Source of the DNA: Massilia atriviolacea
Lineage (GTDB): Bacteria; Pseudomonadota; Gammaproteobacteria; Burkholderiales; Burkholderiaceae_D
Reading direction: 5' to 3'
Assembly: GCF_003953935.1 (NCBI RefSeq)
Contig: NZ_RXLQ01000002.1
Span: forward strand, 62,001 to 126,000
Length of the DNA stretch: 64,000 bases
Shown: one piece after another, positions 1-64,000 of the stretch
Position numbering within the stretch: position 1 is the stretch's first letter
Layout: each line of letters starts with the position of its first letter
The notes under the pieces: generated by a model
Seen by the model: only the letters and a program-made list of their open reading frames with translations
Told to the model about the DNA's origin: nothing
The model's database searches: none
Position numbers and translations under genes: made by a program

Positions 1-655
1 CGACTGGCAGCAGTTCGTCGACCTGTTTCGCGCCCTGCGTTCGCCAGGGTTGCGCTGGCCGGCCGATATCGCGCTGGCCACGAACTGGTACCTGCCGCAC
101 CTTGAACGCCTGCATGACGACGCCCAGGTGCGCGCGGCCGACGTGGAACAGTTGGCGCGCCTCGCATCCGGCCATGGCTCGCGCGAAACGTTCCTGGCCG
201 AGATCACCCTCGATCCGCCCGAAGCGACCAGCGACCGCGCCGGGCCGCCCCTGCTGGACGAGGATTACCTGATTCTCTCGACCATCCATTCCTCCAAGGG
301 GCAGGAGTGGAAGTCGGTGCACGTGCTCAATGTGGTGGACGGTTGCATCCCGTCGGATATGAGCACCGGCAATTCGGACGATATCGAGGAGGAACGCCGC
401 CTGCTGTACGTGGCCATGACGCGCGCCAGGGAGCATTTGCACCTGGTGGTGCCGAACCGCTTCTTCATCAAGCAGCAGGCGCAGATGGGCGACCGGCATG
501 TGTACGCGGCGCGCTCGCGCTTCATTAGCCCGGCCATGCTCAAGCATTTCGAGGAATCGGTGTGGATGACGGCCGACACCGCGCAAAGCAGGAAGCCGAT
601 GCCCGACAGCGTGCGCATGCTGGTGCGCGAACGCGCCCGCAATGCCTGGAAGTAA
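1..655 (+). CDS. UvrD/Rep-family DNA helicase, C-terminal part (5' end outside window)
   Basis: This is the C-terminal 217 codons of a superfamily 1 helicase; the reading frame is open from base 2, so the gene starts upstream. Visible motifs are helicase motif V (TIHSSKGQEWKSVHVLNV) and motif VI (EEERRLLYVAMTRARE), whose arginines contact ATP in UvrD/PcrA/Rep proteins. The tail after motif VI is short, about 75 residues, with no nuclease domain, which fits UvrD-like proteins rather than RecB or AddA. Such proteins unwind DNA 3'-5' during repair or replication restart; which paralogue this is cannot be decided from the fragment. It is convergent with the response regulator gene that follows, with a gap of only 6 bases. 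Confidence 0.9.
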   Translation, partial: DWQQFVDLFRALRSPGLRWPADIALATNWYLPHLERLHDDAQVRAADVEQLARLASGHGSRETFLAEITLDPPEATSDRAGPPLLDEDYLILSTIHSSKGQEWKSVHVLNVVDGCIPSDMSTGNSDDIEEERRLLYVAMTRAREHLHLVVPNRFFIKQQAQMGDRHVYAARSRFISPAMLKHFEESVWMTADTAQSRKPMPDSVRMLVRERARNAWK

Positions 656-661
656 GCGCCT

Positions 662-1564
662 TTACGCCGGGCAAGCCTCCAGCACGGTCGCCACCGCCAC
701 GTATTCGTAGGGGGCGCCGCCGGCTTCGCTCAGGGCCTGCACGGCGCAACGCAAGTGCAGGGGGCTGCCGTCGCCGGCCTGGGTGTGGATGTCGCCCGAC
801 CACTCGCCATCGCATGCCAGCGCCTGCACGATCTGGCTCGCCAGCGGCGCGGGCAGGGGAGCGGCCTGTAACGCCTGGAGCGCGCGTCCGACGAGCTGCT
901 CGCGCGTCTTGCCGCTCAGCGCGCACAGGCGCGCGCTCACATCGCGGATGCGCCCTTGCGGATCGAGCTTGAGCACCAGGGCTTGCTGTCCGACCAGTTC
1001 CTGCACCCGGCGCGCCTCGGCCAGTTCGGCCGCCAGGGCGGCCCGGTCGGCTGCGGCCGCCTGCAGGCCCGCATACGCGCGCAGAGACGCGATGACGGTC
1101 GTGAACAGCTTGCGCGTGGTCAGGTCGGCCTTGGACCAGAAGTCGTTGATGTCGTAGTCGCAGATGATGCTGTGTTCCAGCGCCTGGCCCGGCTGGCCGG
1201 TGCGCAGCACGATGCGCACCAGCTCGTTGTGCAGTTCGGAGCGGACCCGATGCGCCACCTGCAAGCCGGCATCCGGCGTTTCCATGATGACGTCGAGCAG
1301 CACCAGGGCGATATCGGGCGTGGCGCGCAGCGTGTCGAGCGCTTCCTTGCCGCTGTAGGCGTGCAGGAAGCTCAGGCGGCGGCCCTGGAATTGGGTGTTA
1401 CTGAGTGCGAACTTGGTGACCACGTGGACGTCCACATCATCATCCACGATCAGGATGCGCCAGGGCGGCTGTTCCTGCGCCGGCGACCCCATCGGCTCGG
1501 ACGGGTCGTCGTCCTCGATGAACAGGTCGCCGTTCTTGGGATCGTCGGAAGCGGAAGCGGACAT
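662..1564 (-). CDS. Response regulator: receiver domain, DUF3369-like linker and C-terminal PAS
   Basis: This 300-residue protein starts with an acidic tail of about 35 residues, followed by a receiver domain (ILIVDDDVDVHVVT, phosphoacceptor Asp in LVLLDVIME). The segment containing RTGQPGQALEHSIICDYDIND and LFTTVIASLRAYAGL resembles DUF3369, which normally links a receiver to an HD-GYP, GGDEF or kinase output domain. Here the protein ends instead with a short coiled coil and a PAS-like domain (about residues 190-295), with no enzymatic output. It may act by protein-protein contact. No partner kinase is adjacent. A sigma70-type promoter lies almost on top of the ATG, and no convincing ribosome site precedes it. 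The M25 codon is an alternative start. Confidence 0.8.
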   Translation of the reverse strand: MSASASDDPKNGDLFIEDDDPSEPMGSPAQEQPPWRILIVDDDVDVHVVTKFALSNTQFQGRRLSFLHAYSGKEALDTLRATPDIALVLLDVIMETPDAGLQVAHRVRSELHNELVRIVLRTGQPGQALEHSIICDYDINDFWSKADLTTRKLFTTVIASLRAYAGLQAAAADRAALAAELAEARRVQELVGQQALVLKLDPQGRIRDVSARLCALSGKTREQLVGRALQALQAAPLPAPLASQIVQALACDGEWSGDIHTQAGDGSPLHLRCAVQALSEAGGAPYEYVAVATVLEACPA

Positions 1565-1570
1565 GACCCC

Positions 1571-1599
1571 ACACTATGCCAGCGGGCGCGCTTTGTCAA
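1571..1599 (-). promoter_or_regulatory. Sigma70-type promoter of the response regulator gene, giving a near-leaderless message
   Basis: On the minus strand TTGACA (1599-1594), a 17-base spacer and TAGTGT (1576-1571) precede the response regulator. The predicted transcription start (about 1564-1566) coincides with the ATG at 1564, so the message may carry almost no 5' leader. Confidence 0.5.
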
Positions 1600-1778
1600 A
1601 GACCGCACGACTTATCCCCTGTTTTGCCGGTTTGTAGGAATTTGCCGAACGGACAGTTTGTGACAAGCGCATGCCAAGTTTCAAGTGACTGATTTCATTG
1701 GCTATTTTTTCTGCCTTCAGAACGGGCATTTTGTAGAAACCCGCATGAATCCGGGCTTTACGGGGTGCCGGAGAGCGC

Positions 1779-1813
1779 TTATCCACAATGTTATCCACAC
1801 TTCTTGTGGATAT
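1779..1813. promoter_or_regulatory. Group of three DnaA boxes
   Basis: Two perfect TTATCCACA boxes on the plus strand (1779-1787 and 1791-1799) are followed by an inverted box TGTGGATAT (1805-1813). The starts are spaced 12 and 14 bases apart. TTATCCACA is the high-affinity DnaA consensus. The group lies 27 bases beyond the stop of the HD hydrolase gene and about 215 bases upstream of the response regulator. No AT-rich unwinding element or dnaA/dnaN gene is nearby, so this looks like a DnaA-binding regulatory or titration site rather than an origin. Confidence 0.6.
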
Positions 1814-1840
1814 CTGCAAAAAGCCTGATAAATCCGTGGC

Positions 1841-2452
1841 TTAGGCCTGGGCTGGCGGGGTGCTGCCGGCGCCGCGCCCGGCTTTCCTGCGCGGCGGCGA
1901 CTGCGCCAGGTGTTTCAATTCCTCGAAGCGGTCGAGGAACAGCGTGTAGGCGCGCTCCGGCCCGATCGGAACGATCTTGCCAGCATGGGGCGCAGGCAGG
2001 TGGCCCCAGTCGATCCAGGCGGCTGGCAGCAGGTCGCGCAGTTCGGTGGCCATGCAGACCAGATCGGCTTCCTTGACGGCCGCCACGTCGTCGTTGAAGC
2101 CGAAGCGCTGCCTTAAGGCATGTTTGATCGGATGGACCCGCTCCTTCACGTACTCGCGGCCCAGCATGACCTTGACGGGCGACGGCCAGTCGCCGAGGAA
2201 CTCTTCGCAGTCGTGCATCAGCGCGGCATACGCCAGCTCGGGCGCCACCAGATAGGAACTCATGACGCAGTGTTCCGCCACCGAATACCAGGGCCTGGCG
2301 GCGCCGCCCCAGCGCGGTTGCGAGGCCAGGCACAAGGCGATGTCGGTGATCGGCAGCCCGCTCGCGTCGGGCGCGATCAGGTCCAGCACGAAGCCTGAGG
2401 GCAGCAGGATTGCCGTGCGTCCATCCGGCTTGTTGAGTAAGTCGAATTGCAT
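1841..2452 (-). CDS. HD-domain hydrolase (YfbR-like phosphohydrolase)
   Basis: The protein has 203 residues when started at the ATG giving MQFDLLNKPDG; a longer reading adds an Arg/Trp-rich segment that looks non-coding. The HD signature is visible: a first His in VAEHCVMSS, His-Asp in ALMHDCEEFLGD, and a later Asp in VKEADLVCMATE. HD proteins of this kind are metal-dependent phosphohydrolases, often acting on (deoxy)nucleoside monophosphates; the substrate here is inferred only from resemblance to YfbR. The C-terminus is Arg/Pro/Ala-rich. The gene follows the MFS gene by 70 bases on the same strand, and its 3' end lies next to the DnaA-box group. Confidence 0.8.
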   Translation of the reverse strand: MQFDLLNKPDGRTAILLPSGFVLDLIAPDASGLPITDIALCLASQPRWGGAARPWYSVAEHCVMSSYLVAPELAYAALMHDCEEFLGDWPSPVKVMLGREYVKERVHPIKHALRQRFGFNDDVAAVKEADLVCMATELRDLLPAAWIDWGHLPAPHAGKIVPIGPERAYTLFLDRFEELKHLAQSPPRRKAGRGAGSTPPAQA

Positions 2453-2522
2453 GATTGCGCTGTTCGCGACGAGAGTGGGTACGCCTGCAGTGTACTGTTT
2501 TTGCCCGAAGCGCGGCGTTTCG

Positions 2523-3722
2523 TCAGGGTGCCGCAGCGAAGCGATGGCGCGCCATCGCCAGCGCCAGCATGATCGCCAGCACGGCAATCCCGGCGCCGAG
2601 GTAGCTCAGCGACGACAGGCCGAACTGGGCAATCGCGGCGCCGCCGGCAATCGCGCCGAGTCCGGTGCCGGCGTTCGCGGCCGAAATATTCATGCTGGCC
2701 GCCAGCGCTTGCGCCGACGCGCCGGCTTTCATCACGCGCACCTGGCAGATCGGAAACAGCGCGGTGTAGGCCAGTCCCCACACGGCCAGCGCCAGGGCCA
2801 GCCAGCCATGGCGATTCACCGCCAGCAGGGTCGCGAGCATGGCGCCGACCAGGAGCAGCAGGCATACCACTGTCGCACCGAGCGGATGGCGATCGACCAC
2901 GCGCCCGCCGATCCCGTTGCCGACCATGCCGACCGCGCCGAAACCCATCAGCCACCAGCCGACCTGGGCTGCGGGAATGCCGGCCAGCCGTTCGAGCATG
3001 TCGGCCAGGTAAGTGTAGGCCGTGAACATGGCGGTAAACACCAGCACCGACAGGGCGACGTGCGCCAGGAAGCGGCGGTCGCCGACGATGGCGCCCTGTT
3101 TCTCGCCGGCCCTGGTGACTGGCGCCGGCAAGGCGGGCATGAAGGCCTGGATCATGCACGCCATGAGCACCGATAGCCCTGCCAGGATCCAGAATGTGTT
3201 GCGCCAGCCAAAGGACTCGGCCGCCAGCGTGCCCAGCGGAATGCCGAACACCAGCGCGGCGGAGATGCCCAGGTAGACCTTGGCCACGGCGCGGCCCGCA
3301 TGCCTGGGGCCGGCCAACTGGCCCGCCGTTTCGCTGGCGGTGCCCCAGAACACCGGCAGCATCAGGGCCGGGATGAAGCGCGCCAGCGCCAGCACCCAGA
3401 TGTCGGCCGACACGGCGGCCAGCGCGTTCGAGGCGCCGAACACCAGCAGGATCGCCACGAACAAGCCCTTGCGGCCGACGTGCGCCAGGCGCGCCGTGAG
3501 GAAAGGGCCGAACAGCATCACCGTGAAGGCGAACAGGGTCACCAGTTGGCCGGCAGCCGAAATGGAAATCCGCAAGTCCTGCGCCAGCGCCGGCAGCAGG
3601 CCGAGGATCAGGTACTCGGTGGTGACGATGACGAAGGCTGCCACCGCCATGATGGCAATCTGCAGGCCGGAACGCGGATTGTCCAGCACGGCTGCGCCCG
3701 CCGTGAGTGTCGATGTGTGCAT
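2523..3722 (-). CDS. MFS efflux transporter (AraJ/DHA1-like)
   Basis: This is a 399-residue inner-membrane protein starting at MHTSTLTAGA, with about 12 hydrophobic segments. Motif A-like residues follow TM2 (LTARLAHVGRKGLF), and the TM1 region reads FVIVTTEYLILGLLPALAQDL, typical of the arabinose-efflux/drug:H+ antiporter 1 group. It probably exports a small hydrophobic or sugar-like compound; the substrate is unknown. It is divergent from the LysR gene, with a 98-base shared promoter region holding a perfect inverted repeat, so the LysR protein very probably controls it. An 18-residue upstream extension is possible but would overlap the promoter region. Confidence 0.88.
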   Translation of the reverse strand: MHTSTLTAGAAVLDNPRSGLQIAIMAVAAFVIVTTEYLILGLLPALAQDLRISISAAGQLVTLFAFTVMLFGPFLTARLAHVGRKGLFVAILLVFGASNALAAVSADIWVLALARFIPALMLPVFWGTASETAGQLAGPRHAGRAVAKVYLGISAALVFGIPLGTLAAESFGWRNTFWILAGLSVLMACMIQAFMPALPAPVTRAGEKQGAIVGDRRFLAHVALSVLVFTAMFTAYTYLADMLERLAGIPAAQVGWWLMGFGAVGMVGNGIGGRVVDRHPLGATVVCLLLLVGAMLATLLAVNRHGWLALALAVWGLAYTALFPICQVRVMKAGASAQALAASMNISAANAGTGLGAIAGGAAIAQFGLSSLSYLGAGIAVLAIMLALAMARHRFAAAP

Positions 3723-3776
3723 GTCTTGTCTGCAAAGGAAGTAGGCCGACAGTGTATTGGCGAATCGCTTTCGCAT

Positions 3777-3797
3777 TGATGGTAAGATTTACCATCA
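3777..3797. promoter_or_regulatory. LysR operator between the divergent MFS and lysR genes
   Basis: A perfect dyad TGATGGTAA-N3-TTACCATCA (9-base arms) lies 23 bases upstream of the lysR-type ATG and 54 bases upstream of the MFS ATG. It contains the T-N11-A arrangement expected of LysR-type regulators. Binding there could repress lysR and control the transporter. Confidence 0.7.
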
Positions 3798-3820
3798 TTC
3801 ATGAATCAAATTCACCAGGC

Positions 3821-4747
3821 ATGTTTTCGTCCGAGCGCCTCAAGGGGATCGACGTGTTTGTCAGCGTCGTCGAGCGCGGCAGTTTCGCCTCGGCGGCCCT
3901 CCGCCTCAACCTGAGCAGCTCTGCTGTCAGCAAAAGCATTGCGCGGCTGGAAAGCCGGCTGGGCACGCGCCTGTTCACCCGCACCACGCGGCGCCTGGCC
4001 CTGACCGACGCCGGCACTGTCTTTTACCAGACCTGCCTGCGCGTCCTGGCCGACCTGGAAGAGGCCGAAACCCTGATCGGCGCCGAGCTTGCGCAACCGA
4101 CCGGCCGCGTGCGCATCGACCTGCCGGCCTCGTACGGACGGCTGCACGCCTTGCCGCTTCTCCTGCAATCGCTGGCCGGACACGACTTGCTGCTGCCGCA
4201 TATTTCCTTTTCCGACCATTTCATCGACCTGGTCGAGGAACGGGTCGACATCGTGGTGCGCATCGGTGGTCCGAACGTATGGCCGGCGGCCCTGGGCCGG
4301 CGCTATCTGGGATCGGAGCGCCTGGTGTTCTGCGCCGCGCCAGCCTATCTGGCGCGCAAGGGCGTACCGCTGACCGACGCCGAGCTCGACCAGCACGATC
4401 GGGTGGTCTACGGCCGCGCGGACGGGCTGGTCAATTCCTGGCTGTTCGCGGTCAGCGAGCAGGGCGCGATGGAACAGCGCTTCATGCAAGGGCGCATTGC
4501 CGTGGGCGATGGGGAAGGGCAGACCGCCGCCGTCCTGGCCGGCCTGGGCATCGCCCAGCTGCCCACCTGGCTGGTCAGGCAGCATATCGAACGCGGCTTG
4601 CTGGTCGAGGTCTTGCCGCAGCTGGCGACCGACGGCTTGCCGATGAACGTGGTGTGGCGCAAGGCGCGCCAGCATCTTCCCAAAGTAAAACTGTTACTCG
4701 ATGTATTGGGCAGCGCGCTGACGCCTGCCGGCGCGGTGTTGGCGTAG
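3821..4747 (+). CDS. LysR-type transcriptional regulator
   Basis: This 308-residue protein starts at MFSSERLKGIDVF. The N-terminal winged helix-turn-helix (residues 6-65) contains SFASAALRLNLSSSAVSKSI and the linker GTRLFTRTTRRL, the LysR hallmark. The rest is the periplasmic-binding-protein-like effector domain, of the CrgA/DsdC-like subgroup that senses small ligands. The gene is divergent from the MFS transporter, and the inverted repeat between them is the likely operator. The upstream reading frame is open, but this ATG is the one that gives a standard LysR N-terminus. Confidence 0.93.
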   Translation: MFSSERLKGIDVFVSVVERGSFASAALRLNLSSSAVSKSIARLESRLGTRLFTRTTRRLALTDAGTVFYQTCLRVLADLEEAETLIGAELAQPTGRVRIDLPASYGRLHALPLLLQSLAGHDLLLPHISFSDHFIDLVEERVDIVVRIGGPNVWPAALGRRYLGSERLVFCAAPAYLARKGVPLTDAELDQHDRVVYGRADGLVNSWLFAVSEQGAMEQRFMQGRIAVGDGEGQTAAVLAGLGIAQLPTWLVRQHIERGLLVEVLPQLATDGLPMNVVWRKARQHLPKVKLLLDVLGSALTPAGAVLA

Positions 4748-4862
4748 CGCCGCTGTTGATGGCCGTCACTGAAAACAGCCGTTGCGCTGGCACTTCTGTT
4801 GTCATTCCATTACTGTGACTGCGGCAACTAATTCGCCGTCCCCCTCACTCCGGAGAATCAGC

Positions 4863-5150
4863 ATGGAAACAAACGATATGGCCTTAACGATGTTCCTCAT
4901 GTCCATGTTCGGGATGTACATGATGTACCTGAAGCAGGATGAACAGAACCGCAAGCTCACCCGCCTGGAAAACATGCTCAGCACGGTACCGGGCGCCGGC
5001 GATGGCTACAAGGACATCCATCCCCGCGTCAGGGCCAAAATCCATGCCGGGGAAATCAGCGGCGCCATCATCCTGCACCGCACCATCGAAGCCATTTCCT
5101 TTGCGGAAGCCGATGCGGCGATCCGAAGCTATATGGCGCGCCAGGATTGA
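4863..5150 (+). CDS. Small membrane-anchored protein of unknown function
   Basis: This 95-residue protein starts at METNDMALT, with a GGAGA ribosome site 6 bases upstream. Residues 6-23 form one Met-rich hydrophobic segment (MALTMFLMSMFGMYMMYLK), probably a membrane anchor. It is followed by a charged stretch (KQDEQNRKLTRLENML) and a small C-terminal domain with HPRVRAKIHAGEISGAIIL and ISFAEADAAIRSYM, a pattern similar to ribosomal-protein-L7/L12-C-like fragments. I do not recognise the family with certainty. The 3' end overlaps the convergent c-di-GMP gene by 22 bases. Confidence 0.7.
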   Translation: METNDMALTMFLMSMFGMYMMYLKQDEQNRKLTRLENMLSTVPGAGDGYKDIHPRVRAKIHAGEISGAIILHRTIEAISFAEADAAIRSYMARQD

Positions 5151-8100
5151 TCCGGACGCGCCTCATCCGCACCGAGCAGGGCGGCAAACTCCTCCGCCGC
5201 CACCGGCCGGCTGAAGAAATAGCCCTGCACCTCATCGCAACCCGCGCCATCGAGATAATCGAGCTGTTCGCGGGTTTCGACCCCTTCCGCCACCACCGTG
5301 ATACCAAGGCCATGCGCCAGCGCAATCGTGGCCTTGGCAATCGCCGCGCTTTTCGCATCGTCGGTAATATTGCGCACGAAACTCTGGTCGATTTTTAACT
5401 TATCCAGCGCAAACCGGCTCAGGTAGCTGAGCGAGGAATAGCCGGTGCCGAAGTCGTCCAGCGCCACCGCCACGCCCATCCCGCGCAGCTCGGCGATCTG
5501 GGCCATTGCCAGTTCCGCTTCCTGCATCAGCACGCTCTCGGTCAGTTCGATGGCCAGGTAGCGCGCCTGCATCCCGCTTGCCCGCAAGGCACTCTGGACG
5601 ATGGACGGCAGGGTGCCGGCCGTGATCTGGTGCGCCGAGACATTCACCGCCACCGGCAGCGCGCGCAGCCCCGCGTCCTGCCACGCCTTGTTCTGCGCGC
5701 AGGCGGTGCGGATCACCCATTCGCCGATCTCGACGATCAAGCCCGAATCTTCCGCCAGCGGAATGAATTCGGCCGGCGATACCATGCCCAGCTCGGCGCT
5801 GTGCCAGCGGATCAGCGCTTCCGCGCCGCACACCCGCTTGTCGGCCAGCCGCAGCTGGGGCTGGTAGAACAGCGAAAATTCGGACCGGCCGAGCGCGCTG
5901 CGCAAACGGTGCTCGAGCGCCATCCAGTGCAGTGCGCGCGTGTTCATTTCAGCCGTGAAATAGCGGAAACTGTTGCGGCCGCTGTTCTTGACGTGCGACA
6001 GCGCCGTGTCCGCGTTCCGGATCAGGTCGCCCGGGTTGACCCCATCGAGCGGATACAGCGCAATCCCCACGCTGGCCGTGACCACCACCTCGTGCCCCAG
6101 CAACTGGCAGGGCGCGGCCACGGCGTCGAGCATTTGCTGGGCGGCGGCATTAATGTCGTCGTTGTCGTCCACGTGCGACAGCACCATGACGAACTCGTCG
6201 CTGCCGATGCGGGCCAGGGTGTCGCCCGGATGCAGGCGTGCCAGCAGGCGCTGGGCCATTTCGCGCAGCAACAGGTCGCCGGCATCATGGCCGATGCTGT
6301 CGTTGACGCGCTGTAAGCGGTCGATATTGAGCAGCAGCACGGCGATCGCGCGCTGGCCCTGGTGCGCCGCCTCGATCGCCTGTTCCATGCGGTCGTTCAG
6401 CAGCGAGCGGTTCGGCAGGCGCGTCAGCGGATCGTGGTTGACCATGAATTGCAGCTGCTCGTTGGCTTCCGTGATATCGCTCAGGTCGGTGAACACGCCC
6501 ACGTAACCGGCCGTGCCGTGCTCCGCGCTGGACACCGCGCTGATTGTCAGCCACTCGGGAAAGACGTCGCCATTCTTGCGCCGGTTCCAGATTTCCCCGC
6601 GCCAATGACCATCGCGGGCCACCGTTTCCCAGAGTTGCCGATAGAAATCCATATCGTGCAGGTTCGAGCGCAGCATGCGGATATTGCGTCCCAGCACATC
6701 CACCTCGCTGTACTGGGTGATGCGTTCGAACGCCGCGTTCACCGCCACGATATTGCTGGCCGCGTCGGTAACGACGATGCCGTCGCGCGTGCAGGCGAAC
6801 ACGCGCGCGGCCAGTTCCAGTTTGTCGTCGGCCTGGCGGCGCTCTGTGACATCCTGCAAGGTGCCCATCAGGGCGGTGACGTTGCCGGCCGCATCGTGCA
6901 CCCCCGTGCTGCGCGAATGAAAGTAGCGCAAGGGTCCGAGCGCGGGATTGCTGCGCAGCTCGCCCGACCAGTTCATGCCATGCTGCACCGCCGATGCCAC
7001 CAGGTGGCGGTCGTCCGGATGGATTTTTTGCAGGAAGACATCGAGCGCGGGCGGTTGTTCCGCCAGCGGCAGTCCCAGCAGCCGGTACATCTGCTGCGAC
7101 CACTGCCCGCTGCGGCTCACCAGGTCCAGGCGCCAGCTGCCGATCAGCGCCAGTTGCTGGGCCGCCCGCAGCGCCTCGTCGCTGTTGAGCAGCGCCTGGT
7201 TCAGGCCATATCGCTTGTGCAACTCGCGCATCGCCCAGGTGCTCATGCCCGCGAGCACCACCAGGAAAGCCAGCGACACGCCGATGTAGGCGCCGGCCAT
7301 GCCGTACCAGTCGGCCAGCAGTTCGTCTTCGCCCAGGCCGACCACCACCACCAGCGGGCGTCCGCTGATGCGCTGGTAAAAATACAGGCGGCGGATCCGG
7401 TCGATGCTGCTGTCGGCGATGTAGCTGCCGGCCTCGGCAGTCGCGCCGCCCTCGTGGAAATTCGGGAAGAAGGTCAGGCGCTTGCCTTCGGCCGTGGTGG
7501 CGGCCGGCATGCGCAGCATGAGCACGCCGTCGGTGCGCACCAGGGCCACCACCCCATCCTTGCCGACCTTGACCGAATCGTAGAAGCGGCGCAGGTATTT
7601 CGGTTCCAGGGCGGCCACGATCACCCCGCCAAAACTGCCGTCGGGACGGGTGATGCGGCGGCTGAAACTGATGAACGGCACGCCCAGCTTGCTGATGATC
7701 GGGCCCTCGATGTGCATGCCGTAGGTGGGCTGGTCGCTGTGGATGCGGAAATACGCGCGGTCCGACAGGTTGTAGCTACCTGGCAATTTCTGACTGTCGT
7801 GAATCATATTGCCGTCGGCATCGAGCAGCCAGATGGCGCGGATGAAGGGCAGGTTGGTGATGCTACTGTCGAGCAATTCCTCAACCAGGCGCTTGCGCTC
7901 CGCCGGCCCGTGCGGCGCCATCTGCACCGCCTTGATGGTCGTCTGCATGGCCAGGTCGACCGCGAAGATGCTGTCGACCGCCTGTTCCTCCAGTACCTTG
8001 ACAAGGATGCGCGCGCTGTTGCTTTTTTGTGTGATGACGTTGTCGCGTGCATGGACCAGCTCGAACACGAGATTGGCGACGATGCCGACGAAGATCAGCC

Positions 8101-8176
8101 CGGCAAAACCGAGCACCAGCAGGGTGACCCCGCGCTCGCCGCGACTGGCGGTACGAAGGGCAAGAAAGGGGTTCAT
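5129..8176 (-). CDS. Membrane sensor c-di-GMP protein: dCACHE-PAS-PAS-GGDEF-EAL
   Basis: The protein has 1015 residues. TM1 (17-39) and TM2 (about 291-313) flank a periplasmic Cache sensor (DRAYFRIHSD, ISFSRRITRPDGSFGGVI). Two PAS domains follow (about 335-450 and 455-570), then GGDEF (580-745) and EAL (755-1005). The cyclase signature is GSDEF (658-662), and the product-binding RxxD site five residues upstream is missing. The EAL domain keeps the catalytic set: EALIRW, VAVNVSA, ELTES, DDFGTGYSS, LKIDQSF and VVAEGVET. The simplest reading is a ligand-sensing c-di-GMP phosphodiesterase with a weak or regulatory GGDEF. It is a single gene, divergent from the rhodanese gene. Confidence 0.92.
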   Translation of the reverse strand: MNPFLALRTASRGERGVTLLVLGFAGLIFVGIVANLVFELVHARDNVITQKSNSARILVKVLEEQAVDSIFAVDLAMQTTIKAVQMAPHGPAERKRLVEELLDSSITNLPFIRAIWLLDADGNMIHDSQKLPGSYNLSDRAYFRIHSDQPTYGMHIEGPIISKLGVPFISFSRRITRPDGSFGGVIVAALEPKYLRRFYDSVKVGKDGVVALVRTDGVLMLRMPAATTAEGKRLTFFPNFHEGGATAEAGSYIADSSIDRIRRLYFYQRISGRPLVVVVGLGEDELLADWYGMAGAYIGVSLAFLVVLAGMSTWAMRELHKRYGLNQALLNSDEALRAAQQLALIGSWRLDLVSRSGQWSQQMYRLLGLPLAEQPPALDVFLQKIHPDDRHLVASAVQHGMNWSGELRSNPALGPLRYFHSRSTGVHDAAGNVTALMGTLQDVTERRQADDKLELAARVFACTRDGIVVTDAASNIVAVNAAFERITQYSEVDVLGRNIRMLRSNLHDMDFYRQLWETVARDGHWRGEIWNRRKNGDVFPEWLTISAVSSAEHGTAGYVGVFTDLSDITEANEQLQFMVNHDPLTRLPNRSLLNDRMEQAIEAAHQGQRAIAVLLLNIDRLQRVNDSIGHDAGDLLLREMAQRLLARLHPGDTLARIGSDEFVMVLSHVDDNDDINAAAQQMLDAVAAPCQLLGHEVVVTASVGIALYPLDGVNPGDLIRNADTALSHVKNSGRNSFRYFTAEMNTRALHWMALEHRLRSALGRSEFSLFYQPQLRLADKRVCGAEALIRWHSAELGMVSPAEFIPLAEDSGLIVEIGEWVIRTACAQNKAWQDAGLRALPVAVNVSAHQITAGTLPSIVQSALRASGMQARYLAIELTESVLMQEAELAMAQIAELRGMGVAVALDDFGTGYSSLSYLSRFALDKLKIDQSFVRNITDDAKSAAIAKATIALAHGLGITVVAEGVETREQLDYLDGAGCDEVQGYFFSRPVAAEEFAALLGADEARPDQSWRAI

Positions 8177-8380
8177 GGAAGTGCACCTTGATCGATTGTG
8201 CAGGCCTTCACCGCGCCCGCCATGGCATTCTGGACCCTGTTTTCATGTCTGTTATATCAGAACGCGCATGAGTAATAAAGCAGGAATTGTTGTACTCGAT
8301 GAAACTGTTGGCGCATGGTTCCGGCGCATGGCGGACGCGACCATTTAAAATAGCGGGTTTGCGTTTTGAAAAGTCCGCCC

Positions 8381-9355
8381 GTGAATGCCCGATCGCCCCT
8401 TTGCCAGCCGCTGTCCGCCGTCCCTGCCGGGCCGGCCCGCGCGCGCGCGCTGGTCGCGCCGGCCGAGCTGGAGGAGCTGGTGCGCGATCCGGCCGTGCGC
8501 CTGCTGGAGGTGGGCTGCGCGGGCCTGCCCGCCTTCGAACAGGGCCACATCGCCGGCGCCGGCTACCTCGACACGCGCGAACTGGAAGCGCCGCCGCTGT
8601 TCAACAAGGTCGGCGATGCGGCCCTGCTGCGGGTGCTGCTCGCGCACGGCATCCGGCACGACACCACCGTCGTCGTCTACAGCCGCAACCCGCTGGCGGC
8701 CGCGCGCGCGGCGCACCTGATGCTGTATGCCGGCGTGGGCGATGTGCGCATGCTCGATGGCGCCCTGGCGGCATGGAGCGCGGCCGGCCTGGCGCTGGTC
8801 GCGGGCGCGCCCGCCGTGGCGGCGCCGGCGCGCGCGTTCGGCGCGCCGTTCCCCGGCCGGCCCGATTACCTGACCGATATGGCGCAGGCGCGCGCCCTGC
8901 TGGCGCGCTCCGACGCCGCCCTGGTCAGCATCCGCACCTGGAGCGAGTATTCCGGCGCCACCTCGGGCTACAGCTACATCGACGCGCGCGGCGAGATTCC
9001 CGGCGCGCTGTGGGGCCACGCCGGGCACGAGGGCGACGTGAACAGCATGAGCCACTTTCAGCACGCCGACGGACGCATGCTCGATGGCGCCGCGATCGAG
9101 GCGCTGTGGCGCGCCGGCGGCATTCGCCGCAGCGCCCATAACGCCTTTTACTGCGGCACCGGCTGGCGCGCCTCGCTGGCCTTCTTTTATGCCTGGCTGA
9201 TGGGCTGGGAGCGCATCAGCGTGTACGACGGCGGCTGGTACGAATGGAGCGCCGACCCGGCCAACCCGGTCGCCATTAACGCTGCGGAAAAGGCGCCGCC
9301 ACGATGCGGAACGCCAGTTCCATCGGGTCCTGTACCGTCAGCGCGCCGCCCATGA
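8381..9355 (+). CDS. Two-domain sulfurtransferase (rhodanese)
   Basis: The gene encodes two tandem rhodanese domains. The N-terminal domain (HIAGAGYLDTRELE, TTVVVYSRN) lacks a catalytic cysteine. The C-terminal domain has the active-site loop CGTGWRAS, in which Cys carries the persulfide. Proteins of this layout transfer sulfur from thiosulfate or 3-mercaptopyruvate to cyanide or thiols. The start is uncertain: GTG at 8381 is used here, and TTG at 8366 is in frame; neither has a strong ribosome site. The last 80 bases overlap the convergent yceI-like gene; the C-terminal tail encoded there (Pro/Arg-rich) looks like read-through beyond the domain. Confidence 0.88.
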   Translation: MNARSPLCQPLSAVPAGPARARALVAPAELEELVRDPAVRLLEVGCAGLPAFEQGHIAGAGYLDTRELEAPPLFNKVGDAALLRVLLAHGIRHDTTVVVYSRNPLAAARAAHLMLYAGVGDVRMLDGALAAWSAAGLALVAGAPAVAAPARAFGAPFPGRPDYLTDMAQARALLARSDAALVSIRTWSEYSGATSGYSYIDARGEIPGALWGHAGHEGDVNSMSHFQHADGRMLDGAAIEALWRAGGIRRSAHNAFYCGTGWRASLAFFYAWLMGWERISVYDGGWYEWSADPANPVAINAAEKAPPRCGTPVPSGPVPSARRP

Positions 9356-9959
9356 CCGACATCGGCGTGATGCCGAAATCGCTCTGGTTCAGGGTAAACG
9401 CGCCGCTGGCGGTCAGGCCGGCGGCGCTGCGCTCGATGGTGGCCGGCACGTCGAGCGTGCGCGACACGCCGTGCAGCTTGACCGTCAGGCGCAAGATATC
9501 GGCCCTGTCGCCGGCGCGTTCGGCGTGCAGTTCCACCAGCGGATAGCGCTCCGCCTCCAGCACCCTTGTAAGCATATTGGTGCGGGTGCCGGCGATGGCA
9601 TCGGCGTCGGGCTGCGTGGTCAGCCCGGCCTTGGTGCGCAGGTCGGTCTCGTCGACCGTCATCTGGTCGAGCCGGAAGCGGAAGTCGGCGCGGCCGGCGT
9701 CTGGCGCGACGAAGCCTTCGACACTGCGGCTGGCGACCACGTGGTCGTGTCCCATGCGCGCAAACGTGCCGCCGCGCCGCACCGTCACGGTAATGAGCGA
9801 GTGCGCCGGATCGATGCGCAGCACCGGCTGGGTGCGCGCGGCGTCCTGGTACCAGCTGAAGGCGGGCGTGGTGGGCGTCGGCGCCGGCGGCGGTGTGGGC
9901 GTGCTGGCGCAGCCGGCGACGAGCAGCAGCAGCGGGAGGTAGGTTCGGATCGGTTTCAT
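9276..9959 (-). CDS. YceI-family lipoprotein
   Basis: This 227-residue protein has a lipoprotein signal peptide; the lipobox LVAGC makes Cys17 the lipidated residue. A Pro/Thr-rich linker follows, then a YceI-like lipocalin-fold domain (DPAHSLITVTV, GTFARMGHDHVV, LHGVSRTLDVPATIE, NQSDFGITPMSVMGGAL). YceI proteins bind long isoprenoid or amide lipids; a role in periplasmic or outer-membrane stress is usual for the family, but the ligand is unknown here. The 3' end overlaps the convergent rhodanese gene by 80 bases. The gene is transcribed away from the GspF-like gene only in sense of spacing: both are on the minus strand, 37 bases apart. Confidence 0.88.
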   Translation of the reverse strand: MKPIRTYLPLLLLVAGCASTPTPPPAPTPTTPAFSWYQDAARTQPVLRIDPAHSLITVTVRRGGTFARMGHDHVVASRSVEGFVAPDAGRADFRFRLDQMTVDETDLRTKAGLTTQPDADAIAGTRTNMLTRVLEAERYPLVELHAERAGDRADILRLTVKLHGVSRTLDVPATIERSAAGLTASGAFTLNQSDFGITPMSVMGGALTVQDPMELAFRIVAAPFPQR

Positions 9960-9996
9960 GGGCTCGATTGTGGCACGATTGTCGGACCTGGGGCGT

Positions 9997-10980
9997 TCAC
10001 AGTGGCGCGGCCGGGTGCGGCGGACTAGCGAGTATGCTCGACGCCATCCACACGGCCACCAGCGCGTAGAACACGCGCGGCAGCCAGGCCATCATCTCCA
10101 GCTGGAAGCGGTTGATGCTGTCGCTCTCGCTGGCGGCATGGCGGCGCAGCATCTCGGGCAGCGTGCCGCTTTCTTCCCCTGTCAGCACCAGCGCGCGCAG
10201 CTGGCGGGTATCGGCCAGGCGCAGCGCGCCGACCGCCTGCGCCAGCGTGGCGCCGGCTTCGAGCTTGGGCAGCATCGCTTCCAGGTCGGCGCGCACGATG
10301 CGGTTGCCGACCGTGTCCAGCGCCACCGGCATGGCGTCGAACAGCGGCAGGCCGGCATCGAGCAGCAGCGCCAGGCTGTCGACAAAGTCGCGCATATTGC
10401 GCCGCAGGTGCATCGGGCCGAAGACGGGGAGCGCCAGCAGGGCGCGTTCAATGCCGGCGCGCCCGGGCGACTCGCTGCCGGAGCCGAACCATTCGCTCGC
10501 GCGCAGCGCCAGCAGGGCGGCGCCCGCGAGCACCAGCAAGGGCGCCAGCACGCGCCACAGGTAGCCGCCGGCCGACAGGGTACCGGCGACCATTTGCGGC
10601 AGTGGCTGCACCAGCAAGGCGATGATCAGGATCGCGACCGGCAGCATCATGCGCGAGCGCAGCAAGGACAGTTGCCGCTCGCGCGTGGCATGGAAATCGG
10701 CCAGCAGCTGGTAGGCCGCCAGCGCTCTGCCGGCAGTGAAGGCGGCGCGCAGAAGGCGCGCTTCGAACACGGTGAACAAGCCGCTCGCCAGCCCCGCGCC
10801 GGCCGGCTCGTTGCGGCGCGCCGCCAGCTTGCGGAATGCCGCTACCCGTTCGCGCCCGCTGCGCCCCAGGTCGAGCAGCGCGTAGGCCTTGTCCGGCGGC
10901 AGGCCGGCCTTTTCCATGGCCGCCAGGTGCTGGAACAGCTGCGCGCGCAGCGGGGCGGGAAGAGGGCGGTGGCGGGTCAT
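9997..10980 (-). CDS. GspF/PilC-like type II secretion system F domain protein, orphan
   Basis: This 327-residue inner-membrane protein starts at MTRHRPLPAPL. It carries two GspF-type helical domains (about 10-110 and 190-300: LFQHLAAMEKAGLPPDKAY and FVDSLALLLDAGLPLFDAM) with hydrophobic segments around 120-165 and at the C-terminus (RVFYALVAVWMASSIL). F proteins are the inner-membrane platform of type II secretion and type IV pilus machines. No ATPase (E), pilin or secretin gene is adjacent, so it is an orphan or works with a machine encoded elsewhere. Confidence 0.82.
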   Translation of the reverse strand: MTRHRPLPAPLRAQLFQHLAAMEKAGLPPDKAYALLDLGRSGRERVAAFRKLAARRNEPAGAGLASGLFTVFEARLLRAAFTAGRALAAYQLLADFHATRERQLSLLRSRMMLPVAILIIALLVQPLPQMVAGTLSAGGYLWRVLAPLLVLAGAALLALRASEWFGSGSESPGRAGIERALLALPVFGPMHLRRNMRDFVDSLALLLDAGLPLFDAMPVALDTVGNRIVRADLEAMLPKLEAGATLAQAVGALRLADTRQLRALVLTGEESGTLPEMLRRHAASESDSINRFQLEMMAWLPRVFYALVAVWMASSILASPPHPAAPL

Positions 10981-11068
10981 GCCGGGATTGTGGCACAGCG
11001 TGAGCGAAGCCGCCAAATTGGCGCTATGATGCGGCTTGCTGTTTCGTCATCAACCCGAAAGGAATGCC

Positions 11069-11773
11069 ATGATCGATCTGTATTCGGCCGCCACGCCGAA
11101 CGGCCACAAAGTCTCCATCGCACTGGAAGAACTGGGCTTGCCGTACACCTTGCACGCGCTTGAGCTGAACCAGAACCAGCAGAAGGAAGACTGGTTCCTC
11201 GCCATCAATCCGAACGGCCGCATTCCGGCGATTGTCGACCGCGCCGAAGACAACTTTGCGGTGTTCGAGTCGGGCGCCATCCTGGTCTACCTGGCCGAAA
11301 AGACCGGGCGGCTGATGCCGGCGGACGTCAAGGGCCGTTCGCAAGTCATGCAGTGGCTGATGTTCCAGATGGGCGGCATCGGTCCGATGATGGGGCAGGC
11401 GAATGTGTTTTACCGCTACTTCCCCGAAAAGATCCAGCCCGCGATCGACCGTTACCAGGGCGAGAGCCGGCGCCTGTTCAAGGTGCTCGACGGCCGCCTG
11501 CGCGATCATGAATTCCTGGCCGGCGATTATTCGATCGCCGATATCGCCAACTGGGCCTGGGTGCGCACGCACAAGTGGTCGGGCGTATCGGTCGAGGACC
11601 TGCCGCACCTGCAGCGCTGGATCGACGCCATTCGCGCGCGGCCCGCGGTGGAAAAGGGCTTGCAGATGCCGCCGTCGCCGCGCGAGCTCAATTCGTCGAG
11701 CGAAGAGGAAGCGGCCAAATTCTCGGCCGCCGCCCGCACCATGCTCGAAACCGGCCAGTCGCGCAACACCTAA
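11069..11773 (+). CDS. Glutathione S-transferase-like disulfide-bond oxidoreductase (YfcG/YghU-like)
   Basis: The protein has 234 residues and starts at [12 protein letters not shown] with a ribosome site AAAGGA. The thioredoxin-like N-terminal domain has the Asn of [16 protein letters not shown], the cis-Pro region [12 protein letters not shown] and the glutathione gamma-Glu-binding ESGAIL. The helical C-terminal domain includes [12 protein letters not shown] and [13 protein letters not shown]. This matches YfcG/YghU, which reduce disulfides with glutathione. A second, more distant GST gene follows 18 bases after the stop, so the two are probably co-transcribed. Confidence 0.9.
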
Positions 11774-11791
11774 CCACTCGCAAGGATGCCC

Positions 11792-12412
11792 ATGAAACTG
11801 TACGTCAGCACGTTCGCGCCCAACCCGCGCCGGGTTACCATGTTCATCGCCGAAAAAGGCATTACCGGGATCGAGCAGGTGATGATCGACCTGGCCGCGA
11901 ATGAACACAAGAGCGAGGCTTATGTGGCCAAGAATCCGCTGGCGCGCGTGCCGGCGCTGGAACTGGACGACGGCCGCGTGCTGTGCGAAACGCGCGCCAT
12001 CTGCACCTATCTGGAAGGGCTGTATCCGGAGCCGAACCTGATGGGCGAAGGGTTCGAGGAGCGCGCCTTTATCGAGATGGCCGACCGCCGCGTGGAGATG
12101 CATCTGTTCCTGGGCATCGCCAACAGCGTGCGCCACACGCATCCGGGACTGGCGGTGCTGGAGCAGCCGCAGTTTCCCGACTTCGGCGCCTCGCAGGGCG
12201 AGAAGATGCGCGAGCACGCGCGCTGGCTCGATGGCGAACTGGCCAAGCGGCCGTTCGTGGCAGGGGAGCGGTTTACGGTGGCCGATATCACGGCGTGGTG
12301 CGCGCTCGAATTTGCGCGTGGCTTGATGAAGTTCAGGCCGGGCGCGGAAGGCATGGCGCATTTGCAGGCGTGGCGCGACCGCATGGCGGAACGGCCGTCG
12401 GCGGCGCGCTAG
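11792..12412 (+). CDS. Glutathione S-transferase family protein
   Basis: The protein has 206 residues. The ATG at 11792 (MKLYVSTFAPNPRRV) is preferred because an AAGGA site sits 5 bases upstream; the ATG at 11786 would overlap that site. The N-terminal thioredoxin fold contains FAPNPRRVTMFIAEKGI, LARVPALELDDG and the Glu-Thr of CETRAICTYLE. The C-terminal helical domain includes GERFTVADITAWCALEF. It belongs to the GST superfamily, with the substrate unknown. It sits directly behind the YfcG-like gene. Confidence 0.88.
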   Translation: MKLYVSTFAPNPRRVTMFIAEKGITGIEQVMIDLAANEHKSEAYVAKNPLARVPALELDDGRVLCETRAICTYLEGLYPEPNLMGEGFEERAFIEMADRRVEMHLFLGIANSVRHTHPGLAVLEQPQFPDFGASQGEKMREHARWLDGELAKRPFVAGERFTVADITAWCALEFARGLMKFRPGAEGMAHLQAWRDRMAERPSAAR

Positions 12413-12514
12413 AGCAGGAATGCCGCGATGGTCCGGCAAATTCGGGGGTATTCATCGGCGTAACAGCGGAAATGGCCGATGTAATCGGTTTCTTGGCGGC
12501 GGCGCGCTTGCGGC

Positions 12515-12562
12515 GCGCTACGCGACGCGCTACGCGACGCGCTACGCGACGCGCTACGCGAC
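12515..12562. repeat. 12-bp tandem repeat, four units, at the end of cheR
   Basis: Four perfect head-to-tail copies of GCGCTACGCGAC are followed by a partial fifth unit. The minus-strand stop codon (TAG) of cheR at 12554-12556 is inside the last unit. Because the period is a multiple of three, every unit carries the same in-frame TAG. This is a short minisatellite, probably expanded by slippage. Confidence 0.9.
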
Positions 12563-13392
12563 GCGCTTGTACCACGCCTGATGCGCAAACACCGGCTGGT
12601 AGCTGGCCGCCAGCGTGTCGCCCGGCGCCAGCGCGCGGTCGATGCCCAGCACCCCGAAGCGCGCCAGGCTGTCGTGAAACAGGCGCAGCACGCGCTGGCG
12701 CAGCAGCGGTCCGAAATCGGCCAGCGCGCGCCGGCATAGGATCAGCTGGAACTCGTTGAACGAGGCATCCGTCACCAGATTGTACTGTGCCCACGTGACG
12801 CGGCTGCGCAGCGCCGGCAGCAGCACCGCGCGCTTGCCGCGCACCTCGAAATAATCGGCCAGCTTGGCCGTGCCGCCGCTTTTCAGGTAGTTCTCCTGGT
12901 ACTGCGCCATGCGCTCCATGGGAATGCTGGCGTCGACCGCTTCGGCCAGCAGTTCCTCGTTGGCGACGGTGGCAAAAATCTCGGTCCGCCGATGCATCTT
13001 CTGCTCGGCCAGCAGAATCGCCAGCGACCACGCTTCCTCCGCATGCGCGCATTCGGCCAGCCACACCTTCGGCAGCGCCGACGCGCCCAGGCAGGTACAC
13101 AGCACCTCGCGCAGCTGGCGCACCTGCTCCGGGTCGTCGAACAGGAAGGCCGGCCGCACGCTCAGCGCGCGCAGCAGCGCCGATGCCGACGCCGCGTCGT
13201 GCAGCACGCGGTCCTGCAGCAGCGATACCGTCGCCAGATCGCGCTCGGCCATCAAGCCAAGCACCCGCCGTTTCAGGCCGCAGCGCTCGTAGGCGCGGAA
13301 GTCGAAGCCGTAGCGCTGGAAAACCCCTTCCAGCAAAAGGTCGATTTCCAGCTCGTCGCCGGCAGCACCGGGGCCTTGCCTCGCCGTCCCGT

Positions 13393-13405
<13 letters not shown>
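12554..13405 (-). CDS. CheR-type protein-glutamate methyltransferase
   Basis: This is a CheR-family protein of about 283 residues. Its small N-terminal domain matches ELEIDLLLEGVFQRYGFDFR, and the SAM-binding domain follows (KVWLAECAHAEEAWSLAILL, TEIFATVANEELLAEA, VTWAQYNLVTDASFNEFQLILCRR). Several catalytic-loop positions differ from the classic chemotaxis CheR. The start overlaps the end of the poly-HAMP kinase: GTG at 13405 or TTG at 13396, the latter nearly coincident with the kinase TGA, so translation is coupled. CheR proteins paired with hybrid kinases of this type methylate or modulate the kinase; no CheB methylesterase gene is present here. The gene ends in a 12-bp repeat. Confidence 0.85.
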
Positions 13406-18560
<5,155 letters not shown>

Positions 18561-18564
<4 letters not shown>

Positions 18565-20462
18565 CGGCTTTGTCCTCGTTTTTTGGGAGTTGAAAGAGCG
18601 GCCTGATTCGGGTTCGGGCTCGTTGTTTGGTGTTGGGTTCCTGCCTGCAGCAGCGCCAGCATGTCGGGCGCGGGCAGGGGAGGGCTGAGTAGTTCGCCCT
18701 GGAATTCGTCGCAGCCGAGCGATTTTAGAACGGCCAGCTGTCCGGCGCTATGCACGCCCTGCGCCAGCACGCGCAGGCCGAGCGCGCGCCCGAGGTGGAC
18801 GATGGCCGCGGCCATGTCGGTACCGCGTTCGACGCCGATGGCGCGCACGAAGGCGCGGTCGATCTTCATGGCGTCCAGCGGCAGGTCGCGCAGCATGGCC
18901 AGGGCCGCGCCGGCGCTGCCGAAATCGTCGACCGTCAGGCGCACGCCGGCCGCTTTCAGCTGGCGCAGCACGGCCGCGCTGTCGCGCGTGTCGAGCAGCA
19001 GGTGTTCGGGAATCTCGAGCTCCAGCCAGCCGGCCCCCAGCTTGCAGCGGCGCAGGTGGGCCAGTACGCGCGCGGCCAGTTCGGGCCGGATCTGCAGCAG
19101 CGCCAGGTCGACCGCCATGACGACCTGCGCCACCGGCGCCGCGCGCGCGGCGCGCCAGGCGGCGGCCTGGGCGCATGCCGCGCCCAGCATCCATTCGCAT
19201 ACCTGTTCGAGCAGCAGGCTGTCGGCCACGTCGGGCAGGAAGCGCGGTGCCGCGATCAGGCCGTGGCGCGGGTGGCGCCAGTACAACAGCGCTTCGACCG
19301 CGCAGATGGCGCCATCGGGCAGGGCGGCGCGCGGCTGGTACAGCAGGTCGAACTGCCCGCCTGCCAGCGCCGCCTGCAGTTCGGTCACCCACTGGGCGCG
19401 CTCGCGTTCGCGCGTGTTGAGCTCTTCGCGAAAGAACTCGATGCTGCCGCGCCGGTGCTGCTTGGCGTGGTACATGGCGGTGTCGGCGTTTTTCATCAGC
19501 TGCGCGGCGCTGCCGCCGTCCTGCGGATACAGGCCGATGCCGATGCTGGTGGAGGTCGCGATGCGCTGGCCGTTGATCTCGAAAGGGCGCGAATGCGCCT
19601 GCTCGATCTTGCGCGCCACCCGCGCCGCGTTGGCGCCGGCCCCGCGCCCTTCCAGCAGCACCACGAATTCGTCGCCGCCCAGGCGCGCCACCACGTCCGA
19701 CACGCGCACCGCCGCCAGCAGGCGCGCGGCGACCTGGCGCAGCAGTTCGTCGCCCACTTCGTGGCCGAGCGAGTCGTTGATCTGCTTGAAGCGGTCCAGG
19801 TCGAGGAACAGCAGCGCGAATTCGCCGCCGTGGCGGTCGGCGCTGGCGACCGCGTGTTCGAGCTGGGCGATCAGCGAGCGCCGGTTGACCAGGTTGGTCA
19901 GCGGATCGCGGATCGAGAGCGCCTGCGCGCGCTGTTCGGCGACCTTGCGTTCGGCCACTTCCTGCTCCAGCGCGCGGTTGATCCGTTCCAGGTCCTGCAC
20001 GCGCTGCACGCGCAGGTCCTGGTTGAGCAGCGACAGTTCGCGCGTCTTGGCCTGCAGTTCCAGGTTCTTGCGGGTCAGGTCGACGAACACCGCCACCTTG
20101 GTTTGCAGGACCTGCGGGATCACCGGTGTAAACAGATAGTCGGCCGCGCCCTTGCTGTACGCTTCCAGCCGGTGCCGTTCGTCGCCGTAATGGGCGGTGA
20201 TGAAGATGATCGGCACCGCGCTCGAACGCGGGTGCGAGTGGATCGCTTCGGCCGTTTCGAAGCCGTCCATGCCGGGCATGTTCGCGTCCAGCAGGATCAC
20301 GGCGAAGTCGTGGTTCAGCACCATGCGCAGCGCTTCATGGCCGGAGCGGGCCTTGAGCAGCGCGTAGTGCTGCGCGCGCGTGGCCTCGGACAGGAGGCTT
20401 TCGAGCGCCATCAGGCTGGCGCCGTCGTCGTTGACAAGTAAGACTTTCGGAATGATCTGCAC
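18561..20462 (-). CDS. Response regulator REC-GGDEF-EAL, probable diguanylate cyclase with degenerate EAL
   Basis: The protein has 633 residues with a GTG start. The receiver (5-125) has [10 protein letters not shown] and [14 protein letters not shown]. The GGDEF domain (about 195-355) has a full [10 protein letters not shown] and an intact product-binding RVSD five residues upstream. The EAL domain (370-620) keeps EALLYW, DDFG and MKIDRAF. It has Asp instead of the metal-binding Asn (MAVDLALLQ) and AQGVHS where active enzymes have AEGVET, so phosphodiesterase activity is doubtful. It is first in the operon with the poly-HAMP kinase (4-base ATGA overlap), whose phosphoryl groups it may receive. 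That would link the kinase to c-di-GMP synthesis. Confidence 0.92.
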
Positions 20463-20914
20463 GGTGCGGTAGTCTGTTTGAAATGGCTGCCGATCATATT
20501 CTTTACCACGGGAACAGCCACTGTATACCAGTGCGCCAAGCAGTCAAGCACCCGGCGGCGGCGGCGCCGGCAGCGCCGGAATGTCACAGCTTACCCTTTC
20601 TTGATGACAAGGCGACGAAAAGTGGGGAGAGCCTACCGGAGAATAAATTTCCCCGCCGCACAGTTCATTGCGTAGGATAGCGATGTTGCGATACCGCTAC
20701 GGGTTTGGCTTCATGGCGCAAGTCAAGCCGACGCAACTGTTAGTTTACTTTCTGCGGGGAATCAGAGGTCAAATTTGTCCAACACAGGGTGTTTTAAACG
20801 CCTAAAATACTGACAAATAGTTACATGAATGGGAGAGTTAGTTAACTGAACAATACCCGCTAGTGTCATTACGCGATATTTGTGTAAAATAGGCAACACA
20901 AGGGAGTGACGGCA
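20463..20914. other. 452-bp intergenic region between divergent REC-GGDEF-EAL and luxR genes
   Basis: This stretch must hold both divergent promoters. The first 280 bases are GC-rich next to the minus-strand gene and then become AT-rich, unlike the surrounding coding DNA. Short reading frames at 20478-20680 are Arg-rich and look non-coding. Before luxR there is a near-perfect dyad (20837-20851) and an AT-rich stretch around 20876-20890. I saw no full lux box. Confidence 0.6.
20837..20851. promoter_or_regulatory. Dyad in the luxR promoter region
   Basis: GTTAGTTAACTGAAC is centred on GTTAAC and is palindromic at 13 of 15 positions. It lies 64-78 bases upstream of the luxR ATG and may be a regulator site. 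Its partner is unknown. Confidence 0.35.
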
Positions 20915-21652
20915 ATGGTGAAAATGGGACAACTGATGACGCTTTTGAAAAGCGACCAGGAGAATGGCTGGAGCTCGGCCCTGTTTTCGCTGGCCCACGA
21001 CCAGGGATTCGACCAGGTGTTATACGGCACGGTGGGCTCGAAGCACGTCAAGCTGGAGACGGCCTTCGTGTACAGCAACTATGCGCCCGCATGGCGCACC
21101 CGCTACGACGCCGACAAGCTGCACTATGTCGACCCGACCGTCTCCCACTGCCTGACCAGCTCGTTGCCGATCGTGTGGGAACCGGATACCTTCCACTCCC
21201 CCGGCCAGCGCGAGCTGTACGAGGAAGCCTGCGGCTACGGCATCCGTTCAGGCATTACGTTTCCGATCCACGGGCCGAGCGGAGAATTCGGCGTGGTCAG
21301 TTTTGCCTCGGACGCCCAGCCCAACAGCGATTTCGACAGCCGGATCAGCCAGCTGATGCCTTCGCTCTCGCTGATCCGCGATTATGCCTTCGAGTCCTCG
21401 CTCAAGTTCGTCGCGCCCAAGGCCGGCGCGGAGCCGCTGCCGCGCCTGACCAAGCGCGAGCTGGAAGTGCTCAACTGGGTCATGGTCGGCAAATCTTCGT
21501 GGGAAATCTCGAAGATCGTCCTCTGCTCCGAGGCCACGGTGAATTTTCACATCGGTAACATCCGGGTGAAGTTCAACGTCAACACTCGGCAGCAGGCGCT
21601 GGTCAAGGCGATCAGCATGGGCATCATCAGCCCGGAAGATCCCCATCGCTGA
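20915..21652 (+). CDS. luxR: LuxR-family quorum-sensing transcriptional activator
   Basis: This 245-residue protein starts at the ATG preceded by AGGGAG at 8-base spacing. The autoinducer-binding domain (about 20-165) contains YAPAWRTRYDADKLHYVDPTV, with the conserved Trp, Tyr and Asp that line the acyl-homoserine-lactone pocket, and GYGIRSGITFPIHGPSGEFG. The C-terminal LuxR helix-turn-helix (about 175-240) reads LTKRELEVLNWVMVGKSSWEIS, then SEATVNFHIGNI. It is expected to bind the lux box at 21971-21990 and activate luxI and possibly the rsaL-like gene. The 3' end overlaps the convergent rsaL-like gene by 26 bases, the same arrangement as lasR/rsaL. Confidence 0.95.
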   Translation: MVKMGQLMTLLKSDQENGWSSALFSLAHDQGFDQVLYGTVGSKHVKLETAFVYSNYAPAWRTRYDADKLHYVDPTVSHCLTSSLPIVWEPDTFHSPGQRELYEEACGYGIRSGITFPIHGPSGEFGVVSFASDAQPNSDFDSRISQLMPSLSLIRDYAFESSLKFVAPKAGAEPLPRLTKRELEVLNWVMVGKSSWEISKIVLCSEATVNFHIGNIRVKFNVNTRQQALVKAISMGIISPEDPHR

Positions 21653-21917
21653 GCTTGCCCTTGACGTACAGCTTGACCAGGATCGCCACCGGCGCCGGAA
21701 TGCCGAGGCCGGTCTCGAAGCGGCTGCCGCTCGACTGGGTGACGCCGAAGCGGCCCCAGAATTTTTCCTGGCTTTCGCGCTTGCTGATCCTGAAGCGTTT
21801 CAGTTCGCTGTGAGGCGTGCTTGCCATCGTGCCGGCAATCGCAGCGCCGCTATCGTGATCGACCTCGGCGCGATGCTCTGCCACGGAAGCCGACTGGTAA
21901 TTGAAATCCTGTGCCAT
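21627..21917 (-). CDS. rsaL: RsaL-like quorum-sensing repressor
   Basis: This is a 96-residue DNA-binding protein starting at MAQDFNYQSAS behind a GAGGAAA ribosome site. The C-terminal 60 residues (RISKRESQEKFWGRFGVTQ, SSGSRFETGLGIPAP, VAILVKLYVKGKLSDGDL) closely resemble Pseudomonas RsaL, as I remember that sequence: RRESQETFWSRFGISQSCGS, then RFENGENIPFPI. RsaL is a tetrahelical HTH repressor that shuts down lasI. The gene lies between luxR and luxI, opposite to both, as in lasR-rsaL-lasI and ppuR-rsaL-ppuI. A site matching the RsaL operator lies in front of luxI. The N-terminal 35 residues are variable. The protein is therefore expected to form the negative arm of the circuit. Confidence 0.85.
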   Translation of the reverse strand: MAQDFNYQSASVAEHRAEVDHDSGAAIAGTMASTPHSELKRFRISKRESQEKFWGRFGVTQSSGSRFETGLGIPAPVAILVKLYVKGKLSDGDLPG

Positions 21918-21970
21918 AACGTTTCCTCGCAAACAAAAACTCAGTATTTCATCCGGCATGCGAAATGGGT

Positions 21971-21990
21971 ACCTAGCAACTCTACTAGTT
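21971..21990. promoter_or_regulatory. lux box between rsaL-like gene and luxI
   Basis: ACCTAGCAACTCTACTAGTT is a 20-base dyad with the invariant CT-N12-AG of lux/las boxes and 5 of 6 matched end bases. Its centre lies about 45 bases upstream of a predicted rsaL start (AATACT at 21948-21943 as -10 element) and about 80 bases upstream of the luxI ATG. One box could therefore serve both divergent promoters. Confidence 0.75.
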
Positions 21991-22018
21991 ATGTTAATGA
22001 CTTTTTTGCATGATTCTT

Positions 22019-22033
22019 CATGCAAGTTGCATA
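22019..22033. promoter_or_regulatory. RsaL-type operator in the luxI promoter
   Basis: CATGCAAGTTGCATA matches the Pseudomonas RsaL site TATGnAAnTTnCATA (recalled from the literature) at every fixed base except the first. It lies 29 bases downstream of the lux box and 28 bases before the luxI ATG, over the expected transcription start. A second dyad, TGCATGA-N4-TCATGCA (22007-22024), overlaps its left part. Confidence 0.7.
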
Positions 22034-22060
22034 ACTTTTACATAAAGCGAGGTACTCAAG

Positions 22061-22648
22061 ATGGCTTTGCATATTCGAATCGCCGCACGGCGCGACTTCA
22101 AATCACGTGACCTGTGGGAGATGCACAAACTGCGTGCCAAGGTTTTCAAAGACCGGCTGGGCTGGGAGGTGCCGATCATGAGCGGCATGGAAATCGACGG
22201 CTACGATGCCCTGGAACCGCTCTACATGATGATCCGCGAGCCGGGCGGCGGCGCCCTGCGCGGTTGCTGGCGCATCCTGCCGACCGAAGGCCCCTACATG
22301 CTCAAGGATTCCTTCGCCCAGCTCCTGCACGGCCAGGACGCCCCCCAGAACGACCGCATCTGGGAACTGTCGCGCTTCGCCATCGAAACCGACGGCAATC
22401 CGCGCTTCGGTTTTTCGGAGATTACCATGGAATCGATCGGCGAGATCATCAGCTACGGCCATCACGCCGGGCTGGACCAGTACGTGACGGTCACCACGGT
22501 CGCCATCGAACGCCTGCTGCGCCGCGCCGGGGTGTTGACCAGGCGCTTCGGCGACCCGGTCCAGATCGGCGTGGAGCGCGCGGTGGCCCTGTACGTGGAC
22601 ATCGCCGGCACCTACGAGGCCATGTTCGAGTCGCGCCTGGCGTCCTGA
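22061..22648 (+). CDS. luxI: Acyl-homoserine-lactone synthase (LuxI/LasI family)
   Basis: This 195-residue protein contains the invariant residues of the family: Arg and Phe of LRAKVFKDRLGW, Trp of that motif, Glu-x-Asp of EIDGYDALEPLYM, Arg of GCWRILPTEGPYML, and Glu-x-x-Arg of WELSRFAIE. It makes an N-acyl-homoserine lactone from S-adenosylmethionine and acyl-ACP; the chain length cannot be told from sequence, though the gene order favours the LasI/PpuI group. A GAGG ribosome site precedes the ATG. The promoter carries a lux box and an RsaL-type operator, so expression should be autoinduced and then capped. The gene is convergent with the helical protein gene, 9 bases apart. Confidence 0.95.
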   Translation: MALHIRIAARRDFKSRDLWEMHKLRAKVFKDRLGWEVPIMSGMEIDGYDALEPLYMMIREPGGGALRGCWRILPTEGPYMLKDSFAQLLHGQDAPQNDRIWELSRFAIETDGNPRFGFSEITMESIGEIISYGHHAGLDQYVTVTTVAIERLLRRAGVLTRRFGDPVQIGVERAVALYVDIAGTYEAMFESRLAS

Positions 22649-22657
22649 GCCAGGCTG

Positions 22658-23674
22658 CTAGCCGGCCTGGGCTGGCGCGAAGGCGGCGATGCGCGCCGTC
22701 AGCAGGCGCCAGGCCGGCAGCGCCGTTTCCAGTTGGGCATGGGCGGTGGCGCTCGCCGCCGGCCCTGCCAGCAGCACATTTTTCAGCTCGTCGAGCTCGG
22801 CGCGCAGGGCACGCGTGCCGGCCGCCGCAATGCGGATGCCGGCGCCGATCCGGTCCATGCCGCTCAGATAGGCCGACAGGGTCGGCAGCAAGCCCTGCAA
22901 ATACACCGCTTCGGCCGCCATGGCGGCCTGGCCCGCGCGGATATGGTCGAGCTGGCGCATCACGCTGTCGAGCGCGCCGCTTTGCTTGTCGATCTCCTCG
23001 TGCGCCTCATCGTCCGGGCCCTGCAGCCAGCGGCTGTCGCGCCGCGCGCGCGCCTCGGCCAGCCGGCCCTGCAAGCTGTCGACCTGTTGCGCCAGGATGA
23101 AGGCGTGCACATGGTCGGCCTGCAGGCGCTCGGTGGCCAGCACGGTGTCGGCTTCCAGCTCGCCCGAAGCGCGCCCCATTTGCGCCAGGTAGCTGCCGAC
23201 ATCCTGGTCGAGGGCCGACAGCGCCTCCGCCGGGGCCGCCAGACGCCGCACCAGTCCGTCGATCAGGCGCACCGCGCCCGGGCCGCAGGAGGGCCGGCCG
23301 TGGAACATGTTCAGCAGCGCCGGCGCCAGCAGCGGGGCATCCTGCGCCAGCAGGCTGTCGCCCAGGTGGCGCAGGCCGTCCAGGGCGGCGTGCAGGCCGG
23401 GGCGGCTGCGCGTGGCCCAGGCCGCCGCCAGGGTTTTCACCATGAACAGATACTGGGTGACCATCGGCCGGCCGCGTGCTGCGCGCTCGGGCAACTGCGC
23501 GATGCGCTGCGACAGGCCGTCGATATCGGCCGCCAGTTCCAGCACGATGCCCGCCCCCAGACCGATGCCGGGACTCCAGAACAGGCCGCCGCCGGTGCTG
23601 CGCGCGGCGGACTCGCGCAGGGCCGCCGGCTGGGCGGGGGCGAGCTGGGGAGAAAAAGTGGCCAGGTGTGCCAT
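22658..23674 (-). CDS. Predicted long-helix protein of unknown function, possibly alpha-pore-forming-toxin-like
   Basis: The protein has 338 residues, no signal peptide and a GGAG ribosome site 8 bases upstream. The sequence is almost entirely helical, rich in Ala, Leu and Arg, with heptad-like stretches (LQADHVHAFILAQQVDSLQG, KQSGALDSVMRQLDHIRAG). A hydrophobic Gly/Ala/Ile segment lies near residues 36-50 (GIGLGAGIVLELAAD). The C-terminal part (LRAELDELKNVLLAG and ALPAWRLLTARIAAF) recalls the closing helices of HBL/NHE/Xax-type alpha-helical pore-forming toxins. That resemblance is weak and mine alone. It lies next to luxI, so quorum-sensing control is conceivable. Confidence 0.6.
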   Translation of the reverse strand: MAHLATFSPQLAPAQPAALRESAARSTGGGLFWSPGIGLGAGIVLELAADIDGLSQRIAQLPERAARGRPMVTQYLFMVKTLAAAWATRSRPGLHAALDGLRHLGDSLLAQDAPLLAPALLNMFHGRPSCGPGAVRLIDGLVRRLAAPAEALSALDQDVGSYLAQMGRASGELEADTVLATERLQADHVHAFILAQQVDSLQGRLAEARARRDSRWLQGPDDEAHEEIDKQSGALDSVMRQLDHIRAGQAAMAAEAVYLQGLLPTLSAYLSGMDRIGAGIRIAAAGTRALRAELDELKNVLLAGPAASATAHAQLETALPAWRLLTARIAAFAPAQAG

Positions 23675-23993
23675 GGCGATGGCTCCAGTGAAAGGTGGTT
23701 GATCGGCGGTTGGACAAGTTCGCGTGACGAACCATTACAAACCTGGCGAGCCGGAGCGAAAAGCTGGCAGGATTGTGAGGGCCGATGAGGCAGGAATGGG
23801 ACGGCAGGGGCGTCGCGGCGTCCGGGCCGCGTCGGTTGGAACTGAGCAATGAGGCGCAAGTTTGCGCCAATCGATATTCGGCGCGGAAATTTTTGCGTGA
23901 ACGCGACAGGGCATCGGCGGCGCACATTCCGCTTGATCGATCCATAACCATGTGGTTATAATTAATCCATAGCCAACCAGTGATGAATGAAGC
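23675..23993. other. 319-bp intergenic region between the helical-protein gene and arsR
   Basis: This is a divergent promoter region. The right end carries the arsR promoter and operator (23933-23962). The left 250 bases are moderately GC-rich; I saw no other clear site or small gene. Confidence 0.6.
23933..23962 (+). promoter_or_regulatory. arsR promoter with embedded operator
   Basis: TTGATC (23933-23938), an 18-base spacer and a perfect TATAAT (23957-23962) form a strong sigma70 promoter. The dyad ATAACCA-N2-TGGTTAT (23944-23959) sits between and over the -10 element, where a bound ArsR dimer would block transcription. Confidence 0.75.
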
Positions 23994-24320
23994 ATGCAAA
24001 ACGACCCGAACGAACTGCTGTTCCGCACGCTGGCCGATCCGACCCGGCGCGCCCTCTTCGAACGGCTGTGCCGGGACGGCGAGCTGACCGTGGGCGCGCT
24101 GACCGCGCAGGCCGGGGTCTCGCAGCCGGCCGTGTCCAAGCACCTGAAAAGCCTCAAGCAAGCGGGCCTGGTGCACGACCGTCACGCCGGGCGGCAAACG
24201 CACTTCAGCGCCCGGCCGCAGGCACTGGCGCCCTTGCTGGACTGGACTACCCGCATGACGGCTTTCTGGGAAGGCCGCTTCGATTCCCTCGACGATCTCT
24301 TGAAAAGGATGGACCAATGA
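23994..24320 (+). CDS. ArsR-family transcriptional repressor
   Basis: This 108-residue winged-helix protein (FRTLADPTRRALFERLCRDG, GVSQPAVSKHLKSLKQAGLV) carries no Cys cluster for metal binding. It belongs to the subgroup paired with SRPBCC (AHSA1) proteins, which is not thought to sense arsenic. Its stop overlaps the ATG of the SRPBCC gene (ATGA), and an operator palindrome overlaps its promoter, so it probably represses its own three-gene operon. Confidence 0.92.
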   Translation: MQNDPNELLFRTLADPTRRALFERLCRDGELTVGALTAQAGVSQPAVSKHLKSLKQAGLVHDRHAGRQTHFSARPQALAPLLDWTTRMTAFWEGRFDSLDDLLKRMDQ

Positions 24321-24730
24321 ACAATCCCGCCACCGCCACCCGCAGCGTTGTCGTCGAACGCGAGTTCGCCCATCCGCCCGCGAAGATCTGGCGCGCGCTG
24401 ACCCAGCCGCACCTGATCGAAGCCTGGCTGATGAAAAGCGACTTCGCCGCGCTGCCCGGGCACCGTTTCAGCTTCAGCGCCGAGTGGGGTTCGGTGGCGT
24501 GCGAAGTGACCGTGATCGACGCCCAGCGCTCGCTCGCCTACACCTGGTGCGCCATGGGGCTGGAAAGCGTGGTGACCTGGACCTTGACCCCCAGCGCCGG
24601 CGGAACGCGCCTGCGGATGGAACAGGCGGGCTTCGGTCCGGAGCAGGAGCAGGCTTACCAGGGCGCGCAGTACGGCTGGCCGGCCTTCCTGACCGCGCTG
24701 GAGCGGGTGCTGGCGAGGGAGGAGGGATGA
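24317..24730 (+). CDS. SRPBCC (AHSA1/START-like) domain protein
   Basis: This 137-residue protein has the ligand-binding helix-grip fold of the AHSA1 family (VVVEREFAHPPAKIWRALTQ, HLIEAWLM, VVTWTLTPSAGGTRLRMEQ, GWPAFLTALERVLA). It is encoded between arsR and a YdeI-like gene with ATGA overlaps on both sides. Such small proteins bind hydrophobic ligands or act as stress cofactors; no ligand can be assigned. Confidence 0.9.
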   Translation: MNNPATATRSVVVEREFAHPPAKIWRALTQPHLIEAWLMKSDFAALPGHRFSFSAEWGSVACEVTVIDAQRSLAYTWCAMGLESVVTWTLTPSAGGTRLRMEQAGFGPEQEQAYQGAQYGWPAFLTALERVLAREEG

Positions 24731-25317
24731 GCGGCGCCAATCCCAGGGTCGACGCGCTGCTGGCGCAGGCGAGCCGCTGGCGCGAGGAGTGCGCGCTGTT
24801 GCGGGCCATTGCGCTCGCCAGCGGCCTGACGGAAGACATCAAGTGGGGCCAGCCCTGCTACGTGCACGAGGGCCGCAACATCGTCCTGATCCACGGCTTC
24901 AAGGACTATTGCGCGATGCTGTTCTTCAAGGGCGCGCTGCTGACCGATCCCGAGGGGATGTTGGTCATGCAGACCGGCAACGTGCAGTCAGCGCGCCAGG
25001 CCAGGTTCACCGGCGCGGCGCAGATCGCGCGCCGGCGCGCGGCCCTGACAGCCTGCATCGCCGAGGCGATCGAGGTGGAGCGCAAGGGCCTGACAGTCGC
25101 CAGGCGCGAAACCGGCGACTTTGCGGTGCCGGAAGAATTCCAGGCCGCGCTGGCGCGGCTGCCGGCGCTGCGCAGCGCCTTCGACGCGCTCACCCCGGGC
25201 CGCCAGCGCGCCTACCTGCTGCATTTTGCCGGCGCCAAGCAGTCCGCCACCCGCGCCGCGCGCGTGGAAAACTGCATCCCGCCGATCCTCGACGGCCTGG
25301 GACTCAAGGACCGCTGA
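24727..25317 (+). CDS. YdeI/DUF1801-family protein
   Basis: This 196-residue protein belongs to the YdeI (OmpD-associated)/DUF1801 group. The N-terminal DUF1801 core includes LTEDIKWGQPCYVHEGRNIVL and KDYCAMLFFKGALL. The C-terminal region (FDALTPGRQRAYLLHFAGAK and TRAARVENCIPPIL) is the YdeI-type bacteriocin-protection/helical segment. The biochemical function is unknown; the family includes proteins linked to antimicrobial-peptide resistance. It is third in the arsR operon and abuts the convergent peptidase gene with no gap. Confidence 0.88.
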   Translation: MSGANPRVDALLAQASRWREECALLRAIALASGLTEDIKWGQPCYVHEGRNIVLIHGFKDYCAMLFFKGALLTDPEGMLVMQTGNVQSARQARFTGAAQIARRRAALTACIAEAIEVERKGLTVARRETGDFAVPEEFQAALARLPALRSAFDALTPGRQRAYLLHFAGAKQSATRAARVENCIPPILDGLGLKDR

Positions 25318-27390
25318 TCAGCGCAACTGCGCCAGCAGGAAGCTGTAGGTCAGCGCCCACATCTGCGCCTGCTGGTCGTTGTTGGCCGCGCCCGCGTGCC
25401 CGCCCTCCAGGTTCTCCCAATACAGCACGTCGTGCCCCTGCGCCTCCATCAGGGCCACCATCTTGCGCGCATGCCCCGGGTGCACGCGGTCGTCGCGGGT
25501 CGAGGTGGTGAGCAGCATGCGCGGATAGCGCTTGTCCCTGAACACATTGTGATACGGCGAGTAGCGCGCGATGTACTCCCACTCGGATGCCACGTCCGGA
25601 TCGCCATATTCGCCCATCCACGAGGCCCCGGCCAGCAGCTTGTGGTAGCGCCGCATGTCCAGCAGCGGCACCTGGCACACCACCGCGTTGAACAGGTCCG
25701 GGCGCTGCGTCATCGCCGCGCCGACCAGCAAGCCGCCATTGCTGCCGCCCATGATGCCCAGGTGGCGCGGACTGCTCACCTTGCGCTCGATCAGGTCCTG
25801 CGCCACCGCCAGAAAGTCGTCGAAGGCGCGCTGGCGCTGGTCTTTCAGCGCCGCCTGGTGCCAGCGCGGCCCGAACTCGCCGCCGCCGCGGATATTCGCC
25901 AGCACATACACGCCGCCCCTGGCCAGCCAGGCTTCGCCGGTCACGCCGCTGTAGAACGGCTTCATGGAAATTTCGAAGCCGCCATACCCGTACAGCACGG
26001 TCGGATTCAGGCCGTCCATCCGCGTCGCGCGGTCCATGACGACAAAATACGGCACCGGCGTGCCATCTTTCGAGATGGCCTCGAACTGCTTGACGATATA
26101 CGGCCTGGCCTCGAAGAACACCGGCATCGCCTTGAGCGCCCGGCGCCGGTCGCTGCCGACCTGGCCCAGGTACAGGCTGGTCGGCGTGAGGAAGTCGGTC
26201 ACCGTCAGGAAGTACTTGTCCGAGCCGATCGGGTCGAGCGAACTGACGCCCAGGGCGCCGAAGGCCGGCGCGTTCACCTCGCGCCGCTGCCACTGGCCAT
26301 TGACGTGGCGCAGTTCGACGATGCGGTTCTTCACATTGTCGAGCTCGGTTAGCAGGAGGGCGCCGGCGGTCATGGCCACCCCGTCCAGCGAACTGGTCGC
26401 GCTCGGCGTGAACAGGACGGCAAACTCGCGCTCGCCGGCCATGAAGCGCTCGAAACCGGTGGCCAGCAGCGCCCCTTGCGGATAGGTGCGCCCGCCCGCC
26501 TGCCAGTCCGAGCGCAGTTCGATGATCAGCTGGTCGCGCACAGTGTAGGCATTGGCGTCGTCGGGCTTGTCGACGCGCGCGAGCCGCTCGCCGCTGCGCA
26601 GGAACAGCTCGCTGCTATAGAAGCCGATCTGGCGCTCGACGAACTCGTGTTCGTAGCCGGGCGTGAAGTCGCGGTAGGCCGACACGCTCAGGTCGTCGGC
26701 TTGCGCTTCGAACAGCGTGACGGCCTCGGCCAGGGCTGTGCCGCGCCGCCATTCCTTGACGATGCGCGGGTAGCCCGACGCCGTCATGCTGCCCGGCCCG
26801 AAGTCGGTGGCCACCGCCAGCCGGTCGCTATCGAGCCAGCGCGCGCTGCACTTGGACTCGGGCAGGACAAAGCCGTCGGCCACGAAGGCCTTGCCGGCCA
26901 GGTCGAATTCGCGCACCACATGGGCGTCGCCCCCGCCGCGCGAGAGCATCACCAGGCAACGGGTCCCGGCCGGGGGCAGCGAGGACGCGCCGGCCCAGAC
27001 CCAGTTTTCGTGTTCGGCGGCGGCCAGCTGGTCGAGGTCGAGCACGGTTTCCCAGTCCGGCGCCTCGCTCTGGTAACTGTCCAGCGTGGTGCGGCGCCAC
27101 AGCCCGCGCACGTGGATGGCGTCGCGCCAGAAGTTGTACATCAGTCCGGCGTGTTCGCTGATGTAGGGAATCCTGGCCTTGTCGTTGAGGATGGTGCCGA
27201 GGCGCTCGCGCAGCGCCGCAAAGCCGGGCTGGCCTTCCAGCTCGGCCTCGCACACGGCGTTGCGCGCGCGCACCCAGTCGAGCGCCGGCCCGGCGCTGAC
27301 GTCTTCCAGCCACAGATGAGGGTCGCCGTCGCCATCGCCGCGCGCCGTTTCCCTTGTTTCCGATATGATTTCACCAATTAAATGCCGCAT
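25318..27390 (-). CDS. Prolyl oligopeptidase family serine peptidase (S9A)
   Basis: This 690-residue cytoplasmic enzyme (no signal peptide) has an N-terminal seven-bladed beta-propeller (about 70-440) and a C-terminal alpha/beta-hydrolase. The catalytic triad is Ser550 (GGSNGG), Asp633 (TRDDRVHPGHA) and His665 (LEGGHAGAANN). The family cleaves short peptides after Pro or related residues. Length and motif order match S9A enzymes of proteobacteria. The start MRHLIGEIIS is the only ATG giving the full N-terminal linker (DPHLWLEDVS). A 212-base region separates it from the divergent hybrid kinase gene. Confidence 0.93.
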   Translation of the reverse strand: MRHLIGEIISETRETARGDGDGDPHLWLEDVSAGPALDWVRARNAVCEAELEGQPGFAALRERLGTILNDKARIPYISEHAGLMYNFWRDAIHVRGLWRRTTLDSYQSEAPDWETVLDLDQLAAAEHENWVWAGASSLPPAGTRCLVMLSRGGGDAHVVREFDLAGKAFVADGFVLPESKCSARWLDSDRLAVATDFGPGSMTASGYPRIVKEWRRGTALAEAVTLFEAQADDLSVSAYRDFTPGYEHEFVERQIGFYSSELFLRSGERLARVDKPDDANAYTVRDQLIIELRSDWQAGGRTYPQGALLATGFERFMAGEREFAVLFTPSATSSLDGVAMTAGALLLTELDNVKNRIVELRHVNGQWQRREVNAPAFGALGVSSLDPIGSDKYFLTVTDFLTPTSLYLGQVGSDRRRALKAMPVFFEARPYIVKQFEAISKDGTPVPYFVVMDRATRMDGLNPTVLYGYGGFEISMKPFYSGVTGEAWLARGGVYVLANIRGGGEFGPRWHQAALKDQRQRAFDDFLAVAQDLIERKVSSPRHLGIMGGSNGGLLVGAAMTQRPDLFNAVVCQVPLLDMRRYHKLLAGASWMGEYGDPDVASEWEYIARYSPYHNVFRDKRYPRMLLTTSTRDDRVHPGHARKMVALMEAQGHDVLYWENLEGGHAGAANNDQQAQMWALTYSFLLAQLR

Positions 27391-27602
27391 TCATGCTCCT
27401 GTTTCTTGTCTGGATTGACGATCTGCCATGGCGCGGACGCGACAGTAAAATTTATCAATTGCATGTTCTCTTTCTGCAAAGTACCCTTAAGGCAGTGGGG
27501 CATGCGTGCGGCGGGGCCGCGCGCGCCTTCGATTTGATGACTAGTATGCCGCCTCGCGGGCGGTTTCCAAGTACCAGCGAGCGAAAATAACGGGGTTGGA
27601 CG

Positions 27603-30600
27603 ATGACGGAAGCGATCGAGCGCAGCATGGCAGGCCCCGTCGGCGGCCGTCCTGTCTCGCGCCTGGTGTGGTGGGGCGCGGGCCTGACGCTGTCGATGCT
27701 GGTGGCGTCGCTGCTGCACGCGGGCGCCACCCGGACCGTCGACGCCGACGCGCGCCAGCGTTTCGACGCCTTTGCGCGCGGGGCGCAATCGAGCCTGTCG
27801 ACCCGCGTCAAGTCGTATTCCGACCTCACGCGCGGCATGTCGGCCCTGTTCCAGAGTGCCGATGCGCCCAGCCGCCTGCATTTTCACCGCTACGTGCAGG
27901 CGCTCGGCATGCGCACGCATTATCCGGCGATCGACAGCGTCACCTTCGCGCGCCACGTCACGGCGGCCGAACGCGATGAACTGGTCGCCTCGGTGCGCGC
28001 CGACCGCAGCGTGGATGCGGGCGGCTACCCCGACTTCGCGATTCGCCCTGAGGGCAAACGGGCCGCCTACACGGTGCTGACCTATATCGAACCGGAGCTG
28101 GCGCGCGCCAACAGCCGCCTGGGCCTGGACATCGGCGCCAATCCGGTCGCCGCCGCCCATCTGGACCACGCGCGCGACACCGGCACGATCAGCGCTTCCG
28201 GTATGCCGATCCTGGTCCAGGAACCGCGTCCGCACGTGGCGCTGGGCATGCGCATGCCGGTCTACCGCAGCGGCGCGCTGCTGTACAGCGTGGAAGCGCG
28301 CCGCGCCGCCTATATCGGCAGCGTGGGGGTGGGCTTTTCGGTGCCGGCGCTGGTCGGCAGCGCGCTCGAAGAAATGCCGCAGCGGCGCCTGCGCCTGGCG
28401 CTGTACGCCGACGGCGCGCCCGACCCCGAGCGCCGCACCCTGGCCCTGGGCCCCCAGGACCGGCTGCTGTACAACGACCACGACCCGGTCGCAGGCCAGG
28501 ACGAGGACCACTGGTTCGACACCGTGCTCCCGGTCGACTACAACGGGCGCCTGTGGAAGGCGCATTTCCGCGCCGCCCGCGCGGACCTGTACAGCGAATT
28601 CGATACGATCCTGCCGCCGCTCACCTTCGGGGCCGGCTTCCTGGTGACCCTGCTGGCGTATGCCTATTTCTTTACCCTGTACCGCTCGCGCCGCACCGCC
28701 ATCGAACAGCGCGTGCTGCTCGACTCGGTCCTGAACAGCATCGACGCGCACGTGTACATGAAGGACCGCGAGCGCCGTTACATCTATATCAACGCGCGCA
28801 CCGCCGAAGCGATGGGGCAGCCGGCCGAAGCCATCATCGGCAAGCTCGATCGCGAGGTCATGTCGCCCGAGCAGGCCGATGTCTACTGGGCCCAGGACAG
28901 CCAGATCTTTGTCGACGGCGCGCGCCACGCCAGCCAGGTCGAATTCACCCAGCCCGACGGCGAGGTGCGCCAGCTGTGGACGGTCAAGGTGCCGGTGCTG
29001 CTCGACGGCGAGGTGAGCGCCGTGATCGGCCTGTCGACCGACGTCACCGAACTGCACAAGCTCAAGGCGCAGGCCGACGCCGCCAACCAGGCCAAGAGCA
29101 ACTTCCTGTCGAACATGAGCCACGAGATCCGCACGCCGATGAACAGCATCATCGGCATGTCGCACCTGGCGCTCAAGACGGTGGCCAATCCGAAGCAGCG
29201 CGACTACCTCGAAAAAATCCATCATTCGAGCCAGCACCTGCTCGGCATCATCAACGACATCCTCGATTTTTCCAAGATCGAGGCCGGCAAGCTGGAACTC
29301 GAGGTGCTCGATTTCGGCCTGTACGCGCTGATGCAGAACATCGCCAACCAGCTCGGCGACGCGGCCGCCAACAAGCACCTGGCGCTCGACTTCGAGATCG
29401 ACCCGGCGCTGGGGCAGCAATTGCGCGGCGACCCGCTGCGGCTGGAACAGGTGCTGCTCAATTTCACCTCGAACGCGATCAAGTTCTCGGAAAACGGCAG
29501 GATCCGCGTGCGCGCGCTGGCCGGGCGCGTCGACGAGAACGACATCATGGTGCGCTTCGAAGTCGAAGACGCCGGCATCGGCATGAGCGAGGCCGAAATC
29601 GCCGACCTGTTCAAATCCTTCCACCAGGCCGACCCCTCGACCACGCGCAAATACGGCGGCACCGGCCTGGGTCTGGTGATCAGCAAGCAGCTCGCGGAGC
29701 TGATGGGCGGCACCGTCGGCGTCGACTCCATTCCCGGCCACGGCAGCTGCTTCTGGTTCACGGCGCGCCTGGGCAAGGCGCTCAACTTCCTGCCGGGCGG
29801 GCGCGACACGGTCGACGCGGCGGTGCTCGAACAGCTGCGCGGCGCCTACATCCTGCTGGTCGAAGACAATGTCTTCAGCCAGCAGGTGGGCCAGGAACTG
29901 CTGGAAGAAGCCGGCTCCACGGTGGTGGTGGCCAACAACGGCAAGGAAGCGATCGACCTGATGCTCAAGGAGCGCTTCGACTGCGTGCTGATGGACGTGC
30001 AGATGCCGGTGATGGACGGTTTCGAAGCGACCCGCATGATCCGCTCCGACCCGCGCCTGCGCGACGCGCTGGTGATCGCCATGACCGCCAACGCCGGCCG
30101 CGACGACCAGGCGCGCTGCCTGGAGGCGGGCATGAACGAATTCGTGACCAAGCCGATTTCGCCCAAGCTGCTGTTCGAGGTGATCGCCCGCTGGCTGGCC
30201 ACGCGCCCGGCGCGCAACGGACGGCGGCGCGTGGCCGAAGCGGCCGACCAGGCGCCGACGCGCATGTCGGCCGCGCCGGTGGTATCAATCGACGCCGGCA
30301 TGCTCGACATGGGCGCGCTGTCGCTCACTTTCGGCGCCAATCCGCTCAAGATGCGCAAATACGCCTTCATGTTCCTCGACTCGGCGCGCGACGGCCTGGC
30401 CGACGTCAGCGAAGCGCTCGACCGCGGCGATGTCGAGCGCATGGCGGACCTGGGGCACCGCATCAAGGCCTCGGCCAAGGCGGTGGGCGCGATGCGGTTT
30501 GCGGCCCTGTGCCAGGACCTCGAAGCCCTGCGCCACGGCGGCACGCCGGACCAGGCGCGCACCCTGGTGGCCAGCATGTACACGCTGCTCGACCGGTTGA

Positions 30601-30641
30601 ACGAGCACATCGCGCACGAGCTCACCGAATCGGCAAGCTGA
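27603..30641 (+). CDS. Hybrid histidine kinase: CHASE-PAS-HisKA-HATPase-REC-Hpt
   Basis: The protein has 1012 residues. TM1 (about 20-41) and TM2 (about 340-360) enclose a periplasmic CHASE sensor ([37 protein letters not shown]). A PAS domain (about 370-485), HisKA with His507 ([12 protein letters not shown]), HATPase_c (KYGGTGLGL), a receiver with Asp798 ([13 protein letters not shown]) and a C-terminal Hpt with His952 ([13 protein letters not shown]) complete an internal phosphorelay. The final output regulator is not encoded next to it. CHASE domains sense small extracellular ligands. Confidence 0.95.
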
Positions 30642-30711
30642 GCCCGCTTTGGGGCGTTGACGGAGCGTATCGCACTACCGCGCTCAGCCCAAAGCTAGTA
30701 TGCTGTGCGCC

Positions 30712-33700
30712 ATGTCTTCTCCCGTCACGCCCGGCCTCCTTATCCTTCACGGAAACCAGATGGAGCAATTGCGTGCCGCGCTCTTCGCCTGGCTGCGCAG
30801 GCAGGCGCTCGACCCGCTCGAAACCGAAACCATCCTGGTGCAATCGAACGGCGTGGCCGAGTGGCTGAAGATCGCCCTGGCCGAAGAAATGGGCGTCTGC
30901 GCGGCCACCCGCGTGGCGCTGCCGGCGCGCTTTTTGTGGGAAGCCTATCGCGGCATGCTCGGGCGCGAACGCGTGCCGACCCGCTCCCCCTACGACAAGG
31001 GCCCGCTCACCTGGCGCCTGATGCGCCTCCTGCCGCAGCTGCTGGCCGACGAGGCCTTTTCCCCCTTGCGCCATTTTCTGGGCGACGGCGATCCGGAACG
31101 GCGCCTGCAACTGGCCGAGCGCCTGGCCGACCTGTACGACCAGTACCAGGTGTACCGCGCCGACTGGCTGGACGACTGGACGCTGGGGCGCGACCGCCTG
31201 CGCAGCGCGCGCGGCGAGCTGGTGCCGCTCGCGCCGGACCAGCGCTGGCAAGCCTGCCTGTGGCGCGCCGTCAACGACAGCCTGCCGGCGCCGCTGCGCG
31301 ACTCGGGCCGCGCCACCATTCACCAGCAATTCGTGCACGCCTGCGAGAGCGGCGCAGCGCCGGCCGGACGCCTGCCGCGCCGCGTGGTGCTGTTCGGGAT
31401 GTCGGCGCTGCCGTACCAGACCTTGCAGGCCATCGCCTCGCTCTCGCACCATACCCAGGTGCTGCTGGCGGTGCCCAATCCCTGCCAGTTCTATTGGGGC
31501 GACATCATCGAAGGGCGCGAACTGCTCAAAGCCGCCCACAAGCGCCAGCGCCAGCGCGGCGGCATCGACCTGTCCGGCGTGCCGCTCGAAGAACTGCACG
31601 CGCACAGCCATCCGCTGCTGGCCAGCTGGGGCAGGCAAGGGCGCGACTTCATCCGCATGCTCGACGAATTCGACACCGAGTCCGCCGAACGCGCCGACAA
31701 GCTGCGCATCGACCTGTTCAGCGAGGGCGAGGGCGAGACCTTGCTGGCGCAGGTGCAGGCGGCCGTGCGCGACATGCTGCCGCTGCGCGAGCACCCGTGC
31801 GCCAGGGGACAGGCGGAGCCAGCCTGCGCACCGATCGACGATTCCATCGAATTTCACATCGCGCACAGCGTGCAGCGCGAAGTCGAGGTCCTGCACGACC
31901 AGTTGCTGTCCTGGTTCGGCAGGCCCGGCGCAAGACTGCGTCCGCGCGACGTGGTGGTCATGGTGCCCGACATCGACACCTTTTCGGCCGCCATCCACGC
32001 CGTCTTCGACCAGCACAAGCGCAGCGACCCGCGTTTCATCCCCTTCGAAATCGGCGACGTCAAGGACCGCAGCGTCAACCCGCTGCTGGTGTCGCTCGAA
32101 TGGCTGCTGCGCCTGCCCCAGCAACGCTGCCGCCAGAGCGAAGTGCGCGACCTGCTCGACGTGCCGGCGCTGGCCGCGCGTTTCGGCCTCACCGACGACG
32201 AACTGCCGATCCTCGGCAACTGGATCGAGGGCGCCAGCGTGCGCTGGGGCCTGGACCAGCAGCACCGCGACGGCCTCGGACTCGGCTCGGCGGGCGAACA
32301 GAATGCCTGGATCTTCGGCGTGCGCCGCATGCTGCTCGGTTACGCCAGCGGCGCCGGCGGCAGCTTCCGCCAGATCGAACCGTATGCCGAAGTGGGCGGC
32401 CTGGACGCCGCGCTGGCCGGCTCGCTGGCGCAACTGATCGAAACCCTGCTGGCATGGCGCGCCACCCTGGCCGAATCGCGCACCCCGGCGCAGTGGGGCG
32501 AGCAGGCGCGCGCGCTGCTGGCGGCGTTTTTCGCCACCTCCGAAGAAGGCGACCGCCTCACGCTGGTGCAGTTGCACGACGCCCTGCAAAGCTGGCTGGA
32601 AACCTGCGACAGCGCCGGCTTCGACGAGGCGGTGCCGCTGGCGGTGCTGCGCGAAGCCTGGCTGGGCGCCCTCGACGAGCCGACCCTGAACCACCAGTTC
32701 GTGTCCGGCGGCGTGACCTTCTGCACCTTGATGCCGATGCGCGCCGTGCCGTTCCGGGTGGTCTGCCTGCTCGGCATGAACGACGGCGACTTTCCGCGCC
32801 GCGCGCGCCAGGCCGATTTCGACCTGCTGGCGCTGCCCGGCATGGCGCGCCCGGGCGACCGCTCGCGCCGCGACGACGACCGTTACCTGATGCTGGAGGC
32901 GGTGCTGGCCGCGCGCGACAAGCTGTACGTCAGCTGGGTCGGGCGCAATGTGCGCGACAACAGCGAGCAGCCGGCGTCGGTGCTGGTCTCGCAGCTGCGC
33001 GACTACCTGGCCGAGGGCTGGGACCTGGACCTGGCCGCGATGACCACCGAACATGCGCTGCAGCCGTTCAGCCGGCGCTATTTCGAGCAGGGCGGCATGC
33101 TGACCTACGCGGCCGAATGGCGCGCCGCGCACGGCGCCGCGTCTGGATCGGACGGCGCCCTGGACGACGCGGTGCTGCCGCCGTTCGAACTGGAAGCCGA
33201 ATACCGTCTCAAGCTGGGCGAACTGGCGAATTTCCTGCGCCAGCCGGCGCGCTATTTTTTCCGGCGCCGGCTCGGCGTCGCCTTCGGGGACGCCCAGGCC
33301 GTGGGCGAGGACGAAGAACCGTTCTCGCTCGACGCGCTGGAACGCTATTTTTTGGAAGACAGCCTGCTCGACGACGCCGCCACGCCGGAAGAACTGCACG
33401 AAGTGCGCCAGAGTCTGAGCGCGCGCGCCGAACGCCTCAAGCGCGAAGGCGTGCTGCCGATCGGCCTGGTCGGCAAACAATGGCAGGAACAGCTGGTCGA
33501 GGGCCTGGTGCCGGTGCGCACCGCCTGGCTGACCCTGGGCGCGCGCTTCGGCCAGGTCGCGCCCAAGCTGGCGGTGAGCCTGGAGCTGGGCGGCGTGCAC
33601 CTGGAAGACTGGGTCGACAAATTGCGCAGCAACGCCAGCGAAACGGCGTGGCTGCTGCAAATCTCGTCCAAGGTGCTCGATAAAAAAGGCGCGCCGCGCG

Positions 33701-34125
33701 GCGACAAGCTGATCGCCCCCTGGCTGCGCCAACTGGCCGCGGCGGCGGTGGGGCAAGCGGTGACCGGCTACCTGGTGGCGCGCGACGCCATCGTCATGCT
33801 GGCGCCGTTGGAGCGTGAGGAATCGCTGGCGCAGCTGACCGATCTGGTGGCGCTGTGGCGCCGCAATATGGATCAACCGCTGCCGGTGGCCTGCAAGACG
33901 GCGCTGGCCTTGTTGCAGCAGGGAGAACCGCGCAGCACCTACGACGGCGGCTTCGAACTGTCCGGCGAAGTGCTGGACCAGTGCCTGGCGCGCCTGTGGC
34001 CCGACTTCTCGGCCCTGAGCGCCAGCGGCGAATTCCCGCTGGTGGCCGAAGCGCTGTACGGACCGTTGGCGCGCTGGCTCGGCGCGCATATCGAGATCGC
34101 CGCCATGGACGGGGACGCGCCATGA
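30712..34125 (+). CDS. recC: Exodeoxyribonuclease V gamma subunit RecC
   Basis: This 1137-residue protein begins LLILHGNQMEQL and VQSNGVAEWLKIALAEEMG, the typical RecC N-terminus; other RecC landmarks are VVLFGMSALPYQTLQAI, FHIAHSVQREVEVLHDQLL and FRVVCLLGMNDGDFPR. RecC is the inactive-helicase subunit that splits the DNA duplex and recognises Chi. It forms RecBCD with the next two genes. Length matches the 1122-residue E. coli protein. Its stop overlaps the recB ATG (ATGA). Confidence 0.95.
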   Translation: MSSPVTPGLLILHGNQMEQLRAALFAWLRRQALDPLETETILVQSNGVAEWLKIALAEEMGVCAATRVALPARFLWEAYRGMLGRERVPTRSPYDKGPLTWRLMRLLPQLLADEAFSPLRHFLGDGDPERRLQLAERLADLYDQYQVYRADWLDDWTLGRDRLRSARGELVPLAPDQRWQACLWRAVNDSLPAPLRDSGRATIHQQFVHACESGAAPAGRLPRRVVLFGMSALPYQTLQAIASLSHHTQVLLAVPNPCQFYWGDIIEGRELLKAAHKRQRQRGGIDLSGVPLEELHAHSHPLLASWGRQGRDFIRMLDEFDTESAERADKLRIDLFSEGEGETLLAQVQAAVRDMLPLREHPCARGQAEPACAPIDDSIEFHIAHSVQREVEVLHDQLLSWFGRPGARLRPRDVVVMVPDIDTFSAAIHAVFDQHKRSDPRFIPFEIGDVKDRSVNPLLVSLEWLLRLPQQRCRQSEVRDLLDVPALAARFGLTDDELPILGNWIEGASVRWGLDQQHRDGLGLGSAGEQNAWIFGVRRMLLGYASGAGGSFRQIEPYAEVGGLDAALAGSLAQLIETLLAWRATLAESRTPAQWGEQARALLAAFFATSEEGDRLTLVQLHDALQSWLETCDSAGFDEAVPLAVLREAWLGALDEPTLNHQFVSGGVTFCTLMPMRAVPFRVVCLLGMNDGDFPRRARQADFDLLALPGMARPGDRSRRDDDRYLMLEAVLAARDKLYVSWVGRNVRDNSEQPASVLVSQLRDYLAEGWDLDLAAMTTEHALQPFSRRYFEQGGMLTYAAEWRAAHGAASGSDGALDDAVLPPFELEAEYRLKLGELANFLRQPARYFFRRRLGVAFGDAQAVGEDEEPFSLDALERYFLEDSLLDDAATPEELHEVRQSLSARAERLKREGVLPIGLVGKQWQEQLVEGLVPVRTAWLTLGARFGQVAPKLAVSLELGGVHLEDWVDKLRSNASETAWLLQISSKVLDKKGAPRGDKLIAPWLRQLAAAAVGQAVTGYLVARDAIVMLAPLEREESLAQLTDLVALWRRNMDQPLPVACKTALALLQQGEPRSTYDGGFELSGEVLDQCLARLWPDFSALSASGEFPLVAEALYGPLARWLGAHIEIAAMDGDAP

Positions 34126-37100
34126 GCCAGCTGCTCGACGCCCTGCATTTTCCGCTGTTCGGCACGCGCCTGATCGAGGCCAGCGCCGGCACCGGCAAGA
34201 CCTGGACCATCGCCGCGCTGTACCTGCGCCTGGTGCTCGGCCACGGCGGCAAGAACGGTTTCGCGCGCGCGCTGCTGCCTTCCGAAATCCTGGTGATGAC
34301 CTTCACCCGCGCCGCCACGCGCGAGCTGTCGAACCGGGTGCGCGAGCGCCTGGTCGAAGCGGCCGGGTTTTTCCGGGGCGAGCTGGAACTGGACGACCCG
34401 TATCTGCACGACCTGGCCGACGCCTGCGGCAGCGAAGGCGAACGGATGGTTGCCGCGCACCGCCTGATGCTGGCCGCCGACACCATGGACGAAGCGGCGA
34501 TCTTCACCATCGACGCCTGGTGCCAGCGCATGCTGCGCGAGCACGCCTTCGACAGCGGCAGCCTGTTCGACGAAGAACTGGTCAGCGACGAACACGCGCT
34601 GTTCGAAGACGCGGCGCACGACTACTGGCGCCAGAACGTCTACCCGCTCGACAGCGGGGCGCTCGGCGCGCTGCTGGCGTGCTGGCCGGACGTGCGCGCA
34701 CTGAAGAACACCGTGCGCGAACTGGTGCGCCGGGTCGCGGTGCTGGGCGAGCCGCCCGACGAATCGCTGGAAGAAGCCATCGACCGGGTCGAACGCACCC
34801 AGGCGGCCGAACTGGCAAAGCTCAAAGCCGGCTGGGCCGAACGCGCGGACGCCATGGAACAGTGGATTGCCGGCCAGCGCGAGATCGCTCCCAAGTGCTT
34901 CAACGGGAACAAGCTGCGCGCCGATTCGCTGGTCAAGTGGTTCGATGCGCTGCGCAGCTGGGCGCGCGCGCCGGCCATGCTGATGCCGGCGTTGACCGAC
35001 ACGGCCTGGCACCGCCTCACGCCGGACGGCATCACGGATGCCTTCAGCAAGGGCTTTTCGGCCGAGATTGCGCCGTGTTTCGACGCCACCACCGGCCTGT
35101 GGGAAGCGCTCAAGGCGATCGACCCGCTGGCGCACGCGCTGTACCGCCACGCCGCCTTCCACATTGCGCGCCGCATGATGGAACTGAAGCGGCGCAAGCG
35201 CCAGTTCGGCTTTGCCGACATGCTCGAGCGCCTGAAAAGCGCATTGGAGGGCGCCAACGGCGAGGCCCTGCGCCAGCGCATCGTCGAGCAGTTTCCGGTG
35301 GCGATGGTCGACGAATTCCAGGATACCTCGCCCGACCAGTACGCGATCTTCAACCTGCTGTACCGCGTGGCCGACAACGACCCGGAGCGCGGCCTGTTCC
35401 TGATCGGCGACCCGAAGCAGTCGATCTACGGCTTTCGCGGCGCCGACATCCACAGTTACCTGGACGCGCGCCAGGCCACCGAAGGGCGCCACTACCAGCT
35501 CGGCACCAACTACCGCTCGACGGCGGCGCTGGTGGAGGCGGTCAACCAGCTGTTCCTGCACGCCGAAGGGCGCGACGGCCATCCCGGCTATGCCGCAGGC
35601 GCCTTCCGCTTCCGCAAGGGCGGCGTCAATCCGCTGCCGTTCGACGCGGTGGCGGCCAGGGGGCGCGAGCAGCAACTGGTGGGCGTGGACGGCCCGTACC
35701 AGGCGCTGGCGATCTGCAGCACCGACCGCGACGACCTCAAGGCCGACGATTACCGCGAGTTCTTTGCCCACCACAGCGCCGAGCATATCGTCGGCCTGCT
35801 GAACGATCCGCACGCCGGTTTCAGCGAGAACGGCGTATTCACGCGGCTGGTGCCGGCCGATATCGCCATCCTGGTGCGCGACCGGCGCGAGGCGACCGCG
35901 ATCCGGCGCGCACTGGCGCAGCGCAAGATCCCGAGCGTCTACCTGTCCGACAAGGATTCGGTGATCGAAAGCGAGGAGGCGGCCGATGTGCTGCGCTGGC
36001 TGCAGGCGGTCGCCAATCCGCTCGATGGCGCCCTGGCGCGCGCGGCATTCGCGACCCGCACCTCGGGCCTGTCCCTGGGCGAACTGGCGCGCCTGTCGTC
36101 GGACGAACTGGCGTGGGAAGTGCGGGTCGAGCAGTTGAAGGGCTTGCACATCGTGTGGCAGCGCCAGGGCGTGCTGGCCATGCTGCGCCGCTTCATCCAC
36201 GACATGCGCCTGCCCGCCGCGCTGCTGCGCCAGGCCGGCGGCGAGCGGCGCCTGACCAACCTGCTGCACCTGGCCGAACTGCTGCAAAGCGCCAGCAGCC
36301 AGCTCGAAGGCGAGCAGGCCCTGATCCGCTGGTTCGCCGAACAGCTGGCCGGCGTGGGCGAGGGCGGCGACGAACGCGTGCTGCGCCTGGAGAGCGACGC
36401 GGAGCTGGTCAAGGTGGTCACGGTGCACAAGTCCAAGGGGCTGGAGTATCCGCTGGTGTACCTGCCGTTCGCGGTGACGGCGCGCACCACCGACCGGCGC
36501 AACCGCAGCTTTTTCGAGTTCGTCGGGCGCGACGGCGTGCGCCGCATCGACCTGGCGCTGTCGGACGAAGCGATGAATGCGGTCGACCGCGCGCGCATCG
36601 AAGAAGACCTGCGCCTGCTGTACGTGGCGCTGACGCGCGCGCGCCACTTCCTGTGGCTGGGCGTGGCGGCGGTCGCGGCGCGCAAGGCGGGCGAGAACAA
36701 GCTGCACGAATCGGCGCTCGGTTACCTGCTCACGGGCGGGCAGCCGATCGGCGCGGCCGATATCCAGCCATACTGGGAAAAGCTGCGCGGCGGCTCGCAG
36801 GCGATCGACCTGCAGACGCTCGGCCCGCCGCAAGGCATCACCATGCTGGCGCGCGACGAAATCCGTCCGGTCCTGGTGGACGCCGCCGCCTTCGGCGCCA
36901 GCTTCGAGCGCAATTGGGCGGTCGGTTCGTTCACCTCGCTGACGCGCCAGACCAACGCGGCGCCCATGCGCGCGCAGGAAGAAACGCTGTTCGACGAAGA
37001 ACAGCAGCAGCAAGCCCCACGCACGGACGACGCGCCATGGCACCGTTTTCCGCGCGGCTCCGTGCCCGGTAATTTTTTGCACGAACAGCTGGAGTGGATG

Positions 37101-37763
37101 GGGCAGGAAGGCTTTGCGATTGCCGACGACGAGCAGTTCGCCGCGCGCCTCGGGCAGCGTTGCGAGCGCGCCGGCTGGGGCCATCGCCAGGAAGACGCGG
37201 TCGCGTGGCTGCGCGCCGTCGCCAGCACGCCGCTGCCGCAGCTTGGCGCGCCGCTGACGGCGATCGACCGCGTGATCCCCGAGATGGAATTCTGGTTCCC
37301 CAGCGAGCACCTGAACAGCGCCGCCCTGGACCGCCTGTGCAGCGCCAGGCTGCTCGGCAACACCCCGCGCCCCTCGCTGCCGGAACGCTACCTGCACGGC
37401 ATGCTCAAGGGCTTCGCCGACCTGGTGTTCGAGCACGAGGGCCGCTACTGGATCATCGACTACAAGTCGAACGCGCTCGGCACCGGCGACGCCGCCTACG
37501 GCAAGGCCGCGATGGCGGTGGGGATGGCGGCGCACCGCTACGATATCCAGGGCGCGATCTACATGCTGGCCCTGCATCGCCTGCTCAAGAGCCGCCTGGG
37601 CGAGGCCTACGACCCCGCGCTCCAGCTGGGCGGGGCGATCTTCCTGTTCCTGCGCGGGATCGCCAACACCGCCACGCGCGGCTGCTACCTGCTCGAACCG
37701 GATGTCCAGCTGCTCGACAAGCTCGATGCGCTGCTCGGCGCGTCGGCGCGGGGCGACGCATGA
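34122..37763 (+). CDS. recB: Exodeoxyribonuclease V beta subunit RecB
   Basis: The protein has 1213 residues. The 3'-5' helicase domain has Walker A in EASAGTGKTWTIAAL, the DEFQDTSPDQY box, the QSIYGFRGADIHSYL motif and VTVHKSKGLEYPLVYL and LLYVALTRARH (motifs V and VI). The C-terminal nuclease domain has Asp1100 (KGFADLVF) and Asp1113-Tyr-Lys1115 (WIIDYKSNALG). It resects double-strand ends and loads RecA. ATGA overlaps link it to recC upstream and recD downstream; the ptrA gene found in E. coli between recC and recB is absent. Confidence 0.96.
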   Translation: MSQLLDALHFPLFGTRLIEASAGTGKTWTIAALYLRLVLGHGGKNGFARALLPSEILVMTFTRAATRELSNRVRERLVEAAGFFRGELELDDPYLHDLADACGSEGERMVAAHRLMLAADTMDEAAIFTIDAWCQRMLREHAFDSGSLFDEELVSDEHALFEDAAHDYWRQNVYPLDSGALGALLACWPDVRALKNTVRELVRRVAVLGEPPDESLEEAIDRVERTQAAELAKLKAGWAERADAMEQWIAGQREIAPKCFNGNKLRADSLVKWFDALRSWARAPAMLMPALTDTAWHRLTPDGITDAFSKGFSAEIAPCFDATTGLWEALKAIDPLAHALYRHAAFHIARRMMELKRRKRQFGFADMLERLKSALEGANGEALRQRIVEQFPVAMVDEFQDTSPDQYAIFNLLYRVADNDPERGLFLIGDPKQSIYGFRGADIHSYLDARQATEGRHYQLGTNYRSTAALVEAVNQLFLHAEGRDGHPGYAAGAFRFRKGGVNPLPFDAVAARGREQQLVGVDGPYQALAICSTDRDDLKADDYREFFAHHSAEHIVGLLNDPHAGFSENGVFTRLVPADIAILVRDRREATAIRRALAQRKIPSVYLSDKDSVIESEEAADVLRWLQAVANPLDGALARAAFATRTSGLSLGELARLSSDELAWEVRVEQLKGLHIVWQRQGVLAMLRRFIHDMRLPAALLRQAGGERRLTNLLHLAELLQSASSQLEGEQALIRWFAEQLAGVGEGGDERVLRLESDAELVKVVTVHKSKGLEYPLVYLPFAVTARTTDRRNRSFFEFVGRDGVRRIDLALSDEAMNAVDRARIEEDLRLLYVALTRARHFLWLGVAAVAARKAGENKLHESALGYLLTGGQPIGAADIQPYWEKLRGGSQAIDLQTLGPPQGITMLARDEIRPVLVDAAAFGASFERNWAVGSFTSLTRQTNAAPMRAQEETLFDEEQQQQAPRTDDAPWHRFPRGSVPGNFLHEQLEWMGQEGFAIADDEQFAARLGQRCERAGWGHRQEDAVAWLRAVASTPLPQLGAPLTAIDRVIPEMEFWFPSEHLNSAALDRLCSARLLGNTPRPSLPERYLHGMLKGFADLVFEHEGRYWIIDYKSNALGTGDAAYGKAAMAVGMAAHRYDIQGAIYMLALHRLLKSRLGEAYDPALQLGGAIFLFLRGIANTATRGCYLLEPDVQLLDKLDALLGASARGDA

Positions 37764-39688
37764 AACCGGCCGTCACGCTCGACGCCCTGTGGGCCCAGGT
37801 CGCCACCCTGACCGAAGACGGCCAGTTGCGCCGCCTGTCCGGCACCTTTGCGCGCTTCGTCGGCTCGCTCGGCACCGCCACCCCGGCGCTGATGCTGGCC
37901 TGCGTGCTGCTGTCGGAGCTGGAAGGGCGCGGCCACAGCTGCCTGATGCTCGACCAGCTGGCGCTCGACCCGGCCACCCTGATGGCCTGGGACAAGGAGC
38001 AGTGGGATGCGCTGGCCAGGTCGGCCGGGGCGTTGCCGAAGAACCGCAAGGGCTGGATCGACCAGCTGACCGCATCAAGCCAGGTGTGGCGGGTGGGCGA
38101 TTTCGACTTCGACCAGCCGCTGGTGCTCGATGGCGAGCGCCTGTACCTGCGCCGCTACTGGCGCGACGAAACGCTGGTCGCGCACACCATCCGCGCGCGC
38201 GCCGGACAGGTGCGCGCGGTCGATGCGGCGGCGGTGCGCATCTGGCTCGACGTGCTGTTCGCGTCCGAGCGCCGCGTCAAGGGGCCGGACTGGCAAAAGC
38301 TGGCCTGCGCGATCGCGCTGCGCGGCTCGATCGCGATCATCACGGGCGGCCCGGGCACCGGCAAGACCTACACGGTGGCGCGCCTTCTGGCGCTGCTGTT
38401 CGCAACCGCGCCGGACGCGGGCCGCCAGCGCATCGCCCTGGCCGCGCCGACCGGCAAGGCGGCGGCGCGCCTGAAGCAGTCGATCGACAAGGCCCTGACC
38501 GAGCTGGCCGACAAGGTCGGCACCACCTTGCCGCTGCGCGACCTGACCGCGCGCATGGGGGCGGCGCGCACCTTGCACAGTCTGCTGGGGGCGCGTCCCG
38601 ACACCCGCAGCTTTGCCCACAACAAGGGCAATCCGCTCGATATCGACGTGCTCATTGTCGACGAAGCGTCGATGGTGCACCTGGAGATGATGGCCTCCCT
38701 GCTCGATGCGCTGCCGGCCGGCGCGACGTTGATCCTGCTCGGCGACAAGGACCAGCTGGCGTCGGTGGAGGCGGGCGCGGTGCTGGGCGACTTGTGCCGC
38801 GACGCCCAGGCCGGCGCCTATTCGGCGGTCACGATGGCGTATGCGCTGGCGGCCAGCGGCGAGGCCATTCCGGCCGCATACGGCGGCGCCGGCGGGGCGC
38901 TGGCGCAGCAGACCGTGATGTTGCGCAGCAGCCGCCGCTTCAGTGGGCCGATCGGGCAACTGGCGCTGGCGGTCAATGCCGGCGACGTGGCGCGCGCCGA
39001 GGAAGTGCTGCGCGCCGGCGACGGCACGGTGCGCTGGATCGAGCACGGGCACCAGCAGCATGTGGTGCAGCTGGCCTTCGACGGTTATGCGCCTTACCTG
39101 TTGCTGATGGGCGAGGGCGATGGCGGCCAGGCGCACGAAACCTGGGTGCGCGCGGTGCTGCACCGCTTCGAAGCGTTCCGCGTGCTGTGCGCGGTGCGCG
39201 AGGGCGAGTGGGGCGTGGGCGGCCTGAACGACGCCATCGAACAGCGGCTCGATGGCGCGGGCCTGATCCGGCGCCGTGGCGAGTGGTACGTGGGGCGGCC
39301 TGTGATGATTACCCGGAACGACTACGGCACCGGCGTGTTCAATGGCGATATCGGGCTGACCCTGGGCGATCCGGCGCGTCCGGGATCGCTGCGCGTGTAC
39401 TTCCTGGAGGGCGACAAGGTGCGCAGCGTGCTGGCGACCCGCCTGCGCCACGTGGAGACCGCATTCGCGATGACGGTGCACAAATCGCAGGGATCGGAGT
39501 TTGCGCACACGGTGCTGGTGCTGCCGCGCGAACGCGGGGCGATGATCGCGCGCGAGCTCATTTACACGGGGATTACGCGCGCCAGCGCGCAGTTTACGCT
39601 GGTGTCGCCAGTGGCGGCGATACTGGGAGAATCGATTGCGCAGCGGACGCAGAGGGCGAGCGGATTGCGGGAGATGATTGCGGGGTGA
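37760..39688 (+). CDS. recD: Exodeoxyribonuclease V alpha subunit RecD
   Basis: The protein has 642 residues. This 5'-3' superfamily 1B helicase has Walker A from residue 196 (GGPGTGKTYT), Walker B-like LIVDEASMV, LLGDKDQLASVEAGAVLGDL and C-terminal MTVHKSQGSEFAHTVLVLP and LIYTGITRASAQFTLV. The start overlaps the recB stop (ATGA). The last 118 bases have been copied into the intergenic region downstream as part of a tandem duplication, but the gene itself is intact. Confidence 0.96.
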   Translation: MKPAVTLDALWAQVATLTEDGQLRRLSGTFARFVGSLGTATPALMLACVLLSELEGRGHSCLMLDQLALDPATLMAWDKEQWDALARSAGALPKNRKGWIDQLTASSQVWRVGDFDFDQPLVLDGERLYLRRYWRDETLVAHTIRARAGQVRAVDAAAVRIWLDVLFASERRVKGPDWQKLACAIALRGSIAIITGGPGTGKTYTVARLLALLFATAPDAGRQRIALAAPTGKAAARLKQSIDKALTELADKVGTTLPLRDLTARMGAARTLHSLLGARPDTRSFAHNKGNPLDIDVLIVDEASMVHLEMMASLLDALPAGATLILLGDKDQLASVEAGAVLGDLCRDAQAGAYSAVTMAYALAASGEAIPAAYGGAGGALAQQTVMLRSSRRFSGPIGQLALAVNAGDVARAEEVLRAGDGTVRWIEHGHQQHVVQLAFDGYAPYLLLMGEGDGGQAHETWVRAVLHRFEAFRVLCAVREGEWGVGGLNDAIEQRLDGAGLIRRRGEWYVGRPVMITRNDYGTGVFNGDIGLTLGDPARPGSLRVYFLEGDKVRSVLATRLRHVETAFAMTVHKSQGSEFAHTVLVLPRERGAMIARELIYTGITRASAQFTLVSPVAAILGESIAQRTQRASGLREMIAG

Positions 39689-39842
39689 TGAATAGCTGCC
39701 ATTGTTGTTCCTGCCACTAGCCCGTCGTTCCCGCGCAGACGGAAATGACGGGCTAGTGGCAGGAATGACGTTATGCGCGGCGGTGAACGTGGATCACGGG
39801 CTTGTTCTGCTTCAGCTTGACGCGGCTGTTCAGGCGCGCCTT
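39571..39842. repeat. Tandem duplication unit A (recD tail to pbpG-tail copy)
   Basis: This unit contains the genuine recD 3' end (39571-39688), a short palindromic spacer and a copy of the pbpG 3' end (39772-39842, minus orientation). It recurs as unit B with an offset of 272 bases at the left end and 320 at the right end. The junction at about 39842-39845 fuses the pbpG copy directly to the recD copy, with two to three bases of microhomology (TGA). Confidence 0.85.
39704..39769. repeat. Long palindrome in unit A (short version)
   Basis: Arms starting CCTGCCACTAGCCCGTC (from 39710) and ending GACGGGCTAGTGGCAGG (to 39763) flank a core with CCCGCG. This is a short or deleted form of the palindrome in unit B and may act as a bidirectional terminator between recD and pbpG. 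Confidence 0.7.
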
Positions 39843-40164
39843 GATTACGCGCGCCAGCGCGCAGTTTACGCTGATGTCGCCTGGCGCGGCGATATTGGGA
39901 GAATCGATTGCGCAGCGGATGCAGAGGGCGAGCGGATTGCGGGGTGATGAATAGCTGCCATTGTTGTTCCTGCCACCAGCCCGTCGTTCCCGCGCAGGCG
40001 GGAACCCAAGTTCATAGCGCAGTTAAAGGCTACATACTCAACTTGGATTCCCGCCTGCGCGGGAACGACGCACGAGTGGCAGGAATGACGTTATGCGCGG
40101 CGGTGAACGTGGATCACCGGCTTGTTCTGCTTTAATTTCACGCGGCTGTTCAGGCGCGCCTTGA
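39843..40164. repeat. Tandem duplication unit B (recD-tail copy to pbpG tail)
   Basis: This holds a copy of the recD 3' end (39843-39951) with scattered substitutions and a 12-base deletion, then the full-length palindrome, then the genuine pbpG 3' end. Short reading frames here (for example 39702-39947) are by-products of the duplication and not genes. Confidence 0.85.
39963..40089. repeat. dRS3/REP-like palindromic element in unit B
   Basis: Inverted segments CGTTCCCGCGCAGGCGGGAA and TTCCCGCCTGCGCGGGAACG, each followed inward by a CCAAGTT / AACTTGG pair, flank an AT-richer core. The GTCGTTCCCGCGCAGGCGGGAA type of repeat is a common dispersed palindrome in proteobacterial genomes. This one is 48 bases longer than its counterpart in unit A. 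Confidence 0.75.
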
Positions 40165-41116
40165 CCACCGGGGCCTTGGCCGAGGCCACCACCCGCTGTT
40201 GATGCCGTCCCTGGCCGCGCAGGCTGGCCTTGATCACCGGCGCACGCGATGCCGACGCCAGCACGATGACCGGTTGCGTGGTGCGCTGGCGCGTCCTGGC
40301 GCGGGCGATCACCGGCGCGGGCGCTTCGTCGCCGGCGATAAAGCGGCGGATACTCAGGGCATCGACGATGCGCGCCGAACTGGCTTTGGCGTTGAGCAGC
40401 ACCAGGGTCGCGTTCTTGCCGGCCGATTTGATCTTCATGATCAGGCAGCGGCCCGCTTCTTCGGTGTAGCCGGTCTTCGACAGGCCGATTTCCCAGCCCT
40501 TGGCGCCGACCAGGCGGTTGGTGTTGCGGTACTCGACCTCGCGCCCGCTGATATTGATGGTGTCGCTCGACTCGGTCGTGATGCGCGCAATTTCCGGATA
40601 CGCCGACGCCGCCCTGGCCATTTTGACCAGGTCCTGCGCCGTCGACTTGTTGTTCGGCGACAGGCCGGTCGGCTCTTCGATCACCGTCTGGGTCATGCCC
40701 AGCGCGGCCACCTTGGCGCGCACGGCCGACTTGAACGCCACCACGCCGCCGGGAAAGGTGCGGCCCAGCGCGGACGCGGCGCGGTTGTCGGAACTCATCA
40801 GTGCCAGCGCCAGCATGTCCTGGCGGCTGATCACGCCGCCCACCGGCACGCGCGAGGTGCTGTGCTTGACGATGTCGACGTCGCGCTGGTCGATGGCGAT
40901 CAGTTCGTTCATATTCTGTCTGGCGTCGAGCACGACCATGGCGGTCATCAGCTTGGTCAGCGAGGCAATCGAGACGACCTGGTTGGCATTCTTTTCGAGG
41001 AGGACCTTGCCGGTCTCGTCCTCGATCACCAGTACCGATTGCGAGCCGAAGGGCACGGCCATGGCGGTCGCGGCCGACATCGACATCAGTAGGGTGACAA
41101 GCAATTTCTTGATCAT
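40091..41116 (-). CDS. pbpG: D-alanyl-D-alanine endopeptidase (PBP7/8-like)
   Basis: This 341-residue periplasmic penicillin-binding protein of the S11 family has a signal peptide (1-20, ending ATAMA), catalytic Ser52 (SLTK), the SxN motif at 109-111 (SDN) and KTG at 214-216. PBP7 cleaves DD-crosslinks in peptidoglycan. The C-terminal 75 residues are a basic tail rich in Arg, Lys, Val and Ala (for example VIARARTRQRTTQPVIVLAS) that goes beyond the usual catalytic core and may bind wall or membrane. The DNA for the last 25 codons is duplicated downstream. Confidence 0.92.
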   Translation of the reverse strand: MIKKLLVTLLMSMSAATAMAVPFGSQSVLVIEDETGKVLLEKNANQVVSIASLTKLMTAMVVLDARQNMNELIAIDQRDVDIVKHSTSRVPVGGVISRQDMLALALMSSDNRAASALGRTFPGGVVAFKSAVRAKVAALGMTQTVIEEPTGLSPNNKSTAQDLVKMARAASAYPEIARITTESSDTINISGREVEYRNTNRLVGAKGWEIGLSKTGYTEEAGRCLIMKIKSAGKNATLVLLNAKASSARIVDALSIRRFIAGDEAPAPVIARARTRQRTTQPVIVLASASRAPVIKASLRGQGRHQQRVVASAKAPVVKARLNSRVKLKQNKPVIHVHRRA

Positions 41117-41426
41117 GTGGCGGGTCTTTGCAGTAGGGCTGGGTATCGGGCGGCGCTCGTTGCGCGGCAGCTGCTGGATGGATTAATTCTATGCGGCAAC
41201 TACTATAAGGGGCACGATAGCATCAAAGACGCGGCCATGTCTAGCGTGCGCGCGCTGAAACGAGCTCAAGCGCAAGAAACGCCTTAATAAAGTCGCGTAA
41301 GTGCCTGAATTATTTCAGGAAAGCAAAGTTTCTCGCATGCTATTTGGATGGAGAAAATGCTATCGGGAGGGCGGGGGAATGGGCTAAAAACCGCTTCCGC
41401 GCCGATGGCGGAAGCGGGAGCGGCGC
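41117..41426. other. 310-bp intergenic region between pbpG and the sulfate-binding gene
   Basis: This is the upstream region of pbpG and the downstream region of the sulfate-binding gene. It holds the terminator at 41385-41416 and a perfect small dyad CCTGAA-N4-TTCAGG (41304-41319). A TATAGT element on the minus strand (41202-41207 region) could belong to the pbpG promoter, but no well-spaced -35 element was found. Confidence 0.5.
41385..41416 (-). terminator. Rho-independent terminator of the sulfate-binding protein gene
   Basis: Read on the minus strand: GCTTCCGC, a 7-base loop, GCGGAAGC, then GGTTTTT. It starts 11 bases beyond the stop codon. Confidence 0.8.
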
Positions 41427-42443
41427 TTACTTGGCCTGGTAGATCTTGTCGAATTCGCCGCCGTCGTCGAAGTGGGTTTTCTGCGCCTTTTTCCAGCCGC
41501 CGAAGACGTCGTCGACCGTGAACAGCGAGATCGGTTTGTAATTGGCGGCGAACTTCTTGGCTACCGCTTCCGAGCGCGGCCGCAGGTAATGCCTGGCGCC
41601 GATGGTCTGGCCCGCTTCCGAGTAGAGGAAGTTCAGGTAGGCGGTGGCCTGCTTGCGCAAGCCGCGCTTGTCGACCACCTTGTCCACCACCGCCACCGGC
41701 GACTCGGCCAGGATCGAGACCGGCGGATAGACGACCTCGAAGTTGTCGCCGAATTCGGTGCGCACCATCTGCACTTCGCTCTCGAAGGTCACCAGGGCGT
41801 CGCCGATGTCGCGCTGGGTGAAGGTGGTGGTGGCGGCGCGGCCGCCGCCGTCGAGCACCGGCACGTTCTTGAAGATGCGCGTGACCAGCTCGCGCGCCTG
41901 GGCCTCGGTGCCGCCCTTCTTGATCGTGGCGCCCCAGGCGGCCAGGTAGGTGTAGCGGCCGTTGCCCGCCGTTTTCGGGTTCGGAATGACCACTTTCACG
42001 CCCGGCTTGCCCAGGTCATCCCAGTTCTTGATCTGTTTAGGGTTGCCTTTACGCACCAAAAAAATCATCGTCGAATAATATGGCGCCGCATTATGGGGAA
42101 ATTTCTTGGCCCAGTCGGCCGCCACCACGCCGCGGTCGGCCAGCATGTCGATATCGTTGGCCTGGTTCATGGTCACCACCGACGCTTCGAGCCCGTCCGC
42201 GACGGAGCGCGCCTGCTTGCTGGAACCGCCGTGCGACATGTTGACGCTGACCGTTTCGCCGGTCGTCTTCTTGTATTCGGCAATGAAAGCCGGGTTGATT
42301 TCCTTGTACAGCTCGCGGGCCACGTCGTAGGACACGTTGAGCAACTGGGCGTCGGCGGCGCTGGCGCCGAGCGGCAGGATGGCCAGGCCGGCGGCCAGCG
42401 ACAGGATCGCGCGGCGGGTACGCAAATTGCATGTTGTTTTCAT
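41427..42443 (-). CDS. sbp: Periplasmic sulfate/thiosulfate-binding protein
   Basis: This 338-residue protein has a signal peptide (about 1-29, cleavage after GASA) and the Sbp/CysP signature: LLNVSYDVARELYKEINPAF, MSHGGSSKQARSVADGLEA, VVIPNPKTAGNGRYTYLAAW and GDALVTFESEVQM. It captures sulfate for the CysTWA ABC importer, whose genes are not adjacent. The closest match by eye is Sbp. A rho-independent terminator follows the stop, so it is transcribed alone. Confidence 0.92.
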   Translation of the reverse strand: MKTTCNLRTRRAILSLAAGLAILPLGASAADAQLLNVSYDVARELYKEINPAFIAEYKKTTGETVSVNMSHGGSSKQARSVADGLEASVVTMNQANDIDMLADRGVVAADWAKKFPHNAAPYYSTMIFLVRKGNPKQIKNWDDLGKPGVKVVIPNPKTAGNGRYTYLAAWGATIKKGGTEAQARELVTRIFKNVPVLDGGGRAATTTFTQRDIGDALVTFESEVQMVRTEFGDNFEVVYPPVSILAESPVAVVDKVVDKRGLRKQATAYLNFLYSEAGQTIGARHYLRPRSEAVAKKFAANYKPISLFTVDDVFGGWKKAQKTHFDDGGEFDKIYQAK

Positions 42444-42727
42444 GGTGTTCTCTTGGGCTTTCTATTGTAGGAACCGAGACGCATGGTCTAAAATCCGCAG
42501 CCAAAACGGAAGGATTGTTTCGTCATATGCTTAGATAGAACGGTCCGGGTAGTGTCGCATAAGCTTCCTTGATTTCCTTCCTTGGGTTTGGCCGCGAGTC
42601 GGGGTAGGCTGATCGGATTGGGCGAATTCGCAACAGGCGACATGGGCGGTTCTTGCTATAGTGGCTGGCTTGCGTTTAGGTTTTGATAATGACATTTTCT
42701 GTCCGTTACTATTTATTGTGATTGCAC

Positions 42728-43255
42728 ATGGGTATTGAGATTCGCAAAGCTGTGCCTGACGATGCGTTCGCCGCGTGCGACGTGCTGCGCCGCTCGATTG
42801 CCGAGTGCTGCGTGGCGGATCACCGCAACGATCCGGACTTGCTCAAGGCATGGCTGGGCAACAAGACGCCGCAGAACGTGGCGAGCTGGTTCGTGTCGCC
42901 GGCCAATTACGTCCTCATCGCCGAGCGCGACGGGGTGGTGGTCGGCGTGGCCCTGCTGACCCAGGCCGGCAAGCTGTCCCTGTGCTACGTCTTGCCCGAA
43001 GCGCTCTACAGCGGCGTCGGCAAGGCCCTGTTGCAGGGGGTGGAAGCGCAGGCGCGCGCCTGGGGCGTGAGCGTCCTGCGCCTGAACAGCACCCTCACCG
43101 CCAGCAACTTCTACGAACGCAATGGCTACATCCTCGCCGGCAAGGAAATGAGCTGTTACGGGCTGGAATGCGACTTCTTCTGGAAGAAACTGAACGCGAG
43201 CGACGCCTGCGATCCCGCTCCGCGTAAACGTTTTTGCAATTGTAGCGCTCAATAA
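42728..43255 (+). CDS. GNAT-family N-acetyltransferase
   Basis: This 175-residue protein has a GNAT fold: VLIAERDGVVVGVALL (beta4), GKLSLCYVLPEALYSGVGKALLQ with the acetyl-CoA-binding Gly-rich turn, and NSTLTASNFYERNGY (beta6-alpha4). The substrate is unknown. The ATG at 42728 (MGIEIRKAVPDDAF) fits the family; no clear ribosome site is visible. The C-terminal 20 residues, with several Cys and Arg, are unlike the family. Confidence 0.88.
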   Translation: MGIEIRKAVPDDAFAACDVLRRSIAECCVADHRNDPDLLKAWLGNKTPQNVASWFVSPANYVLIAERDGVVVGVALLTQAGKLSLCYVLPEALYSGVGKALLQGVEAQARAWGVSVLRLNSTLTASNFYERNGYILAGKEMSCYGLECDFFWKKLNASDACDPAPRKRFCNCSAQ

Positions 43256-43323
43256 TGCACGTGCGCCCTGTGCGCGCGGCAAGCTTGCGCTATAGTGTGC
43301 GCCTTGTTTACTGAGTATTCGTC

Positions 43324-44061
43324 ATGGCCACGCGCAGAGATTTTCTTCATCAAGGTGTATGCCTGTCCACCATGGGCTTGCTTTCGGTTCCGCTGATCGG
43401 TTGCGGCAGCGCCAGCGCGGCGCCGTCGGACAAGCCCCAGCGGCCGGTCCAGGCCGGCAAATCCGGCAAGGCGGCAGCCAAGCCGGCAATGGCGTCCCGC
43501 GCGGCGCCGGTCGCCCCGGCGCCGCAGACCGAACTGGCGCCCCCTCCCGATATTTTCGACGCGCAAGCGCTCGACCTCGATTTCTGGCTCAAGCCGCGCG
43601 TGCTGACCATGACGCGTCCGCAAAGCGGCGAAAAGACCAGGGTGCTGTACTGGAAAGATGGCCAGATCATCGATTCGGCCTACCAGGAGCTGTGCCACCT
43701 GATGCGCGACGTCAACGGCAAGGAAACCGCGCCCATCGATCCGAAACTGTTCGAAACGCTGTGGGGCACCCAGGCTTTCCTGGCGCGTTACGGGATCGAG
43801 CAACCGCTGGAGATCCTGTCGGGCTTCCGCACCGCCAAATCGAACGACAAGCTGCGCGAAGCGGGCGTGCCGGCGGCGCGCCAGTCGCTGCACATCGAAG
43901 GCAAGGCGGCCGATATCCGCATCGCCAACCTCAATGCCGAGGTGCTCGGCGGCCTGGTGCGCAGCTTCCGCCAGGGCGGGGTGGGGTATTACTACCGTTC
44001 GGGACCGCGCGGCGGGTGGATTCACGCCGATACCGGGCTGAAACGTAGCTGGAAGGGGTGA
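43324..44061 (+). CDS. Tat-exported YcbK-like DUF882 peptidase (M15-type fold)
   Basis: This 245-residue protein begins with a twin-arginine signal (ATRRDFLHQGV, then a hydrophobic core ending LIGCGSASA; the Cys also gives it a lipobox look). A Pro/Ala linker (35-75) leads to the DUF882/M15 zinc-peptidase-like domain with SGFRTAKSNDKLREAGV, the zinc ligands His-x6-Asp of LHIEGKAADIR and the final His of GWIHADTG. This is the fold of D,D- or L,D-carboxypeptidases acting on peptidoglycan. Confidence 0.9.
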   Translation: MATRRDFLHQGVCLSTMGLLSVPLIGCGSASAAPSDKPQRPVQAGKSGKAAAKPAMASRAAPVAPAPQTELAPPPDIFDAQALDLDFWLKPRVLTMTRPQSGEKTRVLYWKDGQIIDSAYQELCHLMRDVNGKETAPIDPKLFETLWGTQAFLARYGIEQPLEILSGFRTAKSNDKLREAGVPAARQSLHIEGKAADIRIANLNAEVLGGLVRSFRQGGVGYYYRSGPRGGWIHADTGLKRSWKG

Positions 44062-44191
44062 GCGGGCCAGCTTGCGCAGGCGCGCGAACTTCATTGATGC
44101 GTTCGCCATGCGCCTTCGCCTGCCTCGCTATGATCGTTGAACAGCCATGCCGGCTGGCGCTGTGTTGACAGACCAACGATAGGAGAACAAG

Positions 44192-44401
44192 ATGGACCCG
44201 ACTACCTGGCCCTGGAATCTACCGCAGAGCGTGCCGCTCTCCCTGCGCGACTTGATCGGACGACCGGTGCGCACGGTGCGCCCCGGCGACGTCATCACGC
44301 TGGAATATATCGCCGGCCGCGTCACCTTCTTCCTCGACGACGCCGGCCTGGTGGCCGACATCGGCTTCGAGCCGGAAGAACCCGCCACGCGATCGGCGTA
44401 A
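44192..44401 (+). CDS. I78-type peptidase inhibitor-like small protein
   Basis: This 69-residue protein starts behind a good AGGAGA site. The core LIGRPVRTVRPGDVITLEYIAG followed by RVTFFLDDAGLVADIGFE follows the pattern of the I78 elastase-inhibitor family (RPGD.vT.DY...RL.v.lDd.G.I). There is no signal peptide and no Cys pair, unlike most I78 members, which are exported. The target is unknown. A hairpin terminator follows directly. Confidence 0.7.
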   Translation: MDPTTWPWNLPQSVPLSLRDLIGRPVRTVRPGDVITLEYIAGRVTFFLDDAGLVADIGFEPEEPATRSA

Positions 44402-44408
44402 GCGCGAG

Positions 44409-44435
44409 CAAAAGGCCGCCTCAGCGGCCTTTTTT
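44409..44435. terminator. Bidirectional hairpin terminator
   Basis: AAAGGCCGC, a 4-base loop (CTCA), then GCGGCCTTTTTT. On the plus strand it ends the I78-like gene; on the minus strand it carries AAA on the other side and overlaps the last codons of the convergent gene. Confidence 0.8.
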
Positions 44436-44765
44436 GCGGGGCCGGCCGGAAGGCGCCTTATCGATGTTGGCCAGAATGGACTTCAGCACCAGGATATCGG
44501 ATGCGCGCGCGTCGTCCGGCTCGCTCTTTTTTACGCAAGCGATGTTCAGCGCAAGGATCTCCCGCATTTTTTTCCTGGCCGGCGCGTAGACCCGGCTCAA
44601 CAAGCCCCACGCCTGGAAGCCGCAGGCACGCCGGAACACTTCCGAAATGGGTTCCTCCGGCACGGGATTGTCATGCAGCCAGACGAAGGCTTCCAGCGCA
44701 TCGGGGTAGTTGCCTTGCACCACCAGTTGACAGGCCCTGATATAGGTTTCCTTCAGCTTTTCCAT
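44421..44765 (-). CDS. Small cytoplasmic helical protein of unknown function
   Basis: This 114-residue protein starts behind GGAG. It is helical and TPR-like (ACQLVVQGNYPDALEAFVWL, FRRACGFQAWGLLSRVYA) with a basic end (SGRPRKKGR). I do not recognise the family. It lies 71 bases downstream of the LexA-controlled Cys-rich protein gene on the same strand and may be in its transcript. Confidence 0.7.
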   Translation of the reverse strand: MEKLKETYIRACQLVVQGNYPDALEAFVWLHDNPVPEEPISEVFRRACGFQAWGLLSRVYAPARKKMREILALNIACVKKSEPDDARASDILVLKSILANIDKAPSGRPRKKGR

Positions 44766-44836
44766 TTGCCATCTCCGGTAGGGGGAAATGGATTGGACCG
44801 TTGGCAGGCATGGCCGGTTCGGCCCCGGAGCGGGCT

Positions 44837-45184
44837 TCAGTAGGGGCCGCGATAGTCGTCCAGCCAGCGCCAGTCGCCGCTGTGGCAGCTGCCGGTGCAA
44901 AGGCGCAGGAAATCGTTGATCACCATGCGGCAGTTGTAGCGGCCCTCGCTGGCGCGCGCGGTGGTGAGCTCGCAGACCACGTCCAGGTTGATCGAGGCGG
45001 GGATGCAGATCGACAGCTTGCAGCGCTGCGTATCCTTGTGCGCGTCGCGCAGCTTCCACAGTGGATCGCCGCCGGCAACGTTGCGGATCGGGCCGGGCCT
45101 TGCGCACACCGGCGCGGCGGCCGCCGCTGCGGCGCCGTGCGCCATCAACACCGACATGAGTCCGAGCGCGAGTTTCTTTTTCAT
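44837..45184 (-). CDS. Cys-rich exported small protein under LexA-type promoter
   Basis: This 115-residue protein starts at MKKKLALGLMSVLMAHG, a clear Sec signal peptide with predicted cleavage around residues 24-27. The mature part of about 90 residues has seven Cys (in APVCARP, QRCKLSICIP, DVVCELT, YNCRMV, RLCTGSCHS), enough for at least three disulfides, and ends WRWLDDYRGPY. I do not recognise the family. A promoter with an embedded LexA box lies 99-127 bases upstream of the ATG, so it should respond to DNA damage. It may be co-transcribed with the helical protein gene that follows. Confidence 0.7.
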   Translation of the reverse strand: MKKKLALGLMSVLMAHGAAAAAAAPVCARPGPIRNVAGGDPLWKLRDAHKDTQRCKLSICIPASINLDVVCELTTARASEGRYNCRMVINDFLRLCTGSCHSGDWRWLDDYRGPY

Positions 45185-45282
45185 GGCATCCCCGTCAAAG
45201 TTGTTGAGCTCGACACGCAAGCCGGATGGGCGCACTGTTGCGGCCAGGTCATGCGCGTGGGAGCTGGATGTGACCGGGAGTC

Positions 45283-45311
45283 ACTATACTGTATGGATGT
45301 ACAGTAGTAAA
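45283..45311 (-). promoter_or_regulatory. Minus-strand promoter with embedded LexA box
   Basis: On the minus strand TTTACT (45311-45306), a 17-base spacer and TATAGT (45288-45283) form a sigma70 promoter. The spacer and element edges are filled by TACTGTATGGATGTACAGTA (plus-strand reading, 45287-45306), with 7-base perfect arms TACTGTA/TACAGTA and the CTGT-N8-ACAG core of the LexA consensus. The only well-placed gene is the Cys-rich exported protein at 44837-45184. Confidence 0.8.
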
Positions 45312-45529
45312 CTGGAACGAACAAGGGCGCCGTGGATCCAACGCAGGCCATGTCAACGGCTGGAATGGGGCGGGAACGAGGAATGCCGCTTGCCGGCGCA
45401 AGGTCGAACGCTGCGCGCCTGCATCGACATCGGTATCGGACGTTGTCAGCCTGGGATCGACTTCTTCCCGGCCGGGGCCTGTCATCGCACGATCATGTTC
45501 GCGCCGTTGCGGATGAATGCCGTCGAATC

Positions 45530-45617
45530 TGGTGCGTGGTCCAGGATTCGAACCTGGTTATCAGTCATTCGGTCTGCGACGCTTCTGACTGGGCTTTACC
45601 GGATAAGCGAACCACGC
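45530..45617 (-). tRNA. tRNA-like gene with an enlarged anticodon loop
   Basis: This 88-base minus-strand element has acceptor stem GCGTGGT/ACCACGC (7 pairs), discriminator A and an encoded CCA. The D arm is GCTT-ATCCGGTA-AAGC (A14, GG and A21 in place), the T arm is CCAGG-TTCGAAT-CCTGG, and the variable region is four bases (ATAA). The anticodon stem is CAGTC/GACTG, but it encloses a 20-base loop (AGAAGCGTCGCAGACCGAAT) instead of 7, without a T at the position before any anticodon. No long-variable-arm fold is possible. No amino acid can be assigned. It is either a broken tRNA or a repurposed one. Confidence 0.65.
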
Positions 45618-45623
45618 ACCTTC

Positions 45624-45651
45624 ATGATAGCCAGAAAATTCTAAAACGCAA
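45624..45651 (-). promoter_or_regulatory. Promoter of the tRNA-like gene
   Basis: On the minus strand TTGCGT (45651-45646), a 16-base spacer and TATCAT (45629-45624). The predicted transcription start coincides with the 5' end of the tRNA-like element, so the element is probably transcribed. Confidence 0.5.
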
Positions 45652-45680
45652 TAAGAATTTACTGTGACCAATGAATCCGC

Positions 45681-45890
45681 TCAATCGTACGCATACGGCC
45701 GGGCCGGCAGGGCGTCTTCGCGCTGTTTGTCGAGCTCATCGAGATCGACGCGGCGATCCCACCAGATGTCCCAGCCGCGCCGGCGGTCTTGCTCCACTTC
45801 CGGATGCCGCGCCAGATAGTCCTGCATGAACTGGTCGAATTCGGACACATACGCCTTGCGCGCAGGGCGATATTTCTCGGTGTGCGCCAT
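45681..45890 (-). CDS. DUF3460 small protein
   Basis: This 69-residue protein (MAHTEKYRPARKAYVSEFDQ, EFDQFMQDYLARHPEV, GWDIWWDRRVDLDEL) belongs to DUF3460, a small family known from betaproteobacteria. The start is chosen because GGGAGGA precedes it; the longer reading adds 18 unlikely residues. The function is unknown. It is divergent from the 140-residue protein gene. Confidence 0.88.
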   Translation of the reverse strand: MAHTEKYRPARKAYVSEFDQFMQDYLARHPEVEQDRRRGWDIWWDRRVDLDELDKQREDALPARPYAYD

Positions 45891-46004
45891 CGTCCATCCT
45901 CCCGTTAACGCTACTATGACCAGCCGTGCGTGCATTGGTTCCATGTACGCGCGGCTGAAAATGCCGTACGATACGCGCCGTTATCGCTTAACTGTCAGGA
46001 CGCA

Positions 46005-46427
46005 ATGAACTCAGAAACACCCGCGCCAGCGCCGGCCCCGCGCTTTCGCCCCCGTCCCTGGACCGCCCTGGAAACCGTGCAGGACGTCGAGCTGTGGATC
46101 GACGAGCACAACCAGAGCCTGAGCGAGCACATCGCCCCGCACGAAACCGGCTACGGCGTCTGCTTCACCCTGGCCGTGGGCGGCAATCTCTACATGCAGA
46201 CCAGCGCCGACGCCGTCATCCTCGATGTCGACGACGATGCCGCCTGGATCGCGCCCCTGATCATGGCCGCCACCGGCGTGGCCGAGCCGCAGGGCCAGCT
46301 GTGGGTGCTGCCGGACGACAAACTGGTCCAGCTCATCATCGGGCTGTCGAGCCTGGTCGCCAGCACGACCCTGGTGGTCGGCCACAATTTTGGCGGCCGC
46401 CACCGTAAGGCCAGCTATTCGCGCTAA
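46005..46427 (+). CDS. Conserved hypothetical cytoplasmic protein
   Basis: This 140-residue protein has a Pro/Arg-rich start (PAPAPAPRFRPRPWTALETV) followed by a compact alpha/beta domain (ELWIDEHNQSLSEHIAPHET, LYMQTSADAVILDVDDDAAW, LWVLPDDKLVQLIIGLSSLV). No signal peptide or known motif was recognised. It precedes the ABC binding-protein gene by 32 bases on the same strand and could be co-transcribed. Confidence 0.7.
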   Translation: MNSETPAPAPAPRFRPRPWTALETVQDVELWIDEHNQSLSEHIAPHETGYGVCFTLAVGGNLYMQTSADAVILDVDDDAAWIAPLIMAATGVAEPQGQLWVLPDDKLVQLIIGLSSLVASTTLVVGHNFGGRHRKASYSR

Positions 46428-46459
46428 ACTGTTTTCTTTTCCACCACATTGCCGCTTCC

Positions 46460-47269
46460 ATGCCCATCCTCTCCCGTCGCCGCCTGGCCCTGACCCTGAC
46501 CCTCGGACTGATCGGCGCCGCCCTGGCCATGCCGGCCGCGGCCGCCGACCTGCTGACCACCGTCAAGGCGCGCGGCACCCTGAAAATCGCCATGGAAGGC
46601 ACTTATCCGCCTTTTAATTTCAAGGACTTGAAGACCAACCAGCTGGCCGGCTACGATGTCGAGGTCGCCACTTTGCTGGCGGCGCGCCTGGGCCTCAAGC
46701 CCGAGTTCGTCACCACCGAGTGGAGCGCCATCCTGGCCGGGCTTGCCGCCGGCAAGTTCGATGTGGCGATCAGCCAGGTGGGCATCAATCCCAAGCGCGA
46801 GCAAAGCTTCGATTTTTCCGAGCCGTACACCTATTCCAACCCGCAACTGATCGTGCGCAAGAACGAAAAGGCGAGCTATGCCGGCCTGGAGGCGCTCAAG
46901 GGCAAGAAGCTGGGCGTGGGGCAGGGCAGCGTGTACGAGCAGCAAGCCAAGGCCGTGCCCGGCATCGAGGTGAAGAGCTATCCGGCCGCGCCGGAAGCCC
47001 TGCAGGACCTGGCCTTCGGCCGCATCGACGCCGCCCTCAACGACAGCCTGATGGTGGCCTACCTCCTGAATCACTCCAAGCTGCCGATCCAGGCCGGCGC
47101 GCGCGTTGGCAATGTCGAGCGCATGGGCATTCCCATCCGCAAGGGCAACCCGCAGCTCAAGGCGGCCCTGAACAAGGCGCTGGCCGAGGCCCAGGCCGAT
47201 GGCAGCCTCAAGAAGATATCCCTCAAGTGGTTCGGTAGCGACGTCAGCCGCCCAGCCGCGCAGCCCTGA
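46460..47269 (+). CDS. Periplasmic amino-acid-binding protein of an ABC transporter (cystine-type)
   Basis: This 269-residue protein has a Sec signal (1-29, ending MPAAAAD) and the family 3 solute-binding fold: GTLKIAMEGTYPPFNFKD, GYDVEVATLLAARLGLKPEF, EWSAILAGLAAGKFDVAISQVGI and ALNDSLMVAYLL. Resemblance is closest to the FliY/TcyA cystine binders. It is followed by the permease gene 15 bases later; no ATPase gene is next to them. Confidence 0.9.
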   Translation: MPILSRRRLALTLTLGLIGAALAMPAAAADLLTTVKARGTLKIAMEGTYPPFNFKDLKTNQLAGYDVEVATLLAARLGLKPEFVTTEWSAILAGLAAGKFDVAISQVGINPKREQSFDFSEPYTYSNPQLIVRKNEKASYAGLEALKGKKLGVGQGSVYEQQAKAVPGIEVKSYPAAPEALQDLAFGRIDAALNDSLMVAYLLNHSKLPIQAGARVGNVERMGIPIRKGNPQLKAALNKALAEAQADGSLKKISLKWFGSDVSRPAAQP

Positions 47270-47284
47270 GCGCCGGCGGTGCCG

Positions 47285-47950
47285 ATGGATTGGGCCGCGC
47301 TGGCCGAACTCTTGCGCGATGCCGCGCCGTCGATGCTCAAGGGCACCGGCTACACGGTCCTGTTCGCGCTGGCCTCGATGGTCGGCGGCTTGCTGCTGGG
47401 TTTCCCCACGGCCCTGATGCGCCTGTCGCGCTGGAAACTGGTGCGCGCGCCCGCCGAACTCTACGTCAGCGCCATGCGCGGCACCCCGCTGCTGGTGCAA
47501 CTGTATGTGATCTATTACTGGCTGCCCAGCATCGGCATCGATTTTCCGCCGGTGGTGGCGGGGGTGCTGGCGCTGTCGCTCAATGCCGGCGCCTTCCTGT
47601 CGGAGAGCATTCGCGGCGCCGTGCTCGGCGTCAGCCAGGGCCAGTGGCGCGCCAGCTTCAGCCTCGGCCTCGGTTACTGGACTACCCTGTATCACGTGGT
47701 GCTGCCGCAAGCGCTGCGCGTGGCCGTGCCGTCGATGAGCAATACCCTGATCAGCCTGATCAAGGATACCTCGCTGGTCTCGGTCGTCACCATTAGCGAG
47801 CTCATGCTTGCGACCAAGGAAGCGGTGGCCGGCAGCGCCAATCCCTTGCCGCTGTATATGACCGCAGCCCTGATCTACTGGTGCCTGAGCCTGCTGTTCG
47901 AAGCGCTGCAGCGCTATCTGGAGCGGCGCCTGAACCGCGCGCACCGCTGA
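47285..47950 (+). CDS. Polar amino-acid ABC transporter permease
   Basis: This 221-residue inner-membrane permease has five or so TM segments and the family EAA loop (REALRVAVPS-type: VLPQALRVAVPSMSNTLISL, where EAA is replaced by PQA). The signature MRGTPLLVQLYVIYY marks the HisM/GlnP/TcyB family. The ATG at 47285 is preferred over the GTG two codons earlier; neither has a good ribosome site. It works with the binding protein before it and an ATPase encoded elsewhere. Confidence 0.9.
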   Translation: MDWAALAELLRDAAPSMLKGTGYTVLFALASMVGGLLLGFPTALMRLSRWKLVRAPAELYVSAMRGTPLLVQLYVIYYWLPSIGIDFPPVVAGVLALSLNAGAFLSESIRGAVLGVSQGQWRASFSLGLGYWTTLYHVVLPQALRVAVPSMSNTLISLIKDTSLVSVVTISELMLATKEAVAGSANPLPLYMTAALIYWCLSLLFEALQRYLERRLNRAHR

Positions 47951-48115
47951 CGTCGCCGCCGCGCCGCGAATCTGTGGCGCGCCGGCGGGCGGCGCTCGAC
48001 ATGGCGCCCGCGCCCATGCTAGTCTTGTCGCAGTGCTTCCACCTTCCGTTGCGCGCCGTGCGCGTGCCGCTGCGTGGCGGCTGTCCGCTGGCGTAGGCAA
48101 TCTGTGCGAGGTGAG

Positions 48116-50341
48116 ATGGACAACGATCACGATCCGGCGGCACAGGGCAACCCGGCGCATGCGCACGCCCGCCGCGCCGACCACGCCTTGCCCGGCGGCG
48201 CCTTCGCCTTCGACGCCGGCCAGCACGACGCCGTCGCCGGCCTGCCCATGCAGGCGCCCGTGCCCGCCCTCGACAGCAGCGGCGTGAGCATCGAGCGCCT
48301 GCGCCACGAACAGGACCTGGCGCGCGCCGGCGAGCTCTTCCTGCTGGCCCCGGTCGGCTATTTCCTGCTCGCCTTCGACACCACCTTGCTGCAAGTGAAC
48401 CTGGTCGGCGCCAGCATGCTGGGGGTGGCGCGCGCCCATCCCGGCCTGCACCATTTCCGGGCCTTCGTGGTGCCCGCCTTCCTCGCCGATTTCGACGGCT
48501 TTTTCGCGCGCGCCCTCAACAGCGCCAGCGGCGAAACCTGCCGCGTGCGGCTGCGCACGCCGCAGGCCGAGGGGCTCGACGTCACCCTGCACGGCAGCGC
48601 CGACGGCAGCGGCCAGGCGTGCCGCCTGATCGTCGAGCGCGCCGAAGGCCGCCAGGCCGCGCTCGAACGCAGCGAAGAACGCTTCCGCCGCATCGTCCAC
48701 AGCGCCGGCGAAGGCATCTGGGAGATCGACGCCAATGCCAACACCACCTTCGTCAACCCGCGCATGGCCCAGATCCTCGGCTACAGCATCGAAGAGATGC
48801 TGGCGCGTCCCTTGCTCGCCTTCATGGACGACGAGGGCATGGCCATGCTCGACCGGTGCATCGGCGGGCACGTGCCGGCGGCGCAGGAGTACCGCTTCAT
48901 CGGCAAGGAGGGCAGGGTGGTCTGGACCACCGTCTCGACCAGCCCCATCCTCGACGCCGACGGCGCCTGCCTGGGCGTGCTGGCGCTGGTCACCGACATC
49001 AGCGAGCGCAAGCAGTCAACCGAGCTGATCTGGCATCAAGCCAACTACGACAGCCTGACCGGACTGCCCAACCGCCACATGTTCATGGACCGGCTGGTGC
49101 ACGAAACGCGCAAGGCCGATCGCGGCGCCGCCTTCCTGGCGCTGCTGTTCATCGACCTCGACCAGTTCCAGCAACTCAACGACCGGCTCGGCCAGGCGCG
49201 CGGCGACCTGGTGCTGATCGACGCGAGCCGGCGCATCGCCAACTGCGTTCGCTCGAGCGACACCTTGGCGCGCATGGAAGGCGACCGCTTCACGGTGATC
49301 CTGGCGGGAATCGACCATGTCGGCAGCGTCGAGCGCATCGCCCACGCCATGGTGGAGGCGCTGGCCGTGCCGTTCGCGCCGGACGGCGACAAGGCTTACC
49401 TGTCGGCCAGCGTCGGCATCGCCCTGTATCCGCCTGACGCGCGCGACCCGGCGCAACTGGTCGAGCGCGCCGAACGCGCCATGCTGGCCGCCAAGCAGGC
49501 CGGCGGCCACCAGTTCGGCTATGTCACGCCGGGCCTGCAGCAGGCGGCGCAGGCGCGCCAGAGCATTGCCGACGACTTGCGCGCGGCCATCGCGCTACGC
49601 CAGTTCGAGATCGTCTACCAGCCGATCGTCTCGCTCCAGAGCGGCCAGGTGCACAAGGCCGAAGCGCTGCTGCGCTGGCGCCACCCGACCCGCGGCTTGC
49701 TGGGGCCGGCCGAGTTCATTCCCTTCGCCGAATCGAACGGGCTGATCGTCGAGATCGGCGATTGGGTGTTCCGCGAGGTGGCCCAGCAGGTGCAGCAGTG
49801 GCAGCGCAGCATCGACCCCGCGTTCCAGATCAGCGTCAACAAGTCGCCCGTGCAATTCCGGCGCGACGCCGACCTGTACCTGAACTGGCTCGATTACCTC
49901 AACGAGCTCGGATTGCCCGCGCACAGCATCGTCATCGAAATCACCGAGGGCGTGCTGTTCGAAGGCGCGGCCCAGGTCATCGAGCGCCTGCGCCAGTTCC
50001 GGGCGATGGGGCTGCAGGTGGCGCTGGACGACTTCGGCACCGGCTATTCCTCGCTGTCGCACCTGAAGCGCTTCGATATCGATTACGTCAAGATCGACCA
50101 GTCCTTCGTCGCCACGCTCGAAAACGACGTGGGCGACATGGCGCTGTGCGAAGCGATCATCGTCATGGCCCACAAGCTGGGACTGAAAGTGGTGGCGGAA
50201 GGGGTGGAGACCAAGGTGCAGCGGGCGCTGCTGGTCGATGCCGGCTGCGACTACGCGCAGGGCTATGTGTTCGCCAGGCCGATGCCGGCGCAGGCCTTCG
50301 AAGCAATGGCGAGCGCGGGGGTGCCGCGCCTGCCGCATTGA
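48116..50341 (+). CDS. Cytoplasmic PAS-PAS-GGDEF-EAL protein, probable c-di-GMP phosphodiesterase
   Basis: This 741-residue protein starts behind GAGGTGAG. No TM segment was found. An N-terminal segment with two PAS-like domains (about 65-180 and 190-305) is followed by GGDEF (310-475) with degenerate EGDRF in place of GGDEF but an intact RSSD product-binding site five residues upstream. EAL (485-735) has the full catalytic set (AEALLRW, ISVNKSP, EITEGVL, DDFGTGYSS, VKIDQSF, VVAEGVET). It is expected to hydrolyse c-di-GMP, with the GGDEF as a nucleotide sensor. It is convergent with ETF-QO. Confidence 0.93.
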   Translation: MDNDHDPAAQGNPAHAHARRADHALPGGAFAFDAGQHDAVAGLPMQAPVPALDSSGVSIERLRHEQDLARAGELFLLAPVGYFLLAFDTTLLQVNLVGASMLGVARAHPGLHHFRAFVVPAFLADFDGFFARALNSASGETCRVRLRTPQAEGLDVTLHGSADGSGQACRLIVERAEGRQAALERSEERFRRIVHSAGEGIWEIDANANTTFVNPRMAQILGYSIEEMLARPLLAFMDDEGMAMLDRCIGGHVPAAQEYRFIGKEGRVVWTTVSTSPILDADGACLGVLALVTDISERKQSTELIWHQANYDSLTGLPNRHMFMDRLVHETRKADRGAAFLALLFIDLDQFQQLNDRLGQARGDLVLIDASRRIANCVRSSDTLARMEGDRFTVILAGIDHVGSVERIAHAMVEALAVPFAPDGDKAYLSASVGIALYPPDARDPAQLVERAERAMLAAKQAGGHQFGYVTPGLQQAAQARQSIADDLRAAIALRQFEIVYQPIVSLQSGQVHKAEALLRWRHPTRGLLGPAEFIPFAESNGLIVEIGDWVFREVAQQVQQWQRSIDPAFQISVNKSPVQFRRDADLYLNWLDYLNELGLPAHSIVIEITEGVLFEGAAQVIERLRQFRAMGLQVALDDFGTGYSSLSHLKRFDIDYVKIDQSFVATLENDVGDMALCEAIIVMAHKLGLKVVAEGVETKVQRALLVDAGCDYAQGYVFARPMPAQAFEAMASAGVPRLPH

Positions 50342-50386
50342 GCGCCCACGCCGGCCCCGCCCCTGGCGGAACCGGCGCGCCCAGTC

Positions 50387-52063
50387 CTACATGCCCGGGT
50401 AGTTCGGCCCGCCGCCGCCTTCCGGCGTGACCCACACGATATTCTGGGTCGGATCCTTGATATCGCAGGTCTTGCAATGGACGCAGTTCTGCGCATTGAT
50501 CTGCAGGCGGTCCTTGCCGTCGTCGGTCTTGACGAACTCGTACACGCCCGCCGGGCAATAACGCGCTTCCGGCCCCGCATACTGGGCCAGGTTGACCGAC
50601 ACCGGAATGCTGTCGTTCTTGAGCGTCAGGTGAATCGGCTGGTCTTCCGCATGGTTGGTGTTTGAAATAAACACCGACGACAGGCGGTCGAAGGTCAGCT
50701 TGCCGTCCGGCTTGGGATAGGCGATCGGTGCGTAGCTGGCCGCCGGTTTCAGGCACTCGTGGTCGGCGTAATCGCGGTGCAGGGTCCACGGCGCCTTGCC
50801 GCGCAGGATCAGCTGGTCGATGCCGGTCATGATCGAGCCCAGGTACAGGCCTTTCGACAGCCATGGCTTCACATTGCGCGCCACATGCAATTCCTCGTGC
50901 AGCCAGGATTGCTCGAAGGCGGTCGGGAAGGTCGACAATTCATCGTGCTGGCGCTGCTCGCCCAGCGCCGCGAAGGCCGATTCGGCCGCCAGCATGCCGG
51001 TCTTGATCGCCGCGTGGCTGCCCTTGATGCGGCTCATGTTCAGGAAGCCCGCATCGCAACCGATCAGGGCGCCGCCCGGGAAGACCAGCTTCGGCAAGGC
51101 TTGCAGGCCGCCGGCCGTGATCGCGCGCGCGCCGTAGGAAATGCGCTTGCCGCCTTCGAAGAAGGTGCGGATGTCCGGGTGCGTCTTGTAGCGCTGGAAT
51201 TCTTCGTAGGGCGACAGGTAAGGATTCTCGTACGACAGCCCGATCACATAGCCGACCATGACCTGGTTGTTTTCCATGTGGTACAGGAAGGAACCGCCAT
51301 AGGTATCCGACTTGAGCGGCCAGCCGGTGGTGTGGATGACCAGGCCAGGCTTGTGCTTGGCCGGGTCGATTTCCCACAGCTCCTTGATGCCGATGCTGTA
51401 CGACTGAGGATCCTTGCCCTTGTTCAAGTCGTACTTGGCCATGAGCTGCTTGCCGAGGTGACCGCGCGAACCTTCGGCAAACAAGGTGTACTTGGCATGG
51501 AGTTCCATGCCGAGTTGAAAGGCTGCGGTCGGCTTGCCGTGGCGGTCGACGCCCATATTGCCGGTGGCCACGCCCTTGACCGAGCCGTTCTCGTTGTACA
51601 GGATCTCGGCGGCGGGGAAGCCCGGGAAAATTTCCACGCCCAGCGCTTCGGCCTGCTGGCCCATCCAGCGCACCACATTACCGAGCGAAATCACATAATT
51701 GCCATGGTTTTCGAAGCAGGCAGGCACCATGAAGCCCGGCGTCTGGTAAGCCTTGCTCTCGGTCAGGAACAGGATGCGGTCTTCGGTCACGGCGGTATTC
51801 AGCGGCGCGCCGAGTTCTTTCCAGTTAGGAATAAGTTCCGTCAAGGCGCGCGGGTCCATCACGGCGCCGGACAGGATATGGGCGCCGATTTCGCCGCCTT
51901 TTTCCAGGACGCACACGGATACTTCCTGGCCTTTGTCGGCCGCCATCTGTTTCAGGCGGATGGCGGCGGCCAGGCCGGCGGGACCGCCGCCGACGACGAC
52001 AACGTCGTACTCCATCGCTTCGCGCGGACCGTATTGTTCGAGGATGTTGATAGGCTCTGTCAT
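50387..52063 (-). CDS. etfD: Electron-transfer flavoprotein:ubiquinone oxidoreductase
   Basis: This 558-residue enzyme has an N-terminal FAD-binding GGGPAGLAAAIRL dinucleotide motif, the ubiquinone-binding region (SHAAIKTGMLAAESAFAALG) and a C-terminal 4Fe-4S cluster (NCVHCKTCDIKDP, plus the earlier Cys of ARYCPAGVYE). It passes electrons from ETF, charged by acyl-CoA and amino-acid dehydrogenases, into the quinone pool at the inner membrane. Length matches the family. It is divergent from the SDR gene. Confidence 0.96.
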   Translation of the reverse strand: MTEPINILEQYGPREAMEYDVVVVGGGPAGLAAAIRLKQMAADKGQEVSVCVLEKGGEIGAHILSGAVMDPRALTELIPNWKELGAPLNTAVTEDRILFLTESKAYQTPGFMVPACFENHGNYVISLGNVVRWMGQQAEALGVEIFPGFPAAEILYNENGSVKGVATGNMGVDRHGKPTAAFQLGMELHAKYTLFAEGSRGHLGKQLMAKYDLNKGKDPQSYSIGIKELWEIDPAKHKPGLVIHTTGWPLKSDTYGGSFLYHMENNQVMVGYVIGLSYENPYLSPYEEFQRYKTHPDIRTFFEGGKRISYGARAITAGGLQALPKLVFPGGALIGCDAGFLNMSRIKGSHAAIKTGMLAAESAFAALGEQRQHDELSTFPTAFEQSWLHEELHVARNVKPWLSKGLYLGSIMTGIDQLILRGKAPWTLHRDYADHECLKPAASYAPIAYPKPDGKLTFDRLSSVFISNTNHAEDQPIHLTLKNDSIPVSVNLAQYAGPEARYCPAGVYEFVKTDDGKDRLQINAQNCVHCKTCDIKDPTQNIVWVTPEGGGGPNYPGM

Positions 52064-52148
52064 GGTCTCTTCATGGGATAGAAAAATTTAAGCACGAGTG
52101 TGCGGCTTTTTGTCGACGATTGCAACGTTGGCGCCATTTTACGGACAT

Positions 52149-52170
52149 TATTAGACGCTGCCATCTAATA
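52149..52170. promoter_or_regulatory. Inverted repeat between ETF-QO and SDR genes
   Basis: TATTAGA-N8-TCTAATA, with perfect 7-base arms, lies 86-107 bases upstream of ETF-QO and 56-77 bases upstream of the SDR start. It is a candidate operator for both divergent genes; the regulator is unknown. Confidence 0.5.
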
Positions 52171-52225
52171 CTGGCAATTTGTGACATCATTATGCTTTCG
52201 CAAGACCACCGCACAGGAGCCGATC

Positions 52226-53002
52226 GTGGGTATTGAAGTAAATTTTGAAGGAAAAATCGCACTCATTACCGGCGCATCGAGCGGCCTGGGCGCGCGTTTC
52301 GCCAAGGCCCTGGCCGGCGCCGGCGCCCAGGTCGTGCTGGCCTCGCGCCGCACCGACCGCCTGAAGGAGCTGCGCGCCGAAATCGAGGCCGACGGCGGGG
52401 CCGCGCACGTGGTCACGCTCGACGTGACCGACCTGGCCAGCATCAAGTCGGCCATCGCGCACGCCGAGACCGAAGCCGGCCCGATCGACATCCTGGTCAA
52501 CAACTCGGGTGTGTCGACCACCCAGCGCCTGGTCGACGTCACGCCTGAAGATTACTCCTACGTCATGGACACCAATCTGCGCGGCGCGTTTTTTGTCGCC
52601 CAACAAGCTGCCAAGCGCATGATCCAGCGCGCCAAGGGCGATCCGAAAAAGCAGCACCGCATTATTAATATCGCTTCCGTGGCCGGCCTGCGCGTGCTGC
52701 CGCAGATCGGCGTGTATTGCATGAGCAAGGCCGGGGTGGTGCAGATGACCAAGGCGATGGCGGTCGAGTGGGGCAAATACGGCATCAACACCAACGCCAT
52801 CTGCCCCGGCTATATCTCCACCGAAATCAACGAAGACTACTTCGCGACCGAACAGGGCCAGAAACTGATCGACATGCTGCCGCGCAAGCGCCCGGGCAAG
52901 CCGGAAGACCTGGACGGCCTGCTGCTGCTGCTCGCCGCCGAAGAAAGCCACTTCATCAACGGCGCCATCATCACTGCCGATGATGGTATGACCGCACAAT
53001 AA
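52226..53002 (+). CDS. Short-chain dehydrogenase/reductase (SDR)
   Basis: This 258-residue protein has a GTG start preceded by CAGGAGC at 7-base spacing. The Rossmann motif is ITGASSGLG, then NNSG (VNNSGVSTTQR); catalytic Ser151 (NIASVAG), Tyr164 and Lys168 (GVYCMSKAG) are present. This is a classical NAD(P)-dependent SDR of the FabG-like group. The substrate is unknown; pairing with ETF-QO hints at acyl-CoA or fatty-acid metabolism. Confidence 0.93.
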   Translation: MGIEVNFEGKIALITGASSGLGARFAKALAGAGAQVVLASRRTDRLKELRAEIEADGGAAHVVTLDVTDLASIKSAIAHAETEAGPIDILVNNSGVSTTQRLVDVTPEDYSYVMDTNLRGAFFVAQQAAKRMIQRAKGDPKKQHRIINIASVAGLRVLPQIGVYCMSKAGVVQMTKAMAVEWGKYGINTNAICPGYISTEINEDYFATEQGQKLIDMLPRKRPGKPEDLDGLLLLLAAEESHFINGAIITADDGMTAQ

Positions 53003-53408
53003 TGTAAAAGTTCGTCGCCGCCCGGCGCATGACGCCAAGGTATACTCCGTCATCCCCGCGCGGGAATGACGGAGCCGAGGCCGGGGGCAAACGCGCTGAT
53101 CCTGGCGGCATCAGGCCCAACCCCCGCTCAGGACACAATCAGCCGTTTTCGCCACACCTCTATCCTGCTAGTATTCCCCGCTTGCGCGCACGCCCAGAAT
53201 CGTGTTTGTTGCTCCCCAGCCCTGGCGCGCCTTCTTCACTGTTGTTTATCAGATATTTATTTGCATAAATTCAGCTAATAATGGGACAATTCGCACTTCT
53301 GTTGCTTGCCGCTACTTTAGTTTCTCGAATGGAAGTATTCCTCTAGGAGCCTGTATTACCGGCAGTTTATAATTTGGGCTGTACGTACCTTAGAGAAATA
53401 AGTAACAA
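53003..53408. other. 406-bp intergenic region upstream of the aryl-polyene cluster
   Basis: It contains a 30-base palindrome (53045-53074), then GC-rich spacer, then an AT-richer stretch. A TATAAT (53368-53373) is a plausible -10 element for the cluster, 36 bases before the first ATG. No good -35 was found, so activation by a regulator is likely. No small gene was recognised. Confidence 0.55.
53045..53074. repeat. 30-bp palindrome of the GTCAT-CCCGCG type
   Basis: Arms CTCCGTCAT and ATGACGGAG flank a CCCCGCGCGGGA core. It resembles the palindromes between recD and pbpG (CGTCGTTCCCGCG...), so both may belong to one dispersed repeat family. Confidence 0.6.
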
Positions 53409-54161
53409 ATGCGAGTAGACGGGCTGAAGTTTTCCATTGCTGCGCATTCGGCGTGGGCGCCCGGGCTGGCAACGGCCGAGGCGTGGACCGGATGGGCGCA
53501 GGCGCCGGCCAGGATCGGCGAGGGCGCCGATCCCGCCGTGTCGGCCATGCCGCCCATGCTGCGCCGGCGCGCCGGTTTCCTGGGGAAGATGGCGCTCGAG
53601 GTGGCCTACCGCTGCCTGGACGGGCGCACCGATATTCCGGCGGTATTCTGCTCGCGCCATGGCGAAGTCGCGCGCGCCGTGGATCTGCTGGGCGAGCTGT
53701 CGCGCGGCGACCCGATGTCGCCGACCGGCTTCGGCCTGGCGGTGCATAACGCGAGCGCCGGCCTGTTCTCGATCGCGCGCACCGACCGCGCCAACCACAT
53801 GGCGCTGTCGGCCGGTGCGGCGACGGTCGAACATGGCGTGGTCGAAGCCTGCGGCCTGCTGGCCGACGGCGCGCCGATGGTGCTGCTGGTGGTGTACGAC
53901 TGCGCCTTGCCGGCGGCGCTGGCGCATTTTGAAGATTGCGACGAGCAGCCGTTCGCGTGGGCATGGCTGATGACCGCACCGGGCGCGCACGCCATCGGCC
54001 TGGCCTGCGCCGGCGCCGATCCCGATGGCGCTGGCGATGGCGAGGTGGCGCCATCCACCCAGCCCGGCGGCCTGGACGTGCTGCGTTTTCAGTTGAGCGG
54101 TGCGCCGCGCCTGGTGCGGCGCGCCGGCCCGCAGCGCTGGACCTGGACGCGCGATGTTTAA
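53409..54161 (+). CDS. Beta-ketoacyl-synthase-like factor of the aryl-polyene pathway
   Basis: This 250-residue protein resembles the N-terminal half of a ketosynthase, as in PF13723 proteins of aryl-polyene clusters (PMLRRRAGFLGKMALEVAYR, IPAVFCSRHGEVARAVDLLG, GFGLAVHNASAGLFSIAR). It has no obvious catalytic Cys and is too short for condensation by itself, so it probably acts as a chain-length or partner subunit to the active ketosynthases expected beyond the window. It is first in the operon; its stop overlaps the acyltransferase start by 8 bases. Confidence 0.88.
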   Translation: MRVDGLKFSIAAHSAWAPGLATAEAWTGWAQAPARIGEGADPAVSAMPPMLRRRAGFLGKMALEVAYRCLDGRTDIPAVFCSRHGEVARAVDLLGELSRGDPMSPTGFGLAVHNASAGLFSIARTDRANHMALSAGAATVEHGVVEACGLLADGAPMVLLVVYDCALPAALAHFEDCDEQPFAWAWLMTAPGAHAIGLACAGADPDGAGDGEVAPSTQPGGLDVLRFQLSGAPRLVRRAGPQRWTWTRDV

Positions 54162-54927
54162 GCGGATCGGCCGGTATTGGCGCGTGCTCGCCACCGGCCT
54201 GAGTTTCCTGGCCTTCGGCATTGGCGGCCTGCTGCTGCGCATCGTGGTGTTTCCGCTGCTGCAGCTGGTGGTGTGGGAGCGTGCGGCAAGGGTGACGGCG
54301 GCGCGCGCCATCCTGCGCCTGACCTTCCGCGGTTTCGTGGGCCTGATGCGCGGCCTCGGGGTACTGCGCTACGAATTCATCGGCCTCGAAAAACTCGAAC
54401 GCGGCGGCCTGCTGATCCTGGCGAACCATCCTTCGCTGATCGACACCGTGTTCCTGATGGCCTTCGTCAAGCGTGCCGACTGCATCGTCAAGAGTCATTT
54501 GTGGAACAACCCGTTTACCCGCGGCCCGGTACGCGCCGCCGGTTACATCAGCAACGACAGCGGCGAGCAGCTGGTCGAGGCGTGCATCGCCTCCCTGCGC
54601 GCCGGGAATAACCTGATCATTTTCCCGGAGGGGACGCGCACCCCGGCCGGCGGCGCCATCAGCCTCAAACGCGGCGCCGCCAACATCGCCGTGCGCGGCG
54701 CGCGCGCCGTGACGCCAGTCGTCATCGACTGCCAGCCGCCCACGCTCGGCAAGGGCGACAAATGGTGGCGCGTGCCGGACCGCTTCGTGCAGTTCCGGCT
54801 CGAGGTGAAAGACGATATCGAGATCGGCGCCTTCGTGGGCGCCGGCGTGAGCGAAGTCATGGCGGTGCGTCATCTGACGGACCACCTGCAACGATTTTTT
54901 ACTGGAGAGTACCAAGGCCATGCTTGA
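54154..54927 (+). CDS. 1-acyl-glycerol-3-phosphate acyltransferase-like enzyme (PlsC family)
   Basis: This 257-residue protein has an N-terminal TM region (LATGLSFLAFGIGGLLLRIV) and the acyltransferase motifs NHPSLID (HX4D) and FPEGTRTP. It starts inside the end of the ketosynthase-like gene and its end overlaps the ACP start by 8 bases. In aryl-polyene clusters such enzymes are thought to move the finished chain or an acyl group onto a lipid carrier. The acceptor is inferred. Confidence 0.9.
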   Translation: MFKRIGRYWRVLATGLSFLAFGIGGLLLRIVVFPLLQLVVWERAARVTAARAILRLTFRGFVGLMRGLGVLRYEFIGLEKLERGGLLILANHPSLIDTVFLMAFVKRADCIVKSHLWNNPFTRGPVRAAGYISNDSGEQLVEACIASLRAGNNLIIFPEGTRTPAGGAISLKRGAANIAVRGARAVTPVVIDCQPPTLGKGDKWWRVPDRFVQFRLEVKDDIEIGAFVGAGVSEVMAVRHLTDHLQRFFTGEYQGHA

Positions 54928-55174
54928 AACAGAAGTGAAACAACTGATCATCGACGTCCTGCAACTGGAAGACATTACGGTGGATGACATCGACAGCGCC
55001 GCGCCGCTGTTCGTCGAGGGCCTTGGCCTGGACTCGATCGACGCGCTGGAACTCGGCGTCGCGCTGCAAAAGCGTTACGGCATTTCGCTGTCGGCCGATT
55101 CGGAAGACACCCGCAGCCATTTCGCGTCGGTGCGCGCGTTGGCGGCGCTGATTGAAACCCACCGCAAAAAGTAA
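54920..55174 (+). CDS. Acyl carrier protein 1
   Basis: This 84-residue ACP has the phosphopantetheine-attachment Ser39 in GLDSIDALE. It is acidic and helical and carries intermediates of polyene assembly. It overlaps the acyltransferase gene by 8 bases, and a second ACP gene follows. Confidence 0.93.
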   Translation: MLETEVKQLIIDVLQLEDITVDDIDSAAPLFVEGLGLDSIDALELGVALQKRYGISLSADSEDTRSHFASVRALAALIETHRKK

Positions 55175-55184
55175 TGGAGGTTGT

Positions 55185-55457
55185 ATGGTAGACGTAAACA
55201 ATATGAGCCGCGACGAGCTGTATGTGTGGGTCGTCGATCTGCTGGCCGAGATGTTCGAGCTCGATAAATCGGCGCTCACGCCCGAGTCGAACCTGTACGC
55301 CGACCTCGATATCGACAGCATCGACGCGGTCGACCTGGCGGTCAAGCTGAAACAAATGACCGGCAAGCGCCTGCAACCGGAAGTCTTCAAGACCATCCGC
55401 ACCATCGGCGACGTGGTCAACGCGCTCGACGACCTGGTCGAGGAGCAGGCGTTATAA
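55185..55457 (+). CDS. Acyl carrier protein 2
   Basis: This 90-residue ACP has Ser45 in DIDSIDAVDLAVKL as attachment site, with an ATGGAGG ribosome site. Two ACPs with different flanking residues are usual for aryl-polyene loci; one may serve loading and the other elongation, which is inference. Confidence 0.93.
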   Translation: MVDVNNMSRDELYVWVVDLLAEMFELDKSALTPESNLYADLDIDSIDAVDLAVKLKQMTGKRLQPEVFKTIRTIGDVVNALDDLVEEQAL

Positions 55458-55459
55458 AC

Positions 55460-56008
55460 ATGCGCCTGCTGGCCGCGCTGTCGGTTGTGTTGACGCTGTG
55501 TTATCCGCTGGCCGTCTGGTACGGACAGGGGAGGGTGGAACCGCGCTGGCTCGCCGTGTTGCTGGTGCTTGCCGCGCTGGCGCGCCTGCCGGCCATGAAG
55601 GCCAGCATGAGCGCGCGCTGGGCGGGCGCCGGCGCGCTGCTGCTGGCGGCAGTGACGGTGATGGGCAACGCCATGCTGCCCCTGAAGCTGTATCCGGTGC
55701 TGGTCAACGCCGGCCTGCTGGCGGCGTTTGCGTACACGCTCGGCACGCCGGTATCGATGGTCGAACGCTTCGCGCGCATGCGCGAGCCGGACCTGCCGCC
55801 GGCGGCGGTGGCCTACACGCGCACCGTCACCAAGGTGTGGTGCGGGTTTTTCGTGGTGAACGGCGCCATTGCGCTGGGCACCGCGCTGTGGGCCTCGCAA
55901 GAGCTCTGGTCGCTGTACAACGGCGTGATTGCGTACGGCCTGATGGGCGTGCTGTTCGCCGCCGAATTTTTGGTACGACTGCGCTTTAAGCGATTGCATC
56001 ATGGTTGA
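55460..56008 (+). CDS. Polytopic membrane protein of the aryl-polyene cluster
   Basis: This 182-residue protein has about four to five hydrophobic segments (AALSVVLTLCYPLAVWYG, WLAVLLVLAALARL, VLVNAGLLAAFAYTLG, GVIAYGLMGVLFAAEFLV). It matches the small membrane protein of unknown role (COG4648 type) found in aryl-polyene loci. It starts 2 bases after the ACP stop and overlaps the ligase gene by 8 bases. Confidence 0.85.
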   Translation: MRLLAALSVVLTLCYPLAVWYGQGRVEPRWLAVLLVLAALARLPAMKASMSARWAGAGALLLAAVTVMGNAMLPLKLYPVLVNAGLLAAFAYTLGTPVSMVERFARMREPDLPPAAVAYTRTVTKVWCGFFVVNGAIALGTALWASQELWSLYNGVIAYGLMGVLFAAEFLVRLRFKRLHHG

Positions 56009-57710
56009 TTTGTTTTCTGTTCTGGGCGCGCGCGATGGCGCCGCCATCGCCGGCTGGCGCGACGGCGCCGCCGTGACGGTCGCCGGCCTGCGCGCGCGCG
56101 TGGGCGCCTGGCGCGCGCTGGGCCTGCGCACGCCCGGCGCCAGCGCGGCACTGTACATCGAGGATAGCCTGGAATTCGCCGCCGCGCTGCTGGGCGCCTG
56201 GCAGGCCGGTAAAACCGTCTGGCTCAGCGCCGATACGCTCGACGCCAGCTGCGGCGCGCTGGCGCGCTCGGTCGACTGCTTTTTCGGCGAGTTCCCGCAG
56301 CGCCGCTCGCCGCTGCGGCCGGCGCCGGACGACGCCTGCGATCTGCCGTGGTCCGGTCTTGACGCGGGCTTCCCCGCGCTGGTGGTGCACACCTCCGGCA
56401 GTACCGGCGAGCCGCAGGCGATCCCGAAAAAGCTCTCGCAGCTGACGTGCGAAGTGGCCACCCTGGAGCGCCTGTTCGGCCCCGCCATGGGCGACGCCGA
56501 GATCATCGCCACCGTCTCGCACCAGCATATCTACGGCCTGCTGTTCAAGGTCCTGTGGCCGCTCGCGGCCGGCCGCGCGATCCACGCCGCCAGCCTGTCC
56601 TATCCCGAACAACTGGCGCAGATGCTCGGCCGGCGCGCCTGCGTGCTGGTCGCCAGCCCGGCCCACCTGAAACGCCTGCCGTCGCACCTGGACTGGAGCG
56701 CCGCCGCGAGCGGCCTGCGCGCCGTGTTCTCGTCCGGCGGCCCGCTTGCGCCCGAGGCTTCGGTGGCGGCCGCCCACCTGCTGGGTCATGTGCCGACCGA
56801 AATCTACGGCAGCTCCGAAACCGGCGGCGTGGCCTGGCGCCGCCACCATCCCGGCTCGCCCGGCGCATGGGAAGCGTTGCCTGGCGTCGACTGGCGCATC
56901 GCGCCAGCCAGCGCGCGCCTCGAAGTACGCTCCAGCCACCTCGCCGATGACGGCTGGCTGGAACTCGAAGACCGCGTCAACCCCGCCCCGGACGGGCGCT
57001 TCCTGCTGCTCGGGCGCGGCGACCGGCTGGTCAAGATCGAAGAAAAACGCATCTCGCTCGACGCCATCGAGGCCGCCTTGCTGGCGTCGGGCCTGGCCAG
57101 CGAAGCGCGCGTGATCGTCTGTCCCGAGCGCGCCGGCGAGCGCCAGGTGCTGGCCGCCTTTGTGATCCCGTCCGAGAGCGGCCGCGCCCTGCTCGACGGC
57201 GAGGGCAAGCAGGCGCTCAACGCGCTGCTGCGCGCCCACCTGGCGCGCGTGGTGGAAGCGGTCGCGCTGCCGCGCCGCTGGCGCTATCTGGACCAATTGC
57301 CGCTCAACGCCCAGGGCAAGACCACCCACGCGCAGCTGCTTGCCTTGCTCGGCGTGGGCGATGCCCGCCCGCGCGTGCCGCAGGTGCGTCTGATCGAGCG
57401 TGACGGGCAGCGTGCCTTGCTCGAACTGATCGTGCCGTCGACCCTGTTCTACTTCGACGGCCATTTCACGCAGGCGCCGGTGCTGCCGGGCGTGGTGCAG
57501 GTCGACTGGGCGATCCGCTACGGGCGCGAGCACTTCGCCGTGGCGCCGGGGTTCCGCGGAATCCACGCGCTCAAGTTCCAGCAGGTGGTGCGGCCCGACG
57601 TGCCGTTCCAGCTGGAGCTCAAGTACGACAGCGCAAGCTGCACTCTGCATTTCCGTTACTTCTCCGACGCCGGGCAGCATGCCGGCGGTCGCATCCTGTT
57701 TGGTCCTTAA
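56001..57710 (+). CDS. Fused acyl-ACP/CoA ligase and 3-hydroxyacyl dehydratase
   Basis: The protein has 569 residues. Residues 1-455 are an AMP-forming ligase: P-loop [29 protein letters not shown], and the catalytic Lys near [15 protein letters not shown]. Residues 460-569 are a hotdog-fold dehydratase like FabZ ([21 protein letters not shown]; active-site His in DGHF). In aryl-polyene clusters these are usually two genes or one fusion. The ligase would load the aromatic starter and the dehydratase would form the double bonds. Confidence 0.9.
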
Positions 57711-57723
57711 CCTGAAGCGTCGC

Positions 57724-58800
57724 ATGCTAGATAAAAAATTCTCCCCTGATCGCCAGACTGCCTTCGAAGCTCGTTTCGAAGCGCAAAAAATCGCCTTCGG
57801 CCCGGTCGTGTTCCAGTGCGTGCGCTATGCCTGGAAACGCGGCATGCTGCAAACGCTGGCCGATGCCGGCGAGGCGGGACTGAGCATCGCCGAGATGGCG
57901 GCCACCGGCCGCTGGACCGAATACGCGCTCAAGGTGGTGCTCGAGACCTGCCTGTCGGCCGGCGTGGTATTCGTGCACGACGGACGCTATGCGCTCGACA
58001 AGGCCGGCTTCTGCGTCCTGACCGACAGCATCACCCAGATCAATATCGACTTCAACCACGACGTCTGCTACCAGGGCCTGTTCAAACTGGACGAATCGCT
58101 CGACGCCGAAAAGCCGATCGGCCTCAAGGCCCTGGGCGAGTGGCCCACGCTGTACCAGGGACTGTCGGAACTGTCGGAACCGGCCAAGACCAGCTGGTTC
58201 GCCTTCGACCACTATTATTCGGACACCTCGTTCCCGACGATCATGCCGGACGTATTCGCGACCGCGCCGCGCAAGGTGATGGACGTGGGCGCGAACACCG
58301 GTAAATTCAGCTGCGTCGCGCTGGACTACAACCGCGAGGTCGAACTGCACCTGGTCGACCTGCCGCGCCAGCTGGCGGTCGCCGCCACTTCGCTCGAGAC
58401 GGCCGGCGTGCGCGAGCGCGCGCACCTGCACCCGACCGACCTGCTCGACGCGGCACTGGCGCTGCCGTCCGGGATGGACGTGATCTGGATGAGCCAGTTC
58501 CTGAGCTGCTTCTCGGAGCCGGCGATCGCCACCATCCTGCAACGCGCGGCCGCCGCGCTGGCGCCGCAAGGCCAGCTGCTGGTGATGGACACCTTCTGGG
58601 ACCGCCAGCGCTACGACATCGCTTCCTACTGCCTGATCAACACCTCGCCGTACTTCACGGCCATGGCCAGCGGGAACAGCAAGATCTACGAGAGCGGCGA
58701 CTACGTGCGCCTGGCCGAAGCGGCCGGCCTCAAGCTGCTGACCGCGCGCGACGGCATCGGCTACTGCCATTCGCTGCTGCGTTTCGGCCGGGCGGACTAA
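57724..58800 (+). CDS. O-methyltransferase with winged-helix N-terminus
   Basis: This 358-residue SAM-dependent enzyme has a dimerisation/winged-helix part (1-110: LSIAEMAATGRWTEYALKVV), motif I VMDVGANTGKFS, LVDLPRQL and WMSQFLSCFSEPAI. It starts 13 bases after the ligase stop. It probably methylates a phenolic hydroxyl on the polyene head group. Confidence 0.88.
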   Translation: MLDKKFSPDRQTAFEARFEAQKIAFGPVVFQCVRYAWKRGMLQTLADAGEAGLSIAEMAATGRWTEYALKVVLETCLSAGVVFVHDGRYALDKAGFCVLTDSITQINIDFNHDVCYQGLFKLDESLDAEKPIGLKALGEWPTLYQGLSELSEPAKTSWFAFDHYYSDTSFPTIMPDVFATAPRKVMDVGANTGKFSCVALDYNREVELHLVDLPRQLAVAATSLETAGVRERAHLHPTDLLDAALALPSGMDVIWMSQFLSCFSEPAIATILQRAAAALAPQGQLLVMDTFWDRQRYDIASYCLINTSPYFTAMASGNSKIYESGDYVRLAEAAGLKLLTARDGIGYCHSLLRFGRAD

Positions 58801-58803
58801 ATC

Positions 58804-59547
58804 ATGTTCAAGCCCTGCGTGATGATCCCCGTGTACGACCACGAACACGCCATCGGCGCCGTGGTCGAGGCGGTGCTCGCTCACGGCCTGCCGTGCATGC
58901 TGGTCGACGACGGCAGCAAGCCCTCGTGCGCGCGCGTGCTCGACCAGCTGGCGGCGGCGCATCCGGGTTCGGTCATGCTGGTGCGCCACGCCGTCAACCA
59001 GGGCAAGGGCGGGGCGGTGCTGACCGGCTTTCACAGCGCCGCGCAAGCCGGCTACACGCACCTGCTGCAGGTCGACGCCGACGGCCAGCACGCCACCTCC
59101 GACATCCCGCGCTTCATCGCGCTGGCGCGCCTGCATCCGCACGCGGTGATTGCCGGCTGCCCGGTGTACGACGAATCGGTGCCTAAGCTGCGCCTGTACG
59201 CGCGCTACCTGACCCACGTCTGGATCTGGATTAACACGCTCTCGTTCGCGATCCGCGATTCGATGTGCGGCTTTCGTATTTATCCGGTCGCGCCGGTGGT
59301 GGCGCTGGCGTCGCGCTGCGCGCTCGGCAAGCGCATGAACTTCGACCCCGAAATCCTGGTGCGCCTGTTCTGGGACGGCGTGCAGGTGGTGAACCTGCCG
59401 ACCCGCGTCACCTACCCGAGCGACGGCGTATCGCATTTCAATGCCCTGCGCGACAATGTGCTCATCTCGCGCATGCACACGGTGCTGTTCTTCGGCATGC
59501 TGATCCGCCTGCCCAAGCTGTTGGCGCGCAAATGGCGGAGCGCATGA
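58804..59547 (+). CDS. Glycosyltransferase family 2
   Basis: This 247-residue GT-A enzyme has MIPVYDHEHAIGAVVEAVL, the nucleotide-binding VDDGS, GKGGAVLTGF and the metal-binding VDADGQH. A short TM-like C-terminus (TVLFFGMLIRLPKLL) is present. It would add a sugar or act on a lipid carrier in the aryl-polyene pathway. Overlaps ATGA with the next gene. Confidence 0.9.
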   Translation: MFKPCVMIPVYDHEHAIGAVVEAVLAHGLPCMLVDDGSKPSCARVLDQLAAAHPGSVMLVRHAVNQGKGGAVLTGFHSAAQAGYTHLLQVDADGQHATSDIPRFIALARLHPHAVIAGCPVYDESVPKLRLYARYLTHVWIWINTLSFAIRDSMCGFRIYPVAPVVALASRCALGKRMNFDPEILVRLFWDGVQVVNLPTRVTYPSDGVSHFNALRDNVLISRMHTVLFFGMLIRLPKLLARKWRSA

Positions 59548-60491
59548 CCAGGCTGCACGCCAGCCACTGGGCATCGATCTCGGAATCGAGCTTCGTGGGC
59601 GGCATGCGCCTGCTGTTCTGGGTGTGCCGCGTGTTCGGCCGCTGGCCGTTCCGCGTGGTGCTGTATCCGGTGCTGGCGTGGTACGTGCTGACCAAGCCGG
59701 CCGCGCGGCGCGCCTCCACCGCCTATCTGGACCGCGTGCGTCCGTATGCGCCGGTGCCTGGCGGCTGGTACGGCGTGCTGCGCCACTTCGGCAGCTTTGC
59801 CGAAGCCATTCTCGACAAGATGCTGCTGTGGGGCGGCCTGTTCGACACCGCCTCGGTCGGCCATGTCGGCATGGCGCCGATGCGGCGCCTGCTCGACGAA
59901 GGACGCGGCGCGGTGCTGGTCTGCTCGCACCTGGGCAATGCGGACCTGTGCCGCGTGCTCTCGAACGACGTGCCGGGCCTGAAACTGACGGTACTGGTGC
60001 ACACGCGCCACGCGCAAGCCTTCAACAATATGCTCGCTTCGCTCGACCCGCGCAGCCAGACCAACCTGCTGCAGGTGACCGAGATGACCCCGGCCACGGC
60101 GATGATGCTGTCGGAGCGGGTAGGGCGCGGCGAGTTCGTCGTCATCGCCGGCGACCGCGTGCCGGTCTCGCCCGACCCGCGCGTGGCGCTGGCGCCCTTC
60201 ATGGGCGAGCAAGCCGCGTTCCCGGTCGGGCCTTACGTGCTGGCCTCGATCCTGCAATGCCCGCTCTACATGATGTTTTCGACCCGCGTCGGGCGCGGCT
60301 ACGAAGTGCACTTCGAACTGCTGCGCGAATCGGTGCGCCTGCCGCGCAAGGGCCGCGACGAGGCGGTGGCGGCCGTCGCCGCCGATTTCGCGGCGCGCCT
60401 GCAGCACCACTGCACCCGTTCCCCGCTCGAGTGGTTCAACTTTTACGATTTCTGGCACTTACCCCATCTGGACAAGAACGATGCATCCTGA
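59544..60491 (+). CDS. LpxL/HtrB-type acyltransferase
   Basis: This 315-residue protein resembles lipid A late acyltransferases (motif CSHLGNAD = HX4D; EFVVIAGDRVPVS). It has an N-terminal membrane anchor (VVLYPVLAWYVL). It overlaps the glycosyltransferase stop (ATGA) and the ammonia-lyase start. In aryl-polyene loci it may acylate the lipid anchor. Confidence 0.88.
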   Translation: MTRLHASHWASISESSFVGGMRLLFWVCRVFGRWPFRVVLYPVLAWYVLTKPAARRASTAYLDRVRPYAPVPGGWYGVLRHFGSFAEAILDKMLLWGGLFDTASVGHVGMAPMRRLLDEGRGAVLVCSHLGNADLCRVLSNDVPGLKLTVLVHTRHAQAFNNMLASLDPRSQTNLLQVTEMTPATAMMLSERVGRGEFVVIAGDRVPVSPDPRVALAPFMGEQAAFPVGPYVLASILQCPLYMMFSTRVGRGYEVHFELLRESVRLPRKGRDEAVAAVAADFAARLQHHCTRSPLEWFNFYDFWHLPHLDKNDAS

Positions 60492-62037
60492 ACCGACCAC
60501 CTCCCGCCGCGCCGTCACCTTCGACCGCGAGCGCCTCACCATCGAGGATATCGTCGATATCGCGCGCGGCAACGCCAGCGCCGTGCTATCGGCCGATCCG
60601 GTCTTCCGCGCTGCGATCGCGCGCGGCGCCGACTTCCTCGACCGCCTGCTGCGCGAGGACGGCACCATCTACGGCGTGACCACCGGTTACGGCGACTCGT
60701 GCACCGTGGTGATTCCGCCCGAGCTGGTGGCCGAACTGCCGCATCACCTGTATACCTATCACGGCTGCGGCCTGGGCGAATACCTGACGCCGGCGCAGAC
60801 GCGCGCGGTGATGGCCACCCGCCTGGCGTCGCTGTCGAAAGGCTTTTCGGGCGTCAGCGTCGAACTGCTGGAACAGATCGCGCGCCTGCTCGATGCCGGC
60901 CTCCTGCCGCTGATTCCGAGCGAAGGCTCGGTCGGCGCCAGCGGCGACCTGACCCCGCTGTCCTACCTGGCGGCGGTGCTGTGCGGCGAGCGCGAAGTCT
61001 GGCGCGACGGCGTGCAGGTGCCGGCCGCGCAAGCGCTCGAGGAAGCCGGCATCGCGCCGCTGCGCCTGCGCCCGAAAGAAGGACTGGCGATCATGAACGG
61101 CACCGCCGTCATGACCGCGCTGGCCTGCCTGGCCTGGGACCGCGCCGCGTACCTGACGCGCGTGTGCACCCGCATCACCGCCATGGCCTCGTTCGCGCTG
61201 GACGGCAACGCCCACCACTTCGACGAAACCCTGTTCTCGGTCAAGCCGCACGCCGGCATGCAGGGCGTGGCCGCCTGGCTGCGCGAGGACATGCATGTGG
61301 GCCGCCAGGCCGAACGCAACGGCAAGCGCCTGCAGGACCGCTACTCGATCCGCTGCGCGCCGCACGTGATCGGCGTGCTGGCCGACGCGCTGCCGTTCTT
61401 CCGCCAGTCGATCGAAAATGAACTCAATAGCGCCAATGACAATCCGATCATCGACGCCGAAGGCGAACGCGTGCTGCACGGCGGCCATTTCTACGGCGGC
61501 CATATCGCCTTTGCCATGGACGGCATGAAGAATGCGGTGGCCAACCTGGCCGACCTGCTGGACCGCCAGATGGCGCTGCTGGTCGACAGCCGCTACAACC
61601 ATGGCCTGCCGGCCAACCTGTCCGGGGCGGAAGGCGCGCGCGCGGCCATCAACCATGGCCTGAAAGCCTTGCAGATCAGTTCTTCGGCGTGGACCGCCGA
61701 AGCGCTCAAGCTGACCATGCCGGCCTCGGTGTTTTCGCGTTCGACCGAATGCCACAACCAGGACAAGGTCAGCATGGGCACCATCGCCGCGCGCGACTGC
61801 CTGCGCGTGCTGGACCTGACCGAGCAGGTCGTCGCCGCGCTCCTGATCACGGTGCGCCAGGGCGTGTGGCTGCGCCTGCGCGCCAATCCCGACAACCCGG
61901 CGCCGCAGGCGCTGATGGAGATGATGGAACTGATCGGGCGCGACGTGGCGCCGGTGGCGGAAGACCGCCGCCTGGAGCCCGAGCTGCGCGTGCTGATTGC
62001 GCGCCTGCGCGAGCAGGCATGGAGCCTGTATGCGTAG
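60481..62037 (+). CDS. Aromatic amino-acid ammonia-lyase (HAL/PAL/TAL family)
   Basis: The protein has 518 residues. The MIO cofactor triad Ala153-Ser154-Gly155 lies in GSVGASGDLTPLSYL. Other family residues are Tyr of IYGVTTGYGD, NELNSANDNPII and DSRYNHGLPANL. The selectivity loop reads HHLYTYHGCGLGEYL; a His there is compatible with tyrosine, but the substrate is not certain. In flexirubin/aryl-polyene clusters a Tyr ammonia-lyase supplies 4-coumarate as starter. It is part of the operon with overlaps on both sides. Confidence 0.92.
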   Translation: MHPEPTTSRRAVTFDRERLTIEDIVDIARGNASAVLSADPVFRAAIARGADFLDRLLREDGTIYGVTTGYGDSCTVVIPPELVAELPHHLYTYHGCGLGEYLTPAQTRAVMATRLASLSKGFSGVSVELLEQIARLLDAGLLPLIPSEGSVGASGDLTPLSYLAAVLCGEREVWRDGVQVPAAQALEEAGIAPLRLRPKEGLAIMNGTAVMTALACLAWDRAAYLTRVCTRITAMASFALDGNAHHFDETLFSVKPHAGMQGVAAWLREDMHVGRQAERNGKRLQDRYSIRCAPHVIGVLADALPFFRQSIENELNSANDNPIIDAEGERVLHGGHFYGGHIAFAMDGMKNAVANLADLLDRQMALLVDSRYNHGLPANLSGAEGARAAINHGLKALQISSSAWTAEALKLTMPASVFSRSTECHNQDKVSMGTIAARDCLRVLDLTEQVVAALLITVRQGVWLRLRANPDNPAPQALMEMMELIGRDVAPVAEDRRLEPELRVLIARLREQAWSLYA

Positions 62038-62464
62038 GGGCGCGCCGCCGAGCCGCTGGTTCGCCGAGACGGAAATGCAGGTCCAGTTCTTCGACCTGGA
62101 CCCGATGCAGATCGTCTGGCACGGTAACTATGTCAAGTACCTCGAAGTGGCGCGCTGCGCGCTGCTCGACAAGATCGATTACAACTACGAGCAGATGAAG
62201 GCCTCCGGCTACGCCTGGCCGGTGATCGACATGAACCTGCGCTACATCGGGCCGGCCGTGTTCGGCCAGCGGCTGACCCTGCGCGCCGAAATCGTCGAAT
62301 ACGAAAACCGCCTCAAGATCGATTACCTGATCGCCGACGCGGCCAGCGGCAAGCGCCTGAACCGCGCCAGCACCACCCAGGTCGCGGTCGATATCGCCAG
62401 CGGCGAGATGTGCTTCATGTCGCCGCCCGTGCTGTTTGAAAAATTAGGAGTGACACCCGCATGA
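62030..62464 (+). CDS. 4-hydroxybenzoyl-CoA thioesterase-like hotdog protein
   Basis: This 144-residue hotdog-fold thioesterase has the catalytic Asp region FFDLDPMQIVWHGNYVKYLE typical of YbgC/4HBT proteins. It starts inside the lyase gene end and overlaps the LolA-like gene by ATGA. It would release or edit ACP/CoA thioesters. Confidence 0.9.
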   Translation: MRRGAPPSRWFAETEMQVQFFDLDPMQIVWHGNYVKYLEVARCALLDKIDYNYEQMKASGYAWPVIDMNLRYIGPAVFGQRLTLRAEIVEYENRLKIDYLIADAASGKRLNRASTTQVAVDIASGEMCFMSPPVLFEKLGVTPA

Positions 62465-63063
62465 AACGTCTGATGTTCGCCATCGCCATTGCCGCCTCCT
62501 GCGCCAGCGCCAGCGCTGGCGCGCCGATCGCCAGGATCCAGTCGATGCTGGCCAAGCCGACCATGCTGTGCGGCCGCTTCGACCAGACCAAGCACCTGGC
62601 CGGCATGAAAAAGCCGCTCGCCTCGCACGGGCGCTTTTGCGTCGTCGCCGGCAAGGGCGTCCTGTGGCGCACCCTCAAACCCTTCCCCAACACCTTGCGC
62701 CTGACGCGCGACGAAATCGTCAGTTTCCAGGGCGAGCGCGTCGCGATGCGCCTGGAAGCGAAGCAGGAACCGACCGTGCGCATGATTAACAGCGTGCTGT
62801 TCTCGCTGCTGTCGGGCGACCTGGGCCAGCTCGACACCCTGTTCGAAGTCGACGGCAGTGTCGACGGCGGCGCCTGGAACGTCGCCCTCAAGGCGCGCCA
62901 GCCGGCGCTGGCCAAGGCCATCGGCGCCATCTCGCTCGACGGCGGCGCCTACGTGAAGAACATCCAGATCGCGGAAGCATCGGGCGACAAGACCTTCATC
63001 GTTTTCTCGGAAATCAAGACAGGCGAGGGCGCCATGGGACCTGACGAGGCGACGCTGCTGTGA
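62461..63063 (+). CDS. LolA-like outer-membrane lipid carrier
   Basis: This 200-residue periplasmic protein has a signal peptide (1-20, ending SASAG) and a LolA-type beta-fold (FDQTKHLAGMKKPLASHGRF, GKGVLWRTLKPFPNTLRLT). It probably shuttles the aryl-polyene lipid to the outer membrane together with the exporter encoded next. Confidence 0.88.
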   Translation: MKRLMFAIAIAASCASASAGAPIARIQSMLAKPTMLCGRFDQTKHLAGMKKPLASHGRFCVVAGKGVLWRTLKPFPNTLRLTRDEIVSFQGERVAMRLEAKQEPTVRMINSVLFSLLSGDLGQLDTLFEVDGSVDGGAWNVALKARQPALAKAIGAISLDGGAYVKNIQIAEASGDKTFIVFSEIKTGEGAMGPDEATLL

Positions 63064-63065
63064 AC

Positions 63066-64000
63066 ATGGAAGTCAAGCGCCACAAGTGGCTGGCCTGGAC
63101 CTGGGCCCTGGTGGTGTGCGCCCTGCTGGGGCATAACGCCTACCTGTGGATGGTCCAGCGCATCGTGCCGGACACCGATATCCTGGCCCTGCTGCCGGTG
63201 CAGGAGCGCGACCGCGTGCTGCAGGAGTCGTTCACGCACATGGTGGACGCGGCGCAGCAGCGCGTGATCGTGCTGGTCGGCGCCGCCGACTGGCAGGACG
63301 CCAAGCGTGCGGCCGACGCCTACAATGCGGTGCTGGCCACCAGGCCGGGCGTGCTCGACGCGGTCAAGCTGTCCGACGAAACCCAGGGCGGCTGGCTGGC
63401 GCCGTTCCAGAAGCACAGCGTGGCCTTGCTGACCGCGCAGCAGGAAGCGCAGCTGCGCAGCGAAACGCCGCAATTCTGGACCGAGGCTTCGCTCGCCAAA
63501 CTCTACACCGCATTCTCGGGCCCGAAACTGGGAGCGTTCCGCGACGATCCGTTCGGCCTGTTCACCGGCTGGGTCCAGGAACGCGCGCAGGAAACCCCGG
63601 TGCGTCCGCGCGACGACAGGCTGTTCGTGGCCGACGGCGAGCGCCAGTATGTACTGATGCCGATGACGATGCGCGCGCCTGCATTCTCGATGACGGCCCA
63701 GCAAACCGTGGTGCCGCTGCTGGAACAGGCAAAGCAGGCGGCGCTCAATGCCGCGCCGCAGGCCAGGGTCATCACCGCCGGCGTGGTGCTGCATGCCTCC
63801 GCCGCCAGCAGCCAGGCCGAGGGCGAAATGTCGACCATCGGCGTCGGCTCGCTGGCCGGCATCGTGCTGCTGACCTGGTTCACCTTCCGCTCGCTGCGCC
63901 CGATCGCGCTGGTGCTGCTGTCGATCGGGATCGGTTTCCTCGGTTCGCTGTCGGTGTGCTGGCTGCTGTTCGGCCGCATCCACCTGCTCACCCTCGTATT
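63066..64000 (+). CDS. MMPL/RND-type exporter, N-terminal part (runs off the window)
   Basis: The frame is open from ATG 63066 (MEVKRHKWLAWTWALVVC) to the right edge, 311 codons. TM1 lies at about residues 9-30, a large periplasmic domain at 35-255 (DTDILALLPVQERDRVLQES) and further TM segments at about 258-278 (GSLAGIVLLTWFTFRSL) and 280-305 (VLLSIGIGFLGSLSVCWL). These are the features of predicted exporters in aryl-polyene loci. It starts 2 bases after the LolA-like stop. Confidence 0.9.
   Translation, partial: MEVKRHKWLAWTWALVVCALLGHNAYLWMVQRIVPDTDILALLPVQERDRVLQESFTHMVDAAQQRVIVLVGAADWQDAKRAADAYNAVLATRPGVLDAVKLSDETQGGWLAPFQKHSVALLTAQQEAQLRSETPQFWTEASLAKLYTAFSGPKLGAFRDDPFGLFTGWVQERAQETPVRPRDDRLFVADGERQYVLMPMTMRAPAFSMTAQQTVVPLLEQAKQAALNAAPQARVITAGVVLHASAASSQAEGEMSTIGVGSLAGIVLLTWFTFRSLRPIALVLLSIGIGFLGSLSVCWLLFGRIHLLTLV

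Follow-up and report, generated by a model that had tools for sequence, protein, structure and literature searches.

A luxR gene, an rsaL-like gene and a luxI gene lie side by side in the window, by which we mean the whole stretch of DNA analysed (64,000 nucleotides). They raise the question of whether the locus encodes a quorum-sensing circuit with its own brake, and what RsaL is kept for. The initial annotation had described luxR on the plus strand, an rsaL-like gene on the minus strand overlapping it tail to tail, and a divergent luxI, and coordinates and profile matches bear out this layout:

20915..21652, plus strand: luxR, ATG at 20915, stop at 21652, 245 aa, LasR-like AHL receptor/activator
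21627..21917, minus strand: rsaL, ATG at 21917, stop at 21627, 96 aa, RsaL-type repressor
22061..22648, plus strand: luxI, ATG at 22061, stop at 22648, 195 aa, LasI-like AHL synthase
21627..21652, no strand: tail-to-tail overlap of the luxR and rsaL frames, 26 bp with the stops counted in

The order and orientation of luxR, rsaL and luxI are those of the L1 topology (R> <L I>), and rsaL and luxI are separated by 143 bp of intergenic DNA. A profile search found PF22495 in 16/17 genomes of the host genus, and phmmer found the order luxR-rsaL-luxI in 15 of the 16 genus rsaL loci, one of the 15 (L018) having broken frames; with both counts this high, the arrangement is not due to chance. The same order was present in 29 of 46 named loci, a set that overlaps the 16 genus loci, with L057 and L092 among the 29 carrying broken luxI frames. 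The initial annotation had raised Oxalobacteraceae as a possible host family and proposed looking for the same arrangement in Massilia and Duganella; the nearest named relatives are indeed Massilia of that family. Rfam and tRNA scans of the 64-kb window gave no matches.

The identity of the rsaL product was examined by profile, structure database and predicted fold. It matched PF22495 ("RsaL-like HTH") with an E-value of 8.3e-22 and 76.7 bits (cut-off 27), and an NCBIfam search returned no RsaL match. The sole PDB sequence match up to E 10 was 5j2y (E 1.1e-14, phmmer), which is P. aeruginosa RsaL by its record title, and the core is 50% identical to that protein. The AF2 model, whose mean pLDDT was 71 and whose N-terminus was of low confidence, was a four-helix (tetrahelical) HTH with helices at 35-45, 50-55, 61-68 and 75-85, and Foldseek placed 5j2y at ranks 1 and 2 (E 2.2e-4 and 2.9e-4). 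The motif RESQE-FW-RFG-TQS-GSRFE, on which the earlier assignment had been based, is found in the product. The assignment thus passed the profile test proposed with it: the profile hit, the matching PDB sequence and the modelled fold all mark the product as a genuine RsaL.

The LuxR protein matched PF03472 (E 6.7e-35) and PF00196 (E 8.7e-19), far over the curated cut-offs, and its best PDB match was LasR (6mvn, E 3e-58), with 40% identity across 239 columns. At the LasR-numbered positions Y56, W60, R61, Y64, D73, T75, W88 and S129, which we take to be AHL-pocket residues, it is identical to LasR in 8/8; among the positions checked it departs from LasR at 40, 47, 70, 93, 101, 110, 125 and 127. 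The LuxI protein matched PF00765 (E 6.7e-35, likewise well over its curated cut-off) and LasI (1ro5, E 8.4e-56) and is 49% identical to P. aeruginosa LasI. The LasI-numbered residues R23, F27, W33, D44, D47, R70, E101, S103 and R104, presumably candidate catalytic residues of a LasI-type synthase, were invariant in 31/31 aligned LuxI proteins, a count made without L057 and L092. Judged by these matches, the three proteins are of the LasR, RsaL and LasI kinds.

Since rsaL and luxI are transcribed divergently and an operator-type sequence lies between them, the intergenic region was read for candidate promoter elements:

21971..21990, no strand: lux box ACCTAGCAACTCTACTAGTT of the CT-N12-AG type, the same kind of box as in relatives and P. 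aeruginosa
21943..21948, minus strand: candidate rsaL -10 element AATACT, 22 bp from the lux box, located by eye
22007..22013, plus strand: candidate luxI -10 element TGCATGA, 16 nt past the lux box, located by eye
22019..22033, no strand: predicted RsaL operator CATGCAAGTTGCATA, with 1 mismatch to the published TATGnAAnTTnCATA

The lux box pattern, which was derived from the window, had no further match in the 64 kb at up to 3 mismatches, and 0 were expected. AGTATT was present on the rsaL side in 29/29 luxI-bearing and 17/17 luxI-less named loci, and TGCATRA at offset 16 from the lux box in 28/29 luxI-bearing ones. The operator pattern, with up to 2 mismatches, gave 2 matches in the whole window against 0.15 expected. 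The predicted operator has 7/8 half-site bases, a score that shuffles of its 60-nt stretch reach in 7% of trials, so what supports it is the fuller consensus together with conservation. An operator-type site with at least 7/8 half-site bases was found at offset 26-33 past the lux box in 29/29 named luxI-bearing relatives, which are not independent of one another, and the sites themselves fall at offsets 27-31; in the control, 60 of 9200 random 60-nt stretches from the same loci had at least 7/8.

From these results we consider it highly probable that the locus encodes an AHL quorum-sensing circuit of the las ("L1") type that is native to Massilia and carries its own RsaL brake. LuxI would make the AHL, and AHL-bound LuxR would bind the lux box and activate both divergent promoters, those of luxI and rsaL. 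RsaL dimers would then occupy 22019-22033, which covers the expected start site immediately past the luxI -10-like element, and would silence luxI; this incoherent feed-forward loop would cap the signal level. For P. aeruginosa, the consulted sections of PMC10746200 and PMC11139201 describe LasR as the activator of rsaL and lasI, and RsaL as the repressor of lasI.

The conserved YATGC-N5-GCATA-type repeat might instead fold into a hairpin in the leader of luxI, or be the site of another regulator, since it forms an inverted repeat close to where the transcript is expected to begin. We regard this as quite unlikely, because the repeat resembles TATGnAAnTTnCATA, the footprinted P. aeruginosa RsaL consensus (PMC11139201, in the part consulted), and because a leader hairpin is not expected at the loci where the palindrome lies upstream and overlaps the -10-like element, namely P. 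aeruginosa, L042 and seven other family loci. The brake might also act through antisense interference on luxR, from convergent transcription over the luxR/rsaL overlap, rather than through binding of RsaL to DNA at luxI. In 44/46 named relatives the overlap measures exactly 26 bp, and PMC3386692, in the text available, raises such a role for overlaps generally; yet conserved protein ends could by themselves fix the overlap, it is 11 bp in P. aeruginosa, and the locus has an RsaL-type DNA-binding protein together with a conserved candidate operator. This explanation therefore seems to us very unlikely.

Under the preferred reading, a brake that works by RsaL binding at luxI, the position of the operator differs from that known in P. 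aeruginosa. The predicted operator is at offset 28 past the lux box in the window versus 7 in P. aeruginosa, and appears to be displaced downstream by about 21 bp (two helical turns) in 29/29 named luxI-bearing relatives. In the P. aeruginosa arrangement the operator overlaps the luxI -10; the window site is downstream of the -10-like element. Overlap of operator and -10 is a trait of the P. aeruginosa arrangement and not of the RsaL protein family. The upstream operator (offset 7) was seen in P. aeruginosa and L042, and by sequence reading, from a listing without L095-L099, in L139, L143, L144, L145, L147, L150 and L152. As the palindrome is upstream in some loci and the spacing from lux box to TGCATRA is fixed at 16 nt in 28/29, the palindrome would be the moving part. 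Another family of the order supplied a single L1 comparator, L099 (genome G710); its overlap measures 17 bp, and its operator-like site, at offset 8, is weak (6/8). An operator moved while the spacing from lux box to -10 is unchanged would offer a clear-cut way to test the mechanism by which RsaL blocks transcription.

On the rsaL side of the P. aeruginosa lux box, the half-site test found no site (best 4/8). A second RsaL site has been footprinted there (PMC11139201, in the part consulted), so the test can miss real sites. The idea that RsaL does not repress itself here was dropped: the rsaL side of the window scores 4/8, but so does the footprinted side in P. aeruginosa.

In 17/46 named relatives luxI was absent and luxR, rsaL and the lux box were kept. 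All but one of these loci (L091) form a 16-row clade with tree support of 100/100, in a tree that leaves out L092 and L054 of 54 rows, and the best tree suggests that luxI was lost in several related lineages, four times in all. A different account would be that these relatives reflect gaps, misassembly or a recent decay that also affects luxR and rsaL. Four of the loci (L080, L082, L084 and L089) come from metagenome bins, and luxI is broken in M. cavernae (L057) and Massilia sp. H-1 (L092). We find this account hardly credible in view of the clade support, of the lack of LuxI-family (PF00765) matches in 16/17 luxI-less genomes searched, of a prolyl-oligopeptidase homologue that adjoins on the opposite strand in 16 of the 17 luxI-less named loci (exception L091; family assignment checked on the window gene), and of the low dN/dS in the clade, with medians of 0.136 for luxR and 0.103 for rsaL. 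These are pairwise Nei-Gojobori medians with the filter 0.1 < pS < 0.6 over pairs that are not independent; for the luxI-bearing set, in which the broken-frame L092 was kept, and the luxI-less set, from which L091 was left out, the pairs used were respectively 291/406 and 117/120 for luxR and 327/406 and 117/120 for rsaL. Both genes in the 16-row clade look to be under purifying selection. Replacement of luxI by another lux-box-driven gene was also considered for the main clade and rejected, the neighbour being the opposite-strand prolyl-oligopeptidase homologue.

The luxI-less loci differ from the others in further ways. In the 16-row clade, the receptor pocket position corresponding to LasR 75 is not Thr in 14/16, and position 40 has changed from Val to Ser in 16/16. 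No operator-type site was found on the luxI side of the lux box in the clade (best 4-5/8 in 16/16), and a weak operator-like repeat was present on the rsaL side. This comparison suggests that luxR-rsaL without luxI may be a listening module with a repressor as its output. RsaL may even be changing jobs in Massilia: the operator would have slid by two helical turns from the -10 to the luxI start, after which luxI was lost, the pocket changed and the rsaL-side repeat was gained, leaving a stand-alone, perhaps self-limited sensor of foreign AHLs with the repressor as output. We put this forward tentatively, as a possibility somewhat short of probable. The rsaL-side score of 6/8 is reached by 329/9200 random 45-nt stretches and, at other places, by 3/29 luxI-bearing loci, which makes the stand-alone sensor slightly less likely. 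RsaL has been described as what caps AHL production. A receptor and RsaL kept together with no AHL synthase found in the genome would show that RsaL is worth keeping with no signal of its own to cap, and the luxI-less lineages are a natural experiment separating the homeostat role of RsaL from its role as a global regulator.

That second role provides one more explanation, in which RsaL acts chiefly as a global regulator of distal targets and matters little for luxI, the arrangement having simply been inherited. In P. aeruginosa RsaL does regulate globally according to the sections of PMC10746200 consulted, rsaL is seemingly under purifying selection where luxI is gone, and more palindromes of the operator type occur elsewhere in the genome. 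Of five TATGC-N5-GCATA sites taken from the first 50 YATGCNNNNNGCATR matches, four fall outside coding-like frames of 100 aa or more, and the fifth (L130) is inside an open frame with an uncertain start. Against this explanation stand the operator-type site kept at the luxI promoter in every named luxI-bearing relative and the lack of such a site on that side of the lux box throughout the luxI-less clade, and we judge it unlikely. A genome-wide RsaL regulon drawn from the bare pattern YATGCNNNNNGCATR (56 sites vs 8 for the reversed-pattern control) was not retained. A plasmid search returned three records, the P. aeruginosa lasR-rsaL-lasI genes and HTH genes in Thauera and Azospira; the latter two had no annotated quorum-sensing genes within the stretch fetched.

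The capped circuit proposed here resembles P. aeruginosa lasR/rsaL/lasI in gene order, orientations, convergent luxR-rsaL overlap, shared rsaL-luxI promoter region and protein families, and also in the 16-nt spacing from lux box to TGCATAA read from the lasI sequence. It is unlike that system in operator offset (28, against 7) and overlap length (26 bp, against 11). It had been suggested that the locus, if from Oxalobacteraceae, would be a complete activator-plus-repressor homeostat outside Pseudomonas; such a circuit would not be new, since braR/rsaL/braI of plant-beneficial Burkholderia, with L1 topology and strict negative regulation by RsaL, was already published (PMC3742214, in the text available). 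That system has the same topology in a betaproteobacterium of another group, and a 2012 survey covered RLI topologies in beta- and gamma-proteobacteria. What is new is comparative, namely the shifted predicted operator and the absence of luxI from relatives that keep luxR-rsaL. Massilia would gain a quorum-sensing circuit, with rsaL in 16/17 genus genomes, and we found no RsaL-capped circuit described for this genus in the literature searched.

P. fuscovaginae carries an RsaL circuit and an RsaM circuit in one genome (PMC3658600 and PMC10710839, in the sections consulted), and here too RsaL-linked and RsaM-linked AHL circuits are both present in one genome, with the difference that the second circuit here contains two rsaM-type genes in tandem with luxI and luxR on the other strand. 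The layout of this second circuit fits "type 5" of PMC10710839, as given in the text available. Concerning LuxR solos, the accessible parts of PMC10134790 and PMC4357305 mention rsaL only as a label for a circuit or as the gene that separates luxR from luxI. The receptors of the luxI-less relatives are like LuxR solos in having no linked synthase, but unlike them these relatives keep an adjacent rsaL and a lux box.

A luxR gene, an rsaL-like gene overlapping it tail-to-tail and a luxI gene divergent from the latter had been placed in the window by the initial annotation. The coordinates were confirmed, and all three products matched their own Pfam families far above the cut-off. The genes and the sites between rsaL and luxI are as follows.

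20915-21652, forward strand: luxR; nearest PDB sequence LasR (E 3e-58)
21917-21627, reverse strand: rsaL; sole PDB sequence match up to E 10 is 5j2y (1.1e-14)
21971-21990: lux box, one in the rsaL-luxI region
luxI side, starting 16 nt past the lux box: TGCATGA element
22019-22033, starting 28 nt past the lux box: predicted RsaL operator, palindrome CATGCAAGTTGCATA
22061-22648, forward strand: luxI; nearest PDB sequence LasI (E 8.4e-56)

The ColabFold model of RsaL (mean pLDDT 71) showed four helices, its N-terminus being of low confidence, and the best two Foldseek matches of this model were both chains of 5j2y, P. aeruginosa RsaL. Together with the profile and PDB sequence matches, the predicted fold places the product in the RsaL family. 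The conserved residues checked in LuxI were kept in 31/31 aligned sequences. LuxR retained Y56, W60, R61, Y64, D73, T75, W88 and S129 (LasR numbering) and differed from LasR at eight checked positions (40, 47, 70, 93, 101, 110, 125, 127), so its signal need not be 3-oxo-C12-HSL.

The window genome comprises 7.36 Mb in 80 contigs. PF22495 matched in 16 of the 17 host-genus genomes, in 102 of 392 sampled family genomes (92 over cut-off) and, phylum-wide, in 22 of a sample of 398 genomes (10 over cut-off). A pattern search with the window RsaL alone gave 46 loci with organism names, most titled Massilia, which are close relatives and no census; the nearest were Massilia aquatica, mucilaginosa, rubra and frigida (89-92% RsaL identity), which points to a Massilia host. 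Because these genus, family and named sets share members, their counts are not additive. Layout in the genus loci, the named loci and 30 family loci was scored by phmmer with the window proteins as queries. The order luxR> <rsaL luxI> was found in 15 of 16 genus loci, the remaining one being without luxI, and all three genes were present in 29 of 46 named loci, luxI being missing in 17. Two of the 29 had a broken luxI. In Massilia cavernae (L057) the match covered residues 1-96 only, and a PF00765 search of the genome gave no match; in Massilia sp. H-1 (L092) luxI lay in split frames, possibly from sequencing errors (genome copy G013 is rated 48% complete). The luxR/rsaL overlap was 26 bp in the window and in 44 of 46 named loci, compared with 11 bp in P. 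aeruginosa (L121).

The 30 family loci, taken from 30 of the 102 genomes with a match, comprised 23 with all three genes, 3 with luxR and rsaL without luxI, and 4 with rsaL and neither. These lone copies (L026, L031, L035, L039) were all in genomes of genus g18, three of which had a second PF22495 match (G295, G070, G092) and one a single match (G110). Another 19 loci came from 18 family genomes that belong to other genera (one to g18): luxR with divergent luxI was found in 10, luxI in the same direction as rsaL in 4, luxR without luxI in L141 and L151, and neither in L135, while L149 and L153 were fragments at contig ends. In L136, L137, L146 and L148 (genomes G119, G213, G055, G052), luxI is followed by rsaL in the same direction and luxR is convergent to them; upstream of luxI, two repeats resembling lux boxes lie 34 bp apart.

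The rsaL-luxI intergenic region of the window is 143 bp with a single lux box. The predicted operator CATGCAAGTTGCATA departs at one position from the RsaL consensus TATGnAAnTTnCATA given in PMC11139201. Two matches with at most two mismatches were found in the whole window, where 0.15 were expected; the other is TACGCAAATTGCATG at 42419-42433, with two mismatches. Among the 29 named luxI-bearing relatives, TGCATRA started 16 nt past the lux box (offset 16) in 28 (exception L088). All 29 had a TATG-N7-CATA-type site at offset 27-31 that matched 7/8 half-site bases or more (8/8 in 14). When the 60 nt were searched without restriction, an equally good site was found elsewhere in two (L063, L086). 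Random 60-nt stretches from the same loci reached 7/8 in 60/9200 cases. Shuffles of the window's 60 nt did so in 7% of trials, so a lone locus would not prove an operator; the case rests mostly on conservation among loci that share ancestry. Five more TATGC-N5-GCATA palindromes in the window genome (L130-L134), four outside coding-like frames, are possible RsaL targets.

Read from the sequence, the P. aeruginosa lasI promoter has TGCATAA at offset 16, equal to the window spacing, but its operator starts at offset 7 and shares the TGCATAA element, whereas that predicted in the window starts at 28. The P. aeruginosa operator is described as overlapping the -10 (PMC11139201). An operator-type site at offset 7 was also found in L042 and, by reading sequences, in L139, L143, L144, L145, L147, L150 and L152; L099, from another family, had a weak site (6/8) at offset 8. 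The downstream position was read in three loci of genus g4 (L138, L140, L142), without TGCATRA. Two alternative operator positions, separated by about 21 bp, are thus seen. We read the downstream place as derived because P. aeruginosa and the more distant rows have the upstream one, and not from a reconstruction.

In P. aeruginosa, LasR-AHL activates lasI and rsaL, both of which are in turn repressed by RsaL (PMC10746200). The lux box, the two -10-like elements and the predicted luxI-side operator suggest, by analogy, that this wiring applies to luxI here: LuxR-AHL would activate luxI and rsaL through the single lux box, which the divergent -10-like elements flank, and RsaL would bind the luxI-side predicted operator and repress luxI. 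It is from the observed genes, families and conserved sites that we infer activation, binding, repression and signal type. The rsaL-side half-site score was 4/8 in both the window and P. aeruginosa; self-repression of rsaL cannot be judged from this score, since P. aeruginosa has a second, different-looking site footprinted on that side (PMC11139201).

A second AHL circuit was found on contig C31 of the window genome (L128).

6530-7255, reverse strand: luxR
7604-8194, forward strand: luxI
8265-8654 and 8751-9197, forward strand: two RsaM-type genes (PF16245)

A zinc-type dehydrogenase gene (4721-6112), read as crotonyl-CoA-reductase-like, adjoins this circuit, and a third LuxR is encoded on contig C1. 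RsaM-family matches were found in 4 of 17 genus genomes, compared with 16 of 17 for PF22495. RsaL and RsaM are known together in the P. fuscovaginae genome, and the window genome likewise carries both RsaL- and RsaM-linked circuits. RsaM-domain matches on G005 contig C202 and G016 contig C2 lie within open frames of 388-389 aa, perhaps an RsaM-LuxR fusion; such a fusion is reported for two Massilia species (PMC10710839). Within the window, a large hybrid histidine kinase is encoded at 13393-18564 (reverse strand). It has a GAF domain, three receiver domains and a tandem array of many nearly identical HAMP repeats, and its gene adjoins a REC-GGDEF-EAL gene (18561-20462).

In the 17 named luxI-less loci and in L017 and L019-L021, luxI was absent with at least 1.4 kb examined on the luxI side. 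The CTA-N10-TAG lux box persisted in all of them, and the rsaL-side AGTATT in all except L017. A PF00765 search of 17 whole luxI-less genomes (14 of the named 17, plus L019-L021) gave no match in 16 and a weak one (4.5e-7) in G802 (L066). The LuxR tree, built from 52 rows, requires four changes to explain luxI absence (bootstrap 4-4) and joins 16 luxI-less rows in one clade (support 100/100). Its starred branches by themselves force just one change, so that four independent losses are likely without being proved. A prolyl-oligopeptidase homologue lies nearby in 16/17 luxI-less and 23/29 luxI-bearing loci. This common neighbour and the luxI-bearing outgroups argue for loss rather than late gain of luxI. 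L141 (G060, genus g4), outside the tree, has luxR, rsaL and a lux box with no luxI found, and is perhaps a further loss.

In the 16-row clade luxR and rsaL had median pairwise dN/dS values of 0.136 and 0.103, lower than the 0.263 and 0.324 obtained for luxI-bearing loci. W60, R61, Y64, D73 and W88 were invariant in both groups. LasR position 40 was Val in 29/29 luxI-bearing rows and Ser in 16/16 of the clade; position 75 was Thr in 29/29 versus 2/16. Within the clade, Y56 was replaced by Phe in 3/16 and S129 by Thr in 2/16. All 16 had a weak operator-like repeat (6/8, N7 spacing) on the rsaL side, 5 nt from the lux box; it is only suggestive, because 6/8 was reached on that side in 3/29 luxI-bearing loci, at other distances, and in 329/9200 random 45-nt stretches. 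In this clade, LuxR may respond to AHLs of outside origin, with a repressor as the gene it turns on.

Among the matches listed in the open-licence literature, including Massilia AHL/luxI titles, we found no description of an RsaL circuit in Massilia; the review PMC10710839 deals with Massilia for RsaM, and with Pseudomonas for RsaL. The luxI-less luxR-rsaL pairs are likewise a part for which no description was found among those matches. The luxR> <rsaL luxI> topology with RsaL has been described in Pseudomonas and in plant-beneficial Burkholderia (PMC3742214, PMC3386692). The window circuit belongs to this known kind, and the position of its predicted operator is new.
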